Origin: Pseudomonadota bacterium
GTDB lineage: Bacteria; Pseudomonadota; Gammaproteobacteria; Steroidobacterales; Steroidobacteraceae
NCBI GenBank assembly: GCA_018241505.1
Contig: JAFEDS010000005.1
Span: 62,001-126,000 of the forward strand
DNA: 64,000 nt
Direction: 5' to 3'
In this document: one piece after another, positions 1 through 64,000 of the stretch
Layout: each line of letters opens with the position of its first letter
Numbering within the stretch: position 1 is the stretch's first letter
Made by a program: the position numbers and the translations under genes
The notes under the pieces: generated by a model
Database searches by the model: none
The model's input: the letters and a program-made list of their open reading frames with translations, nothing else
Told to the model about the DNA's origin: nothing

Positions 1-602
1 AGCACCCGTTTATCGCGCTCGGTTTCCTTGTGGGTGAGAAAGCTGATGGCCATGCCTTCGAGCACATAGCGGGAAATATCGAGGGCGAGGTCGAATTTCT
101 CACCGCGGCCCTGCCATTCCGGGAATACCTCGACGGCCTGCCGGTGCCACTCTTTCTCGAAAGCCTCCTGTGCCGGGCGCAGGATCGCCGACAACTCCTT
201 GTCGGTCCGGGCCGCGACCGCGAGCTCGAAGAAAGCCACGAACATCGGGTGACGAACGTGCCCCCAATACGCTTCGACACTCTGGCGGATGTGGTCGCGG
301 TCCGAGCTGGGCTTGGTGACGGCCTTGCGAAACGCCCGCAGGCGTTTTGCGTGCAGATGTTCCACCGCCGCTCTGACGACCGCCAGCTTGGAGGGGAAGT
401 GATGCAACATCGCGCCGCGCGACAACCCGGCCTTCTCGGCGATCAGTGTGGTGGTTGTCCGGGAATAGCCGTAGTCAATGAAGCACTTGATGGCGGCTTC
501 AATGATCTGTGTCCGGGTCGAGGCGCTCTTCTGGGCCTGCCAGCCCAGCGCCTCGGCGGGTTCGGAGTCATCGTCAGGAAGGGCGGTAGAGGTCTTATTC
601 AC
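1..602 (-). CDS. TetR/AcrR-family transcriptional regulator (C-terminus cut by window edge)
   Basis: About 200 residues are visible, read leftward from a GTG at 600-602 that has an AAGGAA ribosome site about 8 bases upstream. The N-terminal part (about residues 25-75) is a classical TetR helix-turn-helix, with the pattern TRTQIIEAAIKCFIDYGYS, then TTTLIAEKAGLSRGAMLHHF and the following PSKLAVV. The C-terminal ligand domain is cut at position 1. It is divergent from the SDR/MaoC operon and lies at the edge of a large catabolic cluster, so it is the natural candidate for the regulator that reads the operators repeated at 2730, 12359 and 17311. That link is inferred. Confidence 0.9.
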   Translation of the reverse strand, partial: MNKTSTALPDDDSEPAEALGWQAQKSASTRTQIIEAAIKCFIDYGYSRTTTTLIAEKAGLSRGAMLHHFPSKLAVVRAAVEHLHAKRLRAFRKAVTKPSSDRDHIRQSVEAYWGHVRHPMFVAFFELAVAARTDKELSAILRPAQEAFEKEWHRQAVEVFPEWQGRGEKFDLALDISRYVLEGMAISFLTHKETERDKRV

Positions 603-620
603 TCGAAATTCCTTATTCGA

Positions 621-641
621 CAAGCATGTATAGGTTGCTTG
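621..641. promoter_or_regulatory. Inverted repeat in the tetR promoter region
   Basis: CAAGCA at 621-626 is mirrored by TGCTTG at 636-641, with a 9-base spacer that contains a leftward TATACA hexamer. The site sits just upstream of the TetR start and before the divergent SDR operon, which suits autoregulation. The half-site ACAAGCA also occurs in the operator at 17311, but spacing differs from the other cluster operators, so shared recognition is uncertain. Confidence 0.45.
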
Positions 642-723
642 AAAAAGTCAAAGGTGATTGAAACAGGATGAGCTGACTGCTAACGTCGGCACGCATCGGG
701 TGGCTGACCGGGGGATACGGCAC

Positions 724-1482
724 GTGAATCGGCTCGCGGGAAAAGTGGCAATCATTACAGGGGCGGCGTCCGGACTCGGGCGCGCCGATGCGCAGGCGCT
801 CGTAGAGCAGGGGGCCAGGGTGCTCCTCAGCGATCTGAACGAGAGCGCCGGCAGGCAGGTCGCCGCCGAGTTGAATGAGCGGGCCGCGGGCGCGGCTCAT
901 TTCATGACCCACGATGTTCGCGACGAGGCTCGTTGGGGCGAGGTTGTCGCCGCCGCGCAGGAGCGCTTTGGCGGGCTGCACATCCTGGTCAACAACGCAG
1001 GCGTGGTCGTAGTGGCCACACCCGAGACGACCACCCTGGAGCAATTCAGATTCGCCAATTCCGTGATGTCCGAAGGGGTGTTCCTGGGATGCAAGGCCGC
1101 GATTCCGGTCATGCGCGCCAGTGGCGGCGGCTCGATCATCAACATGTCTTCTGTCGCCTCCCATCTGGGCTATCCCGTCTTTTTCGCCTACAGCGCCGCC
1201 AAGGGCGCGGTGCGCGCCATGACCAAATCCATTGCAGTGCATTGTCAGATGAACAAGTACCACATTCGCTGCAATTCCATCCACGCGGGAGCAATCGACA
1301 CGCCCATGATTGCGCAGGCCAACGCCGCGCTGGGACTGAAAAACGCCGACTACGAGGCGGCTCCTTGGGGGTTGGGCACGCCTCGGGACGTCGCGAACCT
1401 CGTCGTGTACCTCGCATCCGATGAATCCGCGTTCGTGAACGGCACCGAGATCCTCATTGATAACGCCTTGACCATCCAATAA
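724..1482 (+). CDS. Short-chain dehydrogenase/reductase (SDR)
   Basis: This is a classical NAD(P)-dependent SDR of 252 aa. It has the Rossmann glycine motif TGAASGLG near the N-terminus, LVNNAG in the middle, and a Ser followed by the catalytic YSAAK. GTG at 724 was chosen because it gives the usual SDR length and places the VAIITG strand at residue 8; an in-frame TTG at 658 would add an unlikely 22-residue leader. It is the first gene of a short operon with a MaoC hydratase and another SDR, suggesting oxidation of a hydroxyl group during ring or side-chain breakdown. The substrate cannot be read. Confidence 0.88.
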   Translation: MNRLAGKVAIITGAASGLGRADAQALVEQGARVLLSDLNESAGRQVAAELNERAAGAAHFMTHDVRDEARWGEVVAAAQERFGGLHILVNNAGVVVVATPETTTLEQFRFANSVMSEGVFLGCKAAIPVMRASGGGSIINMSSVASHLGYPVFFAYSAAKGAVRAMTKSIAVHCQMNKYHIRCNSIHAGAIDTPMIAQANAALGLKNADYEAAPWGLGTPRDVANLVVYLASDESAFVNGTEILIDNALTIQ

Positions 1483-1491
1483 GCGGCTGTC

Positions 1492-1935
1492 ATGCGCTAT
1501 TACGAGGACCTGGTCGAAGGCGAAGAAAGCTGCTCCGGGACCCGGGCCGTGACGGCGGAGGAGCTCGTCGATTTCGCCCGCAAATACGACCCCCAGTATT
1601 TCCACATCGATGTGGAAGCGGCCAAGGGCTCCATATTCGGCGGGCTGGTCGCCTCGGGCATTTTCACCATGGCCATCTGGCGTCAACTCGATCACCAGAT
1701 CGCCGGCGACATCGCCTGGATCTGCGGCGTCGGTTGGGATGATGTGAAGTTCAAGACCGCCTTGCGCGCGGGAGACGTGGTACGAGCCCGGGCGAAATGC
1801 GTCGGCAAACGGCCTTCCAACAGTCATCCCGAACGGGGTGTCGTCATTTACGACTACACGCTGCAGAACCAACGCAACGAGACAGTGTTCTCGTGCCGTA
1901 GCACCAACCTGGTCGAGCGAAAGGGGCCACGATGA
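1492..1935 (+). CDS. MaoC-like hot-dog dehydratase/enoyl-CoA hydratase
   Basis: A 147-aa single hot-dog protein. The hydratase-2 type signature is visible as DPQYFHIDVEAAKGSIFGG followed by LVASG, with the Asp/His pair that activates water in R-specific enoyl-CoA hydratases. It follows the first SDR by 9 bases and its stop overlaps the next start (ATGA at 1932), so the three genes are translationally coupled. Expected role: hydration or dehydration of a CoA-thioester intermediate in the cytoplasm. MaoC-like proteins also act on non-CoA substrates, so the exact reaction is open. Confidence 0.85.
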   Translation: MRYYEDLVEGEESCSGTRAVTAEELVDFARKYDPQYFHIDVEAAKGSIFGGLVASGIFTMAIWRQLDHQIAGDIAWICGVGWDDVKFKTALRAGDVVRARAKCVGKRPSNSHPERGVVIYDYTLQNQRNETVFSCRSTNLVERKGPR

Positions 1936-2726
1936 ATCGCCTGGAAGCAAAAGTCGCCGTCGTCCTCGGCGCGGCCGGTGAGAACAACATGGGGCAGGTG
2001 ATTGCCCGGCGATTCGCCGCGGAAGGCGCGCGGGTTGTCGTTGCAGGACGTAACGACGCGGCGCTGGGCAAGTTCGCGGCAGAAATCAACGGTCATCACC
2101 ATGTCTGCGACATCACGCGCAAGCAGGATGTCGCCGCCCTGAGCCGGGCAGCCGTGGATTGCTACGGCCGCGTCGACATTGCAATCAACTGTACAGGCAA
2201 CGGCCTCATGGCCCGATTGCGCGACACAACCGAGGAGCAACTCGATCAGCTCACTGCGCTGCAGTTCAAAGGTACGTTCTTTTTCCTGCAAGTGTTTGCT
2301 GAGCAACTGGCCTCCAGCGGCGGTGGCTCGATAGTGACAATGTCGTCCGCATCCGTGTATGCACTGCTGTACAACCATGGCGCCTACATTGGTACGAAAG
2401 CGGCGGCGGATGCGCTCGTGCGTTGTTTTGCGAACGAGTACGGCGCTCGGGGCGTGAAAGTGAATTCCATTGCGCCGGGACTGACGTCCACCCCGATGAC
2501 CAGCCGGGAAATGCAGATGCCGGGCCTGGAGGCTGCTTTCCTGAAGGAGTACCCGTTGGGTCGGATCGGCACCCCGCAGGATGTGGCCGAGGCGGCTCTG
2601 TGGCTGGCGAGCGGCGAGAGCTTCATGACCGGGCAGGTTCTGCAGGTGAACGGCGGGCTCACGCTTCGCCGCAATCCCTTGCCCCGCGAGATCAATGCCA
2701 GCCTGGCGGCCGCCTCGGGTTCATAA
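1932..2726 (+). CDS. Short-chain dehydrogenase/reductase (SDR)
   Basis: A 264-aa SDR. The cofactor loop is longer than usual (GAAGENNMG), a spacing seen in divergent or enoyl-reductase-like SDRs. The NNAG position reads NCTG, and the catalytic motif is YIGTK after an MSSAS serine. The C-terminal Thr-Gly-Gln then VNGG region is typical. It overlaps the MaoC stop by 4 bases. The gene ends 4 bases before the operator at 2730, which starts the next transcription unit. Confidence 0.87.
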   Translation: MNRLEAKVAVVLGAAGENNMGQVIARRFAAEGARVVVAGRNDAALGKFAAEINGHHHVCDITRKQDVAALSRAAVDCYGRVDIAINCTGNGLMARLRDTTEEQLDQLTALQFKGTFFFLQVFAEQLASSGGGSIVTMSSASVYALLYNHGAYIGTKAAADALVRCFANEYGARGVKVNSIAPGLTSTPMTSREMQMPGLEAAFLKEYPLGRIGTPQDVAEAALWLASGESFMTGQVLQVNGGLTLRRNPLPREINASLAAASGS

Positions 2727-2729
2727 AAA

Positions 2730-2773
2730 AAACAGTCAGGACTGATTGTATTTGAGACGCTGCGGCCTATAAT
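2730..2773 (+). promoter_or_regulatory. Cluster operator A with -35/-10 promoter
   Basis: The 19-base near-palindrome AAACAGTCAGGACTGATTG spans 2730-2748. Its 3' edge overlaps a TTGTAT -35 (2746-2751); after a 16-base spacer comes a perfect TATAAT (2768-2773). The same palindrome and the same 28-base offset to the -10 recur at 12359 on the other strand, and a variant recurs at 17311. This promoter should drive the long operon from 2814 to 10034. A TetR-type repressor blocking RNA polymerase is the likely mode (inferred). Confidence 0.8.
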
Positions 2774-2813
2774 TCCCTGGCCAGCGCCGACGGGTGGCGC
2801 GAGGAGAATCGCT

Positions 2814-3575
2814 ATGGATCTCGGGCTGCGCGGAAAGAAGGCCATTGTCACCGGCGCCACCAAGGGCATCGGCCGGGCTATTGTCGAGATGCTCGCGCAG
2901 GAAGGTGTGGATGTCGGCCTGTGCTCGCGCACCGAGGACGAAGTTGAGAGCGCCGTCCGGGCGCTGAAGCAACGCGGTGTCAATGCGGTCGGCGAAGCGG
3001 TGAACGTACGCGACGGCGAAGCTTACAAGGCGTGGCTCGAGCGAACCGCCCAGGCCCTCGGTGGCTGCGACATCTTCGTGCCGAATGTCAGTGCCGGCGG
3101 CGGCTTCGACAGTGAGAAGAACTGGAGCCGCAATTTCGAAGTCGATGTCATGCACACCGTGCGCGGCTGCGAGACACTGATGCCGCACCTGGAGAAATCA
3201 GGCAACGGCTCTGTTGTCATCATCTCATCCACCAACGCGCTCGAGACATTCGGTGTGCCGCAGGCCTTCAATGCCATGAAGGCGGCCCTGATTACCTATG
3301 CCAAGCAGCTTGCCCAGCATGTCGGCAAGAAGGGCATTCGCATCAACTCGGTGTCGCCGGGCCCGGTCTATTTTGAAGGCGGTGCCTGGGAGTTGATCAA
3401 GGGCACCATGCCGAAGATCTTTGACTATGCGATGCGGCAGATCCCTTGCGGGCGCATGGGGACGCCGGAGGAAGTGGCCCGGATCGTTCTGTTTGTCGCG
3501 AGCCCGGCCGGCAGCCTCATTACCGGCTCCAACATTGTCGCGGACAACGGCTTTACCAAGCGCGTGCAGTTCTAA
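2814..3575 (+). CDS. Short-chain dehydrogenase/reductase (SDR)
   Basis: A 253-aa SDR with TGATKGIG near the N-terminus. The usual NNAG is replaced by NVSAGGG, and the catalytic Tyr position after the ISSTNA serine is not a canonical YxxxK (the region reads PQAFNAMKAAL, with Phe where Tyr is expected but Lys retained). This pattern is found in divergent SDRs. It is the first gene after operator A and begins the operon that continues with a Rieske oxygenase and the E1/E2 genes. Cofactor binding is clear; classical dehydrogenase chemistry is less certain because of the missing Tyr. Confidence 0.85.
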   Translation: MDLGLRGKKAIVTGATKGIGRAIVEMLAQEGVDVGLCSRTEDEVESAVRALKQRGVNAVGEAVNVRDGEAYKAWLERTAQALGGCDIFVPNVSAGGGFDSEKNWSRNFEVDVMHTVRGCETLMPHLEKSGNGSVVIISSTNALETFGVPQAFNAMKAALITYAKQLAQHVGKKGIRINSVSPGPVYFEGGAWELIKGTMPKIFDYAMRQIPCGRMGTPEEVARIVLFVASPAGSLITGSNIVADNGFTKRVQF

Positions 3576-3583
3576 CTGCGCAC

Positions 3584-4948
3584 ATGAGCACTCAGGACGA
3601 CTTCTGGGAACGCTCGAGGTCGCCGAGCTTTACACCTGTGCGCCGGGTGCGCCCGGAAGACTCGCCGGGGACACCCACCGACAAAGCACCGGATCCGAGC
3701 ATCCCGGAGGACATGATTGACCACCGCCGCTATTTCTCCCCGGAGTTCATGCGGCTGGAATGGGAGCGGATGTGGTCGAAGGTGTGGCTGCTGGGAGGCC
3801 GGGAGCTCGACATCCCGGAGCCCGGTGACTACATTGTCACCGAGATCGGCCCTGAGTCGATTCTCATCGTCCGCCAGAAGGACGGTGGCATCAAAGGGTT
3901 TTATAACGTCTGTCAACACCGTGGCAATCGTCTCCGTCCGTGTGGATTGGGCACGACCGGCCAGGGGCTGTCTTTCGTCTGCGCCTATCATCATTGGGAG
4001 TACGAGTTGGACGGCTCGTACCGGCGGATTCCGGACATTGATACATTCGGTCAGGGGAAGCCGGCGCATTCCTTGTCGGAAGTAAAATGCGACACCTGGG
4101 GCGGCTTCGTCTGGTTCACGTTGAATGACGCGCCGCAGCCCTTGCTCGAGTTCCTGGGGCCGATTCCGCAGCACCTGGACCCCTACAACCTCAACAGGAT
4201 GGTGCAGACCCGCGACATTACCGTCGAGTGGGATTGCAACTGGAAAACGTCGGTCGATGCTTTCAATGAAAGCTATCACGTGCAGGGAATTCATCCACAA
4301 CTGCTGTGGTACCTGCACGACCTGGACATCCAGATCGATTGTTATGAGCGCCACAGCCGTTACCTGATTCCCTTCGGCACGCTGTCACCGCGGGTTCGCA
4401 AGCCCCCGTCCATTCCCGAGCCCATCAAGACCATCATGAAGGCCGCAGGTCTGGATCCGGCGGACTACGATGAGCCGCTTGCCAACGTGCGGCGCGACGT
4501 GCAGAAGCACAAGCGGTCCTACGGCAAGAGTCAGGGTAAGGATTATTCAAAGCTCAATGATGATCAGCTCACCGACGACTACCACTACCTGATATTCCCC
4601 AACCTGTCGCTGAACGTGCACGCCGATGATTTCTGGATTTTCAGGCAGCGGCCGCACGCGCACGATCCTGACAAGATGTACTACGACATCATGACTTTCG
4701 AGCTGGTGCCCGAAGGGGCCGAGTGGCCGGAGCGCGCGCAGCATCGGCGATGGAAGCACGGGGAGAAGGGCATCGGCACGGTGTTGGATCAGGATGCGGA
4801 AAACCTGCCGGGCGTGCAGGCCGGAATGCACTCCAAGGGGTTCAAGGGGCTGTGGATCGGGCGCCAGGAACTGCGCATTCGCCACTTTCACAAGGTGCTC
4901 GATGACTATATCTACGGACCGGGTGGCAAGCCGCCCGGCGCGCTCTGA
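3584..4948 (+). CDS. Rieske non-heme iron oxygenase, alpha subunit
   Basis: 454 aa from ATG 3584, 8 bases after the SDR stop. The Rieske [2Fe-2S] ligands are visible as CQH (in NVCQHRGNRL) and, 17 residues after that His, CAYH (in CAYHHWEY). The catalytic domain carries NESYHVQGIHPQ, whose two His plus a downstream Asp form the mononuclear iron site. It should insert oxygen into a hydrophobic substrate using electrons from a ferredoxin/reductase, neither of which is encoded in this cluster. It resembles the Rieske protein at 22211 more than the one at 17397 in the shared pattern FMRLEWERMWSKVWLLGG. Confidence 0.93.
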   Translation: MSTQDDFWERSRSPSFTPVRRVRPEDSPGTPTDKAPDPSIPEDMIDHRRYFSPEFMRLEWERMWSKVWLLGGRELDIPEPGDYIVTEIGPESILIVRQKDGGIKGFYNVCQHRGNRLRPCGLGTTGQGLSFVCAYHHWEYELDGSYRRIPDIDTFGQGKPAHSLSEVKCDTWGGFVWFTLNDAPQPLLEFLGPIPQHLDPYNLNRMVQTRDITVEWDCNWKTSVDAFNESYHVQGIHPQLLWYLHDLDIQIDCYERHSRYLIPFGTLSPRVRKPPSIPEPIKTIMKAAGLDPADYDEPLANVRRDVQKHKRSYGKSQGKDYSKLNDDQLTDDYHYLIFPNLSLNVHADDFWIFRQRPHAHDPDKMYYDIMTFELVPEGAEWPERAQHRRWKHGEKGIGTVLDQDAENLPGVQAGMHSKGFKGLWIGRQELRIRHFHKVLDDYIYGPGGKPPGAL

Positions 4949-4955
4949 GGCCGAC

Positions 4956-5912
4956 GTGGAGCTGACACCGGAACAACTGCGGGACGCATACCGCCAGATG
5001 AAGACGATCCGCGAGTTTGAAGAGCGGCTGCATGTCGAGATCGCCACCGGCGAAATTCCGGGATTTACCCACCTCTACGCCGGCCAGGAAGCAGTAGCGG
5101 TTGGTGTGTGTACACCGCTGACGGATTCCGACTACATCGTGAGCACTCACCGTGGTCACGGACACTGCATTGCCAAGGGATGCGATGTCGCCGGCATGAT
5201 GAAGGAGATCTATGGTCGCCGCGACGGCCTTTGCAAAGGCAAGGGCGGCTCCATGCACATTGCCGATGTCAACAAAGGCATGTTGGGTGCGAACGCGATC
5301 GTGGGTGCCGGGCCGCCGTTGGCGGTGGGCGCGGGCATTGCGTGCAAGCTCGGAGGCAAGGGGCGAGTGAGTGTCGCCTTTGGCGGTGATGGCAGTTGCA
5401 ACCAGGGCACGGTGTTTGAGGCCATGAACCTGGCGGTCGTTCTGCAGGCGCCGGTGATCTTCGTGTTTGAAAACAACGGCTACAGCGAGCATACCGGCGC
5501 GTCCTACGCCGTCGGGTCGAAGGACATTACCGCACGGTCACGCGGCTTCGGAATGCCGGCCGAGCGAGTGGATGGGTCGGATTTCTTTGCGGTATATGAA
5601 GCGATGTTGCGGTCGGTTGCGCGCGCTCGTGAGGGCGGCGGCCCCAGCGCGATCGAGGCGACCACGACGCGCTTCTACGGCCACTTTGAGGGAGACCCGC
5701 AGCGCTACCGTGCAAAGGACGAGGTTGCACATCAGCGGGAAACCATGGATTGCCTGAGAAGATTTCGCGACAAGAGTGTGGTCAGTGTCGCGGAGTTGGA
5801 TGCGATCGACGCAGACGTGCTGAAGCTCATTGATGAATGCGTGGCCGCGGCAAAGGCGGCGCCCTTGCCGACCTTGGCTGATCTCACTACTGACGTTTAC
5901 CTGAGCTATTAG
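4956..5912 (+). CDS. Thiamine-diphosphate-dependent dehydrogenase E1, alpha subunit (pyruvate/acetoin dehydrogenase type)
   Basis: 318 aa from GTG 4956, chosen because it follows the Rieske stop by 7 bases and matches the start of AcoA/PdhA-type proteins (LTPEQLRDAYRQMKTIREFE). The thiamine diphosphate motif begins at GDGSCNQG (about residue 144) and ends at the paired Asn of FENNGYS (about 173). Together with E1 beta and E2 it would oxidatively decarboxylate a 2-oxoacid or cleave an acetoin-like diketone to an acyl-CoA. The cluster context suggests a dedicated substrate rather than central pyruvate metabolism. Confidence 0.92.
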   Translation: MELTPEQLRDAYRQMKTIREFEERLHVEIATGEIPGFTHLYAGQEAVAVGVCTPLTDSDYIVSTHRGHGHCIAKGCDVAGMMKEIYGRRDGLCKGKGGSMHIADVNKGMLGANAIVGAGPPLAVGAGIACKLGGKGRVSVAFGGDGSCNQGTVFEAMNLAVVLQAPVIFVFENNGYSEHTGASYAVGSKDITARSRGFGMPAERVDGSDFFAVYEAMLRSVARAREGGGPSAIEATTTRFYGHFEGDPQRYRAKDEVAHQRETMDCLRRFRDKSVVSVAELDAIDADVLKLIDECVAAAKAAPLPTLADLTTDVYLSY

Positions 5913-5914
5913 CG

Positions 5915-6925
5915 ATGCCACAGCTTTCCATGCGGGATGCCGTCAACCAGGCGCTGCACCAGGAAATGGAGCGCGATTCCCGGGTGATTGTCCTCGGTGA
6001 GGACGTGTCGGGCGGCGCTGGAGGTACCTCCAATGAGCGCGAGGCGTCCGGCGGAATTTTCGGTGTAACCAAGGGCTTGTTGCCGCGCTTCGGCGCCGAG
6101 CGTGTCATCGACACGCCCATCAGCGAGTCAGCCATCGTGGGCGCGGCAGCCGGCGCCGCGCTGGCGGGCCTGCGGCCTGTGGCGGAGATCATGTTCGCCG
6201 ACTTTGTCGGTGTTTGTATGGATCAGCTCTACAATCAGATCGCCAAGTTTCGCTACATGTTCGGTGGGAAGAGCGCCTGCCCGGTTGTGATTCGCACGGC
6301 CATGGGTGCGGGTATGAACATGGGGGCGCAACACTCGCAGACCATCTATGGACTGTTGACGGCGATTCCGGGTTTGAAAATCGTGGTGCCGGCCAATGCT
6401 CACGATGCCAAGGGCCTGATGATACAGGCTATTCGCGATGACGATCCCGTCGTGTTTTTTGAGCACAAGGCTTTGTACCCACGCAAGATTGAGGTACCCG
6501 AGGAGGCTTATACGATCGCGTTCGGCGAAGCGAATCTCGTGCGTGAGGGCGAAGCCGCCACGGTGGTTGCCCTGGGGCGCATGGTAACGTTCGCAGAGAA
6601 GGCGTTGGATACGCTGGCGAAGGAGGGCATCTATTGCGATCTGATCGATCCGCGAACCACTTCACCCCTGGATGAGGAAACGATTCTCGAGAGCGTGGAG
6701 AATACGGGGCGGTTGGTTGTTGTGGATGAGTCTCCGCCGCGGTGTAGTGTGGCGGCGGATATTGCGGCGCTTGTGGCCAGCCGGGGCTTTGAGTCGTTGC
6801 GCGCGCCGGTCGGTCTCGTGACTGCACCGCATGCGCCCATCCCGTTTTCGCCGGCTCTGGAGCGGGCTTGGGTTCCCGGGCCGCAGGCAATCGAGGCGGC
6901 GGTGCGCAAGGTCCTCGACCGATGA
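5915..6925 (+). CDS. 2-oxoacid/acetoin dehydrogenase E1, beta subunit
   Basis: 336 aa. It has the transketolase pyrimidine-binding domain at the N-terminus (VIVLGEDVSGGAGG, DTPISESAIVGAAAG) and the transketolase C-terminal domain (VVALGRMVTFAEKALDTLAK, then DLIDPRTTSPLDEETI). It starts 2 bases after the alpha subunit stop and overlaps the E2 start, so the subunits should be made in equal amounts. It pairs with E1 alpha to form the thiamine-dependent heterotetramer. Confidence 0.93.
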   Translation: MPQLSMRDAVNQALHQEMERDSRVIVLGEDVSGGAGGTSNEREASGGIFGVTKGLLPRFGAERVIDTPISESAIVGAAAGAALAGLRPVAEIMFADFVGVCMDQLYNQIAKFRYMFGGKSACPVVIRTAMGAGMNMGAQHSQTIYGLLTAIPGLKIVVPANAHDAKGLMIQAIRDDDPVVFFEHKALYPRKIEVPEEAYTIAFGEANLVREGEAATVVALGRMVTFAEKALDTLAKEGIYCDLIDPRTTSPLDEETILESVENTGRLVVVDESPPRCSVAADIAALVASRGFESLRAPVGLVTAPHAPIPFSPALERAWVPGPQAIEAAVRKVLDR

Positions 6926-8094
6926 CTTCGAAGACGATTCACGCAGTCACGATGCCGAAGTGGGGCATCGAGATGACCGAGGGAACGCTGACGGCGTGGA
7001 CTGTGAAGGAAGGGCAGGCGGTCAACAAGGGCGATTCCATCCTCGAGGTGGAGACCGACAAGATCATCAACTCGGTTGAGGCGCCCGCGTCGGGGACATT
7101 GCGGCGGATCACGGCTGCGGCCGGTGAAGTCAGGCCCGTTGGGGCGTTGATTGCCGTGTTGGCGGATGAGTCGGTCAGCGATGCGGATGTGGCAGAGTTT
7201 ATTGATGCGTTTCGCGGCGCCAGTGTCTCCTTTGAGCCTGACGGTCACGCTGCGGCCGAGGTCACCGCCGCTGCGGAAACGGACGAGCCGCGGGTGAGCC
7301 CCATCGCGCGTCGCCTGGCAGACAAGCTCGGTATAGACGTCAGCCAGATTCGCGGCACGGGCCGCAACGGCCGCGTCTCCAAGGAAGATGTCGAGGCTTA
7401 CGCCGCGACGCAAGCTGCCGCGTCGAATGCCAACCCGCAGACGCGAATCAGAATGTCCGCTACTCGCGCCACCATCGCACGGCGTTTGGCAGACTCGAAA
7501 GCAACGATCCCTCACTACAGGGTCGAAATTGAAGTGGATGTCAGCAAGCTGCAAGCTCGTCGCAGGCAGCTCACGGCGGACGCCCATACCAAGGTGTCGT
7601 TGAACGACATGCTGGTTCACTGCACCGCGCTAGCGTTGGCTCAGCATCCGCAATTGAACGCCCACCTCGATGGCGATGAAATCGTTCAATTCGCGCGAGC
7701 CGATATCGCCATTGCCGTTGCAACAACTGCCGGACTGATCACTCCAGTCGTGCGCGACGCAGCGGCGAGATCGCCCGTGGATATTGCAAAGACCATCGCA
7801 GAGATGTCAGGGCGCGCGCGTGCGGGTACGTTGCGGCGTGAAGAGATTTCAGACGGCACGTTCAGTATTTCAAACCTCGGTATGTATGGACTGACGCGAT
7901 TTGACGCAATCATCAACCCGCCGCAGGTAGCCATTCTCGCCGTGGGGGCCGCTCAGGATCGGGTCGTTGCACGCAAGGGCGCGCCTGTGATCGCCCAGAT
8001 GCTGACTTTGACACTGTCGGCCGATCATCGTGTGGTCGACGGCGCGGTAGCCGCGGCATTTCTCGCCACCTTACGGGAGAGGATCGAAGAATGA
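6922..8094 (+). CDS. Dihydrolipoamide acyltransferase E2 (lipoyl, E3-binding and catalytic domains)
   Basis: 390 aa from ATG 6922 inside the end of E1 beta (ATGA overlap). Domain order: one lipoyl domain (residues 5-80, modified lysine K47 in EVETDKIINS), a peripheral subunit-binding domain (about 123-160, VSPIARRLADKLGID and GTGRNGRVSKEDV), and a catalytic domain (about 177-390) ending in the CoA-acetyltransferase motif HRVVDG near residue 369. The complex needs a dihydrolipoamide dehydrogenase (E3), which is absent from the cluster and is presumably supplied by the housekeeping gene. Confidence 0.93.
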   Translation: MTSKTIHAVTMPKWGIEMTEGTLTAWTVKEGQAVNKGDSILEVETDKIINSVEAPASGTLRRITAAAGEVRPVGALIAVLADESVSDADVAEFIDAFRGASVSFEPDGHAAAEVTAAAETDEPRVSPIARRLADKLGIDVSQIRGTGRNGRVSKEDVEAYAATQAAASNANPQTRIRMSATRATIARRLADSKATIPHYRVEIEVDVSKLQARRRQLTADAHTKVSLNDMLVHCTALALAQHPQLNAHLDGDEIVQFARADIAIAVATTAGLITPVVRDAAARSPVDIAKTIAEMSGRARAGTLRREEISDGTFSISNLGMYGLTRFDAIINPPQVAILAVGAAQDRVVARKGAPVIAQMLTLTLSADHRVVDGAVAAAFLATLRERIEE

Positions 8095-10034
8095 GATGGC
8101 TCGCGGCGCTCATCACCATCTGCCTCGCCTGGTCAGTTCACGCCGCGATCCCAGCGGGCCAGGATTCCTCCACGCTCAAAGACGTGAAGGAGCTCGACTC
8201 CCGCAAGTTTGCTTCGGACCCGGAGACCTGGCCCGGCGCTGCCGTCTTTCGGCAGACCTGCTCCCACTGTCATCAGGGGCAGGTCCCCAAGGCCCCGCAG
8301 AAGATGTTCCTGCAGATGATGGCACCCGCGTCGATTCTTGCCGCTCTCAACTCAGGTTTGATGAAAGAGCAGGGCGCAGCTCTGTCGCCACAAGCGCGCC
8401 GGGACGTCGCAGAGTATCTCGGCGGCGAGAAATTGGACGCAAATCGCAACGCACCGCAGGCGCCGCGTTGCGCAGCGCCTGCCGCGAGTGCCTCCGCCGG
8501 CGCTGGTGGCTCAGCAGGGGGTGGCGCCTCCGCGTCACGATCTCCGGTTGGCGCGGACCCCACCCAACTGCCCGTGGCCCTCGGCTGGGGTTTCGACAAC
8601 GCGCGCTTCACTCCGGCGGATGTCGCAAAGCTCAGCCGCGATGAGGTGCCGCGCCTGCAGCTCAAATGGGCTTTCGAGTATCCCGGCGCCATCCGCGCCA
8701 GATCGCAACCCAGCATTGCCTTCGGCAACATCTACACCGGCAGCCAGGATGGCACTGTCTATGCACTAGACCTCCATACCGGCTGTGTGCGCTGGGTATC
8801 GAGAACGAGCGCCGAAGTGCGTACGGCGATGGTCATTTCGAAATCCACCCTGTATTTCGGCGATGTGATCGCGCGCGTACACGCGATGGACGCTAAGACT
8901 GGCAAGGAGCTCTGGAACGTCAAGATTGACGATCATCCCAACGCCACCATCACGGGCAGTCCGACATTCCACGATGGCGTCTTGTATGTGCCAGTCTCAT
9001 CTCTGGAGGTGACGAGCGCCGCGGATGCGCAATACGAGTGTTGCAAGTTCAGAGGGGCAGTCGTTGCGATCAACGCCAGTACAGGTACGGTCATCTGGAA
9101 GGCTCACACCATTACCGAAGAGCCGGCGCCCGTGCGAACTACGTCCAGCGGCACTCGCGTCTTTGCGCCGTCCGGTGCTCCCGTGTGGAATGCACCGACG
9201 GTCGACGCGCGTCGTGGCGTGTTGTATGTCGGCTCGGGCGAGAATTACTCGTCACCCGCAAATGATCGCAGTGACGCCGTCCTGGCGTTCAACCTGAAGG
9301 ACGGACACCTGGTCTGGTCGCATCAGATGCTCGCCGGCGATGCCTGGAACGTTGCCTGCATGATGAAGGGCAACGCGAATTGCCCCGGCGAAAACGGTCC
9401 TGACGTCGATGTCGCCGCGGGTACGATCCTGACGACCTTGCCGAATGGCAAACAGGTACTGCTTGCCGGACAGAAGAACGGCTTCGTGTATGCCATCGAT
9501 CCGGACGCGCAGGGCAAACTCCTATGGCAGAGGCGGGTAGGGCGCGGGGGCATCCAGGGTGGAGTCCATTTTGGAATGGCGCTCGAAGGGCAGCGTCTGT
9601 TTGTTCCCATCAGCGATCTGAAAGACGGCCACGATGGGCGGCGCTATGACATAGCGGGCAAGCCCGGTCTGTATGCGCTCGATCCCGCCGACGGCCGCCT
9701 CCTGTGGTCCACCCCGGCGCAGGACGTGTGCAACGAGCGTCGTTTTTGCGACCCGGGAATTTCGGCGGCCATTACGGCAACGCCCGGTGTCGTGTTCGCC
9801 GGCCACATGGATGGTGTGCTGCGAGCCTATGACGCGGCGACTGGGCAGGTCATCTGGAAATACGATGCCACCGCCGGCGTAAAGACGGTATCGGGTACGA
9901 CAGCGCACGGCGGCTCATTTGGCGGGCCGGGCCCGGTGGTCCGAGACGGTTACGTGGTCGTCAACTCAGGCTACGGGTTGTATTTCCACATGCCGGGCAA
10001 TGTGCTGCTGGTGTTCGCAGCGCCCGGACGTTAA
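8091..10034 (+). CDS. PQQ-dependent quinoprotein dehydrogenase with N-terminal heme c (polyvinyl alcohol dehydrogenase-like)
   Basis: 647 aa with a Sec signal peptide ending near SVHA (residue 18), so it is periplasmic. A heme c motif CSHCH lies at residues 57-61, followed by a Pro/Ala/Gly/Ser-rich linker and an eight-bladed PQQ propeller (repeats such as GTVYALDLHTGCVRW, GKELWNVKI, GFVYAIDPDAQGKLLWQ). This heme-then-propeller order and length match cytochrome-type polyvinyl alcohol dehydrogenases of EC 1.1.2.6; the in-cluster role is probably oxidation of a secondary alcohol in the substrate or its analogue. The start overlaps the E2 stop (ATGA), so it is the last gene of the operon. Confidence 0.88.
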   Translation: MRWLAALITICLAWSVHAAIPAGQDSSTLKDVKELDSRKFASDPETWPGAAVFRQTCSHCHQGQVPKAPQKMFLQMMAPASILAALNSGLMKEQGAALSPQARRDVAEYLGGEKLDANRNAPQAPRCAAPAASASAGAGGSAGGGASASRSPVGADPTQLPVALGWGFDNARFTPADVAKLSRDEVPRLQLKWAFEYPGAIRARSQPSIAFGNIYTGSQDGTVYALDLHTGCVRWVSRTSAEVRTAMVISKSTLYFGDVIARVHAMDAKTGKELWNVKIDDHPNATITGSPTFHDGVLYVPVSSLEVTSAADAQYECCKFRGAVVAINASTGTVIWKAHTITEEPAPVRTTSSGTRVFAPSGAPVWNAPTVDARRGVLYVGSGENYSSPANDRSDAVLAFNLKDGHLVWSHQMLAGDAWNVACMMKGNANCPGENGPDVDVAAGTILTTLPNGKQVLLAGQKNGFVYAIDPDAQGKLLWQRRVGRGGIQGGVHFGMALEGQRLFVPISDLKDGHDGRRYDIAGKPGLYALDPADGRLLWSTPAQDVCNERRFCDPGISAAITATPGVVFAGHMDGVLRAYDAATGQVIWKYDATAGVKTVSGTTAHGGSFGGPGPVVRDGYVVVNSGYGLYFHMPGNVLLVFAAPGR

Positions 10035-10324
10035 GCGATCCAGTCGAAGAACTGCAAATCCATATCCTGGGCGAGGCTTGCCAGGATGTCCGGCACGAGC
10101 CGCTCGTGGCTCGGTGCCTTCATATGAAACTGAAAGGCTGCTTCATCCTTGAAGCGCCCGTAAACAATATAGGTTGACGCTTCGGTACGATGTTTGATCA
10201 CGTCGTACACAATCGTGCCCGGCTCCGTGGCATGTGTGACTTCGGACAGCTCCCGCTGTAGCTGCTCGAACCTGGCCTCCTGGCCCTTGCGCACCACGAG
10301 GCGCGCCACGAACGTTGTTGACAT
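10031..10324 (-). CDS. Antibiotic-biosynthesis-monooxygenase (ABM) domain protein
   Basis: 97 aa, a single ferredoxin-like ABM/YgiN-type domain (start TFVARLVVRKGQEARFEQL; centre TEPGTIVYDVIKH; SHERLVPD near the end). Such small proteins act as cofactorless monooxygenases on quinols or as accessory isomerase-like proteins. It is the last gene of a leftward operon with the acyl-CoA ligase and a second ABM protein. Its stop overlaps the stop of the convergent quinoprotein gene. Confidence 0.82.
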   Translation of the reverse strand: MSTTFVARLVVRKGQEARFEQLQRELSEVTHATEPGTIVYDVIKHRTEASTYIVYGRFKDEAAFQFHMKAPSHERLVPDILASLAQDMDLQFFDWIA

Positions 10325-10326
10325 CG

Positions 10327-11991
10327 CTACACTCCGAGCTCGCGCACGAGCTCATCCCGAAGGCGGAATTTCTGGATCTTGCTGGCCGACATGGGCCACT
10401 CGGTGATGAATCTGACCTGGCGGGGAACCTTGAAACCCGCGATTTCGCGGCGGCAGAAGTCCACCAGCTCCTGGGCGCTCACCTCGGCGCCGGGCTTGCG
10501 CTCGACAAACGCGGCCGGCACCTCCACCAGGCGCAGGTCGGGAATACCGACGACCTGGGCGAGCTTCACGGCCGGATGGCGCTGCAGGCAGCCCTCGATC
10601 TCGGCGGCCGCCACATTTTCCCCGCCGACTTTCAACATATCCTTCAGCCGGCCGTGAAACATCAGCGTGCCTTCGGCATCAATCGAGCCGATATCGCCGG
10701 TGTGGTACCAACCGGCCGCGTCGAGCGCCTCTGCAGTCTTACGCGGGTCTTTGTAGTAACCCTCCAGGATGCTGTAGCCCCGGACGAGAACCTCGCCACG
10801 CTCACCGGGTGAGGCCTCGCGCTGCGTGTGGGGGTCGAAGATACGAACCTCCACACCCGGGAGCGGTTTACCTAGCCTCTTGATCCGCTGCTCGAGCGGA
10901 TCATCCAGGCGGCTGGTGGTCACGGTCCCGGCGGTCTCGGTCATGCCGAACGTACCCACGTAGGTCGCGTGCGGCATGGCCTCCAACATCGCCGCGGCAA
11001 TGCCGGGCGGCTGCACCGCGAAGTTGGAATTCATCAGGGTGATACGCGACAGGTCGGTCTTGGCAAAGTCCGGGTGATAGATCAGATCCGACATGATCGT
11101 GACAAAGCAAGGATAGGTGGCCGTTACTCTCTCGCCGGACAGCATCTTCAGTGCCGTACCCGCGTCGAAGTGGGTCATGGTGGCGAAAGCGCCGCCCACA
11201 TCGAAGCTGGCACACAGCGGCAGAATGGCCGCAATGTGGAAAATCGGCAGCGGTGACCAGAACACATCCTCGTGTTTGAGCGCATAGCGGTATCGGCCCA
11301 GGGCGGCCGAGTTGCGGACCAGGGCCTCATGCGTGAGCAGGCAGCCCTTGGGATTTGCCGTGGTTCCGGATGTGTACAACATGATTGCGATATCACGGAG
11401 CCGGACACGCAGCCGTGCTTCGTGAACACGCTCTTCAGGGGACTGATCGCTCAGTGACTCGAATTGGGTTTGCGAAAGAAATCCGGGCGCTGTCGCTCCC
11501 CCCATGAGAATGAGGTTGCGCAGGCGAGGCGCATTCGGCACCGATAGCAACCGTGGATCGGGTACCTCCTGCAAGCCCGGCAGCGCCTGGCTCAGACGCT
11601 CCACGAAGTTGACATGTTCAGCAACCCGGTCGGTGGTGATCACGGTGACGAGGTCGCCGTTCTCGATCACATACGCGAGCTCCGTGTACTTGTAGCGCGC
11701 ATTCATGGGCACGACCACAGCGCCACAGAGCGCAATGGCGAACATGCACTCAATGAATTCAAACGAAGTAGGGAGCAGCAGGCCGACGTGATCCCGGGGT
11801 TTCACGCCCAGTGCCTGGAGCGCGCGGGCGCGGACAATCGCGCGGTCCGCCAATTGCCCGTAGGTGATGCGTTCGCCGGGGAATATGACCGCTGGGGAGT
11901 CGGGATAGCGGTCGGCGGCAATCAGCAGCAGGTCCCCGAGCGTGGTGACCTGGATTCGCGTCGCGCGCAGAGATTCACTTTGAAGTGGCAT
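10327..11991 (-). CDS. Acyl-CoA synthetase (AMP-forming, ANL superfamily)
   Basis: 554 aa from ATG 11991, chosen because it lies 5 bases after the upstream ABM stop. ANL motifs are in order: phosphate loop YTSGTTANPKG, GMTETAG, the Tyr-His-Thr-Gly-Asp hinge region (WYHTGDIGSID), GRLKDMLKVGGENV and the C-terminal catalytic lysine region SASKIQKFRLR. It activates a carboxylate to an acyl-adenylate and then an acyl-CoA, feeding the ACAD, hydratase and thiolase steps of the cluster. The acid itself cannot be named. Confidence 0.92.
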   Translation of the reverse strand: MPLQSESLRATRIQVTTLGDLLLIAADRYPDSPAVIFPGERITYGQLADRAIVRARALQALGVKPRDHVGLLLPTSFEFIECMFAIALCGAVVVPMNARYKYTELAYVIENGDLVTVITTDRVAEHVNFVERLSQALPGLQEVPDPRLLSVPNAPRLRNLILMGGATAPGFLSQTQFESLSDQSPEERVHEARLRVRLRDIAIMLYTSGTTANPKGCLLTHEALVRNSAALGRYRYALKHEDVFWSPLPIFHIAAILPLCASFDVGGAFATMTHFDAGTALKMLSGERVTATYPCFVTIMSDLIYHPDFAKTDLSRITLMNSNFAVQPPGIAAAMLEAMPHATYVGTFGMTETAGTVTTSRLDDPLEQRIKRLGKPLPGVEVRIFDPHTQREASPGERGEVLVRGYSILEGYYKDPRKTAEALDAAGWYHTGDIGSIDAEGTLMFHGRLKDMLKVGGENVAAAEIEGCLQRHPAVKLAQVVGIPDLRLVEVPAAFVERKPGAEVSAQELVDFCRREIAGFKVPRQVRFITEWPMSASKIQKFRLRDELVRELGV

Positions 11992-11996
11992 GGCCG

Positions 11997-12290
11997 CTAG
12001 GGGATTGGATCCAGGTATTCGCGCTCCCAGGTTCCTTCCAGGCAAGCAGCGATTTTCGGGGCCACTTCCGCCAGCTTCGCGGATTTCATGTGGCGCTCTT
12101 CCGTGGCGTGGTCCGGAAAGGATTCCAGGACGGCGAAGCGGTTCGAGTCCCGCAGCCTGAAGAACTCATACGCGAGCACGCCGGGCTCGTGCGCACGCAC
12201 GTGGCGCTCGAGCTCCCTGCAGCAGGCAATGAACTCGGCCTCGCATCCCGGCTTCACGGTCATCCGGGCGATGAACGTTATCTTCGACAT
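11997..12290 (-). CDS. Antibiotic-biosynthesis-monooxygenase (ABM) domain protein
   Basis: 97 aa from ATG 12290, preceded by a GGGGGAA ribosome site; an in-frame ATG nine codons earlier is less well placed. The ABM fold is indicated by ITFIARMTVKPGCEAEFIAC, GVLAYEFFRLRDSNRFAVLE and the ATEERHMKSAKL helix. It is first in the leftward operon behind operator B and has a paralogue at the operon end (10031), so two related ABM proteins bracket the acyl-CoA ligase. Confidence 0.83.
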   Translation of the reverse strand: MSKITFIARMTVKPGCEAEFIACCRELERHVRAHEPGVLAYEFFRLRDSNRFAVLESFPDHATEERHMKSAKLAEVAPKIAACLEGTWEREYLDPIP

Positions 12291-12332
12291 GCGAGTTCCC
12301 CCGATCGCGCACCGCACCCATTACGGTGCAGG

Positions 12333-12377
12333 ATCGTACACCGGACCGGCTCCAAAATAAACAGTCAGGACTGTTTG
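12333..12377 (-). promoter_or_regulatory. Cluster operator B with leftward promoter
   Basis: AAACAGTCAGGACTGTTTG at 12359-12377 contains a perfect 18-base palindrome (AAACAGTC, AG, GACTGTTT). On the minus strand the -10-like TACGAT (12338-12333) starts exactly 28 bases from the GACTG half-site, the same geometry as operator A. It should control the ABM/acyl-CoA ligase/ABM operon that begins at 12290. It is also just past the 3' end of the acyl-CoA dehydrogenase gene. Confidence 0.8.
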
Positions 12378-12400
12378 TTTTTAGCGGCATCCGGTAGGCT

Positions 12401-13561
12401 TCAGCGGCGTTGGTCGAAGCGCCGGCCCACCATGGCGGCGGCAATGTTGACCTTCTGGATGTCGATTGCGCCCCCGGCAATCCCCCATCCCCACGCATCG
12501 CGCAGGCGTCTTTCCATGGGATAGTCACTGGAGTAGCCGTAGCCCCCCATGAGCTGCACGGCATGACCGCACACCTCGCGGGCAATTTCGTTGGCGAAAC
12601 ACTTCGCCACCGAGGAGTCGAGCACGTCCGGCAGCCCGTGCTGGGCATTCACGGCCGCGCGCCAGATGAGCAGCCGTGCGGCATCCGTCTTCATGCGCAT
12701 TTCCGCGAGCCGCAGTTGCACGGCCTGGAAGTCGAGCAGCGGTTTGCCGAATTGCTTGCGCTCCTGGACATACTCGAGCACGTCCTCCAGCGAGCCGCTG
12801 GCCTGGGCGAGGCCCATGGTTGCGTTGCCACAGCGCTCGAGATCGAACGCTTCCATCAGCTTGCGAAAGCCGCCGGCGGGCACTATGACGTTGTCCGCCG
12901 GAACCGAACAGTTGTCGAAGTACAGATCGCTGCTGGGGACGCCGTGGAATCCCATGAGACTCTCGGCCTTGCCGAACGTGAGCCCCGCGGTTCCTTTCTC
13001 GACATAGACGGCGCCGATACCTTTCGCGCCTTGGTCGGGACTCATACGGCAATAGACAACATAACCATCCGCGTGTCCGCCGCCGGAACACCAGCGCTTG
13101 GTGCCGTTGATGATGGCGCGGTCCCCGTCGATTTGTGCTGTCGTTGCGAGGTCGGTGAGAGCGGAGCCAGCCTGGGGCTCCGACATGGACACGGCGACGA
13201 GCAACTCACCCCGACACACTCCCGGCACGACCCGTTGCCGCAAGATTTCGCTGGCAAAACGCTCGATGGCCCTGACGGGGCCCACACACGACTCAAACAC
13301 GGGGAAGGCGAGCGCCGCAGAACACTTCCCAAACTCCTCGAGCACCAGCAACGCCTCCAGGTTGCCGAGACCCAGCCCGCCGTAGCGTGTGTCGATGTTG
13401 ATTCCGAGGAACCCCATTTCGGCGTACTCGCGAATGAGCTCACGCGAGGGCGGTGAGCCGGTGCGCTCGGTTTCCTGGGCGAGCGGCAGCAGGCGCTCGC
13501 GCGCATACTTGCGGGCAGCCGCCTGCAGCGCGAGCTGTTCGTCAGTCAATCGAAGGTCCAC
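12401..13561 (-). CDS. Acyl-CoA dehydrogenase family flavoprotein
   Basis: 386 aa from GTG 13561 with a GAGGAG ribosome site. The three ACAD domains are recognisable: N-terminal helices, a middle beta domain (VSMSEPQAGSALTDLAT, TKRWCSGGG) and a C-terminal domain (MGGYGYSSDYPMERRLRDA). At the usual catalytic Glu position (the E of YEGTSEIQ in many family members) the protein reads IAGGAIDIQ, so the base is absent there. Some ACADs place the Glu on another helix, so activity is not excluded. Probable role: alpha,beta-desaturation of an acyl-CoA made by the neighbouring ligase or CoA-transferase. Confidence 0.9.
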   Translation of the reverse strand: MDLRLTDEQLALQAAARKYARERLLPLAQETERTGSPPSRELIREYAEMGFLGINIDTRYGGLGLGNLEALLVLEEFGKCSAALAFPVFESCVGPVRAIERFASEILRQRVVPGVCRGELLVAVSMSEPQAGSALTDLATTAQIDGDRAIINGTKRWCSGGGHADGYVVYCRMSPDQGAKGIGAVYVEKGTAGLTFGKAESLMGFHGVPSSDLYFDNCSVPADNVIVPAGGFRKLMEAFDLERCGNATMGLAQASGSLEDVLEYVQERKQFGKPLLDFQAVQLRLAEMRMKTDAARLLIWRAAVNAQHGLPDVLDSSVAKCFANEIAREVCGHAVQLMGGYGYSSDYPMERRLRDAWGWGIAGGAIDIQKVNIAAAMVGRRFDQRR

Positions 13562-13593
13562 GGCAGCTCCTCACGTCTTTGGAGATAGACATC

Positions 13594-14778
13594 ATGTTGT
13601 TGAATGGGATGCGGGTACTGGATTTCGGCCGCTATGTCGCCGGTCCCTACTGTGCCACGCTGTTGGGTTACCTGGGGGCGGACGTAATCCGCATCGAGCG
13701 GCGTGGTGGGGGCGAAGACCGGTTCATTGCGCCCGTGACCGCGACAGGCGAAGGCGCGGTGCTGTTCCAAACCGCCTGCAACAAGCGCTCCCTCACACTG
13801 GAATTGGGCAAGCCGGAGGCCACCGGCATCCTGCGCCGGCTGGTAGCGACGGCGGATGTGGTTGTCGCCAACCTGCCGCCTGCGAGCCTCGCCTCTCTTG
13901 GCCTGGACTATGCAACACTGAGCTCCATTCGGCCCGACATCATTCTGGCCACGCAGACTGCGTTCGGTGACACGGGGCCTTACCGTGACCGGGGCGGTTT
14001 TGACGGAATTGGACAGGCAATGTCGGGCTCGATGTATATCACCGGCGTACCCGGCGCCCCCGCGAAAGCGGCCGCACCCTACGTTGATTACACCACTGCC
14101 GTCCTCGCAGCCTTCGGCGTACTCGCAGCCATTCTGCACCGCAATCAGACCGGTGAAGGTCAGGAGGTGAAGACCTCGCTGCTGGGAACCGCGCTGGCGG
14201 TCTTCGGCTCGCACCTGATTGAGCAAGGCGTGACCGGCATAGGCCGTGTTGGAACCGGTAATCGCGTCCAGACTTCGTCGCCATCCGACGTGTTTGCGAC
14301 TTCGGATGGTCACATCCTGACTCATGTTGTGGGCAATGGCCTCTTCAAACGCTGGGCGCGGTTGATGGGTGATGAGGAACGCTGGACGCTCGACCCACTG
14401 TATGCAACCGATCAGTCCAGAGGCGACAACAGCGCGCCGATTCTGGCGCGCATGCAGGCGTGGTGCACTGGCAAAACCACGTCTGAGGCCCTCGCCGAGC
14501 TGCAGAAGGCAGGTATTCCCGCGGGGCCGGTTTACAGGCCCCAGCAGGCGCTCGAGGACCCTCAGGTCAAAGCAATGCATTGGCTGCACTCCGTGAGCGG
14601 CTATCCCGGTCTCGCCGCGGCCGCCCCGGTGCCGGACCTGCCGGTACAGTTCAGCCGCTCGCCCGGCGGAATCCGTTCCGGTCCACCCCAAGTGGGTGAG
14701 CATACAGACGCCGTGCTCACCTCCCTCGGGTATACGCCGGCGGAAATTGCATCATTTCGCGCCGGCGGTCTGATCTAG
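13594..14778 (+). CDS. Type III (CaiB/BaiF family) CoA-transferase
   Basis: 394 aa from ATG 13594, which gives the family's usual length and start (NGMRVLDFGRYVAGPYCATLL, GADVIRIE) and has GGAG upstream. The likely catalytic Asp lies in APYVDYTTAVLAAFG. It moves CoA between a donor acyl-CoA and an acid without ATP, an alternative entry to the acyl-CoA pool next to the ligase. It is divergent from the ACAD gene with only 32 bases between starts, and its TAG stop overlaps the stop of the convergent TonB receptor. Confidence 0.91.
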   Translation: MLLNGMRVLDFGRYVAGPYCATLLGYLGADVIRIERRGGGEDRFIAPVTATGEGAVLFQTACNKRSLTLELGKPEATGILRRLVATADVVVANLPPASLASLGLDYATLSSIRPDIILATQTAFGDTGPYRDRGGFDGIGQAMSGSMYITGVPGAPAKAAAPYVDYTTAVLAAFGVLAAILHRNQTGEGQEVKTSLLGTALAVFGSHLIEQGVTGIGRVGTGNRVQTSSPSDVFATSDGHILTHVVGNGLFKRWARLMGDEERWTLDPLYATDQSRGDNSAPILARMQAWCTGKTTSEALAELQKAGIPAGPVYRPQQALEDPQVKAMHWLHSVSGYPGLAAAAPVPDLPVQFSRSPGGIRSGPPQVGEHTDAVLTSLGYTPAEIASFRAGGLI

Positions 14779-17246
14779 CGGTCCTTGAACTTGTAGCCGA
14801 TCTCCGCCCCCACAAACCGGGGCTCGCCGTAGAAGGCCCAGACCCACAGCGGATCCACGTTCTGAGCGGACTCGATGTAGTGTTTGTCGGTCAGGTTGCG
14901 TGCAAACACCCGGGCGAACCAGCGCTCATCACCTGAATTGTAGGTCAGGGATGCATTCACCAGCGTGCGTCCATCCGCGTAGGTCTGCGTGTAAGGCGCG
15001 TAGGGTTCCGCGATCGAATAGGTATCGAGGTTCTTCGAAACGTAGTTGGCCGAAGCGTCAACCACGAAGTTACCCGGCAGTGCAGGCAGCGACATCGTGT
15101 AGTTCAGGTCGGCGGTTGCCGTCCAGGTCGGACAGCGATTGACGGGCAACCCGGACAGGTCGACGATGTTCGCGCCTTCACCGCTGGTGAAGCTGTTGTA
15201 CTTGCAGTGCTGATAGCTCAACGGCAGGCGCAGCAACAGTCCGTGAGTCAACTGCGCTGTCAGCTCACTCTCGATGCCGTATGTGGTCATCTTGGCCGCA
15301 TTGCGGAACAAGGTCTCCTGTCCCGGCGAGCCGTTCAGGTTCGTAACCGGGACCACCACCTGCCGGATGGCATCCTTGTACTGCACATAGAACACGGCTT
15401 CGTTCAGGCGAATGCGGTGATCCAGCAGCTCCGTTTTCAGGCCCGCTTCGAACGAGTCGGCCTTTTCCGGGTCGGTCGGCTTTTTCTCGTCATTGGTGAT
15501 GGGGACGCCGCTGGTACCCACCTGGTCGTTGTAGCCACCAGCCTTGAAGCCGTGCGAGTACGTCCCGTAGGCGAACATTGTGGGACTGAACTCGTGCGAC
15601 ACGGTTGCGCGATAGGTCGGCTGCGTCCACTTGTGGCTGTCAGTCACCACACCGAAGGGATACAGGGCGAAATTGCCGCCGTTCATCAGGCCGTTGAGCT
15701 GTTGCCACGTGAAGGCCGGGTCGAACGCGCCGGTGGCGGACGGCAACTGCTGTACAAACACCTGTTGGCGCCCGATCCAGTCCTTGCTGTCCCGGGTCAG
15801 GCGCGCACCGAGCGTCAGGGTCGTCGCATCGGTGATCTTGTAGTTGCCTTCACCGTAGGCGGCGTACGACTTCTCGGTTTGTGCGTTGCAGAGGACCTGT
15901 GGGTTGTTGTTGTAACCCCCGGGTGAGGCCCCCGGCGGGGTGGGGGCGCCGAACAGATCATAGATGCCCAGTATCTGGGCGACGCAGAATGCCGTGACAT
16001 CGTGCTGATAGAAGAGGCCGGCTACATAGCTGAAGGGACCGATGGCATTGGCCGCGAAGCGCAGCTCTTCCTGGTAGGTCTTGCGCCGATCCGATCGGTT
16101 GGCATCGAACACGGACAGCGGGCCTACAACGCCGGTGTAGGTCGACGGCAAAGACGAGTCCTGCGACCGATACCCTTGAACCCACGTGAATACCCCCGGG
16201 GCAATGGTCCAGTCGGTGTTGAGATGGAAGCCATCGGCAATCACATGGTGGCCACTGGGGCCATCAATGAGATACCCCGCCCGATTGGTGACGCCCGCCT
16301 GATCGAGTGGATCGCCGCTAAAGTGACCCGGCAAGCCCAGCGCGGCGAACACGAAATAAGGGAACCCGGTTTTCGGGTCGATGTCGGTCGGCGTTACATT
16401 GATTGCGCCCGGTGAGGGCGAGCGGTCCACCAGGCGCTCATAAGTGAACTGGGTCTTGAAGTTGTCGGATGGCTGCCAGAGCAGTTTGGCGCGCATGGTG
16501 AATACGTTGGTGCCGCCGACCCGGCTGTTGTCGCCCTTGTAGGTGACTCCGCCGATGGTGTTGCTGGCGCCGTTGCGCATCCAGCCGCCTTCCGTCTCCT
16601 GGCTGGCCACCACCCGCAGCGCGAGTTGGTCGGAAATCAAGGGAACATTGATGGCGCCCTGGATGGTGTAGGAGTCGAAGCTGCCCTCCTGCCCCTGGAC
16701 TTCAAAGGATGTGGTGTCGAGCACCGGCGCCTTGGTGCGCACAATGACCGCGCCGCCGGTCGTGTTTTTGCCGAACAGCGTGCCCTGGGGCCCACGCAGC
16801 ACTTCGACACTTTGCACATCGAACGGATCCAGCAACTGCGTCTGGACACTGGGCATCACGAAGTCATCCACGAGGACCGAAACCGGTGCTTCGTTGTACA
16901 CAATGATGTCGGTGTTGCCCACGCCGCGCATGGCGAACGATGCGGCGTTGAAACCATTGATCTTGTTGGCCGAGAAGTTGGGCACCAGGACGGCAATATC
17001 GCCCAGGGTCCGCGGTCCCAGATCGGCCATTGCCTGGGCATCGATGGCGGTCACGGCAATGGGCGTGGTCTGCAGGTTCGATGAGCGCCGTTCGGCGGTC
17101 ACCACGATTTCCTGCAGTCCGGCCGCTTCGGCGGGCTGCCCGGATGCCGCGTCTGCGTCGGCCGCCAGCGCTGCCGCGGGCGCCAGTACGGCGGCCACAG
17201 CCATGGAAATAATGAAATTTCGACCCGTACGCGCAGTAATTGTCAT
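14775..17246 (-). CDS. TonB-dependent outer-membrane receptor
   Basis: 823 aa with a signal peptide (cleavage near AAALA), a TonB-box/plug region (LQEIVVTAERRSSNLQ, then VSVLVDDFVMPSVQTQLLDP and VLRGPQGTLFGKNTTGGAV) and a 22-strand barrel ending in an aromatic/basic C-terminus. It resembles the many TBDRs linked to hydrophobic-compound catabolism. It probably imports the substrate of this cluster into the periplasm, where the quinoprotein also works. It is transcribed away from the Rieske operon, and operator C lies between the two starts, so both may be controlled together. Confidence 0.93.
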   Translation of the reverse strand: MTITARTGRNFIISMAVAAVLAPAAALAADADAASGQPAEAAGLQEIVVTAERRSSNLQTTPIAVTAIDAQAMADLGPRTLGDIAVLVPNFSANKINGFNAASFAMRGVGNTDIIVYNEAPVSVLVDDFVMPSVQTQLLDPFDVQSVEVLRGPQGTLFGKNTTGGAVIVRTKAPVLDTTSFEVQGQEGSFDSYTIQGAINVPLISDQLALRVVASQETEGGWMRNGASNTIGGVTYKGDNSRVGGTNVFTMRAKLLWQPSDNFKTQFTYERLVDRSPSPGAINVTPTDIDPKTGFPYFVFAALGLPGHFSGDPLDQAGVTNRAGYLIDGPSGHHVIADGFHLNTDWTIAPGVFTWVQGYRSQDSSLPSTYTGVVGPLSVFDANRSDRRKTYQEELRFAANAIGPFSYVAGLFYQHDVTAFCVAQILGIYDLFGAPTPPGASPGGYNNNPQVLCNAQTEKSYAAYGEGNYKITDATTLTLGARLTRDSKDWIGRQQVFVQQLPSATGAFDPAFTWQQLNGLMNGGNFALYPFGVVTDSHKWTQPTYRATVSHEFSPTMFAYGTYSHGFKAGGYNDQVGTSGVPITNDEKKPTDPEKADSFEAGLKTELLDHRIRLNEAVFYVQYKDAIRQVVVPVTNLNGSPGQETLFRNAAKMTTYGIESELTAQLTHGLLLRLPLSYQHCKYNSFTSGEGANIVDLSGLPVNRCPTWTATADLNYTMSLPALPGNFVVDASANYVSKNLDTYSIAEPYAPYTQTYADGRTLVNASLTYNSGDERWFARVFARNLTDKHYIESAQNVDPLWVWAFYGEPRFVGAEIGYKFKDR

Positions 17247-17310
17247 GGACGTCGTACTCCCCCTGAAGAAGTCTCCCCCGGGGTCGCAAGCTACCCGTGA
17301 CCAATAAAAA

Positions 17311-17353
17311 AAACAAGCACGCTGGTTTGTTTTTTCTAACAGAAGCCTATAAT
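17311..17353 (+). promoter_or_regulatory. Cluster operator C with -35/-10 promoter
   Basis: AAACAAGCACGCTGGTTTG at 17311-17329 is a variant of operators A and B (same AAAC/GTTTG-type ends, same 19-base length). A TTGTTT -35 overlaps its end, and a TATAAT -10 lies at 17348-17353, 27 bases from the central half-site. The bases upstream (ATAAAAAAAACA) match operator A almost exactly. It heads the operon 17397-24850 and sits in the divergent region with the TonB receptor. Confidence 0.75.
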
Positions 17354-17396
17354 GGCGGCGCGACGCACGGCCGGTTGCGCTTGCAATGAGGGGTTC

Positions 17397-18608
17397 ATGG
17401 ACTCAGCGACGGTGCAGCGGTTTCTGGATGGCATGAAATACGAGGCGGAGCGCACGGCCCCGCCCGATGGCTTTCCGCAGCTCACCGATATCCCCGCCGG
17501 CCGTTATGTCGACCCGGCTTTCCTTGCGCTCGAGCGCGAGCACCTATGGAAGAAGAGCTGGCTGTATATCTGTCACTCGGATCAGCTTCCCCAGGCAGGC
17601 AGCTTCCTCGTGACGCGGCGGACCGGCTCGCCCATTGTGCTCGTTCGGGGCAAGGACGATGTCATCCGGGCCTTCTACAACACGTGCCGGCATCGCGGCG
17701 GACCGCTGGTGAAGAGTGAAACCGGCTGCAGCGAAGGCTTTGTTTGCGGCTATCACGGTTGGACCTACGCGCTCGACGGCCGGTTGCTGAACCTGCGCGA
17801 CCGGCGCGATTTCGTCGGCTTGAACCTGCAGGAGCGCTCCCTGATCCCGGTGCGCTGCGAGCGGTTTTTCAACTGGGTGTTCATCAACGAAGACCCCGAA
17901 GCACCGCCGCTCACCGAGCATTTCCAGCCGTTCACGGCCCACTTCGAGCAGTTTCAGCCCCGCGAGTGGCGCTTTGTGGCGCAGGAGGGCTTTGACGTCC
18001 GCTGCAATGTCAAGGTGTTGATGGATGCCTTCCTCGAGGTCTATCACCTCAAGTCCATTCACACCAACACCGTCGACCGCTTCCTGGACCATCGGGGCAC
18101 GACCATTGCGCTGTATCGCAATGGGCATTCGCTCATGGTGACGCCCAACCGGCGGCCGGACTGGGTCGATCCCGGGACCCGGGGCATGCGCCGGATCGAG
18201 TCGGCCACCGAAGTCTCCTCACGCAACAACCCGTCGTTCAACTTCTTTCCCAACCTCGTCACGCCGGTCGACCCGACCGGGGCGCCCTTCCTGCTGTTCT
18301 GGCCCGTGTCGGATACCACCATGCGCATCGAGTGCCACTGGTTCGCGCCGGATTGGGGCGGGGGTCCGGTGCCGGATTTGTGGAAAGTGCGTATCGCCAA
18401 CTTCGACCGCATCCTGGCGGAGGACCTGCAGTTCGCCGAGTCGATTCAACAGTCCATGATGTCGCCGGGCTTCAAGGGCATGCCTCTCAACTACCAGGAG
18501 CGCCGCATCTATCACTGGCACGAAGAGCTCGACCGGCGCATCGGCCCGGAGCGGATTCCGGCGCAACTGCGGGTGCAGCCGCTGTTGGCGCGCTATTGTG
18601 AAAATTGA
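17397..18608 (+). CDS. Rieske non-heme iron oxygenase, alpha subunit
   Basis: 403 aa from ATG 17397 with a GAGGGG ribosome site. An in-frame ATG at 17352 overlaps the TATAAT box and cannot be the start. Rieske ligands are CRH (NTCRHRGGPL) and CGYH (CGYHGWTY); the mononuclear iron site lies at LMDAFLEVYHLKSIH. It is shorter and more like the general aromatic/choline-type Rieske family (YVDPAFLALEREHLWKKSW) than the other two in the cluster. It is first in the operon with the HMGS-like, thiolase, SDR and second Rieske genes. Confidence 0.93.
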   Translation: MDSATVQRFLDGMKYEAERTAPPDGFPQLTDIPAGRYVDPAFLALEREHLWKKSWLYICHSDQLPQAGSFLVTRRTGSPIVLVRGKDDVIRAFYNTCRHRGGPLVKSETGCSEGFVCGYHGWTYALDGRLLNLRDRRDFVGLNLQERSLIPVRCERFFNWVFINEDPEAPPLTEHFQPFTAHFEQFQPREWRFVAQEGFDVRCNVKVLMDAFLEVYHLKSIHTNTVDRFLDHRGTTIALYRNGHSLMVTPNRRPDWVDPGTRGMRRIESATEVSSRNNPSFNFFPNLVTPVDPTGAPFLLFWPVSDTTMRIECHWFAPDWGGGPVPDLWKVRIANFDRILAEDLQFAESIQQSMMSPGFKGMPLNYQERRIYHWHEELDRRIGPERIPAQLRVQPLLARYCEN

Positions 18609-18632
18609 GACCGGCGAGAATTGAGCAGCCCC

Positions 18633-20075
18633 ATGCCCATCGGCCACATCTTCTCCTGCGGAGCCTATTTGCCCCGGCTCCGGTTGCCGCGCGAGCGAAT
18701 CGCCGCGGCGATGGATTGGCTCGGCGCAGTTGCGCCTGCGGCTGCCGCAGGTGAGCGTGCCATCTGCAACTGGGATGAGGATGCTCTGACCCTGGCCGCG
18801 CAGGCTGCGCGCAACTGTCTGCTCAACGCTGGCGACTACACGCGAGTCGCATCGAGTGTGAAGTCTTTGAGCTTCGCGTCAACGACCTTGCCCTTTGCGG
18901 ATCGTAGTAATTCGACTCTGCTTGCAACCGCTCTCGACCTGCCGGCGGACATTCAAACAGCCGACCTCACGGGTTCGCTGCGAGCCGGAACGAGCGCACT
19001 GCTGGACGCACCGGGTGGCGCTCCACGACTGGTTGTTGCGGCGGACGCCCGCCTGGCAAAGCCCGGAAGCACGCAGGAACTGGAGTTTGGTGCGGGAGCC
19101 GTGGCGCTGCTGGTTGGAGGCGAGAGCGGCGCAGTGGAGCCCATCGCCACCCTCCTGTCCGCAGCTCACCTGGCCGCCGACTTCGTGGACCACTATCGCA
19201 TGCAAGGGGAGAGGTTTGATTACTCCCTGGAAGAGCGCTGGATTCGTGACGAAGCTTTGAGCAAGCAGCTTCCGGTCGCCATTGCTCGCGCAGTCGAGTC
19301 CGCGGGACTGGCAGCAGGGCAGATAGATCATGTGGTGATGACGGGGAGTGCCGCAAACGCGAAGCGAGTTGCGCGGCTCACCGGCCTGGAGAAAGGGAAG
19401 ATTCAAGACAACCTGCGCGAAGGTTGCGGCGATACTGGCACGGCGCATGCGCTGTTGCTGCTGTCTGCTGCGCTGGAAACGGCAACGCCGGGACAACACA
19501 TCCTGGTGGTGGGTTTCGGGCAAGGTGTCGACGCGCTCGTGGTCAAAGTGCGGCGGCCTGCACGCCCCACGGTGAGCGAGGCGCTCGCACGCAAGAAGAC
19601 CGAACCGTACTACAACCGATATCTGTCCCACAGCGGCTTGCTCGAGCCGGACTTCGGAATGCGAGCCGAGCGTGACAACCGGAGTGCGCACAGTGTCGCT
19701 TGGCGCAAGCATCGGCAGTTGACGGCGTTTATTGGTGGCGGCTGCCGAAATTGCGGCACCGTGCAATTTCCAAAGAGCCGCGTATGCGTAAACCCGGAGT
19801 GCCGGGCCACTGACACGCAATCGGATCATCCGCTGGCCTTGGCCTGGGGCCGGGTCAAATCGTTCACCGAAGACTGGCAAGCCTACTCACCGCGGCCGCC
19901 GGCCATTTACGGCAACGTTGAATTCGAGAGTGGCGGCAACTTGTTGATGGAGCTGACCGATGTGGATGCCGGCGAAGTCGGCGTCGGCATGCGTGTTGGA
20001 TTTGCGTTCCGCATCAAGGATGTGGATCGATTGCGCGGCTTCAAGCGCTATTTCTGGAAGGCGGTGCAGGTCTGA
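18633..20075 (+). CDS. HMG-CoA-synthase/thiolase-fold protein fused to a DUF35 zinc-ribbon/OB-fold domain
   Basis: About 480 aa. The N-terminal two-thirds (about 1-320) has the thiolase fold of 3-hydroxy-3-methylglutaryl-CoA synthase-like proteins (start IFSCGAYLPRLRLPRERIAA). The nucleophile segment reads SLRAGT near residue 115 with no Cys where synthases have one. The C-terminal part has a rubredoxin-like zinc ribbon (CRNC then CVNPEC) and an OB fold (YGNVEFESGGNLLMELTDV), i.e. DUF35. DUF35 proteins bind acyl-CoA next to thiolases, and the next gene is an SCP2-type thiolase 2 bases downstream. The family name does not imply HMG-CoA synthesis here. ATG 18633 fits the family start; TTG 18621 is possible. 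Confidence 0.87.
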   Translation: MPIGHIFSCGAYLPRLRLPRERIAAAMDWLGAVAPAAAAGERAICNWDEDALTLAAQAARNCLLNAGDYTRVASSVKSLSFASTTLPFADRSNSTLLATALDLPADIQTADLTGSLRAGTSALLDAPGGAPRLVVAADARLAKPGSTQELEFGAGAVALLVGGESGAVEPIATLLSAAHLAADFVDHYRMQGERFDYSLEERWIRDEALSKQLPVAIARAVESAGLAAGQIDHVVMTGSAANAKRVARLTGLEKGKIQDNLREGCGDTGTAHALLLLSAALETATPGQHILVVGFGQGVDALVVKVRRPARPTVSEALARKKTEPYYNRYLSHSGLLEPDFGMRAERDNRSAHSVAWRKHRQLTAFIGGGCRNCGTVQFPKSRVCVNPECRATDTQSDHPLALAWGRVKSFTEDWQAYSPRPPAIYGNVEFESGGNLLMELTDVDAGEVGVGMRVGFAFRIKDVDRLRGFKRYFWKAVQV

Positions 20076-20077
20076 TC

Positions 20078-21304
20078 ATGGCTGACGGAATCCGCGACAA
20101 AGTGGCCATCATCGGCATGGGGTGTTCGAAGTTCGGCGAGCGCTGGGATAGCGGCCCGGACGATCTGGTGGTCGAAGCTGTAGCGGAGGCTTTAGGGGAT
20201 GCGGGTATTGAGCGCGATCAGGTCGGCGCGGCGTGGCTCGGTGTTTTCTTTGACGAGCAGAGCATTGGAAAATCGGCGCTGCCATTGTCGATGGCGCTAC
20301 GGCTTCCCAACATTCCGGTGACGCGGGTCGAGAATCTTTGCGCCACCGGTACCGAGGCATTGCGAGGCGCTGTTTACGCAGTTGCAGCCGGCGCCTGTGA
20401 TATCGCAATGGCGGTGGGTGTCGAGAAGCTGAAGGACACCGGCTATTCAGGGCTGCCGGAGCGTACGAAGGGAACCTTCGAAGATCTCTACCTGCCTGGA
20501 AGCACGGCGCCTGGAGCATTCGCGCAGCTTGCCAGCGCCTACGCGGCGCGCCATGGATTCTCAATGGATGAGGTGCGCAAGGCAATGGCCCATGTGTCAT
20601 GGAAGAGCCACGAGAACGGCGCTCTCAACCCGAAAGCGCATCTGCGCAACCGGATTACTGAACAACAGGTTCTGGATGCTCCCCTGATCTCGTATCCCCT
20701 GGGCGTCTACGATTGCTGTGGCGTCAGTGATGGCGCTGCCTGCGCGATTGTGACCACACCGGATATTGCGCGGGGCCTCGGCAAGACGGACCTGGTCACC
20801 GTGAAGGCGTTGCAACTCGCTCCCAGCAACGGAGTCGAGATGGGACATCAGTCGTGGGACGGCAGCTACACCCTCACAACACGGCTGGCCGCGAAGCGTG
20901 CCTACCGGGAAGCGGGGATCGACGATCCGCGCGAGCAGCTCGACCTGATGGAAGTACACGATTGTTTTTCCATCACCGAATTGGTGCTGATGGAGGATCT
21001 CGGCCTGTCGGAGCCGGGACGCGCGCCCCATGACATTCGCGACGGCCGTTATGACCGCGATGGCGCGCTACCCTGTCAGATTGACGGCGGCCTGAAGTGT
21101 TTCGGCCACCCGATCGGCGCCACCGGCTTGCGCATGACGTATGAAATCTATCTGCAGTTGCTGGGGCGGGCCGCTGAGCGCCAGTTGCCGACTCCCAGCC
21201 TGGGCCTGGCGCACAATCTGGGAGGTATTCCCAACCGCAATGTGGCCAGTGTAGCGATCTTCGGACTGGCGACCCACGGGGCGACCAACATGAGGCGGAT
21301 CTGA
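20078..21304 (+). CDS. SCP2/lipid-transfer-type thiolase
   Basis: 408 aa thiolase-superfamily protein. The acyl-accepting Cys is in ENLCATGTEAL, and the catalytic His residues are in EVHDCFSITEL and CFGHPIGATG; LAHNLGG closes the active site. This arrangement is typical of SCP-x/non-specific lipid-transfer thiolases, which cleave beta-ketoacyl-CoA with bulky (sterol- or branched-) chains; some relatives are retro-aldolases. It is tightly coupled to the DUF35 fusion upstream, echoing known thiolase-DUF35 complexes. Confidence 0.91.
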   Translation: MADGIRDKVAIIGMGCSKFGERWDSGPDDLVVEAVAEALGDAGIERDQVGAAWLGVFFDEQSIGKSALPLSMALRLPNIPVTRVENLCATGTEALRGAVYAVAAGACDIAMAVGVEKLKDTGYSGLPERTKGTFEDLYLPGSTAPGAFAQLASAYAARHGFSMDEVRKAMAHVSWKSHENGALNPKAHLRNRITEQQVLDAPLISYPLGVYDCCGVSDGAACAIVTTPDIARGLGKTDLVTVKALQLAPSNGVEMGHQSWDGSYTLTTRLAAKRAYREAGIDDPREQLDLMEVHDCFSITELVLMEDLGLSEPGRAPHDIRDGRYDRDGALPCQIDGGLKCFGHPIGATGLRMTYEIYLQLLGRAAERQLPTPSLGLAHNLGGIPNRNVASVAIFGLATHGATNMRRI

Positions 21305-21307
21305 TCG

Positions 21308-22207
21308 ATGAGTGATACACCGCAACGCCCGCGGGACGAGGGCAAGCTCTGGGGCATGACGGATGCCGAGTTGGCCACCCGGCCCCTGTCATTCCGTGAA
21401 GACCTGTTTGCGGGACAGACCTTCCTGGTGTCCGGGGGCGGCAGCGGCCTAGGACGTGCGATTGCCTATATCTGCTGCCGGCTCGGCGCCAATGTCATGA
21501 TCTGCGGCCGCGATGAATCCAGGCTGACGGAGACCCAGGAGGGGATCCGGCGCTTGCTCGGCCGCGAAATTGCCACAACCTCCATGACCATCCGCGATCC
21601 GGACGCGGTGAAGCGCCTCATGGAGGCGACATACGAGCGCTTCGGGGGCCTGCATACCCTGGTCAACAACGGCGGCGGCCAGTTTCCCCAGGCGGCCATC
21701 GACTTCAGTGTCAAAGGCTGGCTCGCGGTGATTGATACCAACCTGAACGGCACCTGGTACATGATGCAGGCGGCTGCCCAGAAATGGCGCGAGCAGGGCA
21801 AACCCGGCAACATAGTCAACATTGTGGCGAATGTCTGGCGCGGCATGCCGCAGGTGGCCCATACCTGTGCCGCACGCGCCGGCGTCGTGTACCTGTCCAA
21901 GACCGTGTCAACGGAATGGGCGCCGCTGGGGATCCGGGTCAATTGCGTCTCGCCGGGCTCGATTGACAGCGAAGGCCTGAATGCCTACGAGCAGCCGCAC
22001 GCGGAACAGTTCCGCTATTCGAATCCGATGCGCCAGTTCGGCGATGCCTTGGACATCGCCCAGGCGGTGGTCTATCTGTCCGCGCCGACCGGCAAGTTCA
22101 TTACGGGCGATGTGTTGGTCGTCGACGGTGGCAACAATCAACATGGCGATGTGTGGCCGGCGGGCATGCCCGACTATTTCAAAGTACCAGGACCTGCGAA
22201 GGGGTGA
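21308..22207 (+). CDS. SDR of the peroxisomal trans-2-enoyl-CoA reductase (PECR)/dienoyl-CoA reductase type
   Basis: 299 aa with a long N-terminal extension before the Rossmann motif SGGGSGLG. The NNAG motif is NNGGGQF, and instead of YxxxK it has AHTCAARAGVVYLSK, the same pattern seen in PECR-type enoyl reductases (HSGAARAGV). It is therefore better read as an enoyl- or dienoyl-CoA reductase than as an alcohol dehydrogenase. It lies 3 bases after the thiolase and 3 bases before the next Rieske gene. Confidence 0.87.
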   Translation: MSDTPQRPRDEGKLWGMTDAELATRPLSFREDLFAGQTFLVSGGGSGLGRAIAYICCRLGANVMICGRDESRLTETQEGIRRLLGREIATTSMTIRDPDAVKRLMEATYERFGGLHTLVNNGGGQFPQAAIDFSVKGWLAVIDTNLNGTWYMMQAAAQKWREQGKPGNIVNIVANVWRGMPQVAHTCAARAGVVYLSKTVSTEWAPLGIRVNCVSPGSIDSEGLNAYEQPHAEQFRYSNPMRQFGDALDIAQAVVYLSAPTGKFITGDVLVVDGGNNQHGDVWPAGMPDYFKVPGPAKG

Positions 22208-22210
22208 TGT

Positions 22211-23572
22211 ATGGCCGTGAACTACAAAGCCGAGTGGCCGATGAGCCTGGGCGCCGCGCGCGATACGCTCGAGGCCAAGCAGCCCGATATTGACAACGGC
22301 TTGGATGTGCCGGATCCGTCACGGTACTATTCGCCCGAGTTCATGCGGTTGGAATGGCAGAAGCTGTGGCCGCGGGTGTGGCTGCTGGCGGGCGTCGGCA
22401 GCGACATCCCGGAAGAGGGTGATTACTTCACCTTCGCGGTCGGGGCCGAAGAGTTTGTGCTGGTGCGCCAGGCCGATCGCGGCGTACGGGCTTTTTATAA
22501 TGTCTGTCCGCATCGCGGCAACCGGGTCGTTCTCAACGAGCAGGGCAGTGTTGCGCGCTTCACCTGCGCCTTCCACGGTTGGCAGTTCGGTTGCAACGGC
22601 AAGCTCGAGCGCATTACGGATGAAGCCACCTTCAATCCGAAACTGGTGGCTCACAAACCCGGGCTCACTGAAGTGCGGTGTGAGAGTCTCGGCGGGATCC
22701 TGTTCATCAACATGGACCCGAACGCGGCGCCGCTCGCGCAAGCCATCGGCCTGCCGCCCGGATATATCGAAAACTACGAAATCGACAAAATGCACGTCGT
22801 GCACCAGGTGCGCAGCGAATGGCAAGCGAACTGGAAGACGGGCGTGGATGCTTTCTACGAAACCTATCACCTGCCGTGGGTGCATCCTCAGACCCAGGGC
22901 GTCATGGAGGATTTCAGTCAGTACGATCTGTACCCGAATGGCGCGAGCCGGATGATTGTGCCGATCTGCGTCAAGTCACATCGGGTCGCCGACCAGGAGA
23001 CCGTCGAGCCTTACCTGCAGTTCATGTTGAAGGAAGGTGGCATCGACCCCGGCTCCTTTGCCGGCAGCGCGCGGGAGGTGCGGCGGGCCATTCAGGTGTC
23101 CAAGCGGGCGCGCGCCCGTTCGGTTGGATTGACTCATTACGACAAGTTTACGGACGGCCAGTTGACCGACAGTTGGGCCACTGGAGTATTCCCCAACGTG
23201 CAGATGGGAATGCATCCGGAAGGTGTCTTCATTATGCGGTTCCTGCCGCATGCGACCGATCCCGAAACCTTCTATTACGACACGATGATCCTGTATCGCT
23301 ACATTGATGATCCGAACTACACCGTGCCGGCCTGGATGGGACTGCCTGCCGGCATCGATGTCACGGGCCAGACGCGCCCGAATGTCATCCACGTGCCCGT
23401 TGGTCAGAAGCCCAACCTGGGCGATGTGCTCGATCAGGATTCCGAGCTGCTGCCGGTACAACAGAAGGGTATTCGCTCCCGCGCCTTCCGTGGGCCGCTG
23501 TGGAGCGAGCAGGAACAACGGGTCCGGCATTTTCACAAGGAGCTGGACCGGTACATCAACGGGCAGAAGTAG
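22211..23572 (+). CDS. Rieske non-heme iron oxygenase, alpha subunit
   Basis: 453 aa. Rieske ligands CPH (NVCPHRGNRV) and CAFH (CAFHGWQF); mononuclear iron motif DAFYETYHLPWVHPQ. It shares FMRLEWQKLWPRVWLLAG with the protein at 3584, so the two probably arose by duplication and may act on related intermediates. No small (beta) subunit, ferredoxin or reductase is adjacent. Its stop TAG shares its last base with the GTG start of the next gene. Confidence 0.93.
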   Translation: MAVNYKAEWPMSLGAARDTLEAKQPDIDNGLDVPDPSRYYSPEFMRLEWQKLWPRVWLLAGVGSDIPEEGDYFTFAVGAEEFVLVRQADRGVRAFYNVCPHRGNRVVLNEQGSVARFTCAFHGWQFGCNGKLERITDEATFNPKLVAHKPGLTEVRCESLGGILFINMDPNAAPLAQAIGLPPGYIENYEIDKMHVVHQVRSEWQANWKTGVDAFYETYHLPWVHPQTQGVMEDFSQYDLYPNGASRMIVPICVKSHRVADQETVEPYLQFMLKEGGIDPGSFAGSAREVRRAIQVSKRARARSVGLTHYDKFTDGQLTDSWATGVFPNVQMGMHPEGVFIMRFLPHATDPETFYYDTMILYRYIDDPNYTVPAWMGLPAGIDVTGQTRPNVIHVPVGQKPNLGDVLDQDSELLPVQQKGIRSRAFRGPLWSEQEQRVRHFHKELDRYINGQK

Positions 23573-24321
23573 TGGCCGGACGCATCAATGTGTATTTCGT
23601 GGTGGGCGGCCGCTTCCACGATTTCGACTTCGCCCGGCTCGAGATCCTGAAGCTGCTGCACGTGCATGAACGGCTCCGGGTACGGGTCGCTGAAGATTTT
23701 GCGGACAGTGCGGCGATTTCCGCGGCCGATGCTCTGGTGACGTTTACCTGCGACGTGCGGCCGAACGAGTCACAACAGGACGCGTTGAGTGAGTTTGTGG
23801 GGGGCGGTAAGCGGTGGCTCGCACTGCACGGAACCAATTCGTTTATTGAATGGGGCGCCGACGGAAAGGTGTCCACACCGCGTACTGCACCCACATTCAT
23901 GCAATTGCTGGGAAGCCAGTTCGTAGCGCATCCGCCTATGGGCGCATTCCGGGTTGAAGTAAGCGACACAGCGCATCCCCTCGTCGCTGGAATCGATGCG
24001 TTTACGGTGACTGACGAGCTGTATCTTTCCGAGCTGCACGGCCCGAATCATGTCCTGTTGCACACGTATTTCAACGGGAAGGCGCAGCGCGGCTTCACGG
24101 AGCGCGAATGGTTCTCCGATGAGCCGCGGCCGGTGTTGTATCTTCACGGCCATGGCCGTGGCGAGGTCCTTTATTGCACGCTGGGTCATTGCCGTAGCCG
24201 ATTCGATATGCAGCCCTACGTGGAGGACTATCCCAACGTGGAGCGGTGCAGTTGGGAGTCTCCTGTGTACTACGAAATTCTGGCGCGCGGAATCCGGTGG
24301 GCCGCGCGCCTGGACGAGTGA
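23572..24321 (+). CDS. ThuA-like (class I glutamine amidotransferase-like) domain protein
   Basis: 249 aa from GTG 23572, overlapping the Rieske stop by one base. ThuA-like features are visible: ALHGTNSFIEW, a central FRVEVSDTAHPLVAGI and TDELYLSEL, and a C-terminal PVLYLHGHGRGEVLYCTLGH. ThuA-like proteins are often found with sugar or ring-compound catabolism, and their reaction is mostly unknown. Its position inside the operon suggests a lyase- or hydrolase-like step on a late intermediate. The annotation is by domain only. Confidence 0.8.
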   Translation: MAGRINVYFVVGGRFHDFDFARLEILKLLHVHERLRVRVAEDFADSAAISAADALVTFTCDVRPNESQQDALSEFVGGGKRWLALHGTNSFIEWGADGKVSTPRTAPTFMQLLGSQFVAHPPMGAFRVEVSDTAHPLVAGIDAFTVTDELYLSELHGPNHVLLHTYFNGKAQRGFTEREWFSDEPRPVLYLHGHGRGEVLYCTLGHCRSRFDMQPYVEDYPNVERCSWESPVYYEILARGIRWAARLDE

Positions 24322-24322
24322 G

Positions 24323-24850
24323 ATGCAACGAATATTTGGCCCCGTCATGCAGAACGCATTCGTGGTCAATGACCTCGATGCGGCGTTGGACCACTGGACG
24401 CGCGTCATGGGCGTGGGCCCGTTCTTCGTGTTCGAGCGCGTTGAGTTCGCGGAAATCTGGTACCGCGGACAGTCCGCGCTCGACATCGATCTGACGGTCG
24501 CGATCGGTTATTGGGGCAACCTGCAGATCGAGCTCATTCGCCAGCGCAATGACGTTCCCTCCATCTATACCGATTTCCCGGGCAGGCAGGCGGGTGGCTT
24601 GCAACACATGGGTGTCATCACCGAGTCGCTGTCATGGGACCTCTGCCGGCTGAAAGAGCTGGGAGTCGAAGCGGTGCAGCACGGGACGACCACCGGGGGG
24701 TTACGCTTCGCGTACGTTGCGACGAATCAACATCCCGGGGGCATGATCGAGCTGATCGAATCCAATCCCGGGATGCTGAAGTTTTTCGCGAAGATGCAGG
24801 CGGCTGCCCAGGCGTGGGACGGGCGCGAGCCCGTCCGGCGGATCGGTTAG
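24323..24850 (+). CDS. VOC (glyoxalase/bleomycin-resistance/dioxygenase) superfamily protein
   Basis: 175 aa from ATG 24323, one base after the ThuA-like stop. The paired beta-alpha-beta-beta-beta modules are visible (NAFVVNDLDAALDHWTRVMG and GLQHMGVITESLSWDLCRL); possible metal ligands are the His of LQHMG and a Glu in GGMIELIES. The fold is used by methylmalonyl-CoA epimerases, extradiol-type dioxygenases and glyoxalases. It is the last gene of the operon begun at 17397; its stop overlaps the stop of the convergent gene. Confidence 0.84.
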   Translation: MQRIFGPVMQNAFVVNDLDAALDHWTRVMGVGPFFVFERVEFAEIWYRGQSALDIDLTVAIGYWGNLQIELIRQRNDVPSIYTDFPGRQAGGLQHMGVITESLSWDLCRLKELGVEAVQHGTTTGGLRFAYVATNQHPGGMIELIESNPGMLKFFAKMQAAAQAWDGREPVRRIG

Positions 24851-25428
24851 CGCAGAACAGCGAGTCGTGCCAGGTTCGCCTGGGCAGTGGCATCGTGGCA
24901 TGCGTAATGGGCGTACCAGCGACGAATGCCCTCAACAACGGCCGTGCATACGGCAAACGTTTCCGCGCCGTCAGCGTTTTCTTCTATTTCACGAGCTGAG
25001 TTGAAACCACGAGGGGCGTGACGAGCGTGGCGGCGAAGGCGCAGCCGCCGCAATGCCAGGGAGGGGACAGCAGGAGAGGCCGAATTGTCCGCGGTGTTCT
25101 CATCGAGCACGCGGCGGATCTGCTGGTGGTTGATGCCGGAGTCATCGGCGGCCTCGGGGGGCCGGATCCATTGTTCGCACCAGGCCACGCACTGCTCGCG
25201 TGAGCTGCGCATTTCCGGGTTGGCCAACGCGACGGCAATTCTGGGCAGGTCAACAACATCGCGCATGGCGAGCTCCCAGCGGTGCTCATCGAGGTTCTGC
25301 TCCACGTCCGCGAGGTAATTCGTGAGCATTCGCGAGCTCGACGGATACACCCGGGCATCCAGCAGCTCATTGGGCGCTCGCGAGCCCTGAGCGCGGGCCT
25401 CAGTGGAAGACAGAGGGGAATCTTGCAT
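24847..25428 (-). CDS. Hypothetical protein
   Basis: 193 aa from ATG 25428. No family is recognised. The N-terminal half is predicted helical and acidic (LTNYLADVEQNLDEHRWELA, RDVVDLPRIAVALANPEMRS), followed by an Arg-rich segment and a C-terminal helix (VCTAVVEGIRRWYAHYAC). It has the codon use of a real gene and stops in overlap with the VOC gene. It marks the right boundary of the catabolic cluster. No function is proposed. Confidence 0.65.
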   Translation of the reverse strand: MQDSPLSSTEARAQGSRAPNELLDARVYPSSSRMLTNYLADVEQNLDEHRWELAMRDVVDLPRIAVALANPEMRSSREQCVAWCEQWIRPPEAADDSGINHQQIRRVLDENTADNSASPAVPSLALRRLRLRRHARHAPRGFNSAREIEENADGAETFAVCTAVVEGIRRWYAHYACHDATAQANLARLAVLR

Positions 25429-25509
25429 AGTGAAAGTCCTTCATCACGCGGCGCCGTCGCCGCCGTCATTACTTTGGATTAACGCCTGGAAATGGCCTGG
25501 GTGCCCGGC

Positions 25510-25929
25510 TTACCTGGCCACTTTGGTCCGTTTCGATTTAGCCTTGGACGTTCTGCGCGTCCGCTCAGCGGGCGATCGCCCCTTGGTCCGGCGCGAGCGC
25601 GGTGCCACCCCAGCCCGGGTTTTCGGTTTACGAGTCGTTCGCGCGACCACCACGGCCGGGCGGGCCTCTGCGGGCCCTTCCTTCTCAGCCTGGCGGCGGG
25701 CGCGTTTCCAGTCCTTGCGGGCCAGCGTCGCGTATTTGCGGGCGCGGCGGGCCTCACGTTTCGCTTCTTTCAGGCGCTTGCGCGCCCGGCGCAGCTCATC
25801 CTTCGCGAGGCGCACGCGCTGGCGGGCCACATCAGCCTGCAGTTGCGCGCGATCAATGACCTCCGCCGATTCCGACTGGCCGGCCGGAGAGTCATCCGCG
25901 GAGGGGGTTTCAGTGCCGTTTTTCTTCAT
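25510..25929 (-). CDS. Small basic coiled-coil protein with a histone-H1-like tail
   Basis: 139 aa from ATG 25929. Residues about 25-90 form a long Ala/Arg/Lys/Glu helix of the coiled-coil type (VARQRVRLAKDELRRARKRL); the last 50 residues are very rich in Lys, Arg, Pro, Ala and Thr, like bacterial histone-H1-like tails. DNA or RNA binding is likely from charge alone. Two DnaA boxes lie 90 bases upstream of the start. Low-complexity composition makes homology calls unreliable. Confidence 0.6.
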   Translation of the reverse strand: MKKNGTETPSADDSPAGQSESAEVIDRAQLQADVARQRVRLAKDELRRARKRLKEAKREARRARKYATLARKDWKRARRQAEKEGPAEARPAVVVARTTRKPKTRAGVAPRSRRTKGRSPAERTRRTSKAKSKRTKVAR

Positions 25930-26015
25930 GGCTCTCACGCGAAGCGAGGCGCGAGTCTCGCACGAGGGGCCGTTGCTGCGCCACCGCGCCTGAAAGACCG
26001 ATCCGGCCCGCCGAG

Positions 26016-26038
26016 TTATCCACAGAATTTGTGCATAA
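26016..26038. promoter_or_regulatory. Pair of inverted DnaA boxes
   Basis: TTATCCACA (26016-26024) is a perfect DnaA box. It is followed after 5 bases by TGTGCATAA (26030-26038), the reverse complement of TTATGCACA, which fits TTATNCACA. They lie in the 179-base gap between the GGDEF gene's end and the start of the basic coiled-coil gene. Too few boxes and no A+T-rich unwinding element are present for a chromosome origin; DnaA-dependent regulation or titration is more likely. Confidence 0.6.
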
Positions 26039-26108
26039 CCATGTGGACAGAGCCGGTTCGCGGGCACAAACAAGCAATGCCGCCAAGGGTTTGCGTTGAG
26101 GTGATCGT

Positions 26109-27182
26109 TTATTGGTCAGCGGCCCGATTGCGCGGTGACTTCTTTGTTTGAGTGTCAGTCGGATACGTAGTTGCCGTAACGCGGTTGCGTCCGGTGTTCT
26201 TACTTCTGTATAACGCTGCGTCCGCGACCTTCACGAGATTCTCCGCGACCTTGCGCGCACCCGGCGCGATGGTCCCGAGTCCGCATAGGCCGAAGCTCGC
26301 TGTTATTTCGACGCGGCGGTTCTGCACGTCGAAGTGCCTGTTGGCTACTACCATTCGCAGCTTTCGCGCGACGTCGAGTGCGTGCTCGTAGTCTGTTTCC
26401 GGCAGCACGATGGCAAATTCTTCTCCGCCGATTCGCGCAACCCAATCGATACCGCGGCGCAGCCCATCCTGCAGGCGTGCGGCAAACTCGCGCAAGATCA
26501 CGTCACCGCCGGCGTGCCCGAGCGTGTCGTTGACATTCTTGAAGTGATCGATATCGCAGAGAATCAAGGCCAGGGCACGCCCATAGCGCGCAGCTCGCTC
26601 GACTTCGCGTGGAAAGTGTTTGGTGAAGAAGCGGCGGCTGGCCACGCGGGTCAGGTCATCGGTGGTGGAGAGCTTCCGGTTCTCGACCAACGCGATGCGC
26701 AGAACCGCCTCGAGCTCCGCGATCCGACGCGCGGCTCCAATCCGCGCATGCAACTCCCGCTCGGGTGAGCGACGTCCGATGCAATCGTCCGCGCCCGCGA
26801 TCAGTCCCGACTCGCGTTCGTATCCTTCATCGAGGTCGGCCACGTAGAGAATGAAAGGCGCACGATCCTTTTGGCGGGCGCGTACTTTGCGAATCAACTC
26901 CAGGCTGTCGGTAATGATGACCGGGGGGAAATCGGCAGTGAAGGAGTTGAGGGCCTCGAACTCATTGGTGAAACTCTCGATCTCGAGAACGTCCGCGGTA
27001 ATGACGTCTTCGAATCGAGCAAGGGCGGCGTCGTCGGCGAAAAAGAGCAGGGCACGCGGCGGCGGCAGCACCCGCAGCATCACCGCAATCGTTGCCGACG
27101 TATCCTCCTGGATCTGCGGTGGCTTCTCGGCGCGCTTCTCCAAAATGCGTTGAATGACGGTGGTTTGTCCGCCAGCGCGCAT
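26109..27182 (-). CDS. Diguanylate cyclase with N-terminal receiver-like domain
   Basis: 357 aa. Residues about 43-150 form a response-regulator-like alpha/beta domain (RALLFFADDAAL, PPVIITDSLEL, LIAGADDCIGRRSPEREL) with a possible acceptor Asp at 92. Residues about 170-335 are a GGDEF domain with the active-site GGEEF at 252-256 and an intact inhibitory site RGID at 243-246, so it should make cyclic di-GMP with product inhibition. No EAL domain and no membrane segment. It stands alone; no histidine kinase is adjacent. Confidence 0.92.
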   Translation of the reverse strand: MRAGGQTTVIQRILEKRAEKPPQIQEDTSATIAVMLRVLPPPRALLFFADDAALARFEDVITADVLEIESFTNEFEALNSFTADFPPVIITDSLELIRKVRARQKDRAPFILYVADLDEGYERESGLIAGADDCIGRRSPERELHARIGAARRIAELEAVLRIALVENRKLSTTDDLTRVASRRFFTKHFPREVERAARYGRALALILCDIDHFKNVNDTLGHAGGDVILREFAARLQDGLRRGIDWVARIGGEEFAIVLPETDYEHALDVARKLRMVVANRHFDVQNRRVEITASFGLCGLGTIAPGARKVAENLVKVADAALYRSKNTGRNRVTATTYPTDTQTKKSPRNRAADQ

Positions 27183-27268
27183 TTAAACGGTTCCGAATCT
27201 GCCAGTCATGGCGGCGCAGAGTACCCAGCGCCGGCCCAAAAAGCTTGGCGGCCGTGCACAGGTTCGAG

Positions 27269-29011
27269 CTATTTGACAAAAGCAGCAGTGGTGGATGCGC
27301 TGCAGTTCTCATCACTTGCAGCGGATTGTGCAGGTGTCCCCACGGATTCGGGGGTCTCGATCGGACGATGCACCGCAGCATCCGCCGGAGTGCTGTCGAG
27401 GGCCCGGATGGTAATCAGCTCGATCGCGGGCGGCGGCAACTCGTTTTGCAGACGAATTGGCGCGTTATCGAACAGGGTAGTGCCCAGATTGGTGAAGTCG
27501 TGAGCGGCCGAGATACGGCACCGCTCGACACTGTAGCGGCGATCGGCGGGCAGATGGTCGACGGTCAGGTCGTAGCCGGAGTTGTTGCGATAGGAGATGC
27601 TGCGCCGGGCGAGCAACCTGACATCAAACACCGGCGGGACGTGCAGCACATCGTCAGCAGCCCGCGGCCCCAGGAACTCCGCGGGGATTTGATAGTTGCT
27701 CAGCAGCACCTGCACCGTCCGGCCGTCGGCCGAACGCGCCGCCTCCACCGCGAAGCCGTTGAGGTCGGCCCCTTTCACCTTGAGGCGGTAGGGGGTGTCC
27801 TTGAGTCTGCCCAATGCAATCAGCGCCTGTCCGGTCTTGTCGGGAGTTGCGCCGTCGGCACCGAACACACTATCAGCTCTATACAGGTTGGCCGCATCGA
27901 TCGGCGCGTCCTGCATGTAGATGATGGCCGCTGTGATGAAGCTGGCACGCTGGACCGATGTCGGCGGCGGGTCCATCAGGCCATAGTTCCATTCGGTGAC
28001 CATGGAGCGGGTATGGCGGAATCCGTGTTTGTCGAGGCGCGCGCGAGTGTCGCGGCTGATCCGGATGAAATCCAACGGATCGTCCGAGTCGGTGGCGTAC
28101 CAGTGCCACGAGTAGAAATCGAGCGGTAGATGTTCGGCTCGAACGTACTCGAGAAAGGCATCCCTGTAAGGCGTATCGTCGTTGGGACGCGCAATGGCGG
28201 GGCCGCCGACGAGAGCATGCCGATCCGCGGACTTCACCGCGTGCGCGAGCTTGCCGTACAGCTCGTAGTATTGTTGCGCCGTCCCGCTCCAGAACAGCTT
28301 GCCCAAGTCCGGCTCGTTCCAGATCTCCCAGTAGCGGATGCGATAGTGGAAGCCCTTCGCCCAACCGCGGTTGTAATGCAGGACGATGTGTTTTGCGATG
28401 GCCGCGTACTTGTCGAAATCCTTTGGCGGGCGCGGGTCGGCACCTTCGCTTCGGCCCAGCCGGAACATGACCTGCGCGCCGACTTTGTGGATGGAATCGA
28501 TGATCTGGTCGGTGGGGCCGAAGTTGTAGCTGCGCGGATCGTTGGCGTCCGCGTCCGGATCGGGGAAAATATCGAAAACATCGCGTCGCGCGGAAATCAG
28601 GCCCCCGCCGGGCGCGTCCGCCGTCTCGAACTTTGCGTCGATGTCGGTGGGACCATAGGCGTCGTGGGTGCGGACGAGATCGATCCGGGCCATGCGATAT
28701 CCTTTCGAGACATCGACCTGCTCGGGCATGTTCCAGCCCCCGAACTTGAAGTTTTCGGGCTTGTGCGACCCGGGCGCGGGTGCGCCATTAACACCTTGCA
28801 GAGAGCGGAGGTAGCCCACGGGTGCGCTGGCGTCGACCGTAATTTTTCGGAGATCCCTTGCACGTATTCTCGCAGGGGCCGCGGGAGCCGATATCATTGC
28901 GATCGCGGCATCCGCGAACACAGCGGCGCTGGCAAAGAGGCTCGCGGCCAAGCAGGCGGATGTGAATCGGGCGAGGCGCAACAGTGGACTCCAAACTGCG
29001 GGAGTGTACAT
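27269..29011 (-). CDS. Glycoside hydrolase family 39-like (beta-xylosidase type), exported
   Basis: 580 aa from ATG 29011, which opens a signal-peptide-like segment (LARFTSACLAASLFASAAVF). The GH39 acid/base Glu is in YWEIWNEPDL and the probable nucleophile Glu in SMVTEWNYG, within a TIM barrel (FGGWNMPEQVDVSKGYRMAR, YSWHWYA). The C-terminal part is a beta-rich accessory domain (GRTVQVLLSNYQIPAEF). Members hydrolyse beta-xylosides or related glycosides outside the cytoplasm. A longer start would overlap the divergent phosphatase gene. Confidence 0.87.
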   Translation of the reverse strand: MYTPAVWSPLLRLARFTSACLAASLFASAAVFADAAIAMISAPAAPARIRARDLRKITVDASAPVGYLRSLQGVNGAPAPGSHKPENFKFGGWNMPEQVDVSKGYRMARIDLVRTHDAYGPTDIDAKFETADAPGGGLISARRDVFDIFPDPDADANDPRSYNFGPTDQIIDSIHKVGAQVMFRLGRSEGADPRPPKDFDKYAAIAKHIVLHYNRGWAKGFHYRIRYWEIWNEPDLGKLFWSGTAQQYYELYGKLAHAVKSADRHALVGGPAIARPNDDTPYRDAFLEYVRAEHLPLDFYSWHWYATDSDDPLDFIRISRDTRARLDKHGFRHTRSMVTEWNYGLMDPPPTSVQRASFITAAIIYMQDAPIDAANLYRADSVFGADGATPDKTGQALIALGRLKDTPYRLKVKGADLNGFAVEAARSADGRTVQVLLSNYQIPAEFLGPRAADDVLHVPPVFDVRLLARRSISYRNNSGYDLTVDHLPADRRYSVERCRISAAHDFTNLGTTLFDNAPIRLQNELPPPAIELITIRALDSTPADAAVHRPIETPESVGTPAQSAASDENCSASTTAAFVK

Positions 29012-29088
29012 AACCCACGCTAGGACATTGAGGTTTCTGCCCTTCAATTTCTCGAAAGCATATTTAGATTTTCTTGTAAGATACTGAA

Positions 29089-29661
29089 ATGGAAGCACCA
29101 GCCATCATCAACCGTCACCGGCGGCCGTTTTTGCTGCCGGTCTGGCTGAGCTTTGCGGCCGTCTTTGCCTTGTTCGTGGCAGCCCTGGTTACTTTTTTTA
29201 TCTATCGATCCGCGACGACTACCACAGTGGTCGTATTGGCCCGTCACGCCGACAAGGACATGAGCTCGATCCAGGACCCGCCGCTATCGGAAGAGGGTGA
29301 ACAACGCGCTCAACGTCTTGCCCAGATGTTTGGTCGCAGCAATGGGGTAGGGAAGATCGACGCGATCTACGTCAGCGGCGCCCGGCGCGCGCAACAGACC
29401 GCAGCTCCGCTTGCCGAACGGCTGGGAAAGCAGGCGATCGTCGTTCCGGCCGCGGATACGAAGGGCTTGGTTTCACGGGTAATGCATGAACACGACGGCG
29501 ACACCGTGCTCATCGTCGGACAGAGCAATACAGTCCCTGAGTTGATCCACGAGCTCGGGGAGATCGACGTGCCGCCGATCGGGGACGACGAGTACGACAC
29601 GCTCTATGTGCTCAGCATTCCGTCATTCGGGCATGCCAGCGTGCTGCGGATGGAATACTAA
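29089..29661 (+). CDS. Histidine phosphatase (phosphoglycerate-mutase-like), membrane-anchored
   Basis: 190 aa. One N-terminal transmembrane helix (about 14-40, LPVWLSFAAVFALFVAALVT) is followed by a histidine-phosphatase core: the RHA motif in VVLARHADK, SGARRAQQTAAPLAERLG (second phosphate-binding Arg), and VGQSN near the second-His position, where Gln replaces the usual His. The missing second His may lower phosphatase activity. The gene is divergent from GH39 and its stop overlaps that of the peroxiredoxin gene. Confidence 0.82.
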   Translation: MEAPAIINRHRRPFLLPVWLSFAAVFALFVAALVTFFIYRSATTTTVVVLARHADKDMSSIQDPPLSEEGEQRAQRLAQMFGRSNGVGKIDAIYVSGARRAQQTAAPLAERLGKQAIVVPAADTKGLVSRVMHEHDGDTVLIVGQSNTVPELIHELGEIDVPPIGDDEYDTLYVLSIPSFGHASVLRMEY

Positions 29662-30128
29662 TTTATCGGGCGCGCGTGGCCGCTCAAGAGCGTGGCCCGG
29701 CGAACGAATTCCTCATGTTGGCTGATGCGGAAGTCCGCTCTCAAGGCGGCGCGAATCACGCGCGCCTGATCAATCAGATAAGTGACACGCCTCACCCCCA
29801 GCCCCAGGGGACCGTCGACGTCGTACATATTGATCACGAATTTTTCTGTGTCCGCCAGCAGCGTGAAGGGGAGTTTGTATTTCTCGCGGAACTCGGTGTG
29901 GCGCTCCGGCGCTTGCGGGCTGACGCCCGCGACCGAGAGCCCGGCACTCAAGATCTCGGTGTGCATGTCACGAAGCATGCAGGCCTCGCGAGTACAGCCT
30001 GGTGTGAAATCCGCAGGATAGAAGTACAGGACCAGCGACCCTTTGTTCAGCAATGTGGTCAATGAGACGTTCCGCTCATCCTGGTCCGGCAGGGTAAATT
30101 CCGGCGCCCGCGACCCAATTGCCAGCAT
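29658..30128 (-). CDS. Peroxiredoxin, PrxQ/BCP type
   Basis: 156 aa from ATG 30128 with a GGAG ribosome site. The thioredoxin fold carries the peroxidatic Cys in ADFTPGCTREAC and a second Cys 5 residues later, the pair used by atypical 2-Cys PrxQ proteins; the conserved Arg is in GVRRVTYLIDQ. It reduces hydroperoxides in the cytoplasm using thioredoxin. A start 13 codons earlier is possible but lacks a ribosome site. It is the last chromosomal gene before the tRNA used for integration. Confidence 0.88.
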   Translation of the reverse strand: MLAIGSRAPEFTLPDQDERNVSLTTLLNKGSLVLYFYPADFTPGCTREACMLRDMHTEILSAGLSVAGVSPQAPERHTEFREKYKLPFTLLADTEKFVINMYDVDGPLGLGVRRVTYLIDQARVIRAALRADFRISQHEEFVRRATLLSGHARPIN

Positions 30129-30201
30129 GCACAGCTCCCTCGTCCAGCGCAGCAGATGCTCGATCATAGCGGACTGGGATGGTAGAATCGCGCCGCTCGT
30201 G

Positions 30202-30277
30202 GGGGCGGTAGCTCAGTTGGGAGAGCGATGCGTTCGCAATGCATAGGTCGAGGGTTCGATTCCCTTCCGCTCCACCA
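30202..30277 (+). tRNA. tRNA-Ala (anticodon CGC)
   Basis: 76 bases with encoded CCA. The 7-bp acceptor GGGGCGG pairs with CCGCTCC and contains the G3-U70 wobble pair that identifies alanine tRNA. The D arm (GCTC/GAGC), anticodon stem ATGCG/TGCAT with loop TTCGCAA (anticodon CGC at 30235-30237) and T arm (GAGGG, TTCGATT, CCCTT) all fold. Its 3' end is the integration target of the downstream elements. Confidence 0.95.
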
Positions 30278-30278
30278 G
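30257..30278 (+). repeat. attL of element 1 (22-bp direct repeat in the tRNA-Ala 3' end)
   Basis: The 22 bases from the T arm of tRNA-Ala through its CCA plus one G are repeated exactly at 47178-47199 in the same orientation. This is the expected product of tyrosine-integrase insertion into a tRNA 3' end, leaving the tRNA intact on the left side. The integrase gene starts 165 bases to the right. Confidence 0.93.
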
Positions 30279-30442
30279 CAACACATCTAGCCCCGTCTCA
30301 CGGCGGCTTTTCCCGAAGCAAAAACCCTAGATTTCCACTGCTTTTGACGCTTGGCGCGTCTCGGCCTGTCTCTTGACGACTCAGGCATAGGCGGGGTACA
30401 CGGCTGGGGTACCGGCAGCTCGCCGGGGTACCGGGGTACAAC

Positions 30443-31648
30443 ATGCCGCTGAATGACACCGTCATCCGCAATACGAAGCCGCAGGAGCGGCCCTTCAAGT
30501 TGTTCGATGAGCGCGGGCTGTTTCTGCTCGTGAAGCCCAACGGAACACGTCTCTGGCGGTTCAAATATCAATTCCAGGGTCGCGAGAAGTTGATCAGTTT
30601 CGGCGACTATCGGGACGTACCCCTCCGGCGGGCACGTGACAAGCGCGACGAAGCTCGGCGTTTGGTCGCCGATGGCGTTGACCCGAGTGAGCAACGACAA
30701 GCCGAACGAGCTTCGCGCGCGGACACATTCGCGGGCATCGCTCATGAGTGGCTCGAGACGAAACGGAAGGTCCTGAGTGAGGGGACCTGGGAGCGCGACC
30801 GTGACCAACTCGTGAAGGTCGTCGGGCCACACCTGGGCAAGAAGCCGATTGCGACGATCGAGGCGCCGGATCTGCTCGCCGTGCTCAAGAAGGTCGAGGC
30901 GAAGGGGCGACACGACACTGCGCACCGCATCCGCGCTGTCGTCGGCCGCGTGTTTCGGTATGCCATCGCCACCGGCCGCGCCACGCGGGACATTTCGGCC
31001 GATTTGAAGGGCGCGCTGGCTGCCCGAAATACTCGACATCATCCCGGATTCACCGATCCGATGCGGGTGGGCGAGTTACTGCGGGCGATCGATGGATACG
31101 CGGGGCAGGTCAGCACGGGGTCGGCGCTGAAGCTCGCGCCCTACGTTTTCGTGCGGCCTGTCGAATTGCGGTCGGCTGAGTGGGCTCACATCGACCTGAC
31201 CAACGCCGAGTGGAGGATACCGGCCGAGATCATGAAAATGGGCGAGCTTCACATTGTTCCGCTGTCGCGCCAAGCGCTTGCTATTTTGACGGAGTTGAAG
31301 ACGATTACCGGAAACGGCAAGTTTGTCTTCCCGGCCATCGGGCCTAACTTGCGCCCGTTGAGCGAAAATACACTCAACGCAGGGCTGCGCAGGTTGGGAT
31401 ACAACACGCAGACCGAACATTGCGCCCACGGGTTTCGCACTACAGCGAGCACACTGTTGAATGAGCAGGGGTATCACCCGGACCTCATCGAGTTGCAGTT
31501 GGCGCATGCTGAGCGAAACAAAGTTAGAGCGGCCTACAATCGGGCGCAGCGCCTGGATGAGCGTCGCAGAATGATGCAAGCCTGGGCCGACTATCTCGAT
31601 GGTCTCAGGATCGGTGGCAACGTCATACCGATCCGGCGGCTTGCGTGA
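30443..31648 (+). CDS. int: Tyrosine-type site-specific integrase (P4/DUF4102 family)
   Basis: 401 aa. The N-terminal DUF4102 arm-binding domain (DTVIRNTKPQERPFKLFDER, then GLFLLVKPNGTRLWRFKY) is followed by a core-binding domain and the catalytic domain: first Arg in VRPVELRSAEW, His-x-x-Arg in CAHGFRTTAST, and LAHAERNKVRAAYNRA holding the last His and the nucleophilic Tyr. It catalyses recombination between the tRNA-Ala 3' end and the element's att site. Its position 165 bases from attL and its rightward orientation are usual for this family. Confidence 0.95.
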   Translation: MPLNDTVIRNTKPQERPFKLFDERGLFLLVKPNGTRLWRFKYQFQGREKLISFGDYRDVPLRRARDKRDEARRLVADGVDPSEQRQAERASRADTFAGIAHEWLETKRKVLSEGTWERDRDQLVKVVGPHLGKKPIATIEAPDLLAVLKKVEAKGRHDTAHRIRAVVGRVFRYAIATGRATRDISADLKGALAARNTRHHPGFTDPMRVGELLRAIDGYAGQVSTGSALKLAPYVFVRPVELRSAEWAHIDLTNAEWRIPAEIMKMGELHIVPLSRQALAILTELKTITGNGKFVFPAIGPNLRPLSENTLNAGLRRLGYNTQTEHCAHGFRTTASTLLNEQGYHPDLIELQLAHAERNKVRAAYNRAQRLDERRRMMQAWADYLDGLRIGGNVIPIRRLA

Positions 31649-32172
31649 AGAAAGCACCCTCTAAGGGTCAGCGGAATGAAGGTAGCCGCGTCCGCGCGCG
31701 CGTGGCCGCCCGCTTGCGCAAAGCCGGCAACTCATCAGTGCCCAGAAGGGCGTCAGGAGCGCCGAGTCAATTTCAGATTTACCACGTATGGATGGCCGCG
31801 CACTTTCTCCATCTCCGAAAGAAACTCAACAATCGCCGGACGCGAATAAAGGCGAGTGATGCCGCCGAGCGGGTTGCGGCTGCCTGGGGCGTATCTCCGT
31901 CAGCGGTACTGCAAAGTGAGAAGGCCCATCGTCCCGAGTGCGAATCACTCGCCAACAATTTTCCCGACGCGTTTGAACCAAATATGAAACCCGTCCGAGA
32001 CGGCCGGAACCTCAGCACGCTCATGAAAGCGGGCGTCACCCAGGATGGATACATCGACCAAAGTTGTATCGCTCAGTACATCCGCATGTTTCGATCGATG
32101 AGCGATCCGCAGGTCGAACGCGGACAAGTCGAGTCCTTGCGGCGCATTCGCCGGAATAAACCACTATCCTGA
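31645..32172 (+). CDS. Hypothetical protein of the element's integrase operon
   Basis: 175 aa from GTG 31645, overlapping the integrase stop by 4 bases. The N-terminus is strongly basic; the middle has a helix-turn-helix-like stretch (KASDAAERVAAAWGVSPSAV), and the C-terminus is polar. It may be a DNA-binding protein; no family was recognised. Translational coupling to the integrase suggests a role in element maintenance. Confidence 0.6.
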   Translation: MKKAPSKGQRNEGSRVRARVAARLRKAGNSSVPRRASGAPSQFQIYHVWMAAHFLHLRKKLNNRRTRIKASDAAERVAAAWGVSPSAVLQSEKAHRPECESLANNFPDAFEPNMKPVRDGRNLSTLMKAGVTQDGYIDQSCIAQYIRMFRSMSDPQVERGQVESLRRIRRNKPLS

Positions 32173-32307
32173 ATTAGAACAGCCACTTGCAGAATTAGCT
32201 GTTGGCGATTGTTGAGCTTCGTCAATCAATTCTGCGTACTTTCTCCATCGCCATCTCATGGCAGCCAGCGCAACTGCGCACTGGCTAACACACGTGAGGG
32301 ATGTCCG

Positions 32308-32544
32308 ATGGCTGTCACAGTGACGAACACACGCCGGTTTCTGCGTCTACCGGCAGTAATGGAAAAAACCGGCCTGTCTCGCGCGAGCATCTATCGGCTC
32401 GGCGCGCTCGGCAGGTTCCCCAAGCGCGTAAAGATCAGCGAAAACACTGCAGCTTGGGACGAGCAGGAGATTGACGCGTTCCTCAATGAGCGCGTGGCAG
32501 CGACTCGCGATGATCTCGAGTCATCGGGCCGAACAGGCACGTAA
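32308..32544 (+). CDS. alpA: AlpA-family excisionase/transcriptional regulator
   Basis: 78 aa from ATG 32308 with a GAGGG ribosome site. The short winged HTH of AlpA/MerR-like prophage regulators is clear: FLRLPAVMEKTGLSRASIYR then FPKRVKISENTAAWDEQEID. In P4-like elements and satellites AlpA activates integrase/excision genes. A longer in-frame start would add 33 untypical residues. Confidence 0.88.
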   Translation: MAVTVTNTRRFLRLPAVMEKTGLSRASIYRLGALGRFPKRVKISENTAAWDEQEIDAFLNERVAATRDDLESSGRTGT

Positions 32545-32733
32545 CGTTGTTTGTCTGCTTCCCGACATAGAAGACTGGAGACGACGGCGCGAGTCGCGAT
32601 CTGCAGCAACCGGCCAGCAGACTGTTTATTTACCGGGAAAAAAAGGGTGTCTCAGAAGAGAAGCCCGTGAGGCGGCACACCACGACGGCCGCCGCACGGG
32701 TGAGTTTTGCAACAAGCTATCGGAGTAACCCCG

Positions 32734-32955
32734 GTGAGCCTATCAAAATCAAAACCCGGGCGCACGTCGCCGCCCTGTAGCCCTCCGTTGTCGCAGATTT
32801 TGGAACCCAAGTTTGTAACGCGGCTCGCCGCAGCGGGCATCGTCAATGCCTCCGATTGGCTCGCGCTCAAACCGAAAGCGCGCAAGTCCATATTTGGGAT
32901 TACGCCCGCGATGGTCGATCAGATCGGCGCCGCCATCGCGGAGGTCGCACGATGA
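32734..32955 (+). CDS. Small protein with a helix-hairpin-helix-like segment
   Basis: 73 aa from GTG 32734 with GGAG 9 bases upstream. The C-terminal half (FVTRLAAAGIVNASDWLALK, then FGITPAMVDQIGAAI) resembles the helix-hairpin-helix of the RNA polymerase alpha C-terminal domain. Its ATGA overlap with the next HTH gene implies coupled expression. No assigned function; a DNA-binding accessory to replication is a guess. Confidence 0.55.
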   Translation: MSLSKSKPGRTSPPCSPPLSQILEPKFVTRLAAAGIVNASDWLALKPKARKSIFGITPAMVDQIGAAIAEVAR

Positions 32956-33485
32956 GCCATTCCCAACCCCGTGCCGTAAGCGCCTGGACGTGGCGCCGCA
33001 TGTTGCGCGATCACGGCCCCAAGGACCCCAGCGTGCGTCTGTCGCTGTTTGTCCTGTCGACCTGGATGAAGTCCAGCGGGATCGCATACCCATCTCAGAG
33101 GAAGTGGGCTGCGGCAGTTCGCGTGAGTGTCCGCACAATCCAACGCCACCAGAAGGTCGCTGTGGAGCTTGGATGGCTGGGGCTCGCCACGGCCGGCAAA
33201 ACTGATCGCGGATGGCGCATGCTCGCCTACCGTGCGGCCGTCCCCGATGATCTCGAACTAGACAGGAAGGACGAACTACTCAGTGCGGCCATCATCGCCA
33301 AGCATGGAGACATCGAGACCTCAAATGCTGACGACACCCGGATGTCGCCTGCATCGGAACATCGTAGCGACACCATGATGTCGTCAGCCCACGCCAATGG
33401 ACACGACACTCAGATGTCGTCAGCTTACGATCGTAACGCCAGTGAGTTACGTCAACGTGGTGACGACACGGAGGGTACGTCGTGA
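32952..33485 (+). CDS. Helix-turn-helix replication-type protein (phage O-like) with three internal 12-residue repeats
   Basis: 177 aa from ATG 32952. The N-terminal half is a winged HTH like those of phage replication initiators (SVRLSLFVLSTWMKSSGIAY, AAAVRVSVRTIQRHQKVAVE, LGWLGLA). The C-terminal half contains three tandem 12-residue repeats of the pattern x-D-T-x-M-S-x-A-x4, encoded by three 36-base repeats each holding a CGACA-N6-TGTCG dyad. The design, an initiator whose flexible region is encoded by its own iterons, is like lambda O. It is shorter than most O proteins, so a partner or frameshifted tail is possible. Confidence 0.7.
   Translation: MSHSQPRAVSAWTWRRMLRDHGPKDPSVRLSLFVLSTWMKSSGIAYPSQRKWAAAVRVSVRTIQRHQKVAVELGWLGLATAGKTDRGWRMLAYRAAVPDDLELDRKDELLSAAIIAKHGDIETSNADDTRMSPASEHRSDTMMSSAHANGHDTQMSSAYDRNASELRQRGDDTEGTS
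33330..33437 (+). repeat. Three tandem 36-bp repeats inside the replication gene
   Basis: Units at 33330-33365, 33366-33401 and 33402-33437. Each contains CGACA-N6-TGTCG with dyad centres exactly 36 bases apart (33339.5, 33375.5, 33411.5). Units 2 and 3 also share ATGTCGTCAGC. The length equals 12 codons, so the repeat is also a protein repeat. This is iteron-like rather than CRISPR-like, as there are no unique spacers. Confidence 0.85.
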
Positions 33486-33580
33486 CGACATCAAACCCAC
33501 TTGGTAGCGACATATGGGGCCTGTCGTGACGACACCTAGATGTCGTACTAAGCTCTTAGAAGCTTTAGAAGCTTTAAAGG
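33332..33580. other. Candidate replication origin (dyad cluster plus A+T-rich stretch)
   Basis: Four CGACA-N6-TGTCG dyads lie at 33332, 33368, 33404 and 33530, with a relaxed version (9-base spacer) at 33508 and an ACGAC/GTCGT pair at 33463-33483. Immediately to the right, 33547-33580 is A+T-rich and holds two copies of TTAGAAGCTTT. Iterons followed by an unwinding-prone stretch is the layout of lambdoid origins. The 454 bases between the stop at 33485 and the next gene contain no convincing gene; a 65-codon frame at 33514 is possible but not supported. Confidence 0.6.
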
Positions 33581-33939
33581 GAAGGTCGATTTCAGAGCGA
33601 AAACGCTCAGAACCTCAACACTCGGATGCGAACTCACCGGTATCACCGTTCACCAAACCACTCGTTCGCCAACCCGTTTTCACCGATGCATGTGCAAGCG
33701 ACTCCGAATGAGTCATGCAAACAGGCACAAGAAGTTCCTATAAGTTGGCTTGAGATGCTCATCAAACTCATGAGTCGCGATGAGACGGTGGCAACCAACC
33801 TGTCCGAGCTCCATTCGAGCCTGAGAACTTGCAGATTGATGAAGATAGGGGGCATAAGTCGGCCCCGAAAGACAAACACTCCCGGAAAATTCGTGTCAAT
33901 ATTCGAGAACACAAATTTACTGCACGAGTGTTGTGTTGG

Positions 33940-34500
33940 ATGGCCGCTCCCAAGGGACATAGACCGCCTGCTGCCGGGATGGGCAGACCGAAAGGTGTGC
34001 CCAACAAGTTCAGCGCCGAGGCCAAGGAGTGCCTTGCACTGGCATTCGAGGGGCTGGGCGGTGTGGAGGGTTTGGTTGAGTGGGGCAAGAAGCATCGAGC
34101 GGCGTTCTACCGGATCTGGTCCAAGTTGATCGCCAATAGCGGCGCGAGCGCGGCGGTGGATGCCTCGATGCACCTCACCGCGAATGTGAACATCGGCGGC
34201 GTGAGCAGCGATGCTCCTGCCGGTGACCTGACGCACGAGCAACTGATGTCGCTGGGCTACGACGAGTTGACCCGGCTCGCCCTCGCTGGCCGCATGGGTG
34301 CAGATCAGATCCTCGATGCAATCGCCGCAAAGGACGCTGAACGCGTCATCGAGCACGAGGGCGGCGCTGAGCCCGTCCATCCCGCAATCGCGGCTCCTGG
34401 GGCTCCAGTGGCGGTCTCACGCGTGGTCGATGTTGGCTCCGTTGTGGACGCGGTTCTCAACGTGGAAACGGTGCCGAGTGGAGCGCCAAACCATGGCTGA
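33940..34500 (+). CDS. Small-terminase-like phage protein
   Basis: 186 aa from ATG 33940 (GTG 33928 in frame is an alternative; neither has a strong ribosome site). It contains the phage DNA-packaging-associated start GRPKGVPNKFSAEAKECLAL, and then AFYRIWSKLIANSGA, followed by a long Ala/Val-rich tail. GRPKGxPNK proteins commonly sit at the small-terminase position. The large terminase is 3 kb downstream. Identification rests on this motif and context. Confidence 0.6.
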   Translation: MAAPKGHRPPAAGMGRPKGVPNKFSAEAKECLALAFEGLGGVEGLVEWGKKHRAAFYRIWSKLIANSGASAAVDASMHLTANVNIGGVSSDAPAGDLTHEQLMSLGYDELTRLALAGRMGADQILDAIAAKDAERVIEHEGGAEPVHPAIAAPGAPVAVSRVVDVGSVVDAVLNVETVPSGAPNHG

Positions 34501-34813
34501 AGCGCTGTGGTCTCTCAGGCAGGAAACGCACTGTGCATCGGCGTTCGGGGATTTCGGGGTCTCACGAGCCGTGTGGGGCGCTGGTACCCCAGCCGGTACC
34601 CTTTGCGGTGCCGTGCGCGGCCCATCGCGCGCATGCCCAGCGATCGGCAGCCGAACCGGTGGAGACCGGCACCGTGCAACCTCGCCACGCGTCCGGACTG
34701 CCGGAAGGTCTCACCCGGCCGGAGTCCGCCGCGATACGGCGCCGCTCCTGGGCGCTCCTGGCGCGTCGTGCGAGGGCTGCGCAGTCTCGTTTCCAACCGA
34801 GGTTATAAAACCG
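34501..34813. other. Intergenic stretch with no supported gene
   Basis: About 310 bases of GC-rich sequence follow the small-terminase-like gene. Frames are open on both strands, but none has a start with a ribosome site or recognisable protein. It may be the decayed remains of a phage gene. Nothing else is seen. Confidence 0.4.
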
Positions 34814-35089
34814 CTACATCAGATCAGCGCTGCAAAACTGACACTTAACGCGCTGGTCGCGTCGGGCAATTGCCAGGGGGAAGGATCTGGCCCAGGCCGG
34901 GGAATTGCAGGTCGGGCAGCGAAGCAGCCGAACCAGTGCGAGAGCACCGAAGAAGATGAAAAACCCGGCGAACGCGATGGTGGAACTGACAGCGTCATGG
35001 CGTCCGATTTCCAACGGCACCATCAAAAGCACCCATCCAGCAGCGGCGGTCAACCAAAGTGTCCTACTTCGTCGGCGAATGCTTTTCAT
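34814..35089 (-). CDS. Small membrane protein with C-terminal zinc ribbon
   Basis: 91 aa from ATG 35089, on the opposite strand to its neighbours. Two transmembrane helices (about 12-28 WLTAAAGWVLLMVPLEI; 38-55 TIAFAGFFIFFGALALVRLL) are followed by a CPTC and a CQFC pair that can bind zinc. Orientation against the phage genes suggests an independently expressed accessory (moron-type) gene. Function unknown. Confidence 0.6.
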   Translation of the reverse strand: MKSIRRRSRTLWLTAAAGWVLLMVPLEIGRHDAVSSTIAFAGFFIFFGALALVRLLRCPTCNSPAWARSFPLAIARRDQRVKCQFCSADLM

Positions 35090-35229
35090 GCGGCCAAGTA
35101 TAGCCGCTGCGGATCGTTGAGCCGCCTGGACGCCCGCAAAAGGAACTGGGGTCGGGATCGCCGAACCGCGCGACGCTTCCGCCGGCTGTTTGAGCGGCGT
35201 CCGGCGCGCCCCGGCAAGGAGATGCAGCC

Positions 35230-35556
35230 GTGATCGACGGAACCGCAGAGGGGACGTGGACAGCGTTGTGCGAGGGGCTCGCGTTTCCCCTGGTCGCAGC
35301 ACGCCTACCGAGTTTCCGCCGATTCCGACCAGTTGAGCGCATCGGCTTTTGCGCACACTGGACCGACTGGGTGTTGTCGGAGGATCAGGACATCCGCGAC
35401 GGCGCCGGACGCGGCGAACCGAGCAGCCACGCGATCAAGTGGGCTGCAAAGCGCGGTATCTCGGAGGTTGAGCTGCGCGAGTGCTACACGACCCTCACCA
35501 CAATGTGGTGCGCCCAGGCGGCCGAGTCTCCGGGGGACGGCAGTGTCACACACTGA
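35230..35556 (+). CDS. Hypothetical phage-type protein
   Basis: 108 aa from GTG 35230. It is soluble and Trp-rich (FCAHWTDWVLSEDQDIRDGA, HAIKWAAKRGISEVEL). It has no recognised family. It overlaps the start of the next gene, forming a compact run of small genes (35230-37516) leading to the terminase. Confidence 0.55.
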   Translation: MIDGTAEGTWTALCEGLAFPLVAARLPSFRRFRPVERIGFCAHWTDWVLSEDQDIRDGAGRGEPSSHAIKWAAKRGISEVELRECYTTLTTMWCAQAAESPGDGSVTH

Positions 35557-35758
35557 CTACCGCATGCGTGCGGATCGCCACAGGCCAACACACGCATCCG
35601 CAATCGCTGCGGAGATGCGCCGGCTCGCGGGCCAGGGTCTCAGTGCGTATGACATCGCAACGGCACTACGCACCAACGTATCTCAGGTACTTGAAGCGCT
35701 CGATGCGGACACCGTCGAGTTCGTTCGAACCACAGTTCCAAGGAGTCAACAGACGTGA
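35543..35758 (+). CDS. Small HTH-like phage protein
   Basis: 71 aa from GTG 35543 with GGGGAC upstream; ATG 35564 would give 64 aa. The core IAAEMRRLAGQGLSAYDIAT, then NVSQVLEAL looks like a helix-turn-helix of the kind used in phage small regulators. It overlaps both neighbours (13 bases upstream, 4 bases downstream), so it is part of one translational unit. Confidence 0.55.
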   Translation: MSHTDYRMRADRHRPTHASAIAAEMRRLAGQGLSAYDIATALRTNVSQVLEALDADTVEFVRTTVPRSQQT

Positions 35759-36480
35759 ATGCCCAAGTAGCAACACCCATCAACGCAACGTCCCCGCTCA
35801 CCGAGCTGCAGCGGGCACTGAAGGCCGCGCAGCGGCAGGAGGCCGCAGCAGTAGACGCGCTGGGAGCGGCAGACCGGGATCTTGCCAACAAGCGCAAGCT
35901 GGTGGAGTCGTGCCAGCGCGATGCAGATCAGGCTTCAGCGGCGATCGGTGCGAATGTGGACATGCTCGCAGCAGAGCATCTGGCGAATCAGGCGCGTGCG
36001 GCGGACGTGCGCCTTTCCACGTCACGGAACATGTTGGCGAAAGCGAAGACGACACGTGAGATGGTGCAAGGTGAGCTGCAAGCAGCGCAGCGAGCGGCCA
36101 ATGAGGTCGCTGAGTCAATCTTCTGTGACGAGGTGCGCGCACTCGGCGAGCGATACTTCGAGGCTTTGAGCACTGTACACGCCCTGCGAGCCCAACTGGC
36201 AGGGGCATATCAATGTCCCGGCCGAAAGGCACTCCGCCCCTTGCAGTGGCTGCGGATTGACACCCCCAAGTTTTTCAACTTCGAACAGCTCGGGATCGGC
36301 TCACCCGGATATGACGTCCCTGTAAACCAGCTACAGGATGTCACCCATGGCCTGGGTGCTGAGGATCAGTGTCAGTCTGAGAGAGCGCGCATCGAACAAC
36401 ACGCCGCCGCATCCAGAGTGAGGTTAGAAGCGATCTCGCGCGGTTATGATTCATCAAACACGGATGAAGACGCAACATGA
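35755..36480 (+). CDS. Coiled-coil hypothetical phage protein
   Basis: 241 aa from GTG 35755 (GTGA overlap). Residues about 15-130 are almost wholly helical, Ala/Glu/Arg-rich and of coiled-coil type (ELQRALKAAQRQEAAAVDAL, MVQGELQAAQRAANEVAESI); the rest is mixed. Its place before the terminase would suit a scaffold or packaging accessory, but no family is recognised. Confidence 0.6.
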   Translation: MNAQVATPINATSPLTELQRALKAAQRQEAAAVDALGAADRDLANKRKLVESCQRDADQASAAIGANVDMLAAEHLANQARAADVRLSTSRNMLAKAKTTREMVQGELQAAQRAANEVAESIFCDEVRALGERYFEALSTVHALRAQLAGAYQCPGRKALRPLQWLRIDTPKFFNFEQLGIGSPGYDVPVNQLQDVTHGLGAEDQCQSERARIEQHAAASRVRLEAISRGYDSSNTDEDAT

Positions 36481-36695
36481 ATAATGTTGGCGAGCGCGGC
36501 CATGGGCAAGCTGCACTCGTGCCGCCGAAAGTCTTGGACATCGTTAGTCACGGCGGCCGGACAAGTCGATCAGTGTCCGCAAAAACGGTCGAAGGCCAGC
36601 GCGGCTACTCCTTGCCGGTGGTTGGCAGCGCGTCGGGTTTGGTTGCATACCCCCGTTGCGTCGCCCCCTTTTTGATTCTCCAACGAACTACGTGA
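36477..36695 (+). CDS. Small hypothetical protein (doubtful)
   Basis: 72 aa starting at an ATGA overlap with the previous stop. It has no recognisable motif and its C-terminal 30 residues are ordinary. The overlap with the upstream gene is the main support; the next gene has its own good ribosome site 24 bases after this stop. Confidence 0.35.
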   Translation: MNNVGERGHGQAALVPPKVLDIVSHGGRTSRSVSAKTVEGQRGYSLPVVGSASGLVAYPRCVAPFLILQRTT

Positions 36696-36718
36696 TTCAC
36701 AACTTAGGAGCTGACACG

Positions 36719-37516
36719 ATGAGCATTGAAGATCGCTACACCGCCGTTCCGACCCCGCACGGCGGCGTTCAACTGATTCCAAAGTCGATCTCCACCATGG
36801 ATGCGGCATCACGTGTGCAGCCTGTCCGGCGCCTCGTGCGAGCGCGCACGGGCGATGACGTCGTGTCGGGGAATCCCAAATCCCCGAAGCGCATCTCATT
36901 TGGGAAAACCGACACTCCTGCAGGCGAAGGCCGCCTCGATCACTCCGATGACACGGTTTACCGATTGCAGCCCCATGTGAATAACGCGCCGGGTGTTCCA
37001 GTCCGTGCCGAGACCGTCGAGTCGGTTCGCAGTCAGATTTCACTAGTCGGCACGTTACCACCCGGGGCGCGCGGTCCTGACTACCCAGTACCGCAGCCCA
37101 CACGCTCCGTGGTCGTGAACGAGCAACTTGAAGCGGAGGATGTCGAGTTCGTGATGCGCGCGCTGCCGTGCGACCACACGGTGGCAGTGCAAGCGCTGAG
37201 CCGTATGCCTCCGAGTGAGAGACGCTTGTTTTTGGAAGGTTTGCGGGACACGACGTGGAAGCGCGCCGTGATGGCGGAACGTCAAAACGCCGATGACGCG
37301 GCGAAGGCTGATTATCAGCGGGAAATCGGCGTTCAGAATGCATACGCACAGCGCATGGCCGCTCACGGGGCGACAATGGATGCGCAGCACTCGCAGACCT
37401 GGGGGCTCCCGGAATCTGCCGCTGTGCGGCGCTCCGCCGCCCCGGTGCGCTCAACTGGCAACGTAGTGCGCGACTACGCGGCGACCATGGCCAAGTACGC
37501 TGCGGAGAGAGCCTGA
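36719..37516 (+). CDS. Hypothetical phage protein upstream of the terminase
   Basis: 265 aa from ATG 36719 with the strong ribosome site TTAGGAG. It is a soluble, charged protein with a helical segment (EDVEFVMRALPCDHTVAVQA, then LSRMPPSERRLFLEGLRD) and no known domain. It ends 3 bases before the terminase start, so it is likely a packaging partner or simply co-transcribed. Confidence 0.65.
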   Translation: MSIEDRYTAVPTPHGGVQLIPKSISTMDAASRVQPVRRLVRARTGDDVVSGNPKSPKRISFGKTDTPAGEGRLDHSDDTVYRLQPHVNNAPGVPVRAETVESVRSQISLVGTLPPGARGPDYPVPQPTRSVVVNEQLEAEDVEFVMRALPCDHTVAVQALSRMPPSERRLFLEGLRDTTWKRAVMAERQNADDAAKADYQREIGVQNAYAQRMAAHGATMDAQHSQTWGLPESAAVRRSAAPVRSTGNVVRDYAATMAKYAAERA

Positions 37517-37519
37517 CCA

Positions 37520-39175
37520 ATGCAGACCGCGGCCCGCAGCAGCGCCGTGCAGTCCTTCGATTGGATGGCGCAGGACTACTCGGCTGTGAACCGGGAGCGC
37601 CTGCTGCGGCTCGCCTTGTGGTCCAAGAATCCGGCGCTCGTTCAGTCATCGCGAGACTTCTATCGCCACAACATTGCGCAGTTTATCGAGGATGTCGGAG
37701 TCACATCCGACCCGCGCAATGCGCTGCTCGTACCTCCGCGCCCGGTGCTGATGCCATTCCTTCTGTTTCCAAAGCAACGCGAGTTTGTGAACTGGGTTTT
37801 GGAACGGGCGAAGAACAAAGAGCACGGCCTGTGCGAAAAGTCCCGTGACTGTGGTATCTCGTGGCTGGCCATGTGCCTGGTTGGATCCCTTTGCCTCTTT
37901 AACAACAACATCAACATTGGCATTGGCAGTGCGAAGGAAGACAAGATAGACCGCACAGGCGACCCAGACACACTGCTGCACAAGCTGAGGACCTTCCTGG
38001 CGAGTGTTCCAGTTCAGTTTCGCGGTGGATATGATGAGAAACGCGACTCTGCTCACCTGCGAGTAAGAATACCTGCGACAAACTCAACGGTAGTAGGCGA
38101 GGCGGGTCGCAACATCGGTCGCGGTGGCCGCACTACCTTGTACATTATTGATGAGAGCGCATTTCTCGAATTTCCCGAGCTGGTTGAGGCATCTCTGGCG
38201 AGCAACACGGATTGCCGTATCGACATCAGCTCGGTGCGCGGCATGGGGAACCCGTTCGCGATCAAGAGACACTCGGGGAAATTCCCGGTATTTACGTTCA
38301 GACACACCGACGATCCTCGCAAGCAAGGCGATTGGCTCAAACGGATGTCGGACACCCTCGATCCGGTCACGCTCGGGTCTGAAATTTTGATCGACTATCG
38401 GGCGTCCGTTGAAGGCGCGCTCATCCCAGCGGAATGGGTGTTGGCTTCGGTCGACGCCCACAAGAAGCTTGGGATTGAGCCCGTCAGCGGCGTTTTTCGC
38501 GCGGCGCTCGATGTAGCGGATGAAGGTCGAGACCGATGCGCGCTCGCGGGCCGTCACGGAGTTGTACTGCAAACGTTGCAATCGTGGTCCGGAAAGGGCT
38601 CGAACCTGTCCGCCACAGTCTCGCGAGCATTTGCGCTCTGCGAGGACAATGACTACCAAACTTTACTTTATGACGCGGACGGCTTGGGTGCTGGATGCCG
38701 AGGGATCGCCGATGAATTGAACAAGGTACGGCGTGAGACATACAAGAAGATGATTTTCGCCGGCCCGTTCCGTGGCAGTGCGACGCCGTTCAATCCGGAC
38801 AGGCGCGTTCCAAATACACAGCGCACGGCTGGAGACTTCTTTGCCAATGCAAAATCGCAAAGTTATTGGAGCTTGCGGATGCGACTTGAAACCACATTCC
38901 GGGCTCTAGAGGGTGCGCCCTTCGATCGAGACGACATTCTTAGCATCAGCTCCGATCTCGCCGAGTTGGATCAACTCGTGAACGAGCTTATACAGCCCAC
39001 CTATACAATCAACAACGCCGGGAAGGTGTTGGTTGACAAGTCACCCAATGGGACTGCGTCACCAAATCTGGCGGACGCCGTCGCGATGTGCTTCAGTCCG
39101 TGGAGTTCCAAGGGCGGGTGGCATGACATGCGCGACTTCTCGGCAACCGCCTTGCGCCTCGGACTGGGAATGTAG
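37520..39175 (+). CDS. terL: Phage terminase large subunit
   Basis: 551 aa. The ATPase domain has the Walker A variant EKSRDCGISW (106-115), of the K-S-R-D-x-G form seen in Mu-like/gp17-type terminases, and Walker B TLYIIDE (206-212). The nuclease domain carries the acidic residues in ALDVADEGRD, LLYDADGLGAGC and NLADAVAMCF. It should pump DNA into proheads and cut it, yet no portal or capsid gene follows; the next gene is a tail-hub-like protein. Full length, no frameshift. Confidence 0.92.
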   Translation: MQTAARSSAVQSFDWMAQDYSAVNRERLLRLALWSKNPALVQSSRDFYRHNIAQFIEDVGVTSDPRNALLVPPRPVLMPFLLFPKQREFVNWVLERAKNKEHGLCEKSRDCGISWLAMCLVGSLCLFNNNINIGIGSAKEDKIDRTGDPDTLLHKLRTFLASVPVQFRGGYDEKRDSAHLRVRIPATNSTVVGEAGRNIGRGGRTTLYIIDESAFLEFPELVEASLASNTDCRIDISSVRGMGNPFAIKRHSGKFPVFTFRHTDDPRKQGDWLKRMSDTLDPVTLGSEILIDYRASVEGALIPAEWVLASVDAHKKLGIEPVSGVFRAALDVADEGRDRCALAGRHGVVLQTLQSWSGKGSNLSATVSRAFALCEDNDYQTLLYDADGLGAGCRGIADELNKVRRETYKKMIFAGPFRGSATPFNPDRRVPNTQRTAGDFFANAKSQSYWSLRMRLETTFRALEGAPFDRDDILSISSDLAELDQLVNELIQPTYTINNAGKVLVDKSPNGTASPNLADAVAMCFSPWSSKGGWHDMRDFSATALRLGLGM

Positions 39176-39186
39176 GAGGGAATGTG

Positions 39187-40281
39187 ATGGGCAACCAGTA
39201 CGATAGGCAGTTGTCCCTTGAGGTAAGCGATGCGGCGAACCCGTTTGCATCCACCCAGGCCGTCGATTCCACGACCATTGGGACCACGACGACTTTTGGT
39301 GATGCCGGTGATACGACTACGAAAATCGAGTTTGGTCTGCCGACGCCGGGAAGCAGCGCCGTCAAGGGCGGCACGCGGCCGACGGCCGGATTCAAGATCA
39401 CGTTCAACGTGCGGCGCGGGGATACGCAGACGCCCAACTCGCTGGATGTGACGATCTACAACCTGTCCGAAGAGACGATGAATCAGGTATCGACGAAGGA
39501 GTTTCGGACAATCAAGCTCCAAGCCGGCTACCCGGGGAACTTCGGATTGTTGTTTCAGGGGGAGATCAAACAGGTGCGCAAGGGTCGCACGGATGCGAAA
39601 GACTCGTACCTGACGATCACCGCAGCAGATGGGGATTCGGCTTATAACTATTCCGCGATGGCGTTGACACTAGCTGCGGGCTCGAAGCCGACCGATTCGA
39701 TCCAACAGATAGTGAAAAGCATGGCGTCAGGCGCGGTGTCCCGAGGATACACACCGGATTTACCGGCCAATGGTTTCGTGCGTAATCGAGTCTTCTGGGG
39801 CATGACCAAGGATGAGTTATACGACTTTTGCGAGGCATACGACCTCACTGCGAGTATTCAAGACGGAAAGCTGACGTTCATTCCCAATCAGGGTTACATC
39901 CCTGGCAAGGCCGTAGTGATTTCGCCTCAAACGGGATTGCTTAGCGTACCGGAGCAAACACAGAACGGGATCGAATGCGCGGTCCTCCTGAACCCCAACA
40001 TCAAAATTGGGCAGTTGGTACAGTTGCAAAATACCGCGATCAATCAGCTCCGGTATGGCGTGGATCTCGGTAGCCAGGGCGCCAACTATCAGCTCACCAA
40101 AACTGTGAAGTTGAACGCTCAGGGGCTCTATTATGTACTTGCTGCTGATCACGTGGGCGATACGCGCGGGCCGCCGTGGGAGACGAAGTTGACGTTGCTG
40201 TCGGTTGATGCGCAGATCCCTCAGAGTCAGATCAGTCGCACCAACATACAACCGGGAACAACGGCGATCCGGCGCAATTGA
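39187..40281 (+). CDS. Phage baseplate/tail-hub-like protein
   Basis: 364 aa from ATG 39187, with an AGGAGG ribosome site. After a disordered N-terminus the core begins with FKITFNVRRGDTQTPNSLDV then TIYNLSEETM, the pattern of gpD/gp27-type hub proteins that form the base of the tail spike; a LysM-like or further beta domain follows (WGMTKDELYDFCEAYDLTAS). It is the only tail gene in element 1. Its partner spike fragment lies in element 2 (50207). Confidence 0.65.
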   Translation: MGNQYDRQLSLEVSDAANPFASTQAVDSTTIGTTTTFGDAGDTTTKIEFGLPTPGSSAVKGGTRPTAGFKITFNVRRGDTQTPNSLDVTIYNLSEETMNQVSTKEFRTIKLQAGYPGNFGLLFQGEIKQVRKGRTDAKDSYLTITAADGDSAYNYSAMALTLAAGSKPTDSIQQIVKSMASGAVSRGYTPDLPANGFVRNRVFWGMTKDELYDFCEAYDLTASIQDGKLTFIPNQGYIPGKAVVISPQTGLLSVPEQTQNGIECAVLLNPNIKIGQLVQLQNTAINQLRYGVDLGSQGANYQLTKTVKLNAQGLYYVLAADHVGDTRGPPWETKLTLLSVDAQIPQSQISRTNIQPGTTAIRRN

Positions 40282-40305
40282 AGCGCCGCAGACACCTCGC
40301 TGGGC

Positions 40306-41124
40306 CTATGGCTTTTCGTTCCGGTGCTTGAAGACTTCCATCGCACGTGCATTCTCGACGTTAGACATGAAAGTGTTGCTGTCGAAGTTCGGCTCGACTA
40401 TCGTCACCGACCCGTCCGGTCGTAGCGCTCCCTGCGGATAGGACTTCCAAGAAATTTCGCTCTTGCGGGTAAGTTCGGGCATGGCGCCGACAAAAACAAA
40501 GCCGTCATCCACCGTGGGATACCAGCACCCGACTTGGTAGGCACCGGAAGCCATCCACGCTCTATGCATGTGCGCGGCATCCGCAAGCGGCAGTGAGCAT
40601 GGCTCATCGAGAAAGAGAATCGTATTGAGCGACTCTTTTGGGGCTGAGCTACACGTAACGCGGCGGACGTTGTCTGCCGCAAACACCCTGACCCGACGAC
40701 CGGCGTGAGAACACTGTTGATGATTTCGCCGAAGCTGATCAAGTTCGCGATCATCGCTTTGTTGCTTGGCCTGGATTTGTTGAGCGTACGCTTGCGCCTG
40801 TTGCTGTTGCTTGTCACGCTCAGCCGCAATCAGGCGTGTTTTCATCTCGTTGAGTATTTGATGGCGAAGCACTTGCTCAGCTTCAACCTTTGCTTTCCCG
40901 AAGAGAACAGTGGGCTTGCAGAAGTCGATCAGGCTCTCGGCGTCGCGAAAGCTTTGGTCTGTCCAGCCAGCGAAATAATCGAGGTTCCGCGCGTTTAGAG
41001 CTTGGTCTAGAACCGATCTTTCATCGCAAGTTACGTGGGTTCCATTGTAGTCGAATACCTGCGCGTCGCAGGCGTTGCTCAATGAGATGGTGAAAAGAAT
41101 GTAGAGGCAAACTCGTGTTGACAT
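40306..41124 (-). CDS. Exported hypothetical protein
   Basis: 272 aa with a signal peptide (VCLYILFTISLSNACDAQ) and a Gln-rich helical middle (RDKQQQQAQAYAQQIQAKQQ) typical of periplasmic coiled coils, plus several Cys residues that could form disulfides. It is on the minus strand behind the phage module and convergent with the hub gene, a usual place for host-affecting cargo. No family is recognised. Confidence 0.65.
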   Translation of the reverse strand: MSTRVCLYILFTISLSNACDAQVFDYNGTHVTCDERSVLDQALNARNLDYFAGWTDQSFRDAESLIDFCKPTVLFGKAKVEAEQVLRHQILNEMKTRLIAAERDKQQQQAQAYAQQIQAKQQSDDRELDQLRRNHQQCSHAGRRVRVFAADNVRRVTCSSAPKESLNTILFLDEPCSLPLADAAHMHRAWMASGAYQVGCWYPTVDDGFVFVGAMPELTRKSEISWKSYPQGALRPDGSVTIVEPNFDSNTFMSNVENARAMEVFKHRNEKP

Positions 41125-41213
41125 TGTTGTTCTCTCAGATTGTTGGCCATACAGTGGAATGGCATATCGGTGCTGGGTGGAATGCCGTCAGCAGCCGCTC
41201 TACCGTCTCGCGG

Positions 41214-41426
41214 GTGGTCATCTCCTTGGACACGTTGCGAGAGATTCATGAGCGCGGGTACGTGATCAATGCGTATTGCCCGCGTTGCGATCGACACCGG
41301 TTCCTCGATCTCGAGGGACTGATTGGCGCCGGCCATGGGGAACGTCGGTTCATGGGGCTGCGTGTCGCGTGCCGCGTTTGCGGCAGTCGGGCGGAACTGC
41401 GGCTGATCTGGCCCGGGCGGCGATGA
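41214..41426 (+). CDS. Small zinc-ribbon protein
   Basis: 70 aa from GTG 41214 (an ATG at 41115 would overlap the divergent gene). Two Cys pairs, CPRC and CRVC, separated by about 30 residues with LDLEGLIGAGHGERRF between, make a likely zinc ribbon. This type of short protein is frequent in phages. Function unknown. Confidence 0.55.
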   Translation: MVISLDTLREIHERGYVINAYCPRCDRHRFLDLEGLIGAGHGERRFMGLRVACRVCGSRAELRLIWPGRR

Positions 41427-41483
41427 GGGCGGCGCGCCCGGTCGAAGGTGTCCGTCCGTGCAGATGGTCCGAACGCGCCGCCA

Positions 41484-41690
41484 CTAGACATAGCCAGCCA
41501 GTGCCCGCGATGGCATCAGGTCATCAAACAGATGGAACTCCGAACCATCCTCTCTCACAGCGTACCAGCCCACGGCATCGTTGCTGCGTGCGTGAGTGAT
41601 GAGCCCATCTTCAAAACGGTCGTAGCGCTTGGACTCATCGAAACCGAAGTACCAGACAAATCGAATTCGGAGGCCATCTCGATCAGTCAT
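41484..41690 (-). CDS. Small hypothetical protein
   Basis: 68 aa from ATG 41690. It is rich in aromatic and acidic residues (FVWYFGFDESKRYDRFEDG, AVGWYAVREDGSEFHLFDD) with the look of a compact beta-protein. No recognised family. The opposite strand is also open, so the strand choice rests on composition. Confidence 0.45.
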   Translation of the reverse strand: MTDRDGLRIRFVWYFGFDESKRYDRFEDGLITHARSNDAVGWYAVREDGSEFHLFDDLMPSRALAGYV

Positions 41691-41906
41691 CGGCGCGACC
41701 CCGAAAGGATGAAGCAATAGCAGGCGGCGTGATGGGTCGCAAATACCAGCAATCCCCCTATCGCGGAAGCGATCAAACCTCGCATAGATTCGTCCTCCGA
41801 ATCAATCGAGCCGCGTCACTGCGGTCCCGTTTGCGATTCTAGCAATTGCGAAATTAGCAAAGTAGTGGCTCCGCTGGATCTTGGCGCCCTTTTAAACGGG
41901 GTGCCA

Positions 41907-42227
41907 ATGACCACATTCAGGAGTCGGGCCTACGATGCCTTTGTCGATGCGCTGAAGTCTCGGCGGGATGACCTGAAACTCTCGCAAATGGACTTGGCCG
42001 CAAAGCTGCCGAAGTGGCTCGGGTTTGACCACACGACCGTCAATAAAATCGAGCATCGGCGCCGCAATGTGTCCTTCGTCGAAGCGCGCGAACTGGCGAA
42101 GGTGCTAAAGACCTCCATTACCCAACTGGACAAGAATGCGCGGGCTATTCAGAAGGGGCTCAGCTCGGCCGGCCGGCCCGAATCGCCGATCCCAAAGCGC
42201 TCGAAGCGCGTGGCCCGCAAGAAATAA
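41907..42227 (+). CDS. XRE-family (Cro/CI-type HTH) regulator
   Basis: 106 aa from ATG 41907. An XRE HTH covers residues about 8-70 (LKLSQMDLAAKLPKWLGFDH and HTTVNKIEHRRRNVSFVEAR, then ELAKVLKTSITQL), followed by a basic tail. It may be the local repressor of the cargo genes that begin at 42938. It is not next to the integrase, so it is probably not the element's main immunity repressor. Confidence 0.8.
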   Translation: MTTFRSRAYDAFVDALKSRRDDLKLSQMDLAAKLPKWLGFDHTTVNKIEHRRRNVSFVEARELAKVLKTSITQLDKNARAIQKGLSSAGRPESPIPKRSKRVARKK

Positions 42228-42937
42228 CTTGGTAGTGGCGCGCCTACTTGATTCAGTGGGCTGGCGGCGGCCGTCGACGTACCTGGAGCGCCCCCGGCGA
42301 GCGTGGGGGCCGTGGCGGCCGTGGGTGTCCCGGGCCTGACCAGCCACCATGAGGCGCTGGGCGCCTTTCTCTGCTACGAAGGCCCATTGGCTCGGCCGCA
42401 GCTCGCCGACCGTTTACCTTTGGCGCTGGTAGTTTTCCAGCGCGATCCGGAGCCGCGCCCGCAGATCGGTGCCGGCACGGAGCCTGTCCTGGCGCATGAT
42501 TTGCCCGCCCTAGTCGCTGACCCGGAACAGAGCGTCCACGTCCAGGCGCGTGGGCATCGGGGATAGGGCAGATGGGCGCGTTTTATCGGTCGGGGCGCCA
42601 TGGGCAAATATTGCCCCAAGGGGTGGCGCGCTCACCAAACGAAATCGTCGACTACTGTACGTGCGGAAATCGTGTTTTTGGGGAACTGTGTACGCCCCAC
42701 GTCAAGGGGTATCATTGCGGCCCAAAGAGACTAGGAAAAGCCGGCGGACGTGTGCCCAGGGCGCGGAACGCCAGTGTAAAGGGACCGGGACAATTTCACG
42801 GGACCACGAACCCAACTGCCCCGGGTCGATCAGAACCAACAGAGTGTGATCGATGTCCCGTTGCCAATACTCTTGCACGCGGTGGCGACACACAAAATTC
42901 CTACGCCTGACAAGTGCCACAATGGAGATGAGCTGTA
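42228..42937. other. 710-base stretch with no supported gene
   Basis: GC-rich and G-biased sequence. On the minus strand a 27-codon open piece (MRQDRLRAGTDLRARLRIAL at its start) around 42415-42500 looks like a coding fragment. A plus-strand frame at 42572-42910 with CTC and C/H residues is open but not convincing. It may hold decayed phage genes plus the promoter of the HEPN gene. No tRNA, repeat array or terminator was seen. Confidence 0.4.
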
Positions 42938-43960
42938 ATGATTGAGCAGCCAGATAATAGTCAAGTTCAACAGGTCCGAGATCCGCATTGGGACGGCGCT
43001 GATTTAAAGGCATTTGGCAACGTAGTTCCTCTGCACGGGCCATTGGTTGAGAAGTTGAGTAACGGAAAGGTGGCGGAACTGAAGCCGTTCGCTGACGGCT
43101 TTATCGCGAACCTCAAGAATGTGACTTGGTTCTATCAGATGCCGGTCTACATGAGCGGTTACGTTTGTGCAGCCGCAACTTGCTTCGCTCAAACTCGACT
43201 CGATTGGGAAAAGGACATTATTGGATCGCCTCCAGATTGGCAGGAATTGTTCTTCAAGGAACAAAAGCAGTTTTGGGCCAACATGACAGTTTGGGCAAAC
43301 AAATACCGCACGGGCGCTCCTGGCGATCACCCGACACCATGGCAGATCGGCCATCAGATGGCGCAATTCGCATTCTGGCTGAGTGGGAACATCGACGCGC
43401 CTCCAGGTAACATTGGTGCTGGCTACAAGTCGATTTTATCGAGCATCATCATTCAAGTGTGGATGTCATTTGAAGCGTTCGCGAGCGACCTGTGGACGGA
43501 AGCACTTAATCTTGCTCCAGGGACGCTGGCCTCTCAATACTTGAAGGATAAGGGGGGCGCCACGCTATCTCTGGCTGATTTTCAGGCAAGGCGACTCGAT
43601 CCGGGCGAGCGAGTTGGCGATGCGGTTGCGCGACGGTTTGTGAAGCTGCAACGGTTTGAAGGAATGAGAATTGCATACACGGACGTGTTTGGCGTTGATG
43701 CGGCGAAAATATTCGACAAGTACCCGGACTTGCTGCCAATGAGCAAGCTCCGGCATCTCTTCGCTCACCGAGGCGGCTTCGTAGACGAAAAATTCCGGGA
43801 TGAGATGAAGAATATACCGGCACTGAATGGCTATGCAGTGGGCGATGAAGTGAAGCTTACCTTCACGCAGGTCCGGGCGTGTTGGAAAGTGGCGGTAGAT
43901 GCGGCGGCCGAATTGTTTGATTTGGTTGACGGCAAAGTAGCAACGATCCTAGGCAGGTAA
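42938..43960 (+). CDS. HEPN-type domain protein (candidate RNase/abortive-infection effector)
   Basis: 340 aa. The N-terminal half is unassigned (NVTWFYQMPVYMSGYVCAAA). The C-terminal half is all-helical, with a HEPN-like pair: IIIQVWMSFEAFASDLWTEA and SKLRHLFAHRGG, in which R272-x4-H277 is the Rx4-6H motif of metal-independent HEPN RNases. HEPN proteins are common in toxin-antitoxin and anti-phage systems. The location in phage cargo next to a protease gene supports a defence role, but this is inference from a short motif. Confidence 0.65.
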   Translation: MIEQPDNSQVQQVRDPHWDGADLKAFGNVVPLHGPLVEKLSNGKVAELKPFADGFIANLKNVTWFYQMPVYMSGYVCAAATCFAQTRLDWEKDIIGSPPDWQELFFKEQKQFWANMTVWANKYRTGAPGDHPTPWQIGHQMAQFAFWLSGNIDAPPGNIGAGYKSILSSIIIQVWMSFEAFASDLWTEALNLAPGTLASQYLKDKGGATLSLADFQARRLDPGERVGDAVARRFVKLQRFEGMRIAYTDVFGVDAAKIFDKYPDLLPMSKLRHLFAHRGGFVDEKFRDEMKNIPALNGYAVGDEVKLTFTQVRACWKVAVDAAAELFDLVDGKVATILGR

Positions 43961-43986
43961 TACTACACCTCCACCGGAGCGTGGTT

Positions 43987-44217
43987 ATGTTGATAATTCA
44001 GATTGCATTGGGAATCGTGTTGGGGGTTGTGATGCTCCGGCTTCTGCCATTCATCATTGGCCTGGGAGTGCTGGCTGCTGTTTTCATTGGGGTGATCGCG
44101 CTAGGGTGCTTCGCCTGGGTCGCTTTAACTGATCACCGCGAAGCAGCGACCACTATAGGATATACGATCGTCGGCGTAGCCATGATAGGCGTAGCGATTC
44201 ACTATTCCAAGCATTAA
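43987..44217 (+). CDS. Small integral membrane protein
   Basis: 76 aa from ATG 43987 with CGGAG 7 bases upstream. It consists of three hydrophobic helices (LIIQIALGIVLGVVMLRL, FIIGLGVLAAVFIGVIALGC and TIGYTIVGVAMIGVAIHY) with very short loops. It lies between the HEPN and protease genes, 26 bases after the HEPN stop, so it may be part of the same unit. Function unknown. Confidence 0.65.
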   Translation: MLIIQIALGIVLGVVMLRLLPFIIGLGVLAAVFIGVIALGCFAWVALTDHREAATTIGYTIVGVAMIGVAIHYSKH

Positions 44218-44443
44218 GGGGCCCAGACAGTAGGTCCTGCGAAAGCAATGCGGAAAAGCGCGTTGCTTCGATCCGCATCCGCGCGGAGATGAAGGGCGCG
44301 CAGTTGTACCGCGAGTCGGAGAAGGTGAAGACACGTCGTGGCCACCGAGGCGAAACCCCGGGCCGAAAACCCTCAAAGTACCGGTGATGCAGTTGCCGGC
44401 AGGAACTCTGCGCCGAGCCACGAACAAAGGAGATTCAAACAAA

Positions 44444-45316
44444 ATGAGTCCGATGAAATTGAAGGCTATACACCGGGTTTACACAAACGTTTGCTCGATC
44501 GGTTGGATGGACCCAGAAATCGATTTCAATGAGAAACCAAGTCTTCCTCGCGATCTTTCCAGCATAAAGGTCAAGGCCACAGGGTTTCTGCTATCGCCCC
44601 GCGTCGTTATCACTGCGCAACATGTCATCACGGGCCTACGGGCAAAAGGGATTGGCTGGGATGATTTAACCCTGGGGTTTCTCTCGCCAAACATTGGGAG
44701 TCCGGGGCCTGCCGATCTTTTCTTTCAGAAAGGAGCGCTTGTCCATAGTGTTGGAGTTACCTTAGGCGATGGCACCCAAATTGTACCGCCCCGAAAAACT
44801 CCGATGTCTGATATTGCGCTCCTGCGGCTGTCGCGACCGGTTGAGTTTCCTAAATCATCGTCGCCACAAGGTTTGAAGGTCGCAGATCCCTCGCGAATCC
44901 TTGTCGGTGAATCGGTCGTCGTGCCCGGTTACTACCTTGGTCAAACGATGCTCCGGCCTCATGGGGATGCGAGTCGCCGATTCGGCCCGCTCTTCTTGTG
45001 GGGAAGTGTGGCGTCGATTGCTCCGCACGGAATCCGTGGCCATAAGTTGGTCTCGGACTATTACGTAGATGTGACCTGCGGGGGAGGGCTCAGTGGCAGC
45101 CCTGTTTGCACAACAGAAGGAGAGGTCATCGGGATACTCACAGGCGGGATCGAGACGGAACTCGACAAGGTTCCCGATCAGAAGATATCGCGCAATCTTG
45201 GCAGGGTGCTCCCGCTCATTCCAGAAGTGGCTGACCAGTTTGTAAAAGTTGCAATGAGCGATGTGGCGACGGAATGGCCGGCGTGGATACCGCTGCCCCA
45301 ATCCATCGAGGAATAG
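44444..45316 (+). CDS. Trypsin-like serine protease (cytoplasmic, no signal peptide)
   Basis: 290 aa from ATG 44444 with AAGGAG upstream. The chymotrypsin-fold triad is visible: H60 in VVITAQHVI, D123 in MSDIALLRL and S217 in CGGGLSGSPV. No signal peptide or transmembrane segment precedes it, unusual for this fold in bacteria, where such proteases are often fused or paired with sensor modules. It follows the HEPN and membrane-protein genes. A role in defence by cleaving a partner or host protein is a hypothesis. The frame immediately past its stop is a phage-gene remnant. Confidence 0.85.
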   Translation: MSPMKLKAIHRVYTNVCSIGWMDPEIDFNEKPSLPRDLSSIKVKATGFLLSPRVVITAQHVITGLRAKGIGWDDLTLGFLSPNIGSPGPADLFFQKGALVHSVGVTLGDGTQIVPPRKTPMSDIALLRLSRPVEFPKSSSPQGLKVADPSRILVGESVVVPGYYLGQTMLRPHGDASRRFGPLFLWGSVASIAPHGIRGHKLVSDYYVDVTCGGGLSGSPVCTTEGEVIGILTGGIETELDKVPDQKISRNLGRVLPLIPEVADQFVKVAMSDVATEWPAWIPLPQSIEE

Positions 45317-45589
45317 CGGCTTGCGAGTTACACCAAGGCCGGTGACGAGACGCTTCACCGCCACGCGGATAGGATCAAGGCCCGCGCAGTGCGACGCGGC
45401 GGCGCGATCCTCAAACAATTGGATCCCAAGCGCGGAGAGAATCAAAACATTAGGCGAGAGCGACCGCCTAAAGTTGGCCGTAGAGCGGCTGCAGAAACCG
45501 CGAAAATATCATCTCATCAACAAAAGCAAATGATCCGCGTGGCGAACGTGCCGGAGCAGGAGTTTGAGCGGCTCGTTGAGTCCGAGTAG
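45317..45589 (+). pseudogene. 3' remnant of a phage/plasmid-type gene, 5' part lost
   Basis: In the same frame, directly after the protease stop, about 90 codons run to TAG: the frame reads ETLHRHADRIKARAVRRGGA and ends VANVPEQEFERLVESE. This is the C-terminal pattern of a widespread mobile-element protein (RAxRRxGEll ... vP..eFE..ve). There is no start codon with a ribosome site and the N-terminus is missing. The junction marks where the protease cassette replaced the front of this gene. Confidence 0.6.
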
Positions 45590-45625
45590 CCCGCTACCGT
45601 GAAAGAGACGTCAGGGCAGAACTGG

Positions 45626-45676
45626 TTGACCAGTGTCTATACACCGGGTATTATAATGTCAGTGTAAATACACCGG
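45626..45676 (+). promoter_or_regulatory. Promoter with two direct operator repeats for the RHH gene
   Basis: TTGACC (45626-45631), a 17-base spacer and TATTAT (45649-45654). GTGTCTATACACCGG (45633-45647) and GTGTAAATACACCGG (45662-45676) share the pattern GTGTNNATACACCGG at 29-base spacing, one between -35 and -10 and one just downstream of the -10. Each half contains a GTGT/ACAC dyad. Paired operators over a promoter are typical of autoregulated ribbon-helix-helix proteins. Confidence 0.65.
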
Positions 45677-45685
45677 TATGCAGCC

Positions 45686-46165
45686 ATGGCCAAAGGAGAA
45701 ACGCTCGTGATCCGGATAAATGCGGACGATAAGGCCGCTTTGGTGAAGGCTGCAGAACGAAAAGGTCAGTCGGTTACCAGTTTTGTGACGCTCGCGGCCC
45801 TGAAAGAAGCTCGCGCGGTGGATCGAAGAGAAGACTCTCGCGCGGTCCATGGCGGGGTTCCAATTTGGTTCCGGGCTTCGTGCCGCGAGGCTGCGAACGG
45901 TGGCACCAGCAACTATCGCCTAATCGGGCGCAAGTTGCTCGGCGCTCTTGCTGCCGAGGTGCCCGCTGATGTTGAGATTGATGAATGGCACGTTGAAATT
46001 GCCGAGAATCTCAATCAGTTACTCGAGGCTGACGACGACGGTGAATTGCTCGAGTGGTTCGAGGAACACTATCCGAAGTTCGTAGCGTTAATTCCGCCAC
46101 GCCGCCGCCAGCAGTTCGTGGACGGGTTGCGCGAGCAGTACGCGGAGACAGGTATCGAAATCTAG
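45686..46165 (+). CDS. Ribbon-helix-helix (DUF1778/antitoxin-like) protein with C-terminal extension
   Basis: 159 aa. Residues 1-45 look like a TacA/DUF1778 RHH antitoxin (LVIRINADDKAALVKAAERK then GQSVTSFVTLAAL). The rest is acidic and helical (EIDEWHVEIAENLNQLLEAD; EWFEEHYPKFVALIPPRRR). No GNAT toxin (the usual TacT partner) is adjacent, and the following 52-codon gene is basic. Autoregulation through the two operators just upstream is likely. Confidence 0.65.
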   Translation: MAKGETLVIRINADDKAALVKAAERKGQSVTSFVTLAALKEARAVDRREDSRAVHGGVPIWFRASCREAANGGTSNYRLIGRKLLGALAAEVPADVEIDEWHVEIAENLNQLLEADDDGELLEWFEEHYPKFVALIPPRRRQQFVDGLREQYAETGIEI

Positions 46166-46175
46166 GTGCATCGGC

Positions 46176-46334
46176 ATGAGCAACAAGCGAAATCAAAAGA
46201 TGGTGACTGTGAATTTGATTGAGCGTCCCCGCAGTGTGACCACTATCGAGGCTGTGTTAAGCCGGGCTCCGCGCAAGCGCCGCGAAGTCGCCGTGCGGAT
46301 TTCATCTGCTCGTCCCAGTCTCAGAGACAAGTAG
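46176..46334 (+). CDS. Small basic protein after the RHH gene
   Basis: 52 aa from ATG 46176, 10 bases after the RHH stop. The sequence is highly basic (first residues MSNKRNQKMVTVNLIERPRS, end SARPSLRDK). It could be a co-expressed DNA- or RNA-binding peptide or a toxin of the RHH protein. There is no recognisable motif; support is only position and open frame. Confidence 0.4.
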   Translation: MSNKRNQKMVTVNLIERPRSVTTIEAVLSRAPRKRREVAVRISSARPSLRDK

Positions 46335-46353
46335 TCTCCGCATCGGAAGAGGG

Positions 46354-46692
46354 CTACGGGTCGAGACGGACCTTCGGCTCTTGCCCCATTTTGTATACCC
46401 ATAGGTGATAGTTGTTGGCGGTATCTGTGACTTCAGACTCACGCGGGAAGAATTGGATGGCCACTCGCTCCGGCCCCACTACTTGGTTTTTCGCGTCCTG
46501 AAGCGTGCGCCAGTCACCTATGGGTCGCCCATCCCGCCGTTTCACGACAAGCCGATACTCAAATTCCGCTGCGCCTCGTACGAAATGCCGTTCAACAATG
46601 AATTCGTCGTCTGAGTACACGTAATCGATTTCCGGAATTTCGGAATGGCTCTGCGCGAACAGTGTGTAGTGTAGGTTGATTTCGAGATTCAT
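46354..46692 (-). CDS. Phage-type hypothetical protein (DUF7694-like)
   Basis: 112 aa from ATG 46692. The C-terminal half (RPIGDWRTLQDAKNQVVGPE, RVAIQFFPRESEVTDTANNY, HLWVY) is the signature of a small protein often found in phages and islands. Function unknown. It and the next minus-strand gene form the right rim of element 1. Confidence 0.65.
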   Translation of the reverse strand: MNLEINLHYTLFAQSHSEIPEIDYVYSDDEFIVERHFVRGAAEFEYRLVVKRRDGRPIGDWRTLQDAKNQVVGPERVAIQFFPRESEVTDTANNYHLWVYKMGQEPKVRLDP

Positions 46693-46713
46693 GTGATACG
46701 ACGCTACAACCAC

Positions 46714-47067
46714 CTACTCAAGTAGGCTACGGGGCCGAAGGTGGTTGCACAAGGATTCCGGGCAGTCGCGCCGCCGCCGGGGGGCGCGCGCTTGGGGTAC
46801 CGAGGTGTCCGGGATGCTACCCAGGAACATGCGCGCCAGAGCGTTCCACCGTTTGCGGGGCAAGCCATGGACGTAGCCGGGATACTGCCCACAAGCGAGT
46901 AGGTCCCGGGCGCATCGGGCGGCCAGCTCACACCCGTGACACGGAGACCGGTCGACAAGGAGCAGCTCGGCATCTCGGCGGTAGGAGGTCACGGCCGGCG
47001 AGCATAGCGCTACCTCGACCGCCACGTGGAACAGCAAATATTTCTTCAGCACGGGAGAGCGTTCCAA
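46714..47067 (-). CDS. Cys-rich phage hypothetical protein
   Basis: 117 aa as drawn; the start is uncertain because several in-frame codons are possible. The core (SPCHGCELAARCARDLLACG) has a four-Cys cluster (CxxC-x5-C-x6-C), seen in short phage proteins that could bind metal. It lies 22 bases upstream of the DUF7694-like gene on the same strand. Confidence 0.55.
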   Translation of the reverse strand: MERSPVLKKYLLFHVAVEVALCSPAVTSYRRDAELLLVDRSPCHGCELAARCARDLLACGQYPGYVHGLPRKRWNALARMFLGSIPDTSVPQARAPRRRRDCPESLCNHLRPRSLLE

Positions 47068-47164
47068 CGAGAGCGGGAGGCGAGCCCTGGGTAGACGCGG
47101 GCGCAGGGTATACGGCGGGGTATCTGGAAGCCGAAGAGGGTATGGCGCTCGCTAAAACAAGCAC

Positions 47165-48364
47165 TTAGAGGTAATCGCGATTCCCTTCCGCTCCACCAGA
47201 ACAATGACTTGCGCTCGATTCGGAGGGCGTCGAGTTGAGTGAGGGGACTTTTGGGGGAGAGGCCCCCAACAAACTGCGGTGAGCATGCTCCGCCAGTGCC
47301 CCCGGATTCAGGTGACCGTAGTGTTGGGCCGGCATGTCAATTGACGCCCACCCGCCCAGCTCCTGAAGAATGCGCAACGGTGTGCCGGCCTGTGTGTTCC
47401 AGCTCGCCCAGGCGTGCCGCAGCGTGTGGAACGTGACACCTTTCAGTCCGGCCGCGGCAGCCTCGCGGCGCCACATCTTCGTGGTGACAGTCTGGATCGG
47501 AGCGTGCTTCAGCCGTTCGTAAACGAACACGTAGCTGTGAACCTCCGCTGTCCACTTCTCGCCGGCTTCGGCGTGTTTGCGCTTCCATTTGAGTAGCACC
47601 TGGATTGCATCATCGTTGAGCGGAACCGGAATCGGTTCGCCGCTCTTCGTTTGATAGCCATCGATCCAGCAACGGCGGTTGTCGAGATCGACTCGCGCCC
47701 ACTCGAGGTGGGTGACGTTGCTTACTCGCAGCCCGGTTGCCAACGCGAAGACTGACATGTCCCGCGTGTGCTCGGGAAAGCGCCCGAGCAGCGTGTGTGC
47801 CTGCTCGCGAGTGAGCCACTTCGGTGTCTTCTTTGGTATGTCGAACATCGGAATGTCCGGCACCTCGGCGAGCATCTTTCCCCATTTCTTCATGGCGCAC
47901 CGGTTGAGGATGGAGCTCATTGTCGACAGATTGCACGAGCTCTTGGTCCAGAGTCGGTGCGTGTTCTTCCAACCGTTGCCCCGCCGCTCCCGCATCTCCA
48001 GCAGGCCCCGCATTGCGAGCAGGCGCTCGCAGGTGATTTCCTCGAGGCGATCCTCGGGTTGGATGTACTCGGCGATGACCTTCAGATCAGCTTCGGTACG
48101 CTTCCAGGATGCGTTGCATGAGTCCTCGGCTGTGCACTTCACCACAGCCTCAGCCCAGGTGTATCGGACTACTCCGCTGTTGATCTGCTCTCGGAGTTCG
48201 TTACGGAGTTTGTCTTCATAGGCGACGGCGGCTGATTTCTTTTTGAGTCCAGAGCTTCGCTTAACCGTGACTCCAGCGATTTGGAACTCGATTTGCCAAT
48301 ACGGAGATTCGGGGCGTACTGGCGGGCTCTGTACGGCTGGTACAACCGTGGCGGCTATGGGCAT
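47165..48364 (-). CDS. int: Tyrosine-type site-specific integrase of element 2
   Basis: 399 aa. An N-terminal arm-binding region (YWQIEFQIAGVTVKRSSGLK) and core-binding domain are followed by the catalytic domain: Arg in ALATGLRVSNVTHLEW, His-x-x-Arg in TFHTLRHAWASW, and the last His and Tyr in GWASIDMPAQHYGHLNP. It is unrelated in sequence to the integrase at 30443. The last 11 residues and the stop are encoded across the att core and 13 bases of element 1, so integration decides its C-terminus. Confidence 0.94.
   Translation of the reverse strand: MPIAATVVPAVQSPPVRPESPYWQIEFQIAGVTVKRSSGLKKKSAAVAYEDKLRNELREQINSGVVRYTWAEAVVKCTAEDSCNASWKRTEADLKVIAEYIQPEDRLEEITCERLLAMRGLLEMRERRGNGWKNTHRLWTKSSCNLSTMSSILNRCAMKKWGKMLAEVPDIPMFDIPKKTPKWLTREQAHTLLGRFPEHTRDMSVFALATGLRVSNVTHLEWARVDLDNRRCWIDGYQTKSGEPIPVPLNDDAIQVLLKWKRKHAEAGEKWTAEVHSYVFVYERLKHAPIQTVTTKMWRREAAAAGLKGVTFHTLRHAWASWNTQAGTPLRILQELGGWASIDMPAQHYGHLNPGALAEHAHRSLLGASPPKVPSLNSTPSESSASHCSGGAEGNRDYL
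47178..47199 (+). repeat. Middle att site (attR of element 1, attL of element 2)
   Basis: An exact 22-bp copy of 30257-30278. It lies inside the 3' end of the second integrase gene and encodes (on the minus strand) most of that integrase's last residues. Having the same repeat at the inner junction means both elements used the same tRNA target, one after the other. Confidence 0.93.
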
Positions 48365-48646
48365 GTCGCGGCCTACCTCGCCGCCCTGGATCTTTCAGAC
48401 TTCGATCCAAAAGCACCGCCGCCGAAGACGGCCGCCTTCTGGGACATCGTCGACGCAAACCGGGCGCCGGAGGATGCCGAGATGGCGGACGCGCTGGAGT
48501 CACTCAAATATCCGCTCGCAGTCACCCTGATCGACCTGACTATCCACGCCAGCGACCCGTTCCGAGAGTGGCTGAAGGACCGACGCAATCGCCGGCAGAT
48601 TCCTCATCGACTCGAATCCGCCGGCTACGTATCCACACCTCGCTGA
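48281..48646 (+). pseudogene. C-terminal fragment of a phage primase/helicase-type protein (DUF5906-associated)
   Basis: 121 codons open. The text GWYNRGGYGHVAAYLAALDL, FDPKAPPPKTAAFWDIVDAN, then RNRRQIPHRLESAGYV matches the C-terminal region of phage primase-helicase proteins. The ATPase part is missing: the start overlaps the integrase start on the other strand. The continuation expected after GYV is found inverted at 48759-48625. It is probably non-functional. Confidence 0.65.
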
Positions 48647-48759
48647 AGCTGGGACGCAGCGTCGATGCGGTCTCTCAATGTCAGATTCGTTCTGGCGTAG
48701 ATCGCTTGTCGCGCGCCCCCGACCTTCCACAATCCATCCCGTGCGGCGTCGTTGCGTAT
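48625..48759 (-). pseudogene. Inverted tail fragment of the same primase-type gene
   Basis: Read on the minus strand from 48759 the frame gives IRNDAARDGLWKVGGARQ and then AIYARTNLTLRDRIDAASQL, ending at TAG 48627-48625. In intact relatives this text directly follows the GYV of the plus-strand fragment at 48281-48646. The two pieces face each other tail to tail, so a local inversion or inverted duplication split the gene. Confidence 0.6.
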
Positions 48760-48787
48760 CGAGTTATGCCGAAAGATCTACCGGTAT

Positions 48788-49099
48788 TCACCAGTAGTAC
48801 GGATACGGTCGGCGGCCATCGGGCCAGACCACGGTGTCAGCGTCGCGCCCGCGAACGATCGCATGCTCGAGGCGATGGCTATCGATGCGTGCGGGAACGA
48901 TGGCCACCAAGTGTCGCCACCATCCGGGCTCGTTCATGACCAAGCGGCACATCTGTGCCCAGGGTTTGTCCGGCCCTTCCCAGCGCGGGGTGATGTATCC
49001 CAGGCCGCAGTAGCCATCGAAGGCGCCGCGGGCGCGAAGGATTCGGATGCGGCGCAGTTTCGCCACTCGCTGTTGGTGGCGACGAATCGAACGTTGCAT
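48788..49099 (-). CDS. Hypothetical phage protein
   Basis: 103 aa from ATG 49099. It has a basic N-terminus (RSIRRHQQRVAKLRRIRILR) and a Trp/Tyr-rich core (WEGPDKPWAQMCRLVMNEPG, WWRHLVAIVPARID). It has coding-like composition but no recognised family. Its start codon lies in one arm of a long inverted repeat (49098-49132), suggesting control at initiation. Confidence 0.55.
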   Translation of the reverse strand: MQRSIRRHQQRVAKLRRIRILRARGAFDGYCGLGYITPRWEGPDKPWAQMCRLVMNEPGWWRHLVAIVPARIDSHRLEHAIVRGRDADTVVWPDGRRPYPYYW

Positions 49100-49132
49100 G
49101 ACGTAAGGTCCTCATGGGGGTCCTTACGTCAT
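49098..49132. promoter_or_regulatory. 11-bp-arm inverted repeat over a start codon
   Basis: ATGACGTAAGG (49098-49108) and CCTTACGTCAT (49122-49132) are perfect complements around a 13-base loop. On the minus strand the second arm ends in the ATG of the 103-aa gene, and the loop carries a GAGGA ribosome site. It can act as an operator dyad or as an RNA hairpin that hides the start. Confidence 0.55.
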
Positions 49133-49192
49133 CGGGATGCGTCCTGTGGCGGTAATCATGCCGCGCAGTATACATGCACCGGGGGCACCAAC

Positions 49193-49447
49193 TTAGAGGC
49201 GCCACGGCCTTCCTATTGCGTCTGCGAGACCGTCTTCCCTGGCATTCGTCGACTTCTGTTTCCGGCCCCGCCGCTGAAATGCGAACAAGGGAATCGCACG
49301 ATTGGAGCGACGGTATCGATTTTTGGACAACGTCCGCCATCCTTGACTCGATGTGCAGCGGTTGAGCATGAAGCGCCAATAGGGCCCGCAGTCGACGTTC
49401 AGGCGCATTCGGTCCAGAAACGTGAGTTTGCGCTCGATGTATTTCAC
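49193..49447 (-). CDS. Small hypothetical phage protein
   Basis: 84 aa from GTG 49447. The front half (KYIERKLTFLDRMRLNVDCG, PYWRFMLNRC) has coding-like composition, while the back half is basic. No family was recognised. It sits in an otherwise empty 416-base stretch between the 103-aa gene and the resolvase gene. Confidence 0.4.
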   Translation of the reverse strand: MKYIERKLTFLDRMRLNVDCGPYWRFMLNRCTSSQGWRTLSKNRYRRSNRAIPLFAFQRRGRKQKSTNAREDGLADAIGRPWRL

Positions 49448-49548
49448 GTCAGGCCATGCAGTAGCGGCTTTGAACAGGCCGCGAAGTATGCCATAGCACT
49501 CTGCCGTAAAACGCGGGTTTGGCTGGCGCCAGCACCGAGGCGTTGGTC

Positions 49549-50022
49549 ATGACCGTCACTGTCGGAATTGATCCGGGTCTGACCGGCGCGGTGGCCTTCC
49601 TGGGCAGCGAGGGAAAGCTCGAGCATCTGGCCGATTTGCCTGTCATTCGCGACGGCAAACTCGCCTGGATCGATGCGCAGGGCATGACTTCGATGTTGAT
49701 CGACACCCTACAGGGCCGGCCTGCGCGGGCGGTCATCGAGCGGGTGCAGGCCTTCCCCGGGCAAGGTCGATCGAGCTGCTTCAACTTCGGTGTCGTATTC
49801 GGTTCGCTCCTGGCGCTGATGCAGGCTCGATACCTACCAATCGAGCTCGTGACGCCCGCCACCTGGAAGCGCGCGCTGGGTCTCGGAAGCGATAAACGGG
49901 CGAGCCTCGACAAGTCTCGGCTGTTATTCCCAACCGCGGATCTGACACTCGCCAAACATGACGGGCGGGCTGAAGCGCTCTTGCTGGCTCACTGGCGTCT
50001 TACACGGGGAGCGCCAGTATGA
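49549..50022 (+). CDS. RuvC-like Holliday-junction resolvase (phage type)
   Basis: 157 aa from ATG 49549 with GAGG upstream. RNase-H-fold nuclease residues appear in order: first Asp in VGIDPGLTGAVAFLG, Glu in VIERVQAFPGQG, and the last acidic residues in AKHDGRAEALLLAHW. It would cut branched DNA during phage replication or packaging. It overlaps the next gene by 4 bases (ATGA). Confidence 0.85.
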   Translation: MTVTVGIDPGLTGAVAFLGSEGKLEHLADLPVIRDGKLAWIDAQGMTSMLIDTLQGRPARAVIERVQAFPGQGRSSCFNFGVVFGSLLALMQARYLPIELVTPATWKRALGLGSDKRASLDKSRLLFPTADLTLAKHDGRAEALLLAHWRLTRGAPV

Positions 50023-50210
50023 GTCAGGCGGCGACCGTCACGAAGGTCAAACCCGCCACCGTAACAACCACGAAGGGCGGTCGCCGGTTTGTCGTCTGTC
50101 CGGGATGCAGGGTCATTGGTGCACCGGTGCCCATGGGTGCGGATACGTACACCTGCAAGCAATGCTTTGTCGAGACTGTCCGATTGTCTTTCCGCAAGGT
50201 GGTGGCATGA
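50019..50210 (+). CDS. Small zinc-ribbon phage protein
   Basis: 63 aa, coupled to the resolvase and to the next gene by ATGA overlaps. CPGC and CKQC pairs (FVVCPGCRVIGAPVPMGADT then YTCKQCFVE) make a compact zinc ribbon. No assigned function. Confidence 0.6.
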   Translation: MSQAATVTKVKPATVTTTKGGRRFVVCPGCRVIGAPVPMGADTYTCKQCFVETVRLSFRKVVA

Positions 50211-50602
50211 GGCTAGAGTTTCCGATCAAGAAGGACGACGAAGTCATTCTCTTGGCCTCCGCGAGGTCCATCGACAACTGGTTCGCCAACGGCGGCTGTC
50301 AGCCGCCGAGCGAAGTCGGTCGCATGCACAATCTGTCAGATTGCTTCGCTCTGTGCGGCGTGAGGAATCTAACCCGGGTGAAGTCGATTGACGGCACCAA
50401 GGTGCGACTGATCAACGACGCCGGCGACTTCTACATGGCGTTCGATCCCACGGCAAAGGCGATCTCAATCCAGGCCTCTGGCGGCGTCAACATCAACGGC
50501 GCCCAGATCAGCGGGGCCGGCGAGGTCACGGATGCACTAGGGAAGGTATTGGGCACTCACCGACACGTGGAGACGGGTTCCGTAACAAACCCGCCGCAGT
50601 AG
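50207..50602 (+). CDS. C-terminal part of a phage spike/baseplate (Gp138/gpV-like) protein
   Basis: 131 aa. It begins at the FPIKKDDEVILLASARSIDN segment, which in full-length spike proteins follows an N-terminal OB-type domain of roughly 80-100 residues. Then come RMHNLSDCFALCGVRN, VRLINDAGDFYMAF, ISIQASGGVNINGAQISGAG and the tip GTHRHVETG. A start with an ATGA overlap allows expression, but the attachment domain is missing, so it is probably a relic. Confidence 0.65.
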   Translation: MRLEFPIKKDDEVILLASARSIDNWFANGGCQPPSEVGRMHNLSDCFALCGVRNLTRVKSIDGTKVRLINDAGDFYMAFDPTAKAISIQASGGVNINGAQISGAGEVTDALGKVLGTHRHVETGSVTNPPQ

Positions 50603-50701
50603 AGCACCCCCCTTCGTTACTACAAGGCGAGAGATGCGGGGACATCGTCGCATGTGAGACCCGCAGCCATGGAGGCTGGAACGGGCGTGAACGCGGATTC
50701 A

Positions 50702-50729
50702 TTGACAGTTTACCGGTAATCGGTATAAA
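50702..50729 (+). promoter_or_regulatory. higBA promoter with operator
   Basis: TTGACA (50702-50707), a 16-base spacer and TATAAA (50724-50729). The perfect 10-base palindrome TTACCGGTAA (50710-50719) lies in the spacer, an ideal site for HigA autorepression. The toxin start GTG is 9 bases after the -10, so the transcript would have almost no leader. Confidence 0.75.
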
Positions 50730-50738
50730 ATACTACCC

Positions 50739-51017
50739 GTGATCAAGAGCTTTAAATCCAAAGAGACGCGAAGCCTGTTCGAAACGGGCCGCTCAAAGAA
50801 GTTCGGCAATGTCGTGAAGGTAGTTACTCGAAAGCTCGCACAGTTGGATTCGGCGGCCACGCTCGCATTCCTGGCCTCGCCTCCTGGTAACCAGTTGGAG
50901 GCCTTGAAGAAGGATCGAGTGGGACAGCACAGCATTCGCATCAACGATCAATGGCGGGTTTGTTTTAGATGGACCAATGAAGGCCCAGAGGATGTGGAGA
51001 TAGTGGACTATCACTAG
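50739..51017 (+). CDS. higB: HigB-type toxin (RelE/ParE superfamily mRNA interferase)
   Basis: 92 aa from GTG 50739. Family text is clear: IKSFKSKETRSLFETGRSKK, ASPPGNQLEALKKDRVGQHS, IRINDQWRVCFRWTNEG and the VEIVDYH end. HigB cuts mRNA on the ribosome and is neutralised by the HigA encoded 49 bases downstream. Toxin-before-antitoxin order is usual for hig. The complete pair may help keep element 2 in the chromosome. Confidence 0.92.
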   Translation: MIKSFKSKETRSLFETGRSKKFGNVVKVVTRKLAQLDSAATLAFLASPPGNQLEALKKDRVGQHSIRINDQWRVCFRWTNEGPEDVEIVDYH

Positions 51018-51065
51018 TTCCTTCACGGATTCGACTTACACTCTTAGCGAAAAGGCAGAAAGACA

Positions 51066-51377
51066 ATGGCATTCAAGAACGGCATGCGGCCGGTGCACCC
51101 CGGCGAGGTACTGAAGGAAGACTACTTGACCCCGATAGATATGAGCGTCAACGCATTGGCGAAGAAGCTCGGCATTCCCACATCGCGCCTCAATGACATC
51201 GTGCTTGAGCGTCGCGGAGTGTCTCCAGATACCGCTTTGCGGCTCGCTCGCTTCTTCGGTGGCGATGCGCGCTCGTGGCTAAACCTACAGACGGCGTACG
51301 ATCTGCGAGTTGCGGAGATCGAGAGCGGTAAGAAGATCGAGCGGGAAGTTGCGCCTGCTCAATTGGAAGTGGCATAA
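51066..51377 (+). CDS. higA: HigA-type antitoxin (XRE HTH)
   Basis: 103 aa. RPVHPGEVLKEDYLTPIDMS, then VNALAKKLGIPTSRLNDIVL and SPDTALRLARFFGGDARSWL form the XRE DNA-binding domain of HigA. It binds HigB and represses the shared promoter, probably through TTACCGGTAA at 50710. Confidence 0.93.
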   Translation: MAFKNGMRPVHPGEVLKEDYLTPIDMSVNALAKKLGIPTSRLNDIVLERRGVSPDTALRLARFFGGDARSWLNLQTAYDLRVAEIESGKKIEREVAPAQLEVA

Positions 51378-51401
51378 GGGAGAAATGCATAAGAAGTCTC
51401 A

Positions 51402-51426
51402 GACGAAAACGCCGCCCAAGGGCGGC
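51402..51426 (-). terminator. Rho-independent terminator of the minus strand
   Basis: GCCGCCC/GGGCGGC form a 7-bp stem with a 2-base loop (51411-51426). Read leftward it is followed by GTTTTCGTCT. It lies 29 bases after the stop of the minus-strand gene at 51455 and also bounds the convergent hig operon. Confidence 0.65.
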
Positions 51427-51454
51427 AGCGCTCTCGCGATCACAAAGAGACTGG

Positions 51455-51688
51455 CTATTTCCCGACGGGCTTGAGCAGATCCGTCGGATTCAATACCTCT
51501 GCGACCGAATTGAGAATGGAGTAGGCGCGATCCAGCACGCTTCTCTCGTTGAAGTTGTCATCGGGGGACAGTGACTTCCACAGTACGTTTATCAGCGCCA
51601 TCGCCTCGAAGATCTCGCCCCGGGCATCCTCGAGGCGGACGGGGACGGGGTCGGGAAGGGTATAGCGTGCGGTTGTCTGTGTGGTCAT
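51455..51688 (-). CDS. Small phage hypothetical protein
   Basis: 77 aa from ATG 51688. The core (LEDARGEIFEAMALINVLWK, VLDRAYSILNSVAEVLNP) is all-helical and typical of short phage proteins of unknown function. It is last in a leftward run of three genes that ends at the terminator at 51402. Confidence 0.6.
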   Translation of the reverse strand: MTTQTTARYTLPDPVPVRLEDARGEIFEAMALINVLWKSLSPDDNFNERSVLDRAYSILNSVAEVLNPTDLLKPVGK

Positions 51689-51704
51689 TGTCGCGTCTCG
51701 GCCG

Positions 51705-52187
51705 TCAAAGGGCTTCGCGCCCATCTTCCGGATTTTCTACGACGAAGTTGACATGGTAGAGCGCCTCCTTCAAGTGCTCAGCGGCATCAACATACTCCTT
51801 CTCGGCGTTCGAACCCGCGGGCGGCTCGAGCGCGTCCACAGCGTCGATTGCCGCTTGGATCGCCTCGGCCGGATCGTCGTCGGGATGTGGAGGCGCCTTG
51901 ATACCGCCAGGCCATTCCAACCAAATGGCGTCGATCAACTTGTCCCACAGCGAATGTAGCCCGCTGTCGATCGGTAGCGCTTCCGAGAATGCATCGACCA
52001 TATCTCGCACGTTTTGGGGCGGCCGCAGCGCTGCCGTGCCACCCTTGAGCGACGGATGGCTACGCAAACTCGCCGCCAACGCTTCGGCAATGAGGCACAA
52101 CCCCGCCGTATGCGAGGGCCTGCCAGGTGGGTCGGCCCACCAATTCGCCGGCTCCAGGGGTTCTATGGCGCTCAGATAGTCCAACAC
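51705..52187 (-). CDS. Hypothetical phage protein
   Basis: 160 aa from GTG 52187 with AGGAGG 8 bases upstream. It has helical, acidic text (LIDAIWLEWPGGIKAPPHPD; NAEKEYVDAAEHLKEALYHV). In-frame coding-like text (TPAKRLTVQEVAQVLDYLSA) continues upstream of this start up to a stop, so the annotated start may be internal or the gene may have been frameshifted from the next one. Confidence 0.55.
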   Translation of the reverse strand: MLDYLSAIEPLEPANWWADPPGRPSHTAGLCLIAEALAASLRSHPSLKGGTAALRPPQNVRDMVDAFSEALPIDSGLHSLWDKLIDAIWLEWPGGIKAPPHPDDDPAEAIQAAIDAVDALEPPAGSNAEKEYVDAAEHLKEALYHVNFVVENPEDGREAL

Positions 52188-52482
52188 CTGCGCAACCTCC
52201 TGTACCGTCAGGCGTTTCGCCGGGGTGCCACCCGGCGGGGCGCCGCTTGAGATTCAGGCCGTGGCGGGGGGCCGCCACCCCCTCTGCGGCCTGTCCGGCC
52301 GGCGATTGCTGTCGAGCAGCAAGGGACAACGAGACGAGCTCGAAATACTCCGTCTCCGCTTCGGTGCGAGCGGCTTCTGCTTTCTGCAGTTGCTTCCGGC
52401 TCTCGATGACCCGTTCCTCAGCACGCCGGAACTTGTCCGCCGCTGCGAGCACCGGTGGCACGGACGATTTACCTCTGGGCAC
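52060..52482 (-). CDS. Coiled-coil phage hypothetical protein, 3' end uncertain
   Basis: 140 aa from GTG 52482. Residues 5-60 are coiled-coil (VLAAADKFRRAEERVIESRK, QLQKAEAARTEAETEYFELV). After about residue 75 the text becomes low-complexity while overlapping the real-looking frame of the next gene by 128 bases. A frameshift near 52250 fusing it with the downstream gene would explain both. Confidence 0.45.
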   Translation of the reverse strand: MPRGKSSVPPVLAAADKFRRAEERVIESRKQLQKAEAARTEAETEYFELVSLSLAARQQSPAGQAAEGVAAPRHGLNLKRRPAGWHPGETPDGTGGCAGVGLSERHRTPGAGELVGRPTWQALAYGGVVPHCRSVGGEFA

Positions 52483-53120
52483 GTGGGTTCCTCTTTTTGG
52501 TTTGGATTTCGATGGGACAGATTGGGCATTGGCGTTGGGCGCGGTTTCCGCCGTCCAGGTCGAGATAGAGGGAAGACCGCCGGAGCCAAGTCACTGCCGC
52601 ACCTCAGACACTTGACGCGGATGCGATGGGCGATGACGGGGAGGGTAGAGACAGAGCAAACCGCCTCCGCTCCACCACTTCTCCTAGCGCGGTCTTTTCC
52701 CCGGTACCGCCGACGGCACTTCGCCGAATCTCGTCAATAGCTCTTGACTGAAATGGCCCACGGCCTGTCCGCGGCTCCCGCCCGTTCGACTCCTCGCGAG
52801 CCGACACTCCCGTACCTGAGCACATCAACGACATCAAAGCCGCTGTCAGCTCGGCTGACGTGAGCGGTGGCGCGCATCGGGGCTTCGCGCCGGACTAGCC
52901 AAACAAACAGTTGACATCGGGATAGAGTTGGATGAGCAGCGGCCGACACCGTGAAGGCGCGCTGCACTGCATTGCAATTGCACTGCAATGGTGTTGGAAC
53001 AGCCTGTTTGCGGTTTGACGGAGTGCAACAATCGGGCTGGCGCTGATTGTCGGATTTTGGCACTGCCAAGCATGCAATCGGAGCGGTTTCGGGGCATGCT
53101 CAACAATAGTAGTTGGATCA
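52483..53120. other. 638-base stretch without a supported gene
   Basis: It contains the putative att remnant (52666) and, at 52970-52990, an inverted repeat CATTGCA-N7-TGCAATG within a TGCA-rich run (direct repeats of GCACTGCA). The latter could be a binding site upstream of the ANTAR gene. Near 52500-52600 on the minus strand a short coding-like piece with CPIC residues is visible but has no clear start. Confidence 0.4.
52666..52677 (+). repeat. Candidate right att remnant of element 2
   Basis: TCCGCTCCACCA matches the last 12 bases of the tRNA-Ala gene, in the same orientation as the two 22-bp repeats. By chance a 12-mer is not expected in a few kilobases. It lies just after the last phage-type gene, where an outer boundary is expected. 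Confidence 0.5.
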
Positions 53121-53753
53121 TTGTGCATTGCGGCGTTGAACAGCGTAGAACTGAATAACCTGGACTCCGTCCGGTCGTTTTCCCTGCCCACACCACTGCC
53201 GGCAGTGCGGATTGAAGTGGCGCAGCCCGCTTCATGGAGTGAGTTGATCTCAGCGTTGCGTTCGCTCGGCTTCCCCGTTTCGATCGGGCGCGACGCCAGG
53301 GAGACGGCGCCACTGGTTCGCGTGACCGACGGCACGACTCCGCTGGGCGATGACAGGTCGGCGTTCATTGTCATAGCGAAGGCCCGATCGGTCGAGGCGT
53401 TGACCGCCGCGATTGAGGCTGGTGCCAGCGGTTATTTCGTAGTTCCCATCGACTTCCTCAGTCTCAGTGCCACCATTTGCTGCGCTGCCGTTCAGGCGCG
53501 CGACTTGTCGACCATGTCCGAGCGGACGGCGAAGTTGCACGAGTCGCTGACAGCCGATCAAACAGTCAGTACGGTTGTTGGTATCCTGATGGAGCGTTAT
53601 AGGTTCCAGCGCAACGAAGCCTACGAGCGCCTGCGCCGCTATTCGCGAACCGAGCGCCGCAAGGTAGTCGAAATCGCCACGGAAATCGTCACCGCAACCG
53701 AAGAGTTGGGTAAGACGATGCGCGCCATCGAATCGGTCGCGCGCGAGCCTTAA
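53121..53753 (+). CDS. ANTAR-domain RNA-binding regulator with receiver-like N-terminus
   Basis: 210 aa from TTG 53121; the true start is uncertain. Residues about 28-125 have a response-regulator-like fold (AFIVIAKARSVEALTAAIEA, then GASGYFVVPID), but the phospho-acceptor Asp is not obvious. Residues about 145-200 are ANTAR (QTVSTVVGILMERYRFQRNE, AYERLRRYSRTERRKVVEIA), which binds tandem RNA hexaloops to antiterminate transcription. It stands alone; its target is not seen. Confidence 0.75.
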   Translation: MCIAALNSVELNNLDSVRSFSLPTPLPAVRIEVAQPASWSELISALRSLGFPVSIGRDARETAPLVRVTDGTTPLGDDRSAFIVIAKARSVEALTAAIEAGASGYFVVPIDFLSLSATICCAAVQARDLSTMSERTAKLHESLTADQTVSTVVGILMERYRFQRNEAYERLRRYSRTERRKVVEIATEIVTATEELGKTMRAIESVAREP

Positions 53754-53895
53754 AAAGCCTGGCTCAACAGCACGCCAGGATCCGCCCAACACTGCGAGTT
53801 GCAGCCCGTCCTAATGGGGACGAACATTCCGCTGCGGCGTTTCGTCCTTCGGGCAAGACGCTGCCGCCGTCTTGGAGTGACTCGCCGGAGCGTAC

Positions 53896-54384
53896 GTGCA
53901 TTTAAGGGCTGAACAACCAGCCGATCGCGCTGCCATTCACGCTGTCGTAACGGCTGCGTTCGGTCGCGTTGACGAGGCCGATCTCGTCGACCGCCTGCGC
54001 GAAGAGGGCAGTGGGGTGGTTTCGCTGGTGTCTCTAGATGCCGACGCCGCTGTCACTGGACATGTTCTTTTGTCCCGTATGGACGCGCCTTTCAGGGCCC
54101 TCGGTCTCGCGCCGCTTTCGGTCTTGCCGGCTAGGCAACGCTCCGGAATTGGAAGCCAACTGGTGCGCGCCGCACTTCAATACTCGAAGGACCTGGGTTG
54201 GGAGGCCGTGTTTGTCCTCGGCGACCCGCAATATTACGGACGCTTCGGCTTCAACGCCGAGCACGCCAGCGGCTTCAGCTCGCCCTATGCGGGACCTCAT
54301 CTAATGATCCACGCGCTGACAGGTTCGTTGCCTGTCAGCGCGGGATCCATAGCTTACGCAAGGCCGTTCGCGTCCCTCGGTTAA
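53896..54384 (+). CDS. GNAT N-acetyltransferase (YhbS-like)
   Basis: 162 aa from GTG 53896. The acetyl-CoA pyrophosphate loop is in LSVLPARQRSGIGSQLVRAA, and the family-specific VFVLGDPQYYGRFGFNAE follows. Members acetylate small molecules or proteins; the substrate is unknown. Its stop overlaps the stop of the convergent DUF2189 gene by 4 bases. Confidence 0.88.
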   Translation: MHLRAEQPADRAAIHAVVTAAFGRVDEADLVDRLREEGSGVVSLVSLDADAAVTGHVLLSRMDAPFRALGLAPLSVLPARQRSGIGSQLVRAALQYSKDLGWEAVFVLGDPQYYGRFGFNAEHASGFSSPYAGPHLMIHALTGSLPVSAGSIAYARPFASLG

Positions 54385-55157
54385 CCGCCAATCAACTCCT
54401 TGTATGCATGCCAAGTGGCATGTCCCAGGAGCGGCGCCACGATGATCATGCCAAACAGAAACGGTACGAATCCAAGGATAGTGAGCCCTACAATGATGGC
54501 TGCCCACACAATCATCGCGGGCAGATTCCAGAAGGTCACTTTTACGCTGATCCACATGGCGTCGAGCGCACTCGCGTGACGATCGATGATCAAAGGAACC
54601 GAGACAACCGACAGCGTGAACACCACCGCTGCCAGTATCGCTCCGGACCCGATGTAGGCCAGAACCTGCGGTCGGCTCACAACATCTGAGACGCTGCCCC
54701 ACAGTGCGTCACCTAAGCTCGGCGCCGATGTGTGCAATACCGACTGCAATACGATCCCCGACAACACAAACCATGCAGCGGCAATAATCGCCAACACGAC
54801 CCCGAAATACGCGAGCCCTTCCGGATTGCGTGTCATCCCATACATTGACTCGTCGAACCCGGTCTTCTCGCCATTCGCCCGACGACGCGACAACTCGCAG
54901 AGCCCGGTCGTCATGATCGGTCCCACGAGCAGGTATCCAGAAATCGCCGCTGCCACCAGATAGGCATGGCTACTACCTAACATCAACAGAATCGCACCCA
55001 GCGCTGTAATCAGCGCCCCATGTCCAAGGCTCGCCGCCTTCATGTGCTTAACGTCATCCCACCCACGCTGCAACCACACCATCGCGCGCATTGCCGACAC
55101 GCGCCGAATCTCGACGTGGAGAAAATGATGTCGACCCAAGATGATGGAATTGGCCAT
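54381..55157 (-). CDS. DUF2189-family integral membrane protein
   Basis: 258 aa with about six transmembrane helices (ALITALGAILLMLGSSHAYL; FGVVLAIIAAAWFVLSGIVL; ILAAVVFTLSVVSVPLIIDR; LPAMIVWAAIIVGLTILGFV). RGWDDVKHMKAASLGHGALI at the front and a Pro-Leu-Leu-Gly-His-Ala-Thr-Trp-His C-terminal signature are those of DUF2189. Function unknown. Confidence 0.85.
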   Translation of the reverse strand: MANSIILGRHHFLHVEIRRVSAMRAMVWLQRGWDDVKHMKAASLGHGALITALGAILLMLGSSHAYLVAAAISGYLLVGPIMTTGLCELSRRRANGEKTGFDESMYGMTRNPEGLAYFGVVLAIIAAAWFVLSGIVLQSVLHTSAPSLGDALWGSVSDVVSRPQVLAYIGSGAILAAVVFTLSVVSVPLIIDRHASALDAMWISVKVTFWNLPAMIVWAAIIVGLTILGFVPFLFGMIIVAPLLGHATWHAYKELIGG

Positions 55158-55761
55158 TGCGGTCTCCTTGCAGGTACTGCCTGCTGGTTGTCGACCTGGT
55201 AAGCCCCTATGCGCCGCTCGCCCGCGTGCTCGTGGCCCGTTGAGCCCGTTGGCGCGCTTCGCACCTGATCGTCGAATCCGGGACGGTTACCCCTCGGGGC
55301 GCAACCATCCCACCGCTGTCTCTGGGTAGTCCTACGGACCACCCACGCGCGGCTCGATTCAGCTCAGTCCTTCGACGGCGAGGACCCTGTCCAGGCTACG
55401 ACCCCGGAACCCGGGCTCGACCGCGACGGCTGTGGCCAGCAGGTCGCGCATGCCCATCCTACGCTTAGTTCCTGTGGGACCGTACAGCGGCGCATTCAGC
55501 CGTATTGGTCGGCCGCGCACCTGCCCGAGGGGCTGTCTGGCGTGGCGGTCGCCGCACCCATAAGGTCGGGCGCACAGCGGGCGTGTGCCTTTGCGCCAAG
55601 CGGCCGATGGCGTATCGGCCACGCGGGTTCCGATCCGGGGCCAGCCGCACGTGAACTCCCGGCATATCTACGTCCGATCGGGGTTCCGCTGGGCCTTCTT
55701 GGGGCTCCGCGCGCCGGAATAGACAACCCCGCACCGCCGGGTAAACTGCGACCCCCTGCGC
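55158..55761. other. 604-base stretch with no supported gene
   Basis: GC-rich sequence between the DUF2189 start and tRNA-Arg. Open frames exist on both strands, but they are Arg/Pro/Ala-rich shadows without ribosome sites or motifs. No repeats, terminator or RNA gene was recognised other than the tRNA that follows. Confidence 0.45.
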
Positions 55762-55837
55762 GCCCTCGTAGCTCAGTGGATAGAGCGACCGCCTCCTAAG
55801 CGGTAGGTCACAGGTTCAACTCCTGTCGAGGGCGCCA
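55762..55837 (+). tRNA. tRNA-Arg (anticodon CCT)
   Basis: 76 bases with encoded CCA. Acceptor GCCCTCG pairs with CGAGGGC, discriminator G73; D arm GCTC/GAGC; anticodon stem ACCGC/GCGGT with loop CTCCTAA, giving CCT (reads AGG). T arm ACAGG, TTCAACT, CCTGT. No duplicated copy of its 3' end was found nearby, so it does not appear to hold an element. Confidence 0.95.
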
Positions 55838-55937
55838 TCTTCATTTTGACCAGCCGCCGCTCGAGGCGAATCCTTCCATCTTGTCGGAGCTTTAAAGCGA
55901 GTCCGAGGCCCTTTCTTCCCGGTGGCGCGTCAACTTC

Positions 55938-56558
55938 TCATTTCCAAGGAGCCGGTCGCGTCAGGACATATCCATCGGAGCGTGCCACATGAACGGGAAG
56001 TTGGGTTCCCCGTAGCTTGACTTCACCGATCGTGAAGTAGCCGCTCGCAGCCCGGCAGAGGGAAACTGAATTTCGGCCCGGCGGTTGCGCGACGATGATA
56101 CGTTTATCCGTGAATCGGGACAGCACTTGACGCACAGGTGTCGTAAGGTCGCTGTCCGCGGAAATCAGCATCGCGGCGTCAAAGCGGTTCTCAAATGCAT
56201 CCATGAGCAGTCGTACCGCGATATTCACGTCTGTCATTTTTTCCTCGTAATCCATCCACTGAGCGCCGCATACGCGGCACCGGCGTGGTTTGTCGAGGTA
56301 ATGGCCAAAATGCATGGTAACGCTCGGGAGCGTTGACAGTGCTTCCAGGTAAGTATTCTGACGGCGTATGTCTTCGGTATTGTGCCCGTTGGCTCGAATA
56401 CGAGAGGTGAAATAGTGAACGGCTTCGAGATGTTGGTCAGGTTTGAGCAGAGCCTGCGATAGTCGGACAAGGTCCAGCCAGTAGTACTTACGCCAGCCCT
56501 TACTGCGCAGGCCGAAGTAGAGGTTAAAGCCGTCGATGTAGGCAACGACACGGCTCAT
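55938..56558 (-). CDS. NYN-domain (PIN-like) protein
   Basis: 206 aa from ATG 56558. The NYN/LabA-type ribonuclease fold shows its acidic residues in VVAYIDGFNLYFGL, EKMTDVNIAVRLLMDA and MLISADSDLTTPV, with a CRVC pair between. It is a probable metal-dependent RNase. The start overlaps the stop of a small upstream gene (ATGA), suggesting a coupled pair of toxin-antitoxin-like geometry. Confidence 0.85.
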   Translation of the reverse strand: MSRVVAYIDGFNLYFGLRSKGWRKYYWLDLVRLSQALLKPDQHLEAVHYFTSRIRANGHNTEDIRRQNTYLEALSTLPSVTMHFGHYLDKPRRCRVCGAQWMDYEEKMTDVNIAVRLLMDAFENRFDAAMLISADSDLTTPVRQVLSRFTDKRIIVAQPPGRNSVSLCRAASGYFTIGEVKLRGTQLPVHVARSDGYVLTRPAPWK

Positions 56559-56707
56559 TGAGCCACTGCCTTCCATTTCTGGCGATCGGCCTTGACAACT
56601 TGGGTGCTCTTTCGGAGAATTTCGTCTGTTAACCCCGCTGGAGAGCGTATCTCCGGCCCGACGCCTCCCTCGCGGAGGCGTTTCTTTTTCTGCTCGGGTG
56701 AATTCAC
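56555..56707 (-). CDS. Small basic protein coupled to the NYN gene
   Basis: 50 aa from GTG 56707. Composition is Lys/Arg/Gln-rich (EQKKKRLREGGVG) with a helical C-terminus (LTDEILRKSTQVVKADRQKW). The 4-base overlap with the NYN gene argues that it is translated. Against this, part of the frame coincides with a terminator-like hairpin at 56661-56689. Confidence 0.4.
   Translation of the reverse strand: MNSPEQKKKRLREGGVGPEIRSPAGLTDEILRKSTQVVKADRQKWKAVAQ
56661..56689 (+). terminator. Terminator-like hairpin, plus strand
   Basis: ACGCCTCC and GGAGGCGT form an 8-bp stem with a 5-base loop, followed by TTCTTTTT. By form it is a rho-independent terminator for rightward transcription, but no rightward gene precedes it, and it lies inside a small minus-strand frame. 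Confidence 0.4.
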
Positions 56708-56939
56708 TTTGTCGCCTCTGTGGCGCTCACCGCATCGATACCCACGATCGCGATTTTGAACTTCATTCCAAACGCACATTCCATGACTACTCCGCTGCAA
56801 CATCACGAGTCTCAGCGGTAGAGTTGTGTAGATCGGTCAAGGATCTCAACCGACAGGAGTCTGGGATGTGTCGACGACCTTTCCGGCTCAGGTTGGCTCC
56901 CCCTTGCGCCCAATGCGGCTCTCTAGTAATTTACCGACA

Positions 56940-56951
56940 GGTTAAATAACC
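56940..56951. promoter_or_regulatory. Palindrome upstream of the ArsR-type gene
   Basis: GGTTAAATAACC is a perfect 12-base dyad 12 bases before the start of the ArsR-type regulator. A+T-rich imperfect dyads of this kind are usual ArsR operators, so autorepression of the arsR-GST-AHSA1 operon is likely. Confidence 0.55.
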
Positions 56952-56963
56952 AATCGGCTAAAT

Positions 56964-57302
56964 ATGCCCGACCCCCTCAGCGCCACCTTCGCCGCCCTGG
57001 CGGACCCCACGAGGCGTGCGATCCTCGCCAGGGTGTCGCTCGGCGAGACCTCCGTGGGCGAGCTCGCCGCGCCGTTCGACATGAGCCTGCCGGCGATCTC
57101 CAAACACCTGAAGGTACTCGAGCGGGCAGGGTTGATCGCCCGGGGCAGGGAGGCGCAGTGGCGTCCCTGCAAGCTGAAGGCCGAACGGTTGAAGGACGCC
57201 GCGGGCTGGTTCGACGAGTACCGTCACCACTGGGAGACCCAGTTGGATGCGCTCGAGGTTTACCTGGAAAAAAAGCACCGCAAAAAGAAAACACGCACCT
57301 GA
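56964..57302 (+). CDS. ArsR-family transcriptional regulator
   Basis: 112 aa. The winged HTH is clear: ATFAALADPTRRAILARVSL, GELAAPFDMSLPAISKHLKV, LERAGLIARGREAQWRPC. It lacks the metal-binding Cys motifs of ArsR/SmtB sensors and matches the subtype that is co-transcribed with SRPBCC (AHSA1) proteins. It is 12 bases before the GST gene, with the AHSA1 gene third. Confidence 0.9.
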   Translation: MPDPLSATFAALADPTRRAILARVSLGETSVGELAAPFDMSLPAISKHLKVLERAGLIARGREAQWRPCKLKAERLKDAAGWFDEYRHHWETQLDALEVYLEKKHRKKKTRT

Positions 57303-57314
57303 GATACAAACACA

Positions 57315-57962
57315 ATGGCACTCACACTCTATCTGCACCCCTTGTCCTCGTATTGCCACAAGCCCCTGATCGCGCTCTACGAGAATGCAATCGCCTTTAC
57401 TGCGCATGTGGTCGACCTCGGCGACCCGCAAGCGCGCGATCGGTTCAAGAAAGTCTGGCCGCTGGCGAAGTTTCCAGTGCTTCGCGACGACAGCCGCAAT
57501 CAAACCATTCCCGAATCAACCTGCATCATCGAATACGTCGGACGTCACTTTCCCGGACCGGTCAAACTGTTGCCGGATGATGAAGAAGCCGCGTCACAGG
57601 TGCGCGCAACGGATCGCTTCTACGATCTGCATGTGCACTATCACATGCAGAGAATCGTCGGCGACAAGCTCCGTCCCGCCGACGGTCACGACCCGATCGG
57701 TGTCAGTGAATCGAAGGAACGGCTGCACACGGCGCTGCAAGTCGCGGAAGGGGAAATGGCGACGCGGCGGTGGGCGTGCGGTGAATTGTTCTCGATGGCG
57801 GATTGTGCGGCGGCACCGCCGCTGTTTTTTATTGACAAGATGATGCCGCTGAAAGCTCACTTCCCGCATTTGAGCGCTTACCTCGGCCGCCTGAAGCAGC
57901 GCCCGTCCTATGCGCGCGTGCTCAGCGAAGCGGAACCCTACATGCAGTTTTTCCCGGGCTAA
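57315..57962 (+). CDS. Glutathione S-transferase family protein
   Basis: 215 aa. The N-terminal thioredoxin-like domain (TLYLHPLSSYCHKPLIALYE, then KFPVLRDD and ESTCIIEYV with the cis-Pro and ESxxI glutathione-binding positions) is followed by an all-helical domain (MADCAAAPPLFFIDKMMPL). It conjugates glutathione or acts as a peroxidase; the substrate is unknown. It is in the ArsR/AHSA1 operon. Confidence 0.9.
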   Translation: MALTLYLHPLSSYCHKPLIALYENAIAFTAHVVDLGDPQARDRFKKVWPLAKFPVLRDDSRNQTIPESTCIIEYVGRHFPGPVKLLPDDEEAASQVRATDRFYDLHVHYHMQRIVGDKLRPADGHDPIGVSESKERLHTALQVAEGEMATRRWACGELFSMADCAAAPPLFFIDKMMPLKAHFPHLSAYLGRLKQRPSYARVLSEAEPYMQFFPG

Positions 57963-57967
57963 CGATC

Positions 57968-58429
57968 ATGGCCGACACGATTCACAATACATTCGTCATT
58001 GAGCGCGAGCTGCGTTTTGCACCGGCGGAGGTCTTCGCGGCCTGGTCGTCGAAGAAAGCCAAGGAAAGGTGGTTCGTAGGTCCCGCCGGTTGGAAGGCCC
58101 AGGTTCGCGAACTGGATTTCCGGGTCGGCGGCCACGAAACCCTGGTGGGCCGGCGTCCTGATGGTGGAACGAGCAAGTTCCACGCGCGCTTTCATGAAAT
58201 CGTTCCTGACGAGCGCATCGTGTATGTCTACGACATGTACACCGGGGAAACACGGACTTCTGTTTCGCTGGTAACGATTGCGTTCGCACCGCGTAAAGGC
58301 GGGACACATCTCGCGATCACGGAGCAGGGCGTTTTTCTGGATGGTCACGATGACCCCGGCAGGCGCGAGCACGGGACGAACGTATTGATCGATCAGCTCG
58401 AGCGCTCACTGCAACGTCCGGAAGGCTGA
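57968..58429 (+). CDS. AHSA1/SRPBCC-family protein
   Basis: 153 aa, 5 bases after the GST stop. The START-like fold is seen in VIERELRFAPAEVFAAWSSK, WFVGPAG, LDFRVGGHETLVG and the ending HDDPGRREHGTNVLIDQLE. Such proteins bind hydrophobic ligands and are regularly controlled by the adjacent ArsR. Function beyond ligand binding is unknown. Confidence 0.9.
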   Translation: MADTIHNTFVIERELRFAPAEVFAAWSSKKAKERWFVGPAGWKAQVRELDFRVGGHETLVGRRPDGGTSKFHARFHEIVPDERIVYVYDMYTGETRTSVSLVTIAFAPRKGGTHLAITEQGVFLDGHDDPGRREHGTNVLIDQLERSLQRPEG

Positions 58430-58553
58430 GCTTCTAGCCCCCAAGCCTTGTAGCCTCAACGACATGCGGCTACGATCTTTGCATCACTCCCAAGAAGCGG
58501 CCGCAGAAGATCCATCGGCACCGAGCGCCGCTGGCGATTGAGTGCGGGGGACT

Positions 58554-59636
58554 ATGGATCACATCTGGACGAATCTGAACGGACTGACGCAGTCCGCTAT
58601 CGTCTTCATCACACTCATTGCCATCTTGTTCCACGTGCGTTGGAACCGGCGCAATACGGCGCTCGGTCCCACGTTCCTGACGACTCTCGGAATCTTCTTC
58701 TGCTTTATTGGCATAGCCTGGGGCCTGCTGAATTTCGACCCCACCGACGTCAAGCTCAGCATCCCGCGCCTGCTGGCAGGCATCCGCACCTCCTTCTGGG
58801 CCTCCGTGGCTGGCATCTTCTGGGCGCTCACGATCAAGGCCCGGCTCGCCATCTGGGGCGATGCCAAACTGCACGTCACGGCAACGAACCAGCAGGGCGC
58901 CACCCTCAACGATGTGGCGGAATACCTGGCCAAGCTCAACAGCGCCCTGGCCGGCTCCGAGGACTCGACCCTGCTCGGCCAGATCAAGCTGTTGCGCAGC
59001 GATTCCAACTACCGGCTGGATCGCCTGAATGCCACCTTCGAGGCGTACTCCGAGAAAATTGCCGAGGCCAATTCCCGGGCGCTGCTGCAGGCGCTGCAGT
59101 CCGTGGTGCACGACTTCAATGCCCAGGTGAACGATCAGTTCGGTGAGAACTTCAAACACCTGAATGCGGCGGTCGAGAAGCTGGTCACCTGGCAGGCACA
59201 CTACGGCGAACAGTTGTCGACACTGATTGCGCAGGAGACCGAAATACGCCAGTCCATGACCGAAGCCGCGTCGCGCTTCACCGAGGTCGTGCGCCGGTCG
59301 CAGGAATTCACGGAGATTGTCCAGTCCCTGCGGCGCCTGCTGGTGGCGCTCAATACGGAAAAGGAGCAGTTGAATTTTTCGCTGTCCACACTGGGTGAAT
59401 TGATCAATCACGCCGCCAAGGGCCTGCCGACCCTGGAGCAGAACATCACGGCCATGACCCGCCAGGTCGAGCAGGGCGTGCGGGCGAACCAGGATGCCAT
59501 GACGGCTATTCTCAAAAACGCCGCACAGTCCATCCAGACTCACAACCAGCAGCTCACCTCTTTGTTGGCGGCGGCCATTGCCGATGCCAACAAGGACCTC
59601 ACTGAATCCCTGGGACGCCGCGCCCGCGGCGGATAA
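58554..59636 (+). CDS. ZorA-like MotA/TolQ/ExbB-family stator protein
   Basis: 360 aa from ATG 58554 with GGGGG upstream. About four hydrophobic segments in the first 100 residues (AIVFITLIAILFHV, TTLGIFFCFIGIAWGLLNF, ASVAGIFWALTIKARLAI) include the PRLLAGIRTSFWASVAGI channel segment. A 230-residue helical tail follows (residues about 130-360). This resembles ZorA but with a shorter tail, and it is paired one base upstream of a ZorB-like gene. No ZorC, ZorD or ZorE gene follows, so the pair is best called a proton-driven stator unit of unknown job. Confidence 0.75.
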   Translation: MDHIWTNLNGLTQSAIVFITLIAILFHVRWNRRNTALGPTFLTTLGIFFCFIGIAWGLLNFDPTDVKLSIPRLLAGIRTSFWASVAGIFWALTIKARLAIWGDAKLHVTATNQQGATLNDVAEYLAKLNSALAGSEDSTLLGQIKLLRSDSNYRLDRLNATFEAYSEKIAEANSRALLQALQSVVHDFNAQVNDQFGENFKHLNAAVEKLVTWQAHYGEQLSTLIAQETEIRQSMTEAASRFTEVVRRSQEFTEIVQSLRRLLVALNTEKEQLNFSLSTLGELINHAAKGLPTLEQNITAMTRQVEQGVRANQDAMTAILKNAAQSIQTHNQQLTSLLAAAIADANKDLTESLGRRARGG

Positions 59637-59637
59637 G

Positions 59638-60345
59638 ATGGAAGAAACCACCACCAGCGCGGTCGGCGAGGAAAGCCACTGGATTCCGCTCACCGACCTC
59701 ATGACCGGCCTCATGGTCATTTTCCTGTTGATTGCGGTGTCGTACATGATGCAGGTGGAGGCGGATGCGGCACGCATCAAGAACGTCGCCATCGCCTACA
59801 GTGAAATCAAGGATGCCCTGTTCGAGGATCTCAACCGGGAATTCAGCGCCGATCTGCCCAAGTGGAAGGCGCAACTGCTGAAGACCGATCTCACTATCCG
59901 CTTCTCCGAGCCCGAGGTGCTGTTCGCGCCCGGCAGCAGCGAGCTCAAGCCCGAATTCCAGGCCATTCTGCAGGACTTCTTTCCGCGCTACGTGCGCATT
60001 CTGACTTCCAAGAAATACCGCGACTCCATCAGCGAAGTGCGCATCGAGGGTCACACCTCATCGGCCTGGAACGGCAGTACCTCCCCCGACCAGGCGTACT
60101 TTCTGAATATGGAATTGTCTCAGGCCCGCACGCGATCGACCTTGGCGTATGTCATGAGCCTGCCTGCGGACCGGGAGCAGCTTGCGTGGCTGCGCCGCTA
60201 CGTAACCGCGAACGGGCTGTCCTCATCCCGCCTGATTGTTGACAGCAAGGGCGAGGAGGATGTCGCCCGTTCACGCCGCGTTGAGTTCAGAGTTCGCACG
60301 GACGCCGAGACCCGCCTCGCCAATATCCTCGAAGTCACCAAATAA
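59638..60345 (+). CDS. ZorB-like OmpA/MotB-family protein
   Basis: 235 aa from ATG 59638. One transmembrane helix (about 16-42, PLTDLMTGLMVIFLLIAVSY) carries the Asp (in LTDLMTG) that conducts protons in MotB/ZorB proteins. A helical linker leads to an OmpA C-terminal peptidoglycan-binding domain (FAPGSSELKPEFQAILQDFF, IRIEGH-type SEVRIEGHTSSAWNG, SQARTRSTLAYV, RSRRVEFRV). With the preceding gene it forms an inner-membrane stator anchored to the wall. Confidence 0.85.
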   Translation: MEETTTSAVGEESHWIPLTDLMTGLMVIFLLIAVSYMMQVEADAARIKNVAIAYSEIKDALFEDLNREFSADLPKWKAQLLKTDLTIRFSEPEVLFAPGSSELKPEFQAILQDFFPRYVRILTSKKYRDSISEVRIEGHTSSAWNGSTSPDQAYFLNMELSQARTRSTLAYVMSLPADREQLAWLRRYVTANGLSSSRLIVDSKGEEDVARSRRVEFRVRTDAETRLANILEVTK

Positions 60346-60369
60346 CACTGACTCCAGCCATGGATCTCA

Positions 60370-60477
60370 CTCACCCATAGGGATGCAGGCCCGCACTATT
60401 TCGCTGTCACCGCGGTCAATGCGGATGCAGTGGAGAGTGCGCCGACGGCGGTATCAGTGACGAGCTTTGAGCGCTAG
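60370..60477 (+). pseudogene. Orphan C-terminal end of a fibronectin type III domain
   Basis: The frame HYFAVTAVNADAVESAPTAV then SVTSFER and TAG is the last strands of an FN3 domain (Y-F-A-V-T-A-V-N signature). There is no start, ribosome site or upstream domain, and the region before it is the end of the ZorB-like gene. It is the tail of a lost cell-surface or chitinase-type gene. The stop overlaps the acetamidase stop. Confidence 0.55.
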
Positions 60478-61466
60478 CGGCCCTTGAAAATACTCTTGGG
60501 CAGGCGCACATGGACGCCCAGGTTGGGCTTGTCCACGAGCTGAGTGACCGCCACATTGCCGGCGACACTGACAAGCCGATAGGCCTGGTGGCGGCTCAGC
60601 TTTTTCTGCGCCACCAGAAAGTCGATCATTTCCTGGATCGCGCCTTGGGTTGCCACGGCCAGGTCGGGATCCGTGGCCATGCTGATGTAGTCCGTGGGCG
60701 TTTCAGCCCTTGGCCAGGTGAGCTTCATATCCTTGCGAACGGTCAGTTGCAGGCGCCCGCGCAACGAGGTCTCAATGGCGGTCTGGTCGACCTCGCCGTC
60801 GCCCTGGGCTGCGTGGCCATCGCCGATTTCAAACAGCGCACCCGGGGCAAACACCGGGATGTACAAAGTGCTGCCGGCGGTGAGCTCGCGATTGTCGAGA
60901 TTGCCCGCGTGGCGGCCGGGGGGATTGCTGCTGACCCGTCCGGATTCGGGTGGGGGTGCCACTCCCATGCTGCCGAAGAAAGGATGCAGGGGAATTACGA
61001 TGCCCGGCAGAAATTCAGCACTCATGTGGGTGCGGTCCAGGGTCAGGATCTTGAACGGCGCGTCGGCCTCGCAGTTCTGCGGCAGGTAACCCTTGCAGCC
61101 GTTGTAGCCATAGTCCAGGGGCAAGGAGATCGACAGGATCTTCACCTCGAGGACATCGCCGGGCTGCGCACCTTCGACATACACGGGGCCGGTCAGGATG
61201 TGTCCGCCGGGACCTTTGCGCTCGCCCGTGACCTGCGCCTCTATATCCTTCAGGGATTGTTGAATCTTGTTGTCGGGGACACCGGCTTTCGCCAATCCGG
61301 TTGGAGAGTTGGTGAGCAAAGTGTCGACATCGATGATATCGCCCGAGGGAATGCGCAGGACGGGCGCGGCAGCCGCCCAGTAGTAACCGACCGCAACGGT
61401 CGATGGGGTCGCTTCCAAACGGTGCACCGCCGCGGCGGCCACCAGTGCCAAGACTGTAATGCTCAT
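60474..61466 (-). CDS. Acetamidase/formamidase (FmdA/AmdA family), exported
   Basis: 330 aa from ATG 61466. The first about 20 residues are a signal-like hydrophobic stretch (ITVLALVAAAAVHRLEAT). The amidase beta-sandwich follows: GPVYVEGAQPGDVLEVKILS, PFFGSMGVAPPPE, GRHAGNLDNRELTAGSTLYI, FEIGDGHAAQGDGEV with the zinc/active-site residues. It hydrolyses short amides to acid and ammonia. Its start overlaps the stop of the glycosyltransferase gene, so the two are co-transcribed though unrelated in function. Confidence 0.88.
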   Translation of the reverse strand: MSITVLALVAAAAVHRLEATPSTVAVGYYWAAAAPVLRIPSGDIIDVDTLLTNSPTGLAKAGVPDNKIQQSLKDIEAQVTGERKGPGGHILTGPVYVEGAQPGDVLEVKILSISLPLDYGYNGCKGYLPQNCEADAPFKILTLDRTHMSAEFLPGIVIPLHPFFGSMGVAPPPESGRVSSNPPGRHAGNLDNRELTAGSTLYIPVFAPGALFEIGDGHAAQGDGEVDQTAIETSLRGRLQLTVRKDMKLTWPRAETPTDYISMATDPDLAVATQGAIQEMIDFLVAQKKLSRHQAYRLVSVAGNVAVTQLVDKPNLGVHVRLPKSIFKGR

Positions 61467-62551
61467 CCTTGCTCCAGTGCGATAGTCAACGCATTCCGGA
61501 CCAACGCGTCCGGGCGCAGATAGTCACGATAGTAGGCGGCGTTACTTTGCATCAGCCGCTGTCGGAGCGCCACATCTTCAATCAGGCGGACCGCACCGTT
61601 GAGGCACTCCTCGGGCGAGGTGAACTCGATGTAGTTCCTGCCTGGAGCAAACGTTCCCGGAACGTCGTACACCAGGCGCTCGGACAGGATGGCCTTGGAG
61701 AAGGCAACATACTCGGCCAGTTTCCAACCGGTGGAACCGTGCAGGCCCGTGGTTGCGACGCAAATGGGAAACGAGCCCAACGTACGCAGGTACTGGGCCT
61801 GCGAGGTGGATTCGTGCGCAACCACCAGGTCCGGATACTGTTCCGTGGCAAAGCGGCTCGGGCTGAAACCGCCCGTGAACCGGGGCCCGAGCGCGTCCTT
61901 CAACAACCTAATACAGCGCGCACGGGTTTCGTTGATGAAGATGCGGTCGTCGATCTTTTCCTGGTTCCGCGCCGGATCGTCGTAGGGATCGTAAGCGGCG
62001 ACCAGAAACAGTACGTTAGGATCGGCGCGCAGGTTCGGGGCCGCTTGCATCATCCGCAGCCGCGGATGGAATCCAAACCGGTTGTTGATATCGAGGGCTT
62101 GCTTGAACCCGCCCAGCGTCGCCCGCGACAGGCCCGTCAGGGACAGTGCACGCCGGGCCGCGAAGAGGTCAACCACATCCGGCAGCACCCGATAGTTCAG
62201 GCCGAGGGGCAGGACCCTGGCGCGCTGTTCGGGCGGCAGCGAGTTGACGACAGTCGGCAGCCAGGAGCGCTTGAAGTAGAGGTGACAGCGGTCCAGCTCA
62301 CTCAGTGCCAGCTCTTCGGCGTCGTGCGTATCGAAGTGGAGCCGAAGCTTGCCGCCGACGAGGACATCCAGGTGTGCGTGCCCGGCATCGCGCAGGTGTG
62401 GAGCATCGCTTGCGTAGACGACGGGGGAGCGGCGCCGCTCCTGCGAGAGATGCAGGAATCCGCTTCGATGCAACAGTCGGAAGCCGGTGTAGAGCTGCTG
62501 AATATGGGGGCTCGCCGACTGGTAAAACAGCCGGCACGCGATCGCTGACAA
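61463..62551 (-). CDS. Glycosyltransferase-like protein
   Basis: 362 aa from TTG 62551 with GGAG upstream. The C-terminal part carries GT-B family features: GLHGSTGWKLAEYVAFSKAI (the donor-binding E in KLAEYVAFSK), and SPEECLNGAVRLIEDVALRQ. The N-terminal part has no clear family. It probably transfers a sugar in surface polysaccharide or O-antigen synthesis, in line with the DUF707 and flippase genes next door. Confidence 0.72.
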   Translation of the reverse strand: MSAIACRLFYQSASPHIQQLYTGFRLLHRSGFLHLSQERRRSPVVYASDAPHLRDAGHAHLDVLVGGKLRLHFDTHDAEELALSELDRCHLYFKRSWLPTVVNSLPPEQRARVLPLGLNYRVLPDVVDLFAARRALSLTGLSRATLGGFKQALDINNRFGFHPRLRMMQAAPNLRADPNVLFLVAAYDPYDDPARNQEKIDDRIFINETRARCIRLLKDALGPRFTGGFSPSRFATEQYPDLVVAHESTSQAQYLRTLGSFPICVATTGLHGSTGWKLAEYVAFSKAILSERLVYDVPGTFAPGRNYIEFTSPEECLNGAVRLIEDVALRQRLMQSNAAYYRDYLRPDALVRNALTIALEQG

Positions 62552-62682
62552 TACGGACTCCCGTGATCTACTGCCCAGTTGAGGTCATCTGCGCGCGTAT
62601 GTGAGCGCAATCCGCTCTATACTGCCGGCCCCGGGGACCGCATACCGATTATGTCGTGATGGGGATTCATTAAAATAAACCC

Positions 62683-63531
62683 ATGGAACTGACTGCAGCG
62701 AGTACATCGGGATCCCAGTCGAAACATCTCGTCTTTACCTCGGCCGGCAACCGTTCAAACCTGCGGAACTGGCTGCAAGGGCGGCGCGATTTCGATTTGT
62801 GGACAGTGTACTACGGCGATCGCGCCGGAATGTTCCAGGACGTGTCGGATCTTTACCTGCCCCGCAAGGGGGCGAAGTTTCAGAACCTGCATTACTGCTA
62901 TGGGCAGTGGCCTGAGCGGTTCGCCCGCTATGAGGCCGTGATGGTGATGGATGATGACATTGTGATCGATGCCGCGGGCATTACGCGCCTGTTCGAAATC
63001 CGTCGCGAGCGCGACTTGTGGGCGCTGCAGCCGGCCTTCCGCCTGTCGGGGAAGGTCAGTTGGCCGATCACCGCCGTGCACCCCACGGCCAAGCTCAGGT
63101 ATACCAATTTTGTGGAAATGGCCTGCCCCCTGTTCCGGCGCGACAAGCTCGACGCCTTCATGCGTGTCTACGACCCGGAGCTGGTCGGCTACGGGACGGA
63201 CTGGTGGTTCCTGCATACCCTGGGTGCTGACCTGGACAAGCGCGTTGCGGTTGTTGATGAAGTCACCTGTGTGAACCCCTACGACAAGAACAAAGGCAAG
63301 GGCGGCCGCGAAATCGACACAGTCCAGACTCACCAGATGCGTAAGGAAGTCTGGGACCGGATGAAGACCCTTTACGCACTCAACGAGCAGGGCCGGGTGC
63401 AGCTCGAGTTCGGGCGGATCAAGAAATCGCCCCTGGGTGCGCTCTCGGGCCTGCTGAGCAACTTTCCCGCCTGGGCGTACCTCAGCGCCAAGACCCTGGC
63501 GCGGCGCATGGGTCTGCGCGGACGAAGCTGA
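62683..63531 (+). CDS. DUF707-family glycosyltransferase-like protein
   Basis: 282 aa. The text LVFTSAGNRSNLRNWLQGRR, YEAVMVMDDDIVIDAAGITR (with an acidic DDD cluster as in metal-binding GT-A enzymes) and VGYGTDWWFLHTLGADLDKR then VAVVDEV is that of DUF707. It is divergent from the previous glycosyltransferase and directly followed by a flippase gene, so a role in polysaccharide assembly is likely. Confidence 0.82.
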   Translation: MELTAASTSGSQSKHLVFTSAGNRSNLRNWLQGRRDFDLWTVYYGDRAGMFQDVSDLYLPRKGAKFQNLHYCYGQWPERFARYEAVMVMDDDIVIDAAGITRLFEIRRERDLWALQPAFRLSGKVSWPITAVHPTAKLRYTNFVEMACPLFRRDKLDAFMRVYDPELVGYGTDWWFLHTLGADLDKRVAVVDEVTCVNPYDKNKGKGGREIDTVQTHQMRKEVWDRMKTLYALNEQGRVQLEFGRIKKSPLGALSGLLSNFPAWAYLSAKTLARRMGLRGRS

Positions 63532-63536
63532 TTCAA

Positions 63537-64000
63537 ATGGACGCACCTATTTATACCGGCGGCCGGGCGCGCCGCTCTCTGATCGATACTGTCGCCTTTC
63601 GCCTGGTCTCGCAGATCACGACCCCGCTCGCCCTGGTTGTCCAGGTTCGCGGCATGACCGAGAAGGACTTCGGTGTCTACAGCCTGTTGTATACATTCAT
63701 TCCCGTCATCGGCACGCTGCTGTCGCTCGGTCTCGAGCAGGTCATGCAGCGCTACCAGCCGGAATATCTGCGTGCCGGCAACAAGAAGGGCGCCGCCTGG
63801 CTGATGCGTTGGATCGCCCTGGGGCGGCTGTCGACCAACATACTGCTGGTCTGTGTCGTGCTGTTAGGTTGGAACCTGGTCGCGCCGTTGTTCAAGCTCA
63901 CGCCGTACCGCGGTACCTTCGCGTTGTTTTCCCTGTTGATCCTGATCCAGTTCCAGTCGCGCATCCTGCAGCTCGCGCTCGCGTCCCACATGATGCATCG
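63537..64000 (+). CDS. Polysaccharide flippase/oligosaccharide exporter (Wzx/MOP type), cut by window edge
   Basis: 154 codons are visible from ATG 63537, 5 bases after the DUF707 stop. The text LIDTVAFRLVSQITTPLALV, GMTEKDFGVYSLLYTFIPVI, then LSLGLEQVMQRYQPEYLRAG is the N-terminal helical region of Wzx-like flippases. The remaining helices lie outside the window. It would move lipid-linked sugars across the inner membrane. Confidence 0.8.
   Translation, partial: MDAPIYTGGRARRSLIDTVAFRLVSQITTPLALVVQVRGMTEKDFGVYSLLYTFIPVIGTLLSLGLEQVMQRYQPEYLRAGNKKGAAWLMRWIALGRLSTNILLVCVVLLGWNLVAPLFKLTPYRGTFALFSLLILIQFQSRILQLALASHMMH

Follow-up and report, generated by a model that had tools for sequence, protein, structure and literature searches.

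The C-terminal domain of the bacteriophage lambda initiator, O, recruits the helicase loader. Passages of PMC5043065 describe the lambda iterons as nearly perfect inverted repeats bound by O dimers, and this source, together with parts of PMC7466680, places them in the middle of the O gene with an A+T-rich block on their 3' side. Gene 18 of P22 and gene 18 of Salmonella phage L are presented, in portions of PMC8022706, as distant O-like initiators that carry different iterons in their coding regions; in P22, gene 12, whose annotation notes similarity to DnaB helicase, comes after gene 18. According to sections of PMC6092414, Gram-negative PICIs (EcCICFT073 type) possess an integrase and AlpA as well as a replication gene whose iterons adjoin an A+T-rich stretch, and the same sections report that PICI origins have two iteron sets flanking the A+T stretch and a Pri-Rep protein. 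Herein, we describe a bacterial chromosomal locus whose layout, in terms of ancestry and architecture, points to an O-type initiator whose gene contains an origin, like those of lambda, P22 and phage L; judging from the sequence, we put the probability of this reading at about 0.78.

The window, by which we mean the whole stretch of DNA that was analysed (64,000 bp; contig positions 62001-126000 of a 7.88-Mb genome), contains an island of ~16.9 kb at a tRNA-Ala gene, delimited by an exact 22-bp repeat that was found by exact-word search. The main features of the island are as follows:

30202-30277, + strand: tRNA-Ala gene (anticodon CGC; ARAGORN, Rfam tRNA), the 3' end of which is the left attachment site
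30257-30278, + strand: attL core, 22 bp, a copy of the tRNA-Ala 3' end (exact-word search)
30443-31648, + strand: tyrosine integrase (Pfam Phage_integrase, E 4.5e-19; Arm-DNA-bind_3, E 1.4e-25; PHROG 1)
32308-32544, + strand: AlpA-type regulator/excisionase (Pfam Phage_AlpA, E 1.9e-17)
32707-32955, + strand: 82-aa ORF (ORF list), the stop of which overlaps the start of the initiator gene
32952-33485, + strand: O-like initiator gene, 177 aa (phrog_391, PF13730 HTH_36, KS9 match, AlphaFold2 model)
37520-39175, + strand: terminase large subunit (phrog_5989, E 6.3e-10)
39184-40281, + strand: baseplate hub protein (phrog_196, E 1.4e-68)
47178-47199, + strand: attR core, an exact repeat of the attL core and the right island end

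The left part of the island is read in a single direction and comprises the integrase, a 175-aa ORF without known function, AlpA, the 82-aa ORF, for which the Pfam search returned no family, and the initiator gene. The integrase, AlpA, initiator and terminase ORFs are all open. Among its near full-length matches, the terminase large subunit shares ~37-52% identity with terminases; the baseplate hub gene starts 9 bp past it, with no portal or capsid gene in between. A PHROG scan of 18 chosen island ORFs revealed no capsid, portal, helicase or helicase loader, and the DnaB proteins of Burkholderia phage KS9 and of BgVeeders33 had no counterpart in the six frames of the island (best E 0.3). Therefore, the island is most likely a defective prophage or a phage-derived satellite. 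Its right half also holds, amid unknown genes, a protease-like gene (44384-45316; phrog_9683, E 4e-7) that is possible cargo. A second tyrosine integrase gene, on the minus strand (47165-48364), overlaps the attR core with its 3' end, which suggests that a second element is integrated at, or shares, the attR site. Past the island, a RuvC-like resolvase ORF and a baseplate-type ORF were recognised by eye at 49519-50602, and from these ORFs further phage remnants seem to adjoin the island. No related initiator was found in the 12 and 14 kb examined around the two other integrase copies of the genome.

The replication-type HTH that the original prediction had assigned to the gene carrying the repeats was borne out by sequence profiles and by structure modelling. 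Residues 26-156 of the protein match phrog_391 ('replication initiation O-like', E 5.9e-6), of which it is the best match in the host genome, while the match to PF13730 HTH_36 (E 4.2e-5, 23.7 bits) lies below the 25-bit cut-off. The best named match is the O-like protein of KS9 (33% over aa 4-98, tblastn E 4e-4), which aligns over aa 9-92 with an E-value of 5.4e-12 in a small database. AlphaFold2 models a winged helix at ~aa 5-93 (block means of 79-97 pLDDT over aa 11-90), followed by a tail (aa 94-177) in which nearly all residues score below 50 pLDDT and which is probably disordered; the dyads described below are encoded in this tail stretch. Comparison of the model with viral proteins (Foldseek) gave 52 matches at E <= 1e-3; among the best 50 are many phage HTH proteins as well as one entry named 'Putative replication protein O'. 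In the PDB comparison, no solved structure matched at this threshold, and the weak, generic winged-helix matches include one 'Structure of initiator' and two segregation proteins. Searching the six frames of the island with eight O-like/initiator proteins gave no match to a C-terminal domain. Searches of viral contigs, species genomes and plasmids brought up no close relative of the protein, and 147 related genomes yielded a single weak match (28%), with no GACA-N6-TGTC in the 1.7 kb around it.

The repeats and the block that follows them are arranged as listed here:

33332-33347, + strand: dyad 1, CGACACCCGGATGTCG (pattern search)
33368-33383, + strand: dyad 2, 36 bp after dyad 1
33404-33419, + strand: dyad 3, 36 bp after dyad 2
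33464-33534, + strand: 22-bp-phased CGACA array (copies at 33464, 33486, 33508 and 33530), spanning the stop codon at 33483-33485
33530-33545, + strand: dyad 4, with perfect arms, outside the coding sequence
33546-33585, + strand: A+T-rich block, candidate unwinding element (GC content; 9-bp tandem repeats at 33550-33576)

Three CGACA-N6-TGTCG dyads at steps of 36 bp, and a fourth one 126 bp further on and past the stop codon, are present as had been claimed, and the arms of all four are perfect. The pattern occurs five times in the window, including a stray copy at 189, against a mean of 0.10 and a maximum of 1 in dinucleotide shuffles. Genome-wide there are 33 copies in 7.88 Mb, compared with 18 for the pattern read backwards, and no second cluster is seen among the genome matches listed. 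Additionally, 12 CGACA/TGTCG half-sites fall within 214 bp, whereas separate stretches elsewhere in the window reach at most 5 in 246 bp. The notion of three 36-bp tandem repeats survives only as the 36-bp distance between dyads: outside the 16-bp core just 8-9 of 20 positions agree, and Tandem Repeats Finder reported no 36-bp array in 33200-33700, so that the units are better described as spaced dyads. The 126-bp step had been counted as 3.5 units; it is in fact 60 + 22 + 22 + 22, because CGACA recurs every 22 bp, i.e., at two helix turns, from 33464 to the fourth dyad. The window has a single four-copy array at 22-bp spacing, and 100 shuffles produced none. Its copies fall, in order, in gene frames 2, 0, 1 and 2, and a looser dyad, CGACA-N9-TGTCG, lies at 33508-33526. 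The stop codon TGA is formed by the first three bases of one TGACGACA copy and the protein ends inside the iteron array, with three dyads and one CGACA site within the ORF and three more CGACA sites past it. Two further readings of the array were rejected: that of arm sites for site-specific recombination, because the array lies ~3 kb from attL and within a gene, and that of a dispersed chromosomal repeat, because the other 29 genome matches are scattered.

The three 12-codon units encode DTRMS, DTMMS and DTQMS, as would be expected if a protein-level repeat (D-T-x-M-S) merely resembled a DNA dyad. We consider this extremely improbable: when aa 121-165 were resampled synonymously, with island codon usage and the protein fixed, three dyads arose in only 13 of 50,000 draws; the leading C of CGACA closes a different codon in each unit (Asp, then Ser, then His); the array continues in other frames and past the stop; and the tail is modelled at low confidence, like disordered stretches. 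Given this, selection on DNA is the simplest reading of the dyads.

The A+T-rich block with two TTAGAAGCTTT copies was found directly after the dyads, in agreement with the original prediction. GC content drops to 0.34 at 33546-33580 (35 bp) and is 0.375 over 40 bp, against 0.606 for the window, in which 0.28% of 35-mers have GC as low as that of 33546-33580. The two copies, at 33556 and 33565, overlap by 2 bp and lie within the 9-bp tandem array; neither CGACA nor TGTCG occurs in 33546-33640. Over 40 bp, the block is weaker than that of lambda (GC of 0.375 vs 0.225), and 3' of 17 arrays, the one in the window included, the A+T bias is only moderate (mean percentile of 0.26 vs 0.58 upstream).

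The lambda ori design that had been proposed for this layout thus holds for part of it. A winged helix, in-gene repeats and an adjoining A+T-rich block (candidate unwinding element), which mark the broad O-like kind, are all present, and in both lambda and the window an O-like initiator carries inverted-repeat iterons within its own gene, starting at aa 117 in lambda and at aa 127 here, with an A+T-rich block on the 3' side. However, two features of the lambda O/P replicon, a C-terminal domain and an adjoining gene for a loader (P) or a DnaB-type helicase, were found neither among the 18 island ORFs scanned nor in the six-frame search. The iterons had been called unlike those of lambda, and so they are in their sequence and in their 36- and then 22-bp spacing (annotated lambda starts are 20-24 bp apart); moreover, the array crosses the stop codon, the protein shows no C-terminal domain and the ORFs scanned include no P-type gene. 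The dyad form, which had been counted as a further departure, is not one, since the lambda iterons described in the passages of PMC5043065 are nearly perfect inverted repeats themselves. Similarly to gene 18 of P22 and of phage L, the window gene bears iterons in the coding region of an O-like initiator, but the repeat sequences are unlike. The KS9 protein (gp46), the best named winged-helix match and a strong phrog_391 member, is 346 aa long, matches phrog_391 over aa 1-297 and is encoded beside a DnaB-like gene; the O-like genes of KS9 and of BgVeeders33, likewise a strong member, contain no GACA-N6-TGTC. Compared with the PICIs, the island shows the same combination of integrase, AlpA and replication module, but its iterons stand on one side only in the stretch examined, up to 33640, its initiator is O-like, and a large terminase and a tail hub are present. 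The locus is of a known kind, to which the iteron sequence, the double spacing and the shortened protein add new details.

The same dyad recurs in phage initiator genes. Scanning viral contigs, by DNA only, for three GACA-N6-TGTC dyads with gaps of 8-38 gave 26 stretches, half of which (13) fall within genes of the replication-initiation type; PHROG assigned 10 of these loci and inspection by eye added three near-copies, which makes about 9 distinct genes. Among the 10 PHROG loci, L109 and L114 best match a DnaD-like helicase loader and the match of L127 is weak (E 5e-5). The other 13 stretches comprise intergenic arrays next to repressor-like genes (three), simple repeats in coding sequence (two), a thymidylate-synthase region, an unknown ORF and six places without a name. 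L102, L103, L105, L106, L110, L112, L114, L125 and L127 resemble the window gene in carrying GACA-N6-TGTC at least three times in the coding region after the winged helix; these initiator-type genes differ from it in their length (245-340 aa stop to stop), in having more sequence after the array, in their spacings of 23-48 and in arrays that lie wholly within the open frame. A separate HMM, built from 15 initiators that were not chosen by dyads, identified 10 of the 26 viral stretches as initiator genes and none among the 80 matches listed, of at least 120, to the control ACAG-N6-CTGT (reversed half-site). In bacterial genomes, the GACA pattern mostly marks other things: among 80 of at least 115 matches, initiator genes numbered two by HMM and six by eye. 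An earlier scan with two dyads had given nine stretches. Of these, L005 falls within a gene of the O-like type (phrog_678), whose protein is also present, by eye, at L009, and L007 has its two dyads, spaced by 36 bp, in an ORF of HTH-like appearance without a PHROG match. One kind of helicase gene accounts for four more, all close to its start (L013 by scan and L006, L011 and L012 by eye); no initiator was visible at L008 or L010. In the literature, searched without the dyad letters as a term, we found no description of the GACA-N6-TGTC dyad in initiator genes.

Two other kinds of array were noticed during these scans. L303, L313, L319, L331, L335, L348 and others from bacterial genomes are GACA-N6-TGTC arrays with a strict 22-23-bp period outside long ORFs; a number of them come from one metagenome assembly, and none was seen in an initiator gene. 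Threefold ACAG-N6-CTGT had at least 120 viral matches, many of the 80 listed (L130-L209) being near-identical; several of the printed ORFs start like a repressor HTH gene (by eye), and these arrays apparently represent one widespread operator type.

We also took a census of 28 unselected HTH_36/O-like ORFs from 274 genomes; some of the ORFs are probably not phage initiators, and a few are near-copies of each other. Six of the 28 carry a dyad array of their own that none of 200 codon shuffles reached, five with three perfect 5-nt-arm dyads and one with five 4-nt-arm dyads; L298 and L301, whose two widely spaced copies were likewise reached by no shuffle, were left out of the six. The test misses the P22 origin and therefore undercounts. 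None of the 28 has a GACA-N6-TGTC array, and one has a single copy. Other initiators thus use other dyads, and the window gene is a further case. In L274, TGGCA/TGCCA repeats with a 23-bp phase begin directly after the TGA that ends a 120-aa winged-helix ORF, and a very A+T-rich stretch comes next, making L274 the second locus with phased repeats immediately beyond a short initiator. The profile match of L274 spans the TGA, so this form, too, may be minimal or else broken.

Taking these observations together, we propose that the integrated island, derived from a phage, has its replication module at this locus. The winged helix, for which the profile match and the model speak, would bind the CGACA/TGTCG sites, which occupy the gene stretch for the probably disordered tail and continue past the stop. 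Dimers on both the three 36-bp-spaced dyads and the 22-bp phased sites would wrap or bend the DNA, and by analogy with lambda such wrapping would open the A+T-rich block at 33546-33585, where the helicase would be loaded. No recognisable helicase- or loader-recruiting domain is present; unless the module is in decay, the host or a phage residing in the same cell would therefore need to supply the replisome.

Two forms of initiator come into question for the window gene, a minimal one and a decaying one. It seems unlikely, albeit worth considering, that it is a minimal O-type initiator, consisting of a winged helix and a disordered tail with no helicase-recruiting domain, that would do no more than mark and open the origin, with the helicase being loaded by the host or a helper phage; the array would then switch from a codon-compatible 36-bp to a helically phased 22-bp spacing where coding ends, and GACA-N6-TGTC would be a preferred target across distant phage winged-helix initiators. 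A serious possibility, which we hold only tentatively, is a decayed remnant: an initiator of ordinary length would have lost its C-terminal half during decay of the array or of the island, leaving an origin that no longer fires. The ancestry would be the same as in our preferred reading of an O-type initiator gene that contains its origin, and the difference concerns present function. Decay would explain why the ORF ends within the array, at a TGA belonging to one iteron copy, and it would suit an island with a terminase and a hub but no capsid or portal among the ORFs scanned; L274, where the profile match crosses the TGA, offers a distant parallel. However, all four dyads keep perfect arms, the six-frame search brought up no C-terminal remnant, and the integrase, AlpA, initiator and terminase ORFs are open. 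The census bears on both sides, with 19 of 28 ORFs at 220-350 aa stop to stop and 4 of 28 (120-173 aa) as short as the window gene or shorter.

That the sites are operators, from which the winged-helix protein or another island regulator represses transcription, appears improbable. Three of the viral GACA-N6-TGTC arrays (L107, L113 and L122) are indeed intergenic and beside repressor-like HTH genes (by eye), and many transcription regulators are among the solved structures that resemble the model; yet the sites lie within the gene and at its 3' end, away from a promoter, a search of 31400-34300 brought up nothing like a sigma-70 promoter, the profile matches of the protein are mostly to initiators, and it is the A+T-rich block that comes next after the sites. 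We give very little credence to a partition site, in which the phased repeats would be a centromere bound by the winged helix. Its 22-bp phasing would suit a centromere array, and TubR, which acts in plasmid segregation, and the centromere-binding protein AspA are among the weak PDB matches (E about 0.07), but the ORFs scanned include no ParA/TubZ-type partner gene and the sequence profiles indicate initiators.

With the window gene as a probable O-type initiator gene that contains its own origin, the iteron types published for lambda, P22 and L are joined by another, and our scans indicate that three spaced dyads, as a DNA pattern alone, can point to phage origins and initiators in viral sequence. 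If the shortened form works, origin recognition would be separated from helicase loading, and it would become clear which part of an O-type protein serves which step.
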